From the IMG/VR virus record IMGVR_UViG_3300042447_001515, positions 1 through 24,466 of that record: a stretch of DNA of 24,466 nt; one strand, 5' to 3'. This document shows, one piece after another, positions 1 through 24,466 of this stretch. A program made the position numbers and the translations under genes. The notes beneath the pieces are model-generated. The model was not told the origin of the DNA, searched no databases, and saw nothing but the letters and a program-made list of their open reading frames with translations. Source of the stretch: a virus. The number at the start of each line of letters is the position of its first letter. Within the stretch, counting starts at the first letter, position 1.

Positions 1-348
1 TAAAACCGTTCCATAAAGTTTTCTAGCTAATTTTTTTAGTTCATCATTTTGAACAAGAACTTCTGTTAATTTTATACGTAGCTCTACTGCGTTATTGTGT
101 TCTTCTGTCCCATCTTCTCCAATTATTCTAAGTTGTTCTTCTAGCTTTTGATTAAGAATTCCAACTGGTTCGCAAGCATAACAACAACCCTGAAATCCTT
201 CTAAGATATTTTCTTTTTGTTTTTTAAGAAGTAATCTACCATATCTTTCAATAGCTTCAACCGTATAAGAATCCAATTTTTCTAAACACCCATCCGCAGA
301 AAGACCACTTTCATAGAAAGCGTATTCTTCAAGTTGTTCTTTATCCAT
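1..348 (-). CDS. Hypothetical protein, 3' end beyond window
   Basis: An open frame of 116 codons runs from an ATG at 346-348 off the left edge with no stop, so the C-terminus is missing. The visible protein starts MDKEQLEEYAFYE and is rich in charged helical sequence (residues about 28-115), with a Cys cluster near residues 54-58 (GCCYAC). I do not recognise the family. The upstream gap holds a TTGACA-N16-TAATAT promoter-like sequence whose -10 box ends seven bases before this ATG, which supports this start and suggests an almost leaderless message. It is the last visible gene of the long leftward block. Function unknown; the coding call rests on the unbroken frame, strand consistency and spacing. 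Confidence 0.7.
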   Translation of the reverse strand, partial: MDKEQLEEYAFYESGLSADGCLEKLDSYTVEAIERYGRLLLKKQKENILEGFQGCCYACEPVGILNQKLEEQLRIIGEDGTEEHNNAVELRIKLTEVLVQNDELKKLARKLYGTVL

Positions 349-353
349 ACTTC

Positions 354-383
354 CAATATTAATATATTTTACAACTATGTCAA
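354..383 (-). promoter_or_regulatory. Promoter-like TTGACA-N16-TAATAT
   Basis: On the minus strand TTGACA (378-383) is followed after 16 bases by TAATAT (356-361), extending to TAATATTG (354-361), which is one mismatch from the Bacteroidota TAnnTTTG box. The -10 ends seven bases before the ATG of the edge gene. It overlaps the end of the 91-aa gene. Confidence 0.45.
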
Positions 384-385
384 TA

Positions 386-661
386 TCATTCTTCCCAAGA
401 CCAATTTTTATAATCCCAATGTCTGGAATCATAAATTCTCAGGCCTGCTTCAAATCCCAAAAAATTTAAATTTAAATTCAAGCCGCCATGGTCTTTTGCA
501 ATTGGACAAAAATCTAATTCAAATTGAAAAATGCTGTATCCTGAGTAACACGTTTCAAATTCTACATTTTTGTATTTGGAAAGTTGTTTGTAAAAGGAAA
601 AATACTTTTTAAATTTTTTTCTTGGTTTGCAAAAGTTTCTTATTGAAAAATTAAAATACAT
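386..661 (-). CDS. Hypothetical protein (91 aa)
   Basis: A 91-aa ORF with a basic N-terminal half (KPRKKFKKYF, residues 12-21) and a distinctive C-terminal half: FELDFCPIAKDHGG, LGFEAGLRIYDSRHWD. The block of alternating hydrophobic residues ending in RIYDSRHWD looks like a conserved small beta-rich domain; I have the impression of similar DH-G...RHWD proteins in other phages but cannot name a family. The start is preceded by a weak AAGAG. It lies nine bases downstream of the 128-aa gene in the same direction, so it is probably co-transcribed. No signal peptide or membrane segment. Function unknown. Confidence 0.65.
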   Translation of the reverse strand: MYFNFSIRNFCKPRKKFKKYFSFYKQLSKYKNVEFETCYSGYSIFQFELDFCPIAKDHGGLNLNLNFLGFEAGLRIYDSRHWDYKNWSWEE

Positions 662-670
662 AAATTACTC

Positions 671-1057
671 TTAACTAGTTTGAATTACAATTCTTTGTGT
701 TTTTTCTGAAGAATTATAATCATTGGGATGATTTATCCTCCATTCTATTACATCTTTGGTTTTTTCAAAGATCTCAAAAGCTTTTCTGATATTCATATTT
801 TCTTGCGCATCTGTTAAAATCAATCTTTCTATATAATTTTTAAATTGAATTTTTACTTTTCCTTCTACTAATAAGGATATAAATATAGGATACATATTGG
901 GACTGTGTAATCCTAGCATCAAAACATATTCTTCAACTTTGCTTATAAAGCTTTCGGCATGTTTTATCGAAAATCTTGATGACTGCTGTATTCCAAGCTC
1001 TATACATTGTTTTTCGCTAATTATTTCAATGTCAGGTATTTTAAAGTTAATGTTCAT
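671..1057 (-). CDS. Hypothetical protein (128 aa)
   Basis: A 128-aa, probably mostly helical protein. The first residues (MNINFKIPDIEII) form a short beta-like start, followed by helices rich in Lys, Glu and Ile; the C-terminal tail is polar (NDYNSSEKTQRIVIQTS). No catalytic motif is recognisable. Its ATG overlaps the stop codon of the RNA ligase gene by four bases, a translational-coupling arrangement, and GAGAGA lies just upstream inside the ligase coding sequence. The tight overlap suggests it is made together with the ligase and might act with it, but that is inference from position only. Confidence 0.7.
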   Translation of the reverse strand: MNINFKIPDIEIISEKQCIELGIQQSSRFSIKHAESFISKVEEYVLMLGLHSPNMYPIFISLLVEGKVKIQFKNYIERLILTDAQENMNIRKAFEIFEKTKDVIEWRINHPNDYNSSEKTQRIVIQTS

Positions 1058-2151
1058 GTCTCTCTACCTTGACTTTCATAATTTTGATTTATAAGTTTTG
1101 CCCACTGTTCTTTTGTTATTATTTTACCATCTAAAACAGAAAATACAAATGAGGAATTTTCTTTAAAATTTCCTTTAATCATTAGTGCTTGTTCTTTTCT
1201 GGTTTCCACTTTTCTGATATCATGCACTACTTCTAGAACATGATCAATATATTTTTTTGATTTTTCCCCCGCTTCACAAATTTTTTCCAATTCTTCTTTT
1301 AATTGAAGAGCGATCTCATAATCAAATTCGGTTTCGATTATTTCATAAAATTCTTCATGAGAAGGCATTTCTTTTTCTATGTAGAAATCAATTAAATTTT
1401 TGGTAGAACTGAGTTGTGATTTAACTCGGTGACAAAGTAAATACCATAAAGTTTTCAGCTTAATTCTATTTTGCCCGTTATTGTAAGAAATTACGATACC
1501 CTCTTCGCCTTTCCAATGCTTTATAGTTTCCGAGATCTTAGAAAGATCATTGGTATCTAAGAAATTATAAGTTTGCGGCACAGGAATTGATCCAATCTTT
1601 CTCCATATTTCTAATAAATCAGGAGATGAAACAACGCTCATATCGTTCTTATCAATTGCTCCTAAAAGATAAAATTCTACTTTTCCTGGTCTGATAACAA
1701 TTACATTGTTTGGACTTATAATTTCAAACAACAGGGTTATGTTATTATTTTCTTTTAAAAACTCTACTACTTCTGGATATTGTTGAGGAAGCAGTTCGAA
1801 ATCTTCTGCATTTTTTTGAGTCGCATAGCTTACGGTTCCCCGCGTTCTCATGGAAAATTGTTCATTTACATAATCGCAAATTACCAAAGATCCATCTTTT
1901 TTCTCTTCGCACTTCCAGTCGCTGTAGTATTCTGGATTTGGATAGCAATCAGGCTTCTCTCCATAATTGAAGAACTTAGGCCAACTTCCTGAAAGAACAT
2001 TGCTTTCCTTGTCAAGGATTAAGGAGCGATAAAATAAATTATTTTTATTCCATTTTGCATCTGCTTCTGGAGTTATTAAGTAGCAGTCCAATCCACAAAA
2101 TTTGCTCTCAACTATATTGAATCCTTCTTCTATCGGAAGACTAACTTTCAT
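1054..2151 (-). CDS. T4 Rnl1-like RNA ligase
   Basis: A 365-aa protein close in length to T4 RNA ligase 1 (374 aa), with the nucleotidyltransferase motifs in order: SWPKFFNYGE (56-65, like the KFFN-NE segment of Rnl1), motif I K84-K-D-G-S with Lys84 as the predicted AMP-accepting residue, RTRG (102-105), motif IIIa LFEIISPNN (141-149), motif IV EEGIVIS (216-222) and motif V RIKLKTLWY (229-237). The family joins 5'-phosphate and 3'-hydroxyl RNA ends using ATP; T4 Rnl1 repairs tRNA cleaved by host defence nucleases. The C-terminal 120 residues are helical, as in the Rnl1 specificity domain. It is downstream of its own promoter-like sequence and upstream of a four-base-overlapping unknown gene. 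A metallophosphoesterase and a tRNA gene lie nearby on the same strand. No polynucleotide kinase is visible in the window. Confidence 0.88.
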   Translation of the reverse strand: MKVSLPIEEGFNIVESKFCGLDCYLITPEADAKWNKNNLFYRSLILDKESNVLSGSWPKFFNYGEKPDCYPNPEYYSDWKCEEKKDGSLVICDYVNEQFSMRTRGTVSYATQKNAEDFELLPQQYPEVVEFLKENNNITLLFEIISPNNVIVIRPGKVEFYLLGAIDKNDMSVVSSPDLLEIWRKIGSIPVPQTYNFLDTNDLSKISETIKHWKGEEGIVISYNNGQNRIKLKTLWYLLCHRVKSQLSSTKNLIDFYIEKEMPSHEEFYEIIETEFDYEIALQLKEELEKICEAGEKSKKYIDHVLEVVHDIRKVETRKEQALMIKGNFKENSSFVFSVLDGKIITKEQWAKLINQNYESQGRET

Positions 2152-2155
2152 GAAT

Positions 2156-2186
2156 CAAATGTAATATTTTTTAAAAAGCCCGTCAA
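2156..2186 (-). promoter_or_regulatory. Promoter TTGACG-N17-TACATTTG before RNA ligase
   Basis: Minus-strand TTGACG (2181-2186) is followed after 17 bases by TACATT (2158-2163), reading on as TACATTTG (2156-2163), an exact match to the Bacteroidota -7 box TAnnTTTG. The -10 hexamer ends six bases before the ATG at 2151, so the transcript should start at or next to the start codon. The rest of the 2152-2229 gap is AT-rich and shows nothing else. Confidence 0.6.
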
Positions 2187-2229
2187 GAAAATAAAAAGCC
2201 GCAAAAATGATCATAATAAAAATTAATTT

Positions 2230-2448
2230 TTATTTATTAGATTTTTTATGGTTTCTCCATTTGCTTCTGTGTTTTATTACCCAGTCAACGAGGGCGGCGC
2301 TGTAGCCAATATCATAACCCCTTTTTTCGCTCTCCAGCCATTTGTGTCTTAATACTTCTTCTCTTTCTTCTAGAAATTCTTTATAGATAGAAGAATTGAT
2401 ATAAAAATCTTGAGTTGTTGATAGAGTATTCATTATCGCGCTTATCAC
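2230..2448 (-). CDS. Small conserved-looking protein with GTG start (72 aa)
   Basis: A 72-aa ORF with a dense charged pattern EEREEVLRHKWLESEKRGYDIGY followed by ALVDWVIKHRSKWRNHKK. This 'ERE-L-HKW-ESEK-G-DIG-A--DW--KHR--WR' pattern looks like a compact conserved helical domain; I cannot name it. I chose the GTG at 2446-2448 because GGAG lies eight bases upstream and it overlaps the lipoprotein stop codon, a typical coupled start. The in-frame ATG at 2433 has no such signal. The strongly basic C-terminus (HRSKWRNHKKSNK) could bind nucleic acid, but this is only a guess. Confidence 0.7.
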   Translation of the reverse strand: MISAIMNTLSTTQDFYINSSIYKEFLEEREEVLRHKWLESEKRGYDIGYSAALVDWVIKHRSKWRNHKKSNK

Positions 2449-2822
2449 TGCAAGAACTCCGCAAAAATAACATCTCTATCTTCGTATCTAACTTTAACTG
2501 CTTCTTTTGCAATTCCCATTGGATCATATTTAAAAGCCCGAATTTTATAGCTTCCCCAAAAATCGTATGTCCACATTTGATTTTTTCCAATCGGGTACAT
2601 GTAAACTACTATCGCGTGACCTTTTTTAATATTTGTTTTTTTATCGATCCAGCTATAAACAACAACTTCGGACCAAACGTTGTATTTTTTAAGACCTTCT
2701 CTAAACGCAATCGCGGTAGGTAGGCAGGCATTTTTCTGATTTTCCATCCAGGATTCTGAATTGGAAGGAGTTGCGCAAGCTGTTAAAAAACAAGCAATTA
2801 AAATTAATAAAATACGTTTCAT
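2445..2822 (-). CDS. Predicted lipoprotein with papain-like (Cys-His-Asp) domain
   Basis: Starting at the ATG at 2822 gives a 125-aa protein with a textbook lipoprotein signal: MKR, a hydrophobic run LLILIACF, then lipobox L13-T-A-C16. Mature Cys16 should be acylated, placing the protein in the host envelope. The rest fits a small papain/transglutaminase-like fold: C33-LPTAIAF at the start of a helix, a strand (VVVYSWID), GH69-AIVVY, and YD87-FWG, giving a plausible Cys33-His69-Asp87 triad in family order. A GTG six codons upstream would also be in frame but spoils the signal peptide. It is 18 bases downstream of the phosphoesterase gene. A phage-made surface lipoprotein suggests superinfection exclusion or envelope modification; that role is inference. 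Confidence 0.75.
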   Translation of the reverse strand: MKRILLILIACFLTACATPSNSESWMENQKNACLPTAIAFREGLKKYNVWSEVVVYSWIDKKTNIKKGHAIVVYMYPIGKNQMWTYDFWGSYKIRAFKYDPMGIAKEAVKVRYEDRDVIFAEFLQ

Positions 2823-2840
2823 GTATATAATAATATACAC

Positions 2841-3545
2841 TTACATTGACCACAATTCGTTAATGTTTAGAAGTTTGTGAATGCACCCATTCACCTCTTC
2901 AGTCCAAGAACTATGGAAATGACCATATAGATGAAGTTTTGGTTTGCATAGTTTAAAAATTTCGTCCATTTTTGCTCTTTCATTACTAAGATCTCCTATA
3001 AGATAGGCATCTTCTAGCGCCCAACCATAAACCATTTCGTTAAATTGTTGAGGAAAACACCAAGACGGAGCAGTATGGGTTACTAGAATATCTACTTCTT
3101 TGCATTTGTCTCTATCTAATTTAACAGCTTCATCCGTCCAATAAGAAACACCTTCTTTACGAGAGGTTCTGTCAATAGAAACAGCGCCACCAATAAATTG
3201 AATTTTTTTACCATTGTATTCAGCCACTGTATAATCTTCAATCAATTCAAAGTTACTTAAGGAAACCCTGTTAGCGTCTATAAAGTAAAATGGATCTGAA
3301 TGATTTCCGCGTATACTCAAATATTCTATATTGTATTTTTTAAAACGATTATTTAAAAGTTGAAATTGTCTTAGCTGTTTTTCTTTTGAAAGAAATCCTT
3401 CGCCGCCATCTCCAACGCAAACAATATAGCAATTTTCAATATTCTTATCTTTTATAATTTCAAATAATAATCCCCAAGATCCATGGTGATCTCCTAAAAA
3501 TAATAAAGGTTTGTTTTTATTCAGGCACTTGATATTAGCATCCAT
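2841..3545 (-). CDS. Calcineurin-like metallophosphoesterase
   Basis: A 234-aa protein (from the ATG at 3545) with all metal-binding motifs of the calcineurin-like phosphoesterase superfamily in order: GD19-HH21-G, GD46-GG, GN81-H82, TH157-T and GH209-F-H211. Such enzymes hydrolyse phosphomono- or diesters (nucleotides, cyclic nucleotides, RNA or protein phosphate) with two metal ions; the substrate cannot be read from sequence. No signal peptide, so cytoplasmic. The first in-frame ATG is at 3560, extending the protein by five residues (MGAKK); I prefer 3545 because a G-rich stretch lies just upstream and the overlap with the previous gene drops to 11 bases. It is close to the RNA ligase gene, so an end-healing role is conceivable but unproven. 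Confidence 0.85.
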   Translation of the reverse strand: MDANIKCLNKNKPLLFLGDHHGSWGLLFEIIKDKNIENCYIVCVGDGGEGFLSKEKQLRQFQLLNNRFKKYNIEYLSIRGNHSDPFYFIDANRVSLSNFELIEDYTVAEYNGKKIQFIGGAVSIDRTSRKEGVSYWTDEAVKLDRDKCKEVDILVTHTAPSWCFPQQFNEMVYGWALEDAYLIGDLSNERAKMDEIFKLCKPKLHLYGHFHSSWTEEVNGCIHKLLNINELWSM

Positions 3546-3822
3546 CTTCTTCGCCCCCATTGGGTAGATATAGTCTATATTCTCTTATTTCTTTTTCCAA
3601 TATTTCTTTCAGCTTCAATAATGCGCTATCATAAGAATCACATTCTTCCTCAATATCGCCCAAAATATATCCCCGATGTTGAACATTGTATTTAGGAGGT
3701 TGACCATAGCTCCATTTGGTTTCAATATACCAATGGCAGTCTCTATTTTTATGATGAGAATGTCCAATTAATGTATTCCATTCGTAGGATAATTTTGTAA
3801 TATCTTCTATGATTTCTTTCAT
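3535..3822 (-). CDS. Hypothetical protein (95 aa)
   Basis: A 95-aa protein rich in aromatic and His residues: LIGHSHHKNRDCHWYIETKW in the first half, then a tyrosine-rich beta segment (YGQPPKYNVQHRGYILGD) and an acidic helix. Good Shine-Dalgarno GGAG sits just upstream of the ATG (GGAGAGACA then ATG), one of the few clear ones in this window. It overlaps the 218-aa gene upstream by four bases and the phosphoesterase downstream by 11, so the three form a translationally coupled set. The His/Cys cluster near residues 20-30 could bind a metal. I do not recognise the family. Confidence 0.75.
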   Translation of the reverse strand: MKEIIEDITKLSYEWNTLIGHSHHKNRDCHWYIETKWSYGQPPKYNVQHRGYILGDIEEECDSYDSALLKLKEILEKEIREYRLYLPNGGEEDGC

Positions 3823-4475
3823 TGTCTCTCCATTTTGTAAGGTTTTTCTACAACAACATAATAAGCTCCCGCGATTTCTTCTAATTTTGTAACACTTCCG
3901 TTTGGAAGAGGATTCTTTTTAAAAGATTTATTGACAATTTCCCACGCCTTTGTAAAATCTTTAGCTTTCATAGCCTTGTCCATAGAATCTTGATATCTTT
4001 GGGGGATCTTAAATTCTTTCTGTGGTCTCCAATATTTCGTTTCTGAAGGCATGCCAATCGGATTAATAACTTTAGGAATTGGTACTTCAGAATATTGCAT
4101 TGCACCATCTCCACTAACATCCGCAATGGTTCTAAAACCATCATTTCGTTGATAATGTAAATATTCCTCAATGACTTTTTTAATCTCCCAAGCGGCAGTT
4201 CCGTCTTTCATTTGCTCGCAACCAACACCATAACATGAGTTTGGGATTGTGCAAATATCTTCATTTCTAAATGCCAATGTTCTAACAACGCTTTCAATTA
4301 CATGAGTGTCAATATAATTTAGGCAAGCCTTATCAGCAAAGGCAGTGGACATAGCCATTGCAACTTGACCAGAGCGAAGTCGACTATAAACTTCAAGAGC
4401 CGTTGTTAAGGTCGCTAAATGCCTCTCGTCAAACTGTATTGATACTTTTTTAGATTCTATTTTTTTATTTTTCAT
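3819..4475 (-). CDS. Hypothetical protein (218 aa)
   Basis: A 218-aa protein. The frame is open for another 47 codons upstream, but that part overlaps the 116-aa gene and has shadow-like composition; the ATG at 4473-4475, four bases after the upstream stop, is the natural start. The N-terminal region (KVSIQFDERHLATLTTALEVYSRLRSGQ) reads as a strand followed by a long amphipathic helix. A central Cys-containing segment (ICTIPNSCYGVGCEQ, residues about 73-88) could be a metal site. The C-terminal third (YQDSMDKAMKAKDFTKAWEIVNKSFKK) looks helical and repeat-like. No enzyme motif is recognised. It overlaps the 95-aa gene downstream by four bases. Confidence 0.75.
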   Translation of the reverse strand: MKNKKIESKKVSIQFDERHLATLTTALEVYSRLRSGQVAMAMSTAFADKACLNYIDTHVIESVVRTLAFRNEDICTIPNSCYGVGCEQMKDGTAAWEIKKVIEEYLHYQRNDGFRTIADVSGDGAMQYSEVPIPKVINPIGMPSETKYWRPQKEFKIPQRYQDSMDKAMKAKDFTKAWEIVNKSFKKNPLPNGSVTKLEEIAGAYYVVVEKPYKMERQ

Positions 4476-4479
4476 GTAG

Positions 4480-4830
4480 TCAATGCTCGGTTGCGCAACT
4501 GATATTAAATCCACCGGTCCTAGAATAACTCTCGTCTTCTTCGCCAAGTTCGTACCAAGTATGCGAACCGTCCATAGCCGAATTTCCAAATTCTGTCCAT
4601 TTAACGTTTTGTCCAAGCTTGCTCAACCTATCTTGAGTTTCGTAAGCCAATTCTTCCGAAGGGCTATCAAATTCAAGATTTAAATTGCCAATATAGTCCA
4701 AAAATTCTTCTTGGCTGTCTCCCGTGTATGGATTTTCTTCTAGATTGCGAAAATCGTTTGGATCTAGCTCGATGATTTCGCTTGTCATGTATACTGTCAT
4801 GTTTTCGCGTTTACGGATTTTATATGTCAT
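4480..4830 (-). CDS. Hypothetical acidic protein (116 aa)
   Basis: A 116-aa acidic protein (IIELDPNDFRNLEENPYTGDSQEEF, then WYELGEEDESYSRTGGFN). No membrane segment or known motif. Its first ATG (4828-4830) lies nine bases after the -10 box of a TTGACA promoter-like sequence, so the start is near the predicted transcript start; an alternative ATG lies ten codons further in. It heads a run of four tightly packed genes ending with the phosphoesterase. Strong acidity and small size are common in phage early proteins that mimic DNA or bind host enzymes, but nothing specific supports that here. Confidence 0.7.
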   Translation of the reverse strand: MTYKIRKRENMTVYMTSEIIELDPNDFRNLEENPYTGDSQEEFLDYIGNLNLEFDSPSEELAYETQDRLSKLGQNVKWTEFGNSAMDGSHTWYELGEEDESYSRTGGFNISCATEH

Positions 4831-4839
4831 AGGTATATA

Positions 4840-4868
4840 TCTATAATTTATTTTTTTATAGATGTCAA
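4840..4868 (-). promoter_or_regulatory. Promoter TTGACA-N17-TATAGA
   Basis: Minus-strand TTGACA (4863-4868), 17-base spacer, TATAGA (4840-4845), in the gap between the tRNA gene and the 116-aa gene. The -35 box is a perfect consensus match. The -10 ends nine bases before the ATG at 4830. Confidence 0.55.
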
Positions 4869-4880
4869 TATAATTTTAAA

Positions 4881-4954
4881 TGGTGCGAAATGAGAGAATC
4901 GAACTCTCGACCGAAGTTTGGAAAACTCCTGTTTTGCCACTAAACTAATTTCGC
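4881..4954 (-). tRNA. tRNA-Gly(UCC)
   Basis: The minus strand folds into a complete cloverleaf: a perfect 7-bp acceptor stem (GCGAAAT with ATTTCGC, 4948-4954 and 4885-4891), D-stem GTTT/AAAC, anticodon stem GGAGT/ACTTC with loop TTTCCAA giving anticodon UCC (reads GGA and GGG), a short variable loop, and T-arm GAGAG-TTCGATT-CTCTC. A discriminator A73 and an encoded CCA (4881-4883) follow. An encoded CCA end and placement between small genes are typical of phage tRNAs, which supplement codons common in AT-rich phage genes. The A73 discriminator differs from the U73 usual for proteobacterial and Bacillus tRNA-Gly. The 4955-5023 gap upstream holds a small inverted repeat (TGGTT/AACCA, 4959-4975) but no TTGAC promoter. 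Confidence 0.95.
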
Positions 4955-5023
4955 CTGCTGGTTGAAAATAAACCATTATCTATGTCTAATCGAGTCTAGC
5001 AATTAAAATATTAAAAATAAATA

Positions 5024-5209
5024 CTACAAAACTGACTCAAAATCGCGGATTAGTTTATTGGCATCTTCCTCTAGGTCATTTAAGCCAATTAGCAATTCTT
5101 TCGCCCTCTTCTTGTCTTCAAAGAAGTGATCCAGGGTCTGGTCTTTCATCTCTCTTATTTGAGACAAAATTCCAGAAACTTCAACAATATGAGACATGGT
5201 TGATTCCAT
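5024..5209 (-). CDS. Small helical hypothetical protein (61 aa)
   Basis: A 61-aa protein that is almost entirely charged heptad-like helix (IVEVSGILSQIREMKDQTLDHFFEDKKRAKELL...), suggesting a coiled coil or small helical bundle. I chose the ATG at 5207-5209 because a strong GGAGG lies 11 bases upstream, overlapping the end of the macrodomain-like gene; the longer frame would begin with TTG inside that gene. An in-frame ATG also exists at 5197. No family recognised. It is the last protein gene before the tRNA. Confidence 0.7.
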   Translation of the reverse strand: MESTMSHIVEVSGILSQIREMKDQTLDHFFEDKKRAKELLIGLNDLEEDANKLIRDFESVL

Positions 5210-5217
5210 TTTTAAAA

Positions 5218-5607
5218 TTACCTCCAGCAAAAAATTACATTGTCGTACTTTCCCAGTTTTATTTCCAGATTGTGTCTAATAACAGTTTCCCAAATCCTAA
5301 ATTTGTTAGCCAAGCCGCCGCCGAGTTGAGAAATATAAAAAGTTTTATCTTTATTATTTTTAATTGTGAAATTTAATTTATTAAGCTCCTCAAAGAATAC
5401 TGGAGCATATTCTTCGGGCTTGTAAAAGGAACTTTCATTATTGTCTGGAAATTTTTTAGTGATAAACCCATAAGCTCTATCGTGATACCTCAATGCAGCA
5501 GCGCCACCGTTTCCAAATCTCTGTAAATTGTCCCCGAAAACAAAGATGGCATTTGCATTCTCGTCCAGAAAGCTTTCCGTGATGAATAAATTGTTATAAT
5601 CAGCCAT
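5218..5607 (-). CDS. Macrodomain-like phage protein (VFGDN family)
   Basis: A 129-aa protein starting MADYNNLFITESF. Key segments are FVFGDNLQRFGNGGAAALR (22-40), YGFITKKFPDNN (46-57), FYKPEEY (61-67) and YISQLGGGLANKF (91-103), ending at a strand NVIFCW. I recognise this as a family common in phages and bacteria, resembling macrodomains in the glycine-rich GDN..GGAAA loop and the later GGG loop, which would fit a nucleotide or ADP-ribose pocket. Biochemical function is not established as far as I know. The frame is open 46 codons further upstream but overlaps the neighbouring gene and is lysine-rich shadow sequence; the ATG at 5605-5607 lies four bases after that gene's stop. ADP-ribose binding or NAD-related counter-defence is an inference. 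Confidence 0.8.
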   Translation of the reverse strand: MADYNNLFITESFLDENANAIFVFGDNLQRFGNGGAAALRYHDRAYGFITKKFPDNNESSFYKPEEYAPVFFEELNKLNFTIKNNKDKTFYISQLGGGLANKFRIWETVIRHNLEIKLGKYDNVIFCWR

Positions 5608-5611
5608 GAAC

Positions 5612-5851
5612 TTAAATATCCATATCTTGGTCCTCTTTAGCTGCTCTAAACTTTTTATTTTTATTTTGACGACGAGCCTTTTCTTGCTGCTTTTGTTCTT
5701 CGGAAAACACTCCGAGAATATCTTCGCGCCACGTTCTATTTGCATCTTTGTTGGAAATTGACGGCCCCCCTTTAACTGACTTTTTCTTTAGAGCCGTTCT
5801 GATTTCGTCCATAATTGGAGACTTTAGCGATGTCCAGGTTGCAATATACAT
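5612..5851 (-). CDS. Small basic hypothetical protein (79 aa)
   Basis: A 79-aa protein with a hydrophobic start (MYIATWTSLKSPIMDEIRTALKKK), a Gly/Pro/Ser linker, and a highly charged basic tail (EEQKQQEKARRQNKNKKFRAAK). The composition suggests a nucleic-acid or partner-binding peptide with a disordered end. No Shine-Dalgarno; an internal ATG (5812) is an alternative start. It lies 24 bases after the gene upstream and four bases before the macrodomain-like gene. Family not recognised; called coding because it fills the gap between two convincing genes in the same direction. Confidence 0.6.
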   Translation of the reverse strand: MYIATWTSLKSPIMDEIRTALKKKSVKGGPSISNKDANRTWREDILGVFSEEQKQQEKARRQNKNKKFRAAKEDQDMDI

Positions 5852-5875
5852 ATGATTTTAATTTAATTATTTTTT

Positions 5876-6682
5876 TTATTCTGTGGAATATTTCTTTTTT
5901 AATCTCTGAATAAGGGAAAACACGATTTTATTTGGAATATCAGAAACACTATTCCATTGAGATGCTTCGTCCACCCCCTCTTTGATCAGGGCGGTTTTAA
6001 TTTTTTCAAAAGTAATCCCAGTTTTATCCATTGTTTCTTTTAGGACGTTTGATGGGTGAGTGGATGAAATTGCTGGACTCTCTTCGGTTGGTGTGGATAC
6101 AACTCCGTTTTTAGAATCGCCCATTTCATCGCTTCCAACAATATTGATTCTCAAGAAATTTCTTACCGCCCTAACAAACGCTCGATTTTCAGCAATTGCC
6201 ATAAGGAAATCTTTGGCGAAGCTCTTGGTATTATCTAGATGCGCGTCAGCAAGAGACTCAGATTCGACTTCCATAAAATTAGTTTCATAGTTAGAGAGCC
6301 ACTTAATCTTGCAAGAAACTGCAACGTAACTATTGGAGCAGGAATGAACTTTATATTCCAATTTGGTATAGCCCCTGATATTTGCAAGATCTTTAATTCC
6401 GCCAAGTAAAATGAGAAGTTGAGAGTCTTCTAGTTCGTCTACCTTAAGAGACGATTGATGAGTGCCGTCTGGAAATTTAGCAAGATTGGCAACAAGATAT
6501 TTTGAATCTATCATTTTGCGCCAATCTACGAATCCGTCAAGGGTAAATACATGAGCCTTGTCATTTAGCAAGCCGTTGCTGTCTCTTGACGCAAGTTTAT
6601 TTGCGACTTGCGCTACCTCGACCTCAGTTTGTGACTGGGCGATATTTTCAGATTCGTTGTTTTGTTGTTTAATTTTTGGCAT
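5876..6682 (-). CDS. Hypothetical protein, possible ssDNA-annealing/recombination protein
   Basis: A 268-aa protein from the ATG at 6682 (MPKIKQQN); 13 extra codons upstream would overlap the glycosyltransferase gene and are ignored. Residues 1-35 look disordered. The core has strands (LEYKVHSCSNSYVAVSCKIKW, then TNFMEVESESLADAH) followed by a helix with AENRAFVRAVRNFLRI. A strand-rich core followed by a helix of the form A-x-R-A-x-x-R-A-x-R-x-x-L is characteristic of single-strand annealing proteins of the Rad52/RecT/Erf type. A Ser/Thr/Pro linker (residues about 195-215) leads to a small C-terminal helical domain (TFEKIKTALIKEGVDEASQW). The assignment is a weak resemblance and could be wrong. 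It sits downstream of replication and glycosyltransferase genes. Confidence 0.6.
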   Translation of the reverse strand: MPKIKQQNNESENIAQSQTEVEVAQVANKLASRDSNGLLNDKAHVFTLDGFVDWRKMIDSKYLVANLAKFPDGTHQSSLKVDELEDSQLLILLGGIKDLANIRGYTKLEYKVHSCSNSYVAVSCKIKWLSNYETNFMEVESESLADAHLDNTKSFAKDFLMAIAENRAFVRAVRNFLRINIVGSDEMGDSKNGVVSTPTEESPAISSTHPSNVLKETMDKTGITFEKIKTALIKEGVDEASQWNSVSDIPNKIVFSLIQRLKKKYSTE

Positions 6683-7904
6683 ATTTAGTAAATATATATA
6701 ATGTTTCAATGTCTTCGTCAAGAAGATCCAGGTCAGAGACTGAAGATAGACTTTGAATGAAAGACTGAGAGCTTTTGTTTTCTAAAAAAGAAGTTTTTGT
6801 AAGAAAATTGCTGCCCATTGAATAATATATACTTGAACTTTTGAAATATGTCAAGTCTTTATTTACATTTTTTAAAATATCTTTAGCACTAGGCTTTTTG
6901 GAAAGCTTTACCACGGCGCAAATATCTAGAAATTTCAGTTTGACAGATGCGAAGTCTTCATCTTTGATTTCGTTTTTACAAACAATAACGCATTTAACTC
7001 CGCAGCTTTTAAATTTCTTAATAAATTCTAATGTTTTTTCTAGATTTTCATTTTTGCAATTTGATATGTCAAATCTCAATAGTTCTATATTTGACTTAAC
7101 TTGCTTTAATAGGTTTTCGTCAATTTCGAACGGCTTATTTGCAAATATTACGCTTTTTCTTTTGGCGATATTCTGCATTGCGTAAATGATATTATTTTGA
7201 TTTACATCTTTAATTAGGTCAAATCTAATATTAAGCAATAGACCATTTGCTTTATCTATAAGAATTTGAGAATCTGGAACGAAATTAATAGTAAAATTAG
7301 AATATTTTTCTCCAAAAAAGATAGATTCAATTTTCTCTTCTTGTTCAATGTTTAGAATATCGAGGATTGCTTCGCAAATTTCCTCTGGCTTGATTAAATT
7401 AATTGTTTTTGGAATTTCTACCGATGAAAATGACGGCTTTTTATTTCCAACTCTAGAATAGGAATCAATTATTTTTATTTTTTGTGGATCGCCGAAAATT
7501 GGCTTAGATACTTCAACGTGATTGCTGCTAAAAAGAGCAACAATTGGTTTATCGTAGTGAGACGCCAGGTGCGTGCAAAGACTGTCTGGTCCAATGTGAG
7601 CTATTGAATTTTTAATAACATGAGCTAATTGATTTATTGTGGTCTTGCCGACAATTGACTTGACATTCATTAATTGAGGGTCGCCCTCTACTCCAATCTG
7701 CAAAAAAGAGATGCCGTTTTTTTGTAAAATCGGAGTAATGGCATCCACAACGTCTTGCCAATAAGAGTAGTTCCTAGAATCAAACTGAGTATTGGACTGA
7801 ATGGTAATATACTTCTCAGAGTCAAGTGGAAAATATGATTCAAATATATACGGCTTGCTGATTTTTGAGCCAGTGAGAGTGGCATAAGAGTCTATAATTC
7901 TCAT
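6669..7904 (-). CDS. GT9 (heptosyltransferase-like) C-terminal domain plus unknown domain
   Basis: A 411-aa protein. Residues 30-190 match the C-terminal Rossmann domain of glycosyltransferase family 9: YITIQSNTQFDSRNYSYW..DVV, FLQIGVEGDPQ, KTTINQLAHVIKNSIAHIGPDSLCTHLASHYDKPIVALF (sugar-nucleotide binding), ending with KPEEICEAILDIL. The N-terminal acceptor domain of GT9 is missing here; it is at the end of the preceding gene, in the same reading frame and separated only by one TAA and three sense codons. The two products probably form one active fold. Residues 195-411 are an additional Lys/Ile-rich domain (about 215 aa) of unknown type with strand-helix alternation. No Shine-Dalgarno; the leader is A-rich. 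Such enzymes add sugars to surface polysaccharide or, in some phages, to modified DNA bases; the acceptor is unknown. Confidence 0.8.
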   Translation of the reverse strand: MRIIDSYATLTGSKISKPYIFESYFPLDSEKYITIQSNTQFDSRNYSYWQDVVDAITPILQKNGISFLQIGVEGDPQLMNVKSIVGKTTINQLAHVIKNSIAHIGPDSLCTHLASHYDKPIVALFSSNHVEVSKPIFGDPQKIKIIDSYSRVGNKKPSFSSVEIPKTINLIKPEEICEAILDILNIEQEEKIESIFFGEKYSNFTINFVPDSQILIDKANGLLLNIRFDLIKDVNQNNIIYAMQNIAKRKSVIFANKPFEIDENLLKQVKSNIELLRFDISNCKNENLEKTLEFIKKFKSCGVKCVIVCKNEIKDEDFASVKLKFLDICAVVKLSKKPSAKDILKNVNKDLTYFKSSSIYYSMGSNFLTKTSFLENKSSQSFIQSLSSVSDLDLLDEDIETLYIFTKYAKN

Positions 7905-7913
7905 TGTTAAATT

Positions 7914-9935
7914 TTATTTTTTATAAATTTCAAAATCTATTTTATCTTCTCCGTTGTGAAGATAGGATAATAATCTTTGCGTTTGTAGATGTGGCAGATA
8001 TGCTATGTCAAAATAGCCATCATTTTTAGCATGACCCTCCATTAAAAGAAGATTATCCATTTCTGGCATATATTCTATCCATTTGTAAACATATTTATTT
8101 CCATTTAAAATGTCTTTAAATTGTTTTTTAGTAGAAACGTATAGGTCGTACTCTGGGTACCTATCTTTAATCGATTCAAAAAGAGCAGTAGCCATAAAAA
8201 TATCCCCAGCGCTTTCGGGCAGAACAAATAGGACACTTTTATTTCCAGTTTCATCTATTTGAGATCTTAGGGTGTCAATTTTAATATCTGGTTTTCTGCT
8301 TTGAAGCTCTTTAATTGCGATTGATTTAAAATAATTTTTAATATCAGCTTTTTTTGTTCCTTTTGATATTTCAGACATCCAGTATAGCAACCCTTCGTCT
8401 GAATATTCCACTTTTCGATCTAAAATCTTAAGATATAGCTCTTTAAGCCACTCCCTGTCCTGTAAATTATCGTCCACTTCGGCATCTGGATTTGGATTAT
8501 TTTGAACATTTGAAAGATAGTTGCTTTCATCCGTATCGTCGAGAAAGCTAAAATTGTCAATCTTTCTTTCAATTTTGGCTCCAACTTCTTCTATTGAGAA
8601 ATTTTGCAACGCCCATTTTCTTGCTAATTTGCCAATTTTTCTTTTCTCCTTATTGGAAAGAGATATGAATCTATCAAGCTGTTCTTTAATTGATTCTGGC
8701 TTCGTGGACGCCTTAATAAATTCAGTTCCATGCTCTAGGTATTTGCTCCATTCAAGTGGAAAAGAGTAGGCGTCTGGCTCGCAACATTCTTCGCCGCAAG
8801 AATAATTTGTAATAAGGGTCGTGAGTTCTGTCAACTTTGCTTCTTGGATGGGTATTTCTTGACCGCCGCTAGTAAATGGATGAACATAAACATCCATGAA
8901 GTTATAAACCTCATTTAATTGTTCTTCGCTTACGCCCAATCCAACGCCAGTAGTTGTTTGAGACCCTTTAGAGAGGCAAAATTTACAATCTTTATTTTGT
9001 GGATCTAGATTTTTCTCTACTTTTTGACCAGCATTATCTAGTTTAAACGTGCCGTCTTCGTTTAGTTCAAAAATTGAATCTCTATCATCAAATGTTTTAA
9101 CTTCATAATTTCCACAGTTTTTACAAATATATGTAGTTAATATTTCCTTTGTGCAAATTCCGTATTGCTCGGCTTGGGCTTTGATATTCCACCCCTCTGA
9201 AAAATTAGTATGAAGAAGAAGGTATGTATTTTTAATCTCTGGATGAGAATCTTTCCACATTTTGTACCCCTCCATTAGATTGGGAACAAGTTTTCTTAAT
9301 TGATTTCTGAAAACAAAACCTATAATAAAAGAATCTTCTGGAAGATTGTTGGCTTTTCTAAGAGATGTTCTTTTTTTATCTGAAAGTCTAAAAAAATTAG
9401 AAGCCTCGATTGGCCCGTGAATAGTTTCAACATGATTATGACCGAGTCTTTTAAATTCTTTTTCTGCGAAATTGCTCCACATCCAATAGTTTTTAATATG
9501 TGAGGCTTTTTTGACAGCAGATGGCAAAAGAGGAAGCGAATCTAAGGTAATCCAAAGGCAGGAATTTACTTTTTTAAACCAATTTTTTTCAATAGAGTAA
9601 TCTAGCCCCCAAAAATCTTGAGCGCCAATGTAAACATCTGGTTTTATTTTTCTTACATATTGGTCAATGGTGAATGAGCCGTATCCTGCCATTCTTAATC
9701 CATTTGGATCTTTTGCAATTTCTTGAAGCGTGGCTTGATCCGCTGGCGCTGCGCCGTAACTGCTCCATGGCGTTGATTCGAGTTCTTTTGTTCCTTCGTG
9801 TACGCCACAGCAAACATGATGAATTTCATATTTGCCCGTTTTATATAGATAGGTTAAAAGAGTCTTCATGACTCTTCCAAATCCAGTTTTAGCTAAGGCA
9901 AAGTCAGAATGAAATAAAAGTCTCTTTTTTCTCAT
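7914..9935 (-). CDS. Composite glycosyltransferase: GT4-like, zinc-ribbon insert, DUF4214-like, GT9 N-domain
   Basis: A 673-aa mosaic. Residues 1-460 are a GT-B (GT4-like) glycosyltransferase: LLFHSDFALAKTGFGRV at the start, PDVYIGAQDFWG (99-110), IHGPIEASNF (172-181), IIGFVFRNQLRKLVPNL (204-220), and a nucleotide-sugar site YVHPFTSGGQEIPIQEA (350-366). A Cys4 zinc-ribbon-like insert (CKNCG at 271-275, CKFC at 317-320) interrupts it. Residues 494-545 (EWLKELYLKILDR...GLLYWMSEI) resemble DUF4214. Residues 566-673 are the N-terminal half of a GT9 enzyme (SVLFVLPESAGDIFMATALFESI, then FDIAYLPHLQTQRL); its other half is in the next gene. The start ATG lies one base after the upstream stop and has only a weak AAGA. 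Substrates are unknown; the fusion suggests sequential sugar transfers. Confidence 0.85.
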   Translation of the reverse strand: MRKKRLLFHSDFALAKTGFGRVMKTLLTYLYKTGKYEIHHVCCGVHEGTKELESTPWSSYGAAPADQATLQEIAKDPNGLRMAGYGSFTIDQYVRKIKPDVYIGAQDFWGLDYSIEKNWFKKVNSCLWITLDSLPLLPSAVKKASHIKNYWMWSNFAEKEFKRLGHNHVETIHGPIEASNFFRLSDKKRTSLRKANNLPEDSFIIGFVFRNQLRKLVPNLMEGYKMWKDSHPEIKNTYLLLHTNFSEGWNIKAQAEQYGICTKEILTTYICKNCGNYEVKTFDDRDSIFELNEDGTFKLDNAGQKVEKNLDPQNKDCKFCLSKGSQTTTGVGLGVSEEQLNEVYNFMDVYVHPFTSGGQEIPIQEAKLTELTTLITNYSCGEECCEPDAYSFPLEWSKYLEHGTEFIKASTKPESIKEQLDRFISLSNKEKRKIGKLARKWALQNFSIEEVGAKIERKIDNFSFLDDTDESNYLSNVQNNPNPDAEVDDNLQDREWLKELYLKILDRKVEYSDEGLLYWMSEISKGTKKADIKNYFKSIAIKELQSRKPDIKIDTLRSQIDETGNKSVLFVLPESAGDIFMATALFESIKDRYPEYDLYVSTKKQFKDILNGNKYVYKWIEYMPEMDNLLLMEGHAKNDGYFDIAYLPHLQTQRLLSYLHNGEDKIDFEIYKK

Positions 9936-9936
9936 T

Positions 9937-10419
9937 TTAATCTTCTTGATTTAAGGCTTTTGAAGAAACGCTAAAAGATGCTTCTAGGCTGAGTTTCAAC
10001 CATTCCCTAAGTTTAATTGATTCATCGTTCGTGAATCCTACAGAAAAAATATTTTCTTTATCTTTTGTATCAGAAACTTTTAGTCCAAATCCGGACATGG
10101 CTCCTTCTTTAATATATGGCGCAAAAGAAATCGATACACCGGATCCATTATTGAACTTATGATAAGTAGACCATTTTTCTTCTTTTTCAATTGCTCGAAC
10201 GATGCCAGAAATCTCAACGTCATTAAATTTTATATTCTTTTTCGCGGATGGATTGTCCTTATTCCCCTTGAATGATCCGATTTTCTTTTCAGCGTTCCAA
10301 GAATGTTGCTTTATGAAGGATACATAGATGCCGCCGTCTGACTCATTGAATGCGATAGAAACTGCAACCCCTTTATTACTCGCGTTTGGTTTATAAAATT
10401 GAATATTATTTAGATTCAT
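9937..10419 (-). CDS. Possible ssDNA-binding protein (160 aa)
   Basis: A 160-aa, strand-rich protein: NIQFYKPNASNKGVAVSIAFN, GGIYVSFIKQHSWNA, NIKFNDVEISGIVRAIE (strand then helix), and a second similar half with GSGVSISFAPYIKEG, FGLKVSDTKD, FSVGFTNDESIKLREWLKLSL (strand then helix). Two beta-sheet-plus-helix halves with a KFN-EI-I pattern recall the Whirly/PC4-type ssDNA- or RNA-binding fold, and the gene sits directly after the DNA polymerase gene. That is a fold-level guess. The ATG at 10417-10419 is chosen over an in-frame TTG two codons upstream; a TATAAT (10428-10433) ends eight bases before this ATG, matching the near-leaderless pattern seen elsewhere. Confidence 0.7.
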   Translation of the reverse strand: MNLNNIQFYKPNASNKGVAVSIAFNESDGGIYVSFIKQHSWNAEKKIGSFKGNKDNPSAKKNIKFNDVEISGIVRAIEKEEKWSTYHKFNNGSGVSISFAPYIKEGAMSGFGLKVSDTKDKENIFSVGFTNDESIKLREWLKLSLEASFSVSSKALNQED

Positions 10420-10427
10420 ATGCAAAT

Positions 10428-10456
10428 ATTATATGATTATTCTACGTCTTCGTCTA
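10428..10456 (-). promoter_or_regulatory. Possible promoter TAGACG-N17-TATAAT
   Basis: Minus-strand TATAAT (10428-10433) is a perfect -10, 17 bases after TAGACG (10451-10456, four of six to consensus) inside the end of the polymerase gene. It ends eight bases before the ATG at 10419. Weaker than the TTGAC set because the -35 lies in coding sequence. Confidence 0.35.
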
Positions 10457-13037
10457 TTAATTCTTGATCTTTTAGGTCTCTGAGCGCCATGTATATTTTG
10501 GCTGTCTGAACACCTAGTTTATCTACATAGCAGGCATTGCCGTCTTTCTTTGTTCCTTTTATTACAACTACATCTCCTTCTGCTGGAAGCTTGTCTCCAT
10601 TATCTTTTTTGCACTCAGCAAGCTTGTCCCACTTCTCGGAAGAGAAAATGAAACAATCTACTGATCCGGTTTCATCAGAAACTGTATATTTGACATAGGG
10701 ATTGCCGTTTTTCGAAGTTCTTTTTAAGACCTCATCTATAACTCCAACAAAAAATAAACTGCTTTTCTCATTTAATGAGTTGCAATATTTGATATCTTTA
10801 ATATTCTCGTTCTTTTTCCTAAAGATGGACGACAAGCTTTCGCTGTATGACATTCCAAGAAGGGCTTTCTCGTAAAAGAAATTTGCCAACTCTTCATTTC
10901 TACTATTCAATAAGTAAATAGTTTTAAACTTGTCATAGTCTCTTTTAATTGTGCCAAATCTAGAATTTTTGATAATAGGATTGCCCTTATCGTCTTTGAC
11001 TGTTTCATTCAAAGCTTTTACGCAATTAAGAACGTCATCAAATTTTCCAGATTCAATCAATTGTTTTGTCAATATCTTCTCTCTGTCTTTCAATATGTTC
11101 CACGTCTGAGCTTCTAAAACTAGTCTACTTCTAGATTTATTATTAATGCTTTGTAGCGCGCCAGCTTGAATAAGAGCGGAAAGTACGCCGATTGAAATTT
11201 TTGCTTGCTTAGCAGCAATAAATAGATCAATTTTTGAATTGTATTCGCCTCTAAAGTTGATCATTTTTTCAATTACCTTTTTGCTGATCCCTTTGATCGC
11301 AGATAATCCATATCTAATATTCGCACCCTCGATTTCAAAGTCTTCACCACTTTTTGCAAGATCTGGAGGTAAAAGCTTAATTCCAAAATCTTTCATTTCT
11401 ATACTGATAATATTAATCTCATTTAAACTGTCCTGCTCATTCTTCGCCATTCTTAGAAGAGATAGGAAAAATTCCTTAGTATGATTAAATTTGAAATATG
11501 TAGTCAAAGCAGCCATTGCGCTATAAGCTGCGCTATGAGAAAAATTAAATTGGTAACCAGCACTGTCTTCGCATACTTTCCAAATAGTGTCAGCTGTTTC
11601 CTTTTTAATATTTGAAGATTCACACTTCTCATAAATTTTAGGCTTCCATTTGGCAATTTCTTCTGGAAGTTTTTTTCCGATAGCTCTCCTAATTTCTTCA
11701 GAATCAGACAGGGAGAATCCGATCTTATTAAACATGGCCATCACTTGTTCTTGATAAAGACAAATATTTCCAGTTTTTTCTAGGACTGATTCGATAATAG
11801 GATCAATCTCTGGTTTCACTCCAGTATTTGCATATGTCGCATATTGATCCACATAATCTAATGCTCCAGGTCTTGCAAGTGCTACAACAGCACTAAGTTG
11901 CTCTAGATTTTTAGGTTTAACTTTTTGGCAAACCTTATAGTTAGTATCTGCTTCAATTTGAAAAAGACCCTTGGGGTTTTTTAAGTCTTGAAGATGCCCG
12001 TATATAAGTTCGTAATCCTCTAGGTCAATTTTTTTATAATTTATTCCTACCAGCTTAGAAGCTTCATGAATAACTGAAACGCTTTTCAAGCCAAGAAGGT
12101 CGAGTTTAATATTGATTTTGGTTGCCCAGTCCATTGTGAATGAACTTACAGATTCTTTATCTGCCGTTAATTCAGTTGGGGTAGCCTTGTTTAACAAATC
12201 ATGACTTACTACAATACCAGAAGCATGTACACCCTTGTTTCTAATTAAATTCTTAAGTTTTAAAGCAGTTTGATACACTTGCTTGTTTTCATCGCACCAA
12301 TTTTTAAATTCCTCATTGGTTTCATAGATTTCTTCTGGCTCGGCAACTTTTCCAAATTTAGAAGTAAACAGAGCAGTGATTTTATTCATCTCCGTTTCAT
12401 CTTTCTCGCCGATGATTTTCCCGCAGTCCTTAATAAGAGCTTTGCCAGAAAGAGTGGAAACGGTTAGCATTTTGCTTGTTCTTTGAGGGTATTTTTCCTC
12501 AAGATATTTTATTACTTCCTTTCTTCTATAATAGCAAATATCACTATCAATATCGGCGATCATCTTTCCATCCAAATATGTAACTCCATCTACAACTTGC
12601 TTTTTTGCTCTAGCCTCTGACACGAACCTTTGAAAAAATAATCCGTATTTTACTGGATCTACGCCAGTTACTCCTAGTAAATAAAGAACAAGGCTTCCAG
12701 CCGCTGATCCTCGACCAAGACCGGTTGGAATATCATTTTTATTGCAAAAATTAAAAACATCCCAAACGATCAAAATATAATCTACAAAATCAAGTTTATA
12801 GAGAGTTTCTACTTCCTCAGTGACTCTTTCTTTATACTTTGAGATATCAAATCCTTGGGCTTTCCATTCTGGCATTTTTTCTTTAAAACCTTTATTACAA
12901 AGAGATTTTAAAATTTCTAAGCTATTTGCATTTTCTGGAATAGAGTATTCGATACGATCTTTTTTGTCTACTTCAATTTTTGGACAACGAACTCCATAGA
13001 ATGGGAGATTAAGTTTTGAAAATTTTTCTAAAAACAT
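10437..13037 (-). CDS. dnaE: DNA polymerase III alpha, catalytic part (split gene)
   Basis: An 866-aa C-family DNA polymerase lacking the PHP domain. It begins at the equivalent of the region just after PHP in DnaE and contains GLGRGSAAGSLV (107-118, palm), IADIDSDI with catalytic Asp162 and Asp164 (family DxD), KLDLLGLKS with the third Asp313, ALARPGALDY, the fingers signature LYQEQVMAMFNKIGFS, and SHSAAYSAMAALTTYFKFN. Near the C-terminus is an OB fold (SSLFFVGVIDEVLKRTSKNGNPYVKYTVSDETG segment). The protein ends soon after the OB fold, so the tau-binding domain of E. coli DnaE is absent. The PHP domain is encoded separately at 13730-14491, with an exonuclease gene between. Its own TTGACT promoter overlaps the end of that exonuclease gene. 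It would replicate phage DNA with the helicase and primase upstream. Confidence 0.93.
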   Translation of the reverse strand: MFLEKFSKLNLPFYGVRCPKIEVDKKDRIEYSIPENANSLEILKSLCNKGFKEKMPEWKAQGFDISKYKERVTEEVETLYKLDFVDYILIVWDVFNFCNKNDIPTGLGRGSAAGSLVLYLLGVTGVDPVKYGLFFQRFVSEARAKKQVVDGVTYLDGKMIADIDSDICYYRRKEVIKYLEEKYPQRTSKMLTVSTLSGKALIKDCGKIIGEKDETEMNKITALFTSKFGKVAEPEEIYETNEEFKNWCDENKQVYQTALKLKNLIRNKGVHASGIVVSHDLLNKATPTELTADKESVSSFTMDWATKINIKLDLLGLKSVSVIHEASKLVGINYKKIDLEDYELIYGHLQDLKNPKGLFQIEADTNYKVCQKVKPKNLEQLSAVVALARPGALDYVDQYATYANTGVKPEIDPIIESVLEKTGNICLYQEQVMAMFNKIGFSLSDSEEIRRAIGKKLPEEIAKWKPKIYEKCESSNIKKETADTIWKVCEDSAGYQFNFSHSAAYSAMAALTTYFKFNHTKEFFLSLLRMAKNEQDSLNEINIISIEMKDFGIKLLPPDLAKSGEDFEIEGANIRYGLSAIKGISKKVIEKMINFRGEYNSKIDLFIAAKQAKISIGVLSALIQAGALQSINNKSRSRLVLEAQTWNILKDREKILTKQLIESGKFDDVLNCVKALNETVKDDKGNPIIKNSRFGTIKRDYDKFKTIYLLNSRNEELANFFYEKALLGMSYSESLSSIFRKKNENIKDIKYCNSLNEKSSLFFVGVIDEVLKRTSKNGNPYVKYTVSDETGSVDCFIFSSEKWDKLAECKKDNGDKLPAEGDVVVIKGTKKDGNACYVDKLGVQTAKIYMALRDLKDQELIDEDVE

Positions 13038-13049
13038 ATTGTATATTTA

Positions 13050-13078
13050 GATATAAATCTTTTTGATCCGTTAGTCAA
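13050..13078 (-). promoter_or_regulatory. Promoter TTGACT-N17-TATATC before polymerase gene
   Basis: Minus-strand TTGACT (13073-13078), 17-base spacer, TATATC (13050-13055). The stop codon TGA of the exonuclease gene is embedded in the TTGACT. The -10 ends 12 bases before the ATG at 13037. Confidence 0.5.
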
Positions 13079-13728
13079 ATTTCAATTTGGTATTTTAGTT
13101 TATTCCAAACCTGCACGTTAATATTTAAATCATAAAGCGCGTCGTGTAATTTACTTTCATCAAATTCTATAGAATAGTTTTGAGCGACCCTGCTAAGCGA
13201 ATTTTTAGATCCTTTAACTATATGGTTCAGCATTTTGTACTGGTAAAACATGAAGTTTTCAGATTTTTGATATGGGATTCCGTTGTTGACGCCTTTGGCG
13301 ATTGCTAGGGTATCGAATACCTGCTTTTTGGATAGAATGTCTGGACACTTTCTGCCCATCCTTTCATAAATAGCTTTAATGAGATAAATATCAAAACCAA
13401 GAATATTATGACCAGCTATTGCGTCGCAATCTTTAAGATGCTCGGAAAGAATATTAAAGGCGTCAATTGACTTTACCCCTTCTTTATTCATTCTATCTTC
13501 AGAATAAGAGTGAGCCATTTGCCTAGCTCCTTTCGAGAATTTAAAATCTTCGCCCCAGTTTATCAAAATGTCCAAGCCTGAATTTTTGCAAATTTCTCCA
13601 CCAACGGTTTTAATGAGAGCCATTTGCCAAGGAAGATTAAACCTATAATTCAAGCATAGGTTTGCAGTTTCAAAATCAATAAAAAGAATTTTTATTTTTT
13701 TATTAAATCTAATTAGGTCTTCTTGCAT
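13075..13728 (-). CDS. DnaQ-like 3'-5' exonuclease (DEDDh)
   Basis: A 217-aa exonuclease with the complete DEDDh active site: FIDFET (Asp18, Glu20), GHNILGFDIY (Asp113), and LHDALYDLN (His195, Asp200). The family removes mismatched 3' ends during replication using two metal ions; length and motif spacing match the epsilon subunit core. It lies one base after the PHP gene and 37 bases before the polymerase gene, so the order is PHP, proofreading exonuclease, polymerase. That order recalls PolC, where exonuclease and PHP are joined to the polymerase in one chain. It most likely acts as the proofreader of the split polymerase. No clear Shine-Dalgarno before the ATG. Confidence 0.9.
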   Translation of the reverse strand: MQEDLIRFNKKIKILFIDFETANLCLNYRFNLPWQMALIKTVGGEICKNSGLDILINWGEDFKFSKGARQMAHSYSEDRMNKEGVKSIDAFNILSEHLKDCDAIAGHNILGFDIYLIKAIYERMGRKCPDILSKKQVFDTLAIAKGVNNGIPYQKSENFMFYQYKMLNHIVKGSKNSLSRVAQNYSIEFDESKLHDALYDLNINVQVWNKLKYQIEI

Positions 13729-13729
13729 T

Positions 13730-14491
13730 TTATTTATTTTCTAGAAAAGATTCGAGGCAAAATGAATCACTGCACAAGTGATCAAGATTAGGTTTTTGAA
13801 GTTCGCTTTTTTTACCAAGACATCTCATAGTAAGATAAGCTAAAAAATCTTCTCTATTTTCATAATAGATAGATTGAGTTTTTATAAGCTCTGAGGATGG
13901 AAAGTTTTCTTTTACAAATGAGAAAAGTTTTTCTTTATAAATTGAATCAAAAGGCAAGTCATTTTGTTCCCAAAAGAAAGTAGGGTTTGTCCAAAATTCA
14001 GCCGGTGTGCAAGAGTTCATTTTGAAATGATTATTAAAAAGGTAAGAGTCGTAAAATGGAACCCCAAGAGACAACGAGTCGCTCCAGTATTTTTTAAGAT
14101 TTTCAAAGTCAATTCTAGGAATGTAATAAAAACCATCTTTAGCAGCGGTAGAAAAAATGGAGCTTAAATTTTCGTAACCGCTTGCGTCATTAAGAAATAT
14201 GATATACTTTGCTTCCGTTTTGATAGAGGCTTCGTTTTTTTCCGCAATATTATTACAGACTGTAATTCTCAATCCAAAGTTTATATTGACTTCAAGATCT
14301 TTGGAGTTGAAGTAAAGTTCTAGCAAGCCAGACATATTATCATCAACCAAAAAGGCATTGTTAATATTGTTATCTTTTACCAGTTTTAGAATTGATCTTG
14401 GTCCAACTTCTCCTTCGTGATCCTTTTCAAGTGTCAGGATCGAGCGATTCATAGAATAGTGGGATTTGAAAAATGGCAGAGTGTTCTCCAT
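13730..14491 (-). CDS. Stand-alone PHP domain of DNA polymerase III alpha (degenerate)
   Basis: A 253-aa protein corresponding to the N-terminal PHP domain of DnaE: PFFKSHYSMNRSIL (first motif), ILKLVKDNNINNAFLVDDNMSGLLEL (second), VNINFGLRITV (third), and the C-terminal LQKPNLDHLCSDSFCLESF, which matches the DnaE segment just before the palm. The usual PHP metal ligands are eroded: the first motif has K-S-H where HxH is expected and the second has VDDN instead of TDH, so the domain is probably structural, not catalytic. I chose the ATG at 14491: a GTG at 14506 would lie upstream of the -10 box TATTAT. It should bind the separate polymerase subunit. Downstream exonuclease and polymerase genes follow directly. 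Confidence 0.8.
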   Translation of the reverse strand: MENTLPFFKSHYSMNRSILTLEKDHEGEVGPRSILKLVKDNNINNAFLVDDNMSGLLELYFNSKDLEVNINFGLRITVCNNIAEKNEASIKTEAKYIIFLNDASGYENLSSIFSTAAKDGFYYIPRIDFENLKKYWSDSLSLGVPFYDSYLFNNHFKMNSCTPAEFWTNPTFFWEQNDLPFDSIYKEKLFSFVKENFPSSELIKTQSIYYENREDFLAYLTMRCLGKKSELQKPNLDHLCSDSFCLESFLENK

Positions 14492-14497
14492 TTTTTG

Positions 14498-14525
14498 ATA
14501 ATACACCTTCTTTAAGTCGTGTCAA
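14498..14525 (-). promoter_or_regulatory. Promoter TTGACA-N16-TATTAT before PHP gene
   Basis: Minus-strand TTGACA (14520-14525), 16-base spacer, TATTAT (14498-14503, five of six to consensus). The -10 ends six bases before the ATG at 14491, deciding the start of the PHP gene. The sequence TTGACACGAC is shared with the nrdB promoter, and an ACAC/GTGT inverted repeat spans the spacer. Confidence 0.6.
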
Positions 14526-14528
14526 ATG

Positions 14529-15533
14529 TTATTTGAAAGCTGGGCAACCGGAATAGTTGACAACTTCGATCTCCCATTCTTGATCTTTTTTATTTTTTTC
14601 AATTTTTAGTAGAGCTTCTTCGTGCTCGATATGAGACGAGATGCCTTTGGGAGTTCTTTTTGACCGATCTGTTTCTACGATTCTATAAAAAGTCATTGGG
14701 TTCTTGTATGGACAAGTCCACTTTCCCATTTGACATAGCCAGCTTTTCTTCCTGTCAAAATAAGCCATATTGCTTGTCGCAGACTTTTCGTCTATTTTTT
14801 CTATAACGGAGGTGATGTACTCCAAATAATGCTCTAGCCCGTCTATTTCATTATCGGAAAAATTATTATTCTGATAAGGATTGTCGGGAAACCTCATGAA
14901 GAAGAAGCTAGCTTTATAGTTTTTGTAATTTTTCCATATCTTTCTAGCAACTAGCGAATACATCATCGCTTGAATATTGGCATCTTCTTCATCTCCTTTG
15001 AATTTCTTGGAAGAGCTTTTGTAGTCAAGAATTTTAATATCGTCTCCCTCAACTTCAACCCTATCTATAAAACCTCTTATGGCGTACTTTGGGGATTCGC
15101 TAATAATGTCAAACTCGTATTCGGAATCAATAATTTTAGAAAAATCTTTATCTATAAATTCAAATTTCATGGTCGTCATTACCATGTCGCAAACTGTATC
15201 CCAATTATTTTTAGTTGGAAGTTTTGCTTTGATTGGCTTAACGGGTTCTTCTTTTGAAATCTTCTCTTTGCGAAATTGACCTTCTAAAAACCTTTTTATA
15301 GCGGTAATTTTATCTGGAGATCCAGACTCCCAAATTTTTTTTATATAGTGCTGGTGTCTTGTCTTTGAAATTAATTCGAAGAGATTGTGTACAACTGTAC
15401 CCCTGCTTGCCCCACTGTTTCCTTTTTGCGGAACTCCAAGTTCGTAAGACGCATAATACTGCCAGGAGCAGGAATCTAGGGTTTTTATTTTAGATGCCGA
15501 TAGATAAATAGGTTTTTTTAATTGTTGTTCCAT
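14529..15533 (-). CDS. RecB/Cas4-like PD-(D/E)XK nuclease with possible Fe-S site
   Basis: A 334-aa nuclease. LSASKIKTLDSCSWQYYASYELGVP at the N-terminus is the typical RecB/AddB-like start, followed by GTVVHNLFEL (45-54, His49), IRGFIDRVE (152-160, Asp157) and IKILDYKSSSK (166-176, Asp170 and Lys172), then IQAMMYS (187-193, the Q motif). Cys22, Cys267, Cys274 and Cys330 are placed as in AddB/Cas4 proteins that hold an Fe-S cluster (one N-terminal Cys plus a C-terminal group), although the spacing of the last ones is looser than usual. It probably processes DNA ends or intermediates during replication and recombination. Its ATG overlaps the primase gene by 16 bases, linking it to the replisome block. 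No adaptation genes (cas1, cas2) are near, so a CRISPR role is unlikely. Confidence 0.88.
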   Translation of the reverse strand: MEQQLKKPIYLSASKIKTLDSCSWQYYASYELGVPQKGNSGASRGTVVHNLFELISKTRHQHYIKKIWESGSPDKITAIKRFLEGQFRKEKISKEEPVKPIKAKLPTKNNWDTVCDMVMTTMKFEFIDKDFSKIIDSEYEFDIISESPKYAIRGFIDRVEVEGDDIKILDYKSSSKKFKGDEEDANIQAMMYSLVARKIWKNYKNYKASFFFMRFPDNPYQNNNFSDNEIDGLEHYLEYITSVIEKIDEKSATSNMAYFDRKKSWLCQMGKWTCPYKNPMTFYRIVETDRSKRTPKGISSHIEHEEALLKIEKNKKDQEWEIEVVNYSGCPAFK

Positions 15534-16450
15534 TCTTGAATTTCTTTTTCTGACATTTCCCCAAAATCGTTTTTTGGTGGCAGCTTTATTAATACTTGAT
15601 TTTTATCAAAATAATCAAGGAATTTCTTTTTAGCAGTCTGGGCGGCAAGGTTTCCAGCTTTGCTTTTTTTGTCATTAACTGCATCATTATTAAATGCTAT
15701 AATAATTTTTTCAGGATCAAGGGATACTAAAGTATAGCACAATTCGTCCAATCCGGTTAAGCCAAACGTAATTACAAAATTTCTAATTCCAGATTGCCAA
15801 AGTTTCAATCCATCTCCAATACTCTCCACAATAATGCAAGTCTTAGATTCAAGTATATATTGTTTGGTTAAAAATAGTGGATATTTCCATTCGCTTTTCC
15901 TGCCGATATGTTTCCATTTTGGAAGATACTCATCTTTAATGCTTCTTCCAGAAAATCCAAGAATATTTTTATTCTCGTCGTATATTGGAAAAACATATCT
16001 GCCTACCATTTTTCCACTGTAACATAGCCCACCATCAAATGGGTCTAGGGTCTCTTTTTTTATTTTTCTACTAGCCCAATAAGAATAATCAGTTTTAAGT
16101 TTTGAAAGTAGAGATTTGTCATAAAATTTAATATAATCAAGCTCCATATTTTCAGTTTCTATATTTTGTTCCTGAATCTGACTAGATAAATTTAAATTCA
16201 ATTTTTTAAGCCAAGTTTTGGCGAAGCCCTTTGGCTTATTCAAGCTAATCTCTATGAGGTCTTCAAAAGAACCGGAATAATTGCGGGCAAAATCTATCCA
16301 TCTTCCATCGTCTTTCCTAATGCACAGAACGCTGTCATTGCCAGAATCCCTATAGAGAGGCTTGGTTCTCCAGTCTCTCCCGTTGTCGGAAAGTTTATAT
16401 CCAAGATTTTCTAAGACGGCTTTGATTGAATCAGAATTACAAGAGTTCAT
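15518..16450 (-). CDS. DnaG-like primase with Toprim domain
   Basis: A 310-aa primase. The N-terminal 85 residues (SIKAVLENLGYKL, DWRTKPLYRDSGNDSVLCIRKDDGRWIDFARNYSG) have the strand order of a primase zinc-binding domain but lack the CHC2 cysteines, so zinc is probably not bound. Residues 122-200 resemble the primase N-terminal catalytic region (YWASRKI, LDPFDGGLCYSGKMVGRYVFPIYDENKNILGFSGR). The Toprim domain follows: IIVESIGDGLKLWQSGIRNFVITFG (Glu209, Asp213), then IIIAFNNDAVND (Asp256, Asp260) and a late KLPPKNDF. It makes RNA primers for the phage replisome. Its start overlaps the helicase gene by 14 bases and its end overlaps the nuclease gene by 16, indicating a single transcript. It is shorter than bacterial DnaG (about 580 aa) and lacks a helicase-binding C-domain. 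Confidence 0.88.
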   Translation of the reverse strand: MNSCNSDSIKAVLENLGYKLSDNGRDWRTKPLYRDSGNDSVLCIRKDDGRWIDFARNYSGSFEDLIEISLNKPKGFAKTWLKKLNLNLSSQIQEQNIETENMELDYIKFYDKSLLSKLKTDYSYWASRKIKKETLDPFDGGLCYSGKMVGRYVFPIYDENKNILGFSGRSIKDEYLPKWKHIGRKSEWKYPLFLTKQYILESKTCIIVESIGDGLKLWQSGIRNFVITFGLTGLDELCYTLVSLDPEKIIIAFNNDAVNDKKSKAGNLAAQTAKKKFLDYFDKNQVLIKLPPKNDFGEMSEKEIQEWNNN

Positions 16451-17942
16451 CTTTATTATTTTTGCTATCTACAGGACGCCCATCTCTATCAAAAATTTGA
16501 TATTGAAGACCATTTTTCTTAACAAGAGTATCGAGACTTCCTTTTTCCTCAACGTTGAAATTTTTAACATCAAAAGAAATATAGTTATTTACATATTTTC
16601 GCTCTCCGTCTACAATCCTTTCAACCAAATCGACGTGACCGCTGGCTTCTTTTCCTTGAAAACGGCTTGCCGTAGTAACCAGTTTATGAGTTCCGCATTC
16701 TTCACCGTCTTCCTCAATCTCGTCAATTGTTTTACGCCTAAAGATACCAACATATGAGGCAAACCATTGAAGACGATCAGATAGAGCAATCGCTGACGAG
16801 TCGTCCGTGAACCCTCCAGCTTTTCTATTTTGACTTTCTCCGCTTCTATTCATTTGAGTGGAAGTCAACACTACGCAATTCAACTCTTCTCCAAGCTTTT
16901 TAAGTTTATCTGTTTTATCCCCAATTACTTGATACTCTTTCCAGGACTCTGAAACGCCCTCCCCTGTCATTTTTAGATAATCGTAAGTAATGATTGCATT
17001 TTCGCCACGACCAACCTTTGAGTAATACCACCTCCGAGCAATTGACATAATTTCACTGGTGCTTTTATTTCCAACCTTAAGATGATGAAATTTAAAATTT
17101 TTAATTTTTGCCCAAGTGGCTCTGACCTTTTGCACCATTTCTGGATTTTTTCTCCAGCTTCCAGTATCTATATACCAAAAAGGAACGCCTGAAATTGAAG
17201 CAATTAACCTTTTCTGCACATCAAGGGTTTCCATTTCTGTATCCAAGTAAAGACAAGACACTTTGCCGTTATACACTTCGTTGCAAATTTTATAATTCAA
17301 ATCGCAAAGCATGGTCGTTTTTCCGGATTTGGGTCGAGCAACGAATGCGTACAAATTCTTTGGTCGAAGTCCTCCATATAGACGATTAAAGTCTTTGAAC
17401 GGAGTAAGAAAACCTGAGTCGTCCACTGGGTTATTTCCAATTTCCTCAATTTGCTCCATTGCGTCTTCAAAAATATTCACAGGCTCTTCAAACAGGTCAT
17501 AAACGCTAATTTTCTCATTATAAATTGCATCTGCGGCAGCGATAATCTGATCTGCCGACATTTCTTCTTTGGCGATCATTTTTTGCTTTAACTTTTCAGC
17601 AGTCTCATGAATTTCTCTCTTAATGGTAAGAGTCTTTAATTTTTGAGCAGCTTCGATAAAGGCTTTTTCAGATAAATTGATTAGGCTTAAGCTCTGAAGA
17701 TAATCAAATACGTTGGTAGAATTTTTAAATGTTATTCCAAGATTGTTTATCTTTTGACTGATAAGAACATTGTCGACGCTTTCATTTTGAGCAATTGTAT
17801 TTTTAATAACACTGAAAATTACAGAGTGAATGTTATGATAAAAGTCTTTTTCATTTACAAAAGAATCAATTTCATAAAATGATTTTGGATATTTTAAGCA
17901 TCCCGCAATTACGTGTTTTTCTACCGGCAATGAATAAATCAT
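16437..17942 (-). CDS. dnaB: DnaB-type replicative helicase
   Basis: A 501-aa RecA-fold helicase with both DnaB domains. The N-terminal helical domain covers residues 1-105 (PVEKHVIAGCLKYP, FYHNIHSVIFSVI, VDNVLISQKINNLG). The C-terminal motor has Walker A ARPKSGKTTM (202-211), CLYLDTEM (motif 1a-like with Glu), IITYDYLKM (Walker B), and VVLTSTQMNRSG (the Gln motif H3), followed by a late R-rich SRFQGKE arginine finger region. It forms a hexameric ring that unwinds the fork 5' to 3'. It heads a run of tightly overlapping genes (helicase, primase, nuclease). A TTGACT-N16-TAATAA promoter ends seven bases before its ATG. Residues 460-501 are a divergent tail rich in Asp, Asn and Lys. Confidence 0.93.
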   Translation of the reverse strand: MIYSLPVEKHVIAGCLKYPKSFYEIDSFVNEKDFYHNIHSVIFSVIKNTIAQNESVDNVLISQKINNLGITFKNSTNVFDYLQSLSLINLSEKAFIEAAQKLKTLTIKREIHETAEKLKQKMIAKEEMSADQIIAAADAIYNEKISVYDLFEEPVNIFEDAMEQIEEIGNNPVDDSGFLTPFKDFNRLYGGLRPKNLYAFVARPKSGKTTMLCDLNYKICNEVYNGKVSCLYLDTEMETLDVQKRLIASISGVPFWYIDTGSWRKNPEMVQKVRATWAKIKNFKFHHLKVGNKSTSEIMSIARRWYYSKVGRGENAIITYDYLKMTGEGVSESWKEYQVIGDKTDKLKKLGEELNCVVLTSTQMNRSGESQNRKAGGFTDDSSAIALSDRLQWFASYVGIFRRKTIDEIEEDGEECGTHKLVTTASRFQGKEASGHVDLVERIVDGERKYVNNYISFDVKNFNVEEKGSLDTLVKKNGLQYQIFDRDGRPVDSKNNKDELL

Positions 17943-17949
17943 AGTTGTA

Positions 17950-17977
17950 TTATTACTGCATTTTTTAGCATAGTCAA
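17950..17977 (-). promoter_or_regulatory. Promoter TTGACT-N16-TAATAA before helicase gene
   Basis: Minus-strand TTGACT (17972-17977), 16-base spacer, TAATAA (17950-17955). The -10 ends seven bases before the ATG at 17942. The remaining gap (17978-18001) contains a short G+C run (GGCCCC on the minus strand) of unknown meaning. Confidence 0.5.
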
Positions 17978-18001
17978 ATGAATACGGGGCCTTTGTTTGT
18001 G

Positions 18002-18268
18002 CTAGTCGTCACACCCATTATCATCCATATCATCGTAAGAGGATATAATGTCTTTTTTTATCCTTTCAAGTCTGCATTGCCTATCTGCTTCAAGCCACTC
18101 CATTGAGAAATTTTTAATTTGAGTTTCATGAAGGGCGCTATCATAGCTCTCATAGATATTTGGTAATCCGTCTGATCCCAATACTATCATCATATATCCG
18201 CCGCCGCTCATTTCTTCAAGTTGTGTCAAAATTGACTCTGGTAATAAAAAATCGTTTTCTTGTTTCAT
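18002..18268 (-). CDS. Hypothetical acidic protein (88 aa)
   Basis: An 88-aa protein with SGGGYMMIVLGSDGLPNIYESYDSALHE in the middle, a strand-turn-strand pattern, then a helix (MEWLEADRQCRLERIKKDII) and an acidic tail (SYDDMDDNGCDD). No known motif. Its ATG overlaps the upstream nuclease gene's stop by one base (ATAATG arrangement), so the two are probably co-translated. The acidic C-terminus could contact replication proteins, but nothing in the sequence proves it. Called coding on frame, overlap and placement between recA/nuclease and helicase genes. Confidence 0.7.
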   Translation of the reverse strand: MKQENDFLLPESILTQLEEMSGGGYMMIVLGSDGLPNIYESYDSALHETQIKNFSMEWLEADRQCRLERIKKDIISSYDDMDDNGCDD

Positions 18269-18681
18269 TATAAAAATAAATTAAATTTCTCTGATAAAAA
18301 ATCCCTAGAAAGATTCTTGACTTCAGAGTCGTATATCTCAATAAGAGTTATATTGTTATGCTCCAGCCATTCTATTTTTTGAAAATCTCTTTTAACGGAC
18401 TTTATAAATCCTATTCTATTCTTGTGAAAGAATTTATTAAACTTTTCATGTTGAGCGCCAGAAGTTTCAATGGCGATTTTTTTAGTAAAATTTATTAAAT
18501 CAAGCCTAAGCCTTGAGCCTGGAATTATGAACTCTTCGCATACGGTATCATGAATCCAATAATTTTTAAAAAATTGCTTTGTATTAAATTGAGCATTGCT
18601 ACCTCTGACTTCTTCCCACTTCACTAAATATTTATGAAAAGAAACTTTTCTTTGTCTGCCTTTTAGATCAAGCAGAATCAT
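18268..18681 (-). CDS. Vsr/DUF559-like endonuclease
   Basis: A 137-aa protein with a PD-(D/E)XK-like core: CEEFIIPGSRLRLDLINF (48-65, Asp61), KKIAIETSGAQHEKF (67-81, Glu72, Gln77, His78), and a helix-strand end IEWLEHNNITLIEIYD (103-118). The 'R-D-...-IE-x-x-G-x-QH' arrangement is that of DUF559/Vsr-related nucleases, where the more usual sequence is ExDGxxH; here Asp is Ser. The family cleaves or nicks DNA and includes mismatch- and recombination-related nucleases. Position between recA and the helicase gene suggests a role in recombination intermediates or host DNA breakdown. It starts two bases after the recA stop. Activity is likely but not certain given the altered motif. Confidence 0.75.
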   Translation of the reverse strand: MILLDLKGRQRKVSFHKYLVKWEEVRGSNAQFNTKQFFKNYWIHDTVCEEFIIPGSRLRLDLINFTKKIAIETSGAQHEKFNKFFHKNRIGFIKSVKRDFQKIEWLEHNNITLIEIYDSEVKNLSRDFLSEKFNLFL

Positions 18682-18682
18682 T

Positions 18683-19762
18683 TTAATTTAAACAAAGCTC
18701 TTTAAATTTATTAAAAAGGTACTTGGTGGCGTCTTCATTATTTGACAAGGCGAGTCTAAAGTTTTCAAGACCCTGAATAGTCTCGGGAAAAGAAATATTT
18801 TTAGATTTCAATTCGTCAATAATTGATTGGTCTATTTTGATCCAAGCTCCAGCCTTTTTAGCAAATTCCCACATGATCATAAGGTCTGCGATCTCATATT
18901 CAACCCAAACAGAATTTCCTCCATTCTGGTTGTGCTTGATAGGATATCTAATTTGCTTTCCGTCTTTTTCATTAGGTGACTTTTTAAAAGTAATTTTAGC
19001 CCAATGACCTATATTTTCTTCCTTGCCGTTTACAGTGGCGGTAATATAATCGTCTTTGTATCTTGGAGCAAACTCAAAAATCCAATCAGAGTAATGCAGT
19101 AGAGCGGAACCGCCAGATGCATTTGTTAGGCGCGGATCTGTTTTGGCGTATTGATTGATCTTGACTTCGCTTCTGACTTGACTAATCATTGCGCAAATAT
19201 GTCCGCCAACAGAAAACGGAAGAGCCATTTTTTTCAAGAAGTGCGAAGAGATTGCGGCTCCTCCAGAAACTTTGACGGCATCTTCAAACGTTTTGTCCTT
19301 ATCTCCTTTCGGGATAAGTGCGTCCATGCTATCAATAATGAAAAAATAACTAATCTCTTCCTCGTTATTTTGGACTAGCTTATTGATTAAATTTGCAACT
19401 GTTTCATAAATATTGCATTTAAATACAAAACAAGTTCCATCTTCCCACTCTTTTGAGTTTTCTACAAACTTGATTCCGGATCTGTCGACTACGCTTTTTG
19501 ACAACCTGCCCTCAGCTTTGATATAAAGACCTTTCCTATTTTTGCCTTGAAGGAAATTTTTCATGATGGACAAGCTGCTGCTTGTTTTCCCGCCACCTGA
19601 AACTCCGCTGAATCTTAGAATCGAAGGATGAAGTCCGCCGCCCACCTCAATATCAAATATGAGACTTCCAGTAGAAACTAGATAATCCTTGTCGCCAATG
19701 AAATTGTAGTGTTCTTCCTTGTTTGATTTTAAATAGTCCGAGAGTAAGTCTTTTGAGTTCAT
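18683..19762 (-). CDS. RecA/UvsX-like recombinase
   Basis: A 359-aa recombinase with the RecA core: GSLIFDIEVGGGLHPSILRFSGVSGGGKTSSS, Walker A Gly53-Thr60; YIKAEGRLS (80-88) with catalytic Glu84; FFIIDSMDALIPKG (140-153, Walker B Asp144); and ICAMISQVRSEV (189-200) with the sensor Gln195. Segments 201-220 (KINQYAKTDPRLTNASGGSA) correspond to the L2 DNA-binding loop. It forms filaments on ssDNA and drives strand exchange in phage replication and repair, as UvsX does in T4. The length matches RecA (about 350 aa). Its ATG overlaps the upstream 120-aa gene by four bases, so it is probably made from the promoter at 20149-20177. Confidence 0.92.
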   Translation of the reverse strand: MNSKDLLSDYLKSNKEEHYNFIGDKDYLVSTGSLIFDIEVGGGLHPSILRFSGVSGGGKTSSSLSIMKNFLQGKNRKGLYIKAEGRLSKSVVDRSGIKFVENSKEWEDGTCFVFKCNIYETVANLINKLVQNNEEEISYFFIIDSMDALIPKGDKDKTFEDAVKVSGGAAISSHFLKKMALPFSVGGHICAMISQVRSEVKINQYAKTDPRLTNASGGSALLHYSDWIFEFAPRYKDDYITATVNGKEENIGHWAKITFKKSPNEKDGKQIRYPIKHNQNGGNSVWVEYEIADLMIMWEFAKKAGAWIKIDQSIIDELKSKNISFPETIQGLENFRLALSNNEDATKYLFNKFKELCLN

Positions 19763-20121
19763 TTTTTATTTATAAAGTCTTTTAATGTTTTTATCTTTTT
19801 TTGATTAGAAAAGCAAATGTTTTCTTCTTGAATTTCAGTTTTTAATTCAATTTGCTCTTTATCAGGTATAATATTAGATTTAAATCTTTTATACCTTTCA
19901 TTTAAATATTTTCTTCCAGCGTCTGAAAGAAACCAAGCCAGCGACGGTATTTTAAAATCGGGCTTCGAATGTTCCCAAAATTTATCGTCTTGACACTTTT
20001 CCCATAAAGTATTCATTATCTTCATCTCCTTTGCCCATGGAATTGAAGAATATTCATGCTTCTTGGCTTGAAGACAAGAAATTATGAAGTCTTTTTTTGG
20101 GTTTGATTTTTTATTAGCCAT
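19759..20121 (-). CDS. Hypothetical protein upstream of recA (120 aa)
   Basis: A 120-aa basic protein. MANKKSNPKKDFIISCLQAKKHEYSSIPWAKEMKIMNTLWEKC is a helical N-terminal half with several Trp residues; FWEHSKPDFKIPSLAWFLSDAGRKYLNERYKRF follows, then a linker and a short basic C-terminal helix. The helix-rich, Trp-containing and basic character suggests a small nucleic-acid- or protein-binding adaptor, perhaps a mediator or helicase-loading factor, since it is translationally coupled (four-base overlap) to recA. I cannot assign a family. The promoter-like TTGACT-N17-TAATTT and a hairpin lie just upstream. Confidence 0.7.
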   Translation of the reverse strand: MANKKSNPKKDFIISCLQAKKHEYSSIPWAKEMKIMNTLWEKCQDDKFWEHSKPDFKIPSLAWFLSDAGRKYLNERYKRFKSNIIPDKEQIELKTEIQEENICFSNQKKIKTLKDFINKK

Positions 20122-20127
20122 TTTCTA

Positions 20128-20143
20128 TGCCTAAATGCAGGCA
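20128..20143 (-). promoter_or_regulatory. Leader hairpin TGCCT/AGGCA
   Basis: A 5-bp inverted repeat with a six-base loop lies at or just after the predicted transcript start and seven bases before the 120-aa gene's ATG. It could be an operator or a translational control hairpin for the recA transcript. Short, so it may be chance. Confidence 0.3.
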
Positions 20144-20148
20144 ATCAA

Positions 20149-20177
20149 AAATTAGCCTTATTTTTTAAAAAAGTCAA
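20149..20177 (-). promoter_or_regulatory. Promoter TTGACT-N17-TAATTT for the recA operon
   Basis: Minus-strand TTGACT (20172-20177), 17-base spacer, TAATTT (20149-20154) followed by TTG. The TGA stop of the 59-aa gene lies inside the TTGACT. The predicted leader is about 20-27 bases, longer than for other genes here. Confidence 0.5.
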
Positions 20178-20353
20178 GATCTAAGTTCAAACAGGGTGCA
20201 GTCTTTGCAGATGTCTTCTGTTGCTTCTATGATATTTCTCTTTTCACAAGGAAAAACAATTTTGGTTTGCTTTTTGCATGGGCAACCAATGAAAACTTCT
20301 TTGCCAGTTTGCGCCTTGTGGACGCAAGTTTCGAATTTACTCTTCTGTTCCAT
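20174..20353 (-). CDS. Cys-rich small protein, zinc-ribbon-like (59 aa)
   Basis: A 59-aa ORF read on the minus strand from ATG 20351-20353 to TGA 20174-20176. It contains C10-V-H12, C24-P-C26, C36 and C49-x-x-C52 in an otherwise charged sequence, enough ligands for one or two zinc sites. It starts two bases after the TAG stop of the membrane protein gene and its own stop codon is embedded in the next promoter's -35, both typical of compact phage gene order. Small zinc proteins often act as transcription or replication accessory factors; no specific family is recognised. An opposite-strand 62-codon ORF over the same region is a shadow. Confidence 0.65.
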   Translation of the reverse strand: MEQKSKFETCVHKAQTGKEVFIGCPCKKQTKIVFPCEKRNIIEATEDICKDCTLFELRS

Positions 20354-20355
20354 AT

Positions 20356-20736
20356 CTATTTATACATGTTTTGTTTTAGTTTGATCAAAAAAAAGTAAGA
20401 AATTATCGCGCAAAAGAATACGAATAGAAATAGGAATGATTTCAAAAACAAAAAAGAATACAATAATGAAAGAAAGCAATTTAAACATATACCACAGCTT
20501 AAAAGTCTGCAAATAAATCCAAAAAATCCTTTATTGGTTGCATTTATAAAACAAATGAATTCAAAATAACTTTCGCATTCTATTGTTTTGTTGTTTTTGT
20601 AATAATCTAACTTGAAGAAAGAAGACAGTCCGAGAATTCTTATAAAAAAACTAGAGTACTCAAAAATAAAATCGGTCTTATGCAGCAAAAATACCAAGCT
20701 GCCTATAGATATTCCTAAAATTATAAAATCACTCAT
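20356..20736 (-). CDS. Small membrane protein (126 aa)
   Basis: A 126-aa hydrophobic protein with a probable N-terminal membrane segment (FIILGISIGSLVFLLH, residues 4-19) and a long hydrophobic C-terminal region with two more (about 78-118), ending in a basic LIKLKQNMYK. A LLSCGICLNCFLSL motif precedes the last pair; a Cys-x-x-Cys in this position recalls DUF1360-like phage membrane proteins, but the match is loose. It is the first gene of the leftward block and is probably expressed from the divergent region. Its role is unknown; phage membrane proteins of this size can alter the envelope, exclude other phages or serve in lysis. Confidence 0.65.
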   Translation of the reverse strand: MSDFIILGISIGSLVFLLHKTDFIFEYSSFFIRILGLSSFFKLDYYKNNKTIECESYFEFICFINATNKGFFGFICRLLSCGICLNCFLSLLYSFLFLKSFLFLFVFFCAIISYFFLIKLKQNMYK

Positions 20737-20794
20737 CCTGTATTATGAGCAAATATAGGGATATTTCAAAATATACTTGTCTGAAAAAAATATC

Positions 20795-20823
20795 TTGCAT
20801 TGCAAATAAAAATATGATAGAAT
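20795..20823 (+). promoter_or_regulatory. Possible promoter TTGCAT-N17-TAGAAT
   Basis: TTGCAT (20795-20800), 17-base spacer, TAGAAT (20818-20823, five of six to consensus). It would start a transcript at about 20830, exactly at the left edge of the G+C-rich island. The -35 matches only three of six. Confidence 0.3.
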
Positions 20824-21007
20824 AAATTCTATTGCGTCGAATCCCCCTACGAATCCTTGCGTATTATTTTAATTTAAATACAAAGAAATAACTAGACGAG
20901 CTCGCGAGTCTCGGATTTTGCGACCTGATTGTTTCAAGCGTTACGCTTCCTTCAAAATACGAACCACGAAAAAACGATTACCAGCGCCAGTATGGCCAAG
21001 AATAATC

Positions 21008-21036
21008 TTGACCTAAATAAAAATTAGTATTAAGTT
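21008..21036 (+). promoter_or_regulatory. Promoter TTGACC-N17-TAAGTT before dNMP kinase gene
   Basis: TTGACC (21008-21013), 17-base spacer, TAAGTT (21031-21036), with the -10 ending nine bases before the ATG at 21046. Same architecture as the leftward promoters. Confidence 0.5.
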
Positions 21037-21045
21037 AATTCAAAT

Positions 21046-21717
21046 ATGAAAAATGTAGAAAATAAAGAAAAGCTCCTATCGGAGCTTCTGAGCCAAAACG
21101 GAAGTTTTGACTCAGGGTTAATAATAGGGGTTTCAGGTTTTGCAAGATGCGGGAAAAATACACTTGCTGAAATATTATCTCAATACTCTAGTCACCTTGG
21201 CTTGAGCACTAAAATGTTTTCGTTTGCCTACGCACTAAGGCAGGATTTAAATTCATTTTGCAAAGAAAAATTTGGAATCTCCTCTTTCACAGAGGACAAT
21301 CTTGACAAAGGTAAGATAAGGAGTATACTGATTGCGTACGGTCAATCACAAAGGGCGCTAAGCGAAGGAAGCTATTGGTGGAAAAAGCTAATGCCAGAAA
21401 TAAATTCATTTTTTTCTTCTGGTGGAAATGTAGCAATTATTTCTGATCTTAGATTTAAAGAATACGGATTTGACGAAGTAGACTTTATCAGATCTTATGC
21501 CAATTCCCTTATAATCACCTTGACCAGAGTGTGCGAAGATGGAACCTTTATCTCTCCAGCTCACGAATCAGAAAGTGAAAATTTTCCCAAAATAGCATCA
21601 AACGCAGATCTTAATTTAACTTGGAAAACAGTATCAAAAGAAGAGAACTCAATAATTTTTGAGTCAATTCCAGCAATAAATACACTAGACAGAAAACTAA
21701 AGGAGACATTCAAATGA
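21046..21717 (+). CDS. Deoxynucleoside monophosphate kinase
   Basis: A 223-aa P-loop kinase. LIIGVSGFARCGKNTLAEILS contains Walker A G31-FARC-GKN-T39; the SG-AR-GK-T form is typical of phage dNMP kinases such as T4 gp1. Later motifs are ILIAYGQSQRALSEGSYWWKKL (residues about 91-112, LID/substrate region), NVAIISDLRFKEYGFDEVD (Asp-Arg after a strand, substrate-binding) and LIITLTRV. It phosphorylates deoxynucleoside monophosphates to diphosphates for the phage DNA precursor pool. It overlaps the sigma factor gene by four bases and is the first gene of the rightward block, preceded by a near-leaderless promoter. nrdB further right belongs to the same pathway. Confidence 0.85.
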   Translation: MKNVENKEKLLSELLSQNGSFDSGLIIGVSGFARCGKNTLAEILSQYSSHLGLSTKMFSFAYALRQDLNSFCKEKFGISSFTEDNLDKGKIRSILIAYGQSQRALSEGSYWWKKLMPEINSFFSSGGNVAIISDLRFKEYGFDEVDFIRSYANSLIITLTRVCEDGTFISPAHESESENFPKIASNADLNLTWKTVSKEENSIIFESIPAINTLDRKLKETFK

Positions 21718-22307
21718 AAACACACGAACAAGATTTAATAGAAGCCGCTAAAAATGGAGATAGTGACTCAGCAAAAACCTTAATAGAAATGCACAGCGGA
21801 ATATGCATGGAGGTATTCAAAAAATATACATACAATTCTGCGTGTCCATCATTTGTAAAAGATGATATCCTATCAAGCAAAGACTTCATTATTTTTAACT
21901 CCATTAGGTCATTTGATCCATCTCACGGAAGTAAATTCTCAACATGGCTCGCCAATCAGGCGCGTTATTATTGCCTGAATAGTATAAATAAAAATAAAAA
22001 AAATATACCATCCCAAGCTGATCTTTTTATAGAAAATAAATCTGGCGAAGATGGCGAAATGTCAACAGATTTAAAAAATAGAGAAAAGGAAGAGTTCAAG
22101 ATTGAAAACATAGATAAAATTAAAAATATTCTAAACTCTCTGTCGAATGAAAAAATTAAAAAAGTAATTGAGAAAAAGTACCTATCTAATAAAGATGCCA
22201 CCTACACTGACATTGCAGAAGAAATGGGCGTTACAATTCAAACAGTAATAAATTGGCATAATAAATTTATAAAATTTGCAAAAAATAACATAAAATACAT
22301 TGACTAA
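21714..22307 (+). CDS. Phage sigma factor (sigma-70 family)
   Basis: A 197-aa sigma-like protein. Region 2 is visible at about residues 25-95, with FNSIRSFDPSHGSKFSTWLANQARYYCLN, the region 2.3-2.4 signature (FDP-G--F-TW----R) used for -10 recognition and melting. Region 4 is at about 137-190 with a helix-turn-helix YTDIAEEMGVTIQTVINWHNKF for -35 or activator contact. Region 1 and most of region 3 are absent, replaced by a charged linker (103-133). This matches late or middle phage sigma factors that redirect host RNA polymerase. The start has a clear GGAG eight bases upstream and is coupled to the kinase gene (four-base overlap). Which of the promoters it reads cannot be told from sequence alone. 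Confidence 0.83.
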   Translation: MKTHEQDLIEAAKNGDSDSAKTLIEMHSGICMEVFKKYTYNSACPSFVKDDILSSKDFIIFNSIRSFDPSHGSKFSTWLANQARYYCLNSINKNKKNIPSQADLFIENKSGEDGEMSTDLKNREKEEFKIENIDKIKNILNSLSNEKIKKVIEKKYLSNKDATYTDIAEEMGVTIQTVINWHNKFIKFAKNNIKYID

Positions 22308-22338
22308 AAATAAAAAATAGACAAATATAAGACTTCAT

Positions 22339-22629
22339 ATGGAAAATAAAAATAAAGAAATTGGCGCACTTTGGGAAAAAACATCCAAAGCTGGAAACAA
22401 ATTCAAGACTGGATACGTTCAACTTGAAAATGGAGAAAGACTCGAAGTTGTGGTATTTACAAATCAATACAAGAAGCCTGGCGATAATACTCCAGATCTA
22501 AGGATCTATCTATCAGAGCAAAAAGGAGCAGTTCAAGACAAGGTTTCGACAAAGTCGGTGACAAAAGAATCAAGCCAAGCCCAGGTTGCAGCAACCTCGC
22601 AAGAAGATTCTGACGAGATTCCTTTCTAA
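22339..22629 (+). CDS. Small DUF736-like protein with SSB-like C-terminal tip
   Basis: A 96-aa protein. Residues 5-60 (IGALWEKTSKAGNKFKTGYVQLENGERLEVVVFTNQY, then PDLRIYLSEQ) match the small beta-rich pattern 'IGALW--TSK-G--F--G-----G----V-VF-N-----PD--IY' that I associate with DUF736-like proteins. A Ser/Gln/Thr-rich linker (63-90) leads to an acidic tip D92-E-I-P-F96, like the SSB C-terminal tail that recruits replication and repair proteins. No OB-fold ssDNA-binding residues can be identified, so it need not be an SSB. A TATAAG seven bases before the ATG, with TTGACT 20 bases further upstream, may be its promoter. It ends one base before the glycosyltransferase ATG. Confidence 0.75.
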   Translation: MENKNKEIGALWEKTSKAGNKFKTGYVQLENGERLEVVVFTNQYKKPGDNTPDLRIYLSEQKGAVQDKVSTKSVTKESSQAQVAATSQEDSDEIPF

Positions 22630-22630
22630 T

Positions 22631-23716
22631 ATGTCTAACCTATCCCTAGAGTTGCCTATAAACGGACTTTCTTTTGGAAATTGTGCTGTCGGCTTGTTAA
22701 GCGCCCTTAAACAAAGGGATTGTAACCCAATTCTTTTTTCAATCGGCGAAAAGGCTGATCTGTCGTCCTTTGACAAGCTCGGCTTAGAATTTTACGACTG
22801 GCTCAAAAAAATCTCAAACGAGTCTGAGGCTAGACACTCTAGGGATAATCCCATTTTAAAATTGTGGCATATTAGCGGATCGCTATCGTCACTATCTAGG
22901 GATCAAAGTCTTTTTACATTTTATGAATTGGACTCTCCTACCAAAACAGAAATAAATATCTTAAAAAATCAAAAAAGCATAATTGTCTCCTCCAATTATA
23001 CGAAGTCGGTATTTGAATCAGTTGGACTAACGAATGTTCATTTTGCACCTCTTGGATTTGATAATCTTCACTTTCACAAGAAAGACAAAAAACAAGACGA
23101 CAAGATTACATTTTCACTCTTTGGAAAGCTTGAGCGTCGGAAACAGCATCACAAGGTATTGCAAAGCTGGGCGAAGAAATATGGCAATAATAATAAGTAC
23201 CAATTAAACTGCGCCATTCAAAATCCATTTCTAGATCAAAATCAACAAAACCAAGCAATTTCAAATATTCTTGAGGGTAAAAATTATTTTAATATCAATT
23301 TCTTGGCTTTTATGCCAACCAATTCGTTATACAATGATTTCCTAAATTATTCTGATATTGCGATAGCGATGTCCTCCGGCGAAGGGTGGGGGCTTCCAGA
23401 ATTCCAAAGCGTTTGTCTTGGCAAGCATGCCGTAGTATTGAATGCACATGCATATAAAGATTGGGCTAACTCTGAAAACTCAGTGCTCGTTCAACCAAGT
23501 GGCAAAATTGAAGCGTATGATGGAATCTTTTTTAGAAAAGGTCTTGAATTTAATCAAGGAAGCTATTTTGACTGGAATGCTGACGATTTTATTTCCGCTT
23601 GCGAAGAGGCAGAGAAAAGATTTTTAGCTAATTCAATTAACGAAAATGGACTAAAATTATCTGAAAAATTTACTTGGTCAAACTCCCTCGATCACGTGTT
23701 GAAAGCAATAGAGTAA
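22631..23716 (+). CDS. GT4-family glycosyltransferase
   Basis: A 361-aa GT-B glycosyltransferase. I start at the ATG at 22631, one base after the upstream stop; an upstream in-frame ATG would overlap the SSB-like gene by 45 bases. The N-terminal half has LPINGLSFGNCAVGLLSAL (8-26) and SIIVSSNYTKSVFESVGL (116-133). The C-terminal half has FSLFGKLERRKQHHKVLQSW (161-180) and the sugar-nucleotide site SSGEGWGLPEFQSVCLG (248-264), where the EGWGLPE glutamates are the family signature. It transfers a sugar from an activated donor to an unknown acceptor: host surface glycan, phage protein or modified DNA. It is distinct from the leftward-block enzymes at 6669-9935, giving at least three GT modules in this window. 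Confidence 0.85.
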   Translation: MSNLSLELPINGLSFGNCAVGLLSALKQRDCNPILFSIGEKADLSSFDKLGLEFYDWLKKISNESEARHSRDNPILKLWHISGSLSSLSRDQSLFTFYELDSPTKTEINILKNQKSIIVSSNYTKSVFESVGLTNVHFAPLGFDNLHFHKKDKKQDDKITFSLFGKLERRKQHHKVLQSWAKKYGNNNKYQLNCAIQNPFLDQNQQNQAISNILEGKNYFNINFLAFMPTNSLYNDFLNYSDIAIAMSSGEGWGLPEFQSVCLGKHAVVLNAHAYKDWANSENSVLVQPSGKIEAYDGIFFRKGLEFNQGSYFDWNADDFISACEEAEKRFLANSINENGLKLSEKFTWSNSLDHVLKAIE

Positions 23717-23720
23717 TAAA

Positions 23721-24116
23721 ATGCCTATTTATTTATATAAAAATCCAGAAACCGAAGACGTGATTGAAGTTCTTCAGGGCATCAATGAGGCTCATGAATT
23801 TTCACAAAATGGAATTAAATTCGAAAGAGTTTTTTGCATTCCAAATGTTTCTGTCGATTCTAGAATCGACCCGTACAACTCAAAAAGCTTCGTTGAGAAA
23901 ACAAGAAATAAAAAAGGCACAATCGGAGATCTCTTAAAAGAAAGCCAAGAACTTTCAGAAAGAAGAGGCGGCGAAAAATCCGATCCTATTAAAAATCAAT
24001 TTTATAAAAATTACGAAAAAGAAAAGGGAGTCAGACACTCTAGCCAAATAGCTAACGAAAAAACTCAAAAAGCTAAAGAGAAGCTCAAAAAAATTGGAAT
24101 CTCTATAGAGAATTAG
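23721..24116 (+). CDS. FmdB-like small protein lacking zinc cysteines
   Basis: A 131-aa protein whose start, MPIYLYKNPETEDVIEVLQGINEAHEFSQNGIKFERVF, matches the FmdB-type zinc-ribbon N-terminus (MP-Y-Y----CG--FE) in pattern but has no paired cysteines: only Cys39 is visible. Related cysteine-poor versions occur in phages of marine bacteria. The rest is basic and helical (LKESQELSERRGGEKSDPIKNQF, then lysine-rich end). It may bind DNA or a partner protein; the annotation 'regulator' in databases is not backed by data I can cite. It follows the GT gene after four bases. A palindrome TCTCTATAGAGA (24100-24111) overlaps its last codons. Confidence 0.75.
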   Translation: MPIYLYKNPETEDVIEVLQGINEAHEFSQNGIKFERVFCIPNVSVDSRIDPYNSKSFVEKTRNKKGTIGDLLKESQELSERRGGEKSDPIKNQFYKNYEKEKGVRHSSQIANEKTQKAKEKLKKIGISIEN

Positions 24117-24161
24117 AGAATACACGCGTTTTTTTATTAGTTTTCTAAAATTTTAACTTCA

Positions 24162-24190
24162 TTGACACGACCTTAAAAATCGTGTAATTT
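24162..24190 (+). promoter_or_regulatory. Promoter TTGACA-N17-TAATTT with inverted repeat, before nrdB
   Basis: TTGACA (24162-24167), 17-base spacer, TAATTT (24185-24190) reading on TC, one base from the TAnnTTTG box. An inverted repeat ACACGA (24165-24170) / TCGTGT (24180-24185) overlaps the -35 and the start of the -10, a natural operator position; as RNA it would also make a 6-bp stem followed by AATTTT. The -10 ends 19 bases before the nrdB ATG. Confidence 0.55.
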
Positions 24191-24209
24191 TCCATTACTG
24201 TACAAAAAT

Positions 24210-24466
24210 ATGGAAAATAAAACTGTGAAAATATTCGACGAAGTAATCCCTCTCAAGCCAGATTTTTATCCATGGTCTAAGGATTTCATTTTGGCAATGC
24301 ACAACGGGTTTTGGACAGACGCAGAATTCAATTTTCAGTCAGATTTACATGATTTTAAAGTAAATCTCTCAGAGAGAGAAAGAGAAATCATTATTAGATC
24401 TCTCTCAACAATAGGTCAACTAGAAATTTCTGTTAAAAAATTTTGGGCTAAGCTTGGCGACAATTT
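24210..24466 (+). CDS. nrdB: Ribonucleotide reductase class I small subunit (partial)
   Basis: The first 85 codons of a class I ribonucleotide reductase beta subunit, cut by the right edge. The family's N-terminal pattern is clear: YPWSKDFILAMHNGFWTDAEF (20-40), DLHDFKVNLSEREREIIIRSL (45-65) and STIGQLEISVKKFW (66-79), where Glu72 aligns with the first metal-ligand position of NrdB (an Asp in E. coli). The enzyme makes deoxynucleotides from ribonucleotides with the large subunit, not seen here and presumably further right. Together with the dNMP kinase it serves DNA precursor supply. The upstream gap (24117-24209) holds a TTGACA promoter with an overlapping inverted repeat. Confidence 0.88.
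   Translation, partial: MENKTVKIFDEVIPLKPDFYPWSKDFILAMHNGFWTDAEFNFQSDLHDFKVNLSEREREIIIRSLSTIGQLEISVKKFWAKLGDN

Follow-up and report, generated by a model that had tools for sequence, protein, structure and literature searches.

A DnaE-type DNA polymerase encoded apart from its PHP domain, with an exonuclease gene in between, in a group of uncultured phage lineages

Gene layout at the polymerase locus

The sequence analysed here, hereafter referred to as the window, is the whole 24,466-base IMG/VR record IMGVR_UViG_3300042447_001515, which has a GC content of 34%. The features relevant to this study all lie on the minus strand and are as follows.

9937..10425, minus strand: 162-aa protein located directly downstream of the polymerase gene, which it adjoins in most relatives
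10437..13037, minus strand: DnaE-type polymerase core without PHP domain, 866 aa (PF07733, PF17657 and PF14579; TIGR00594, 2.9e-134)
13075..13728, minus strand: DEDDh 3'-5' exonuclease, 217 aa (PF00929, 5e-10; PHROG 192, 2e-20)
13730..14491, minus strand: PHP-domain protein, 253 aa (PF02811, 8e-9; TIGR00594, 1.9e-11)
14498..14525, minus strand: sigma-70-like promoter candidate (TTGACA-16-TATTAT) just before the PHP start codon (11/12 match, best of 72)
14529..15533, minus strand: PD-(D/E)XK nuclease, an upstream member of the replication cluster (PF12705, 7e-25), kept upstream of the PHP gene in relatives
15518..16450, minus strand: DnaG-type primase (PF08275 and Toprim; PHROG 47, 1e-20)
16437..17942, minus strand: DnaB-type replicative helicase (PF03796, 1e-23; PHROG 19, 1e-56)
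18683-19762, minus strand: UvsX/RecA-like protein, part of the replication cluster

The PHP, exonuclease and polymerase genes occupy three different frames and are separated by 1 nt (PHP/exonuclease) and 37 nt (exonuclease/polymerase). Their coordinates, strand and frames are as described in an earlier note on this DNA, which had also placed the break at the PHP-palm boundary and a complete DEDDh exonuclease gene in the gap. Indeed, the C-terminal end of the PHP protein aligns with DnaE up to the palm boundary, and the exonuclease gene is found at this position in relatives as well.

On the other side of the polymerase gene, the 162-aa protein is followed by two more genes on the minus strand, the first of which is glycosyltransferase-like. 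The 162-aa protein is likely to be a single-stranded DNA-binding protein, because the more distant members of its family end in an acidic C-terminal tail with W or F; one relative gave a weak match to the Whirly family (E 0.02). The promoter scan of the operon returned 72 matches, against 60.5 (sd 8.2) in shuffled sequences, and so indicates no enrichment overall.

The polymerase core, the PHP protein and the exonuclease

The 866-aa protein is composed of palm, fingers, HhH and C-terminal OB-fold domains. It matches PF07733 (3e-58), PF17657 (1e-28) and PF14579 (4e-19) as well as the DnaE superfamily model TIGR00594, the latter above its cut-off, and no PolC model was among the matches of this profile search. 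Comparison with PDB entries gave 6e-95 for DnaE and 1e-5 for PolC. The OB fold (PF01336, residues 770-829) scored below the curated cut-off with an E-value of 4e-5, and a second stretch of Taq DnaE was matched at the same C-terminal place in the PDB search. The earlier note had regarded all catalytic aspartates as retained; these (the D162/D164/D166 motif and D313) are invariant in the alignment of close relatives, and a motif scan recovered the catalytic signatures in 94-95 of 100 related core stretches, the others falling outside the regular expressions. The protein has the C-family core with two-plus-one catalytic Asp and the C-terminal OB fold of a DnaE; what it lacks is the N-terminal PHP domain in the same chain, which is a separate gene in all readable relatives.

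The PHP protein scored best against DnaE in both sequence and fold comparisons, and its alignment with the DnaE PHP domain is uninterrupted. An AlphaFold2 model (pLDDT 87) predicts a single domain, for which PDB entries of the E. coli alpha PHP, alpha-epsilon chimeras among them, were the best fold matches; PolC ranked lower. The active-site motif columns are replaced in 40 of 40 members, with only the third position keeping D or E, whereas most fused relatives keep an intact motif. Judged from these replacements, the active site is lost and the fold kept. The former metal-ligand columns have R, K and F in all or nearly all of the 40 members, a pattern that speaks for a retained structural role. 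The proofreader epsilon is held in E. coli by the inactive PHP domain of alpha; by analogy, the PHP protein is likely to be a scaffold subunit.

The 217-aa protein has the five catalytic residues and the DnaQ fold of a DEDDh exonuclease: D18, E20, D113, H195 and D200 are the same in all 43 exonucleases compared, and the predicted structure (pLDDT 93.5) has RNase T as its top match, followed closely by DnaQ and epsilon. Its PHROG annotation is "DNA polymerase exonuclease subunit", and the best epsilon model, PRK06310, was matched at 1.5e-9, far under the cut-off of that model. In DnaQ epsilon, which has a clamp motif, binding to alpha is through a C-terminal segment; no obvious C-terminal tail of this tethering kind was seen in the 217-aa protein. 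The exonuclease is likely, from its sequence and setting, to be a proofreading subunit.

Conservation of the split among relatives

Searching IMG/VR for relatives of the three proteins yielded about 110 overlapping loci, which collapse to 45 polymerase lineages at <92% identity; full non-redundant PHP and exonuclease sequences were obtained from 39 and 42 of these, respectively. Ninety-six stretches, one of them the window itself in reverse orientation (L001), contain all three families; in every one of them PHP, exonuclease and polymerase are separate ORFs in the order PHP-exonuclease-polymerase, and no ORF carries two of them. The same genes in the same order thus occur in ca. 40 non-redundant lineages, none of which is fused, with pairwise identities down to 35% for PHP, 30% for the exonuclease and 42% for the polymerase. 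The split is confirmed as real and conserved in every readable relative.

Spacing varies from a slight overlap to 2 kb between the PHP and exonuclease genes and reaches 4.4 kb between the exonuclease and polymerase genes, negative gaps being in part an artefact of the ORF caller, which picks upstream start codons. In one contig (L041) about 9 kb separate the PHP gene from the polymerase gene downstream of it. Since PHP and exonuclease genes are sometimes kilobases away from the polymerase gene, coupled synthesis is not essential. The distances of the three proteins correlate with one another (r 0.82-0.90), as expected if PHP, exonuclease and polymerase were co-inherited.

No nucleotide match to the window was found in cultured phages, and protein identity is about 25-33% for the matches listed. 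Many of the top protein matches are human-gut "Bacteriophage sp.", Listeria and Enterococcus "phage" records. The five gut records and the Enterococcus record that were examined all hold a fused DnaE, and the gut records have bacterial-type neighbours wherever neighbours are visible; for these reasons such records were taken as bacterial references only. One relative sits in a contig of a Flavobacteriaceae MAG, which is too weak for host assignment.

The split enzyme as the probable replicase

Eleven of the contigs are 103-205 kb long, and each contains exactly one DnaE-type polymerase, the split one. No second intact polymerase was detected elsewhere in these 11 contigs of uncertain completeness: Pfam searches for PolA and PolB found none, an absence that is suggestive only. 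The beta-clamp family PF00712 was not found in the long contigs either, and searches for the T4-type PF02916 and for gp23 (PF07068) were uninformative, as they gave no match even in control genomes. An RNase_T-family exonuclease scored above cut-off in nine of the 11, usually in one copy. In the window and in relatives, the split genes are embedded beside DnaB and primase genes. Judging by this gene content, the split enzyme most likely replicates the DNA of these uncultured tailed phages, which form a large group.

A probable replicase of three polypeptides

The interpretation that we regard as probable is that of a three-polypeptide DnaE replicase derived by fission, with a core, a non-catalytic PHP scaffold and a DEDDh proofreader. 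The 866-aa core would synthesise DNA. The 253-aa PHP protein, having lost its phosphoesterase/nuclease site, would dock back on the core and, as the PHP domain of E. coli alpha does for epsilon, may hold the exonuclease. The 217-aa protein would then dock on the PHP protein or on the core and proofread in trans. We infer from these parallels that the three proteins could form a physical complex, and the resulting proofreading replicase would work together with the linked DnaB, primase and SSB-like protein.

An unlikely alternative is that the core works alone or with the exonuclease, the PHP protein having drifted to another job outside the replicase. The loss of the PHP active site and the distance of up to about 9 kb from the polymerase gene would agree with such a drift, as would the higher divergence of PHP and exonuclease (mean identity of about 0.50, versus 0.58 for the polymerase). 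However, no complete region lacks the PHP gene, whose place ahead of the exonuclease and polymerase genes is retained, 25 columns are invariant over 39 PHP sequences, and as far as the palm boundary the C-terminal end of the protein can still be aligned with DnaE. Furthermore, PHP is structurally integral in known alpha subunits.

We give somewhat less credit still to the idea that the exonuclease is an independent nuclease, for instance RNase T-like or directed at host DNA or RNA, that is found in the cluster by chance. RNase T is its best solved fold match, the epsilon-type tethering tail is not obvious and no close relative was found in cultured phages, all of which would suit an unrelated function. 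Its position between the PHP and polymerase genes is nevertheless kept in all lineages, it is usually the sole RNase_T-family protein found in the long contigs and its PHROG match is to a polymerase subunit; in addition, Pbunavirus genomes also have a DEDDh-type gene directly before dnaE.

To our knowledge, almost every C-family replicase described so far has a PHP domain attached. This natural system could address the question of what role PHP plays after its nuclease site has died: with a stand-alone inactive PHP beside the intact core and probable proofreader, PHP could be omitted or added in vitro, and the consequences for polymerase stability, exonuclease recruitment and fidelity could be measured directly.

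Relation to PolC and origin of the split

PolC is a single chain in which the exonuclease is inserted inside the PHP domain and which has an N-terminal OB fold. The gene order PHP, exonuclease, polymerase had led the earlier note to see a PolC-like chain that had been taken apart or never joined, and PolC does have a PHP domain, a DEDDh exonuclease and a C-family polymerase in common with the window. This likeness of domain order proved superficial: PHP is uninterrupted here, the exonuclease is a separate gene instead of lying within PHP, and the OB fold is C-terminal. The polymerase sequence is not of the PolC type and is far from it, as seen from the profile and PDB scores of the core given above (2.9e-134 to TIGR00594; DnaE 6e-95 versus PolC 1e-5). 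PolC ancestry is unsupported and was rejected on the DnaE-type profile and fold scores of the core and PHP, both of which are of DnaE ancestry.

In a tree of 28 cores, the split group falls on one branch (100/100), and the split enzymes of Krampusvirus are found among fused actinophage DnaEs with bootstrap values of 99-100; a broader quick tree gave the same picture. The Staphylococcus and Clostridioides phage enzymes, whose N-terminus is PHP-like, did not serve as PolC, and the tree of 28 cores has no PolC outgroup. It is unrooted, with its midpoint on the stem leading to the split group; the tree alone therefore cannot separate fission from a state in which the genes were never joined.

This last state, in which separate genes would predate the assembly of PHP, exonuclease and polymerase into DnaE and PolC, would account for separate genes in a deep, monophyletic group and for the position of the midpoint root. 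It appears very improbable, as the core and PHP are DnaE-like and not equidistant to DnaE and PolC, and midpoint rooting is unreliable on such a long stem. Fission is favoured on three grounds: PHP is degenerate, whereas an intact motif is retained in most fused relatives; the core and PHP both resemble DnaE specifically; and Krampusvirus provides an example of fission. Of the two options in the earlier note, "taken apart" is thus favoured over "never joined", the root of the polymerase tree not being fixed, and we infer that a fused, host-like DnaE most likely gave rise to the split by fission. As the Krampusvirus enzymes group within fused actinophage DnaEs, there have been at least two cuts at the PHP-palm junction, and the independent split at the same boundary shows that a cut there is tolerated.

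Comparison with other polymerases

The E. coli Pol III core (alpha DnaE and epsilon DnaQ) resembles the window in its DnaE-type polymerase, inactive PHP and separate DEDDh proofreader. It differs in that PHP is part of the alpha chain, whereas in the window it is a protein of its own, with the exonuclease gene placed between those for PHP and polymerase; the clamp-binding and tau-binding parts of alpha were not identified in the window enzyme.

Among phages, a similar layout is that of Krampusvirus (Microbacterium phages Poultress, gp55/gp56, and Hager, gp57/gp58), in which DnaE is cut at the PHP-palm boundary into adjacent genes. This independent event differs in that no exonuclease lies between the two genes and that the N-terminal protein has 345-353 aa. 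In Cellulophaga phage phiST, DnaE is also encoded by two ORFs (525 and 673 aa), but the cut is mid-palm, with the GRGS motif on one side and the catalytic Asp motif on the other, so that the N-terminal region stays joined to the first part of the palm. Pbunavirus shares the DEDDh-type gene directly upstream of dnaE and differs in having DnaE as one 1035-aa chain. Group 2.2 jumbo phages, in which Pol III alpha modules are likewise made as separate proteins, have a split minimal Pol III alpha with the break within the catalytic core, genes far apart and other Pol III domains absent, and also carry a B-family polymerase (PMC7824862). The window does not belong to this type, since its core is intact and no PolB was found in the 11 long contigs.

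In the literature searched, the jumbo-phage report was the only one to deal with split DnaE in phages, an earlier mention being possible. That literature, which did not include the 2011 viral-replicase survey, contained no three-gene PHP-exonuclease-polymerase replicase whose PHP is a pseudoenzyme. The Krampusvirus and phiST splits are present in public genomes and no paper on either was found. The precedents are thus partial, and split phage C-family polymerases are already known; to the phages with C-family replicases the present data add a widespread uncultured lineage.

Assembly, inteins and a second break in three relatives

The suggestion that an assembly error, a frameshift or an intein scar has interrupted a normally fused gene deserves hardly any credence. 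The earlier note had named assembly error, or an intact gene in related phages, as what would overturn the split; the break recurs in many independent contigs, and the search for a fused gene in relatives found none. Chance and assembly error are excluded because ca. 40 independent lineages are split, with varying spacing (sometimes kilobases of other sequence in between) and no fused ORF; the independent contigs with variable spacing likewise rule out a frameshift, and a recent accident is excluded as well. In cyanobacteria, split-intein DnaE is encoded by two genes and its product is rejoined by protein trans-splicing. The window differs in that no intein halves are found at its PHP-polymerase break, neither the PHP nor the polymerase chain having a Hint/intein Pfam match. 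Nothing at the PHP-polymerase boundary speaks for such an origin, and the only split intein encountered is located inside the core of three relatives.

The core of these relatives (L010, L011 and L021) has a second break, at the conserved FNKSH motif. At the end of the upstream half stands the N-part of an intein (CLSPETIVQ..., with a weak Pfam intein match at 4e-4), the downstream half starts with the C-part (...VTSN, followed by SHA), and a free-standing nuclease-like ORF is located between the two. As predicted from these sequences, four genes would encode the replicase of the three relatives, and protein trans-splicing would join the two halves of the core. Finally, the DnaE of Rhodococcus phage NiceHouse has a one-piece intein-like insert at the same FNKSH place.

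Split and interrupted DnaE genes in other phages

The PHP domain and the core of DnaE are also found on separate genes in two cultured phages outside the window's group, Krampusvirus Poultress (L121) and Krampusvirus Hager (L130), and this split is independent of that in the group. A different cut occurs in Cellulophaga phage phiST (L144:41629-45229), where DnaE is divided inside the palm into two ORFs of 673 and 525 aa; no CDS is annotated at this location in the RefSeq record of the phage.

In three relatives of the window (L010, L011 and L021), the polymerase core displays a second break (7486-8890 in L011), at the motif FNK|SH, and the core halves are separated by a free-standing nuclease-like ORF. 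This arrangement looks like a split intein, i.e. a fractured gene. The same FNK|SH site is occupied in DnaE of Rhodococcus phage NiceHouse (L128, gp90) by a one-piece intein-like insert of ca. 145 residues.

Variation of the PHP and exonuclease genes

Among the relatives, the PHP protein of L047 (1340-2659) carries ca. 185 extra residues at its C-terminal end. In the L057 contig (G002:C1:91047-102427), the polymerase gene is preceded not only by the usual exonuclease but also by as many as three RNase_T-like stretches, one of them located near a RecA-like gene.

SSB-like acidic tails and other features of the window

An acidic C-terminal tail with W or F is typical of ssDNA-binding proteins. 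Such a tail occurs in the more distant members of the protein family encoded immediately 3' of the polymerase gene (window 9937-10425, minus strand, and relatives) and is lost in the window's own subgroup. Elsewhere in the window, a 96-aa ORF (22339-22629) ends in DSDEIPF, an SSB-like acidic tip. Other features are:

4881-4954, tRNA-Gly(tcc) gene
21714-22307, ORF with weak sigma-70-like matches

Database records and host

Six database entries that go under the name "Bacteriophage sp." or "Enterococcus phage" (L012, L017-L020 and L132) contain an ordinary fused bacterial-type dnaE and likely represent bacterial contamination of phage collections. Finally, one group member, L133 (CAJQLD010000081.1), lies on a contig assigned to a MAG of the Flavobacteriaceae, which points weakly to a host in the Bacteroidota.
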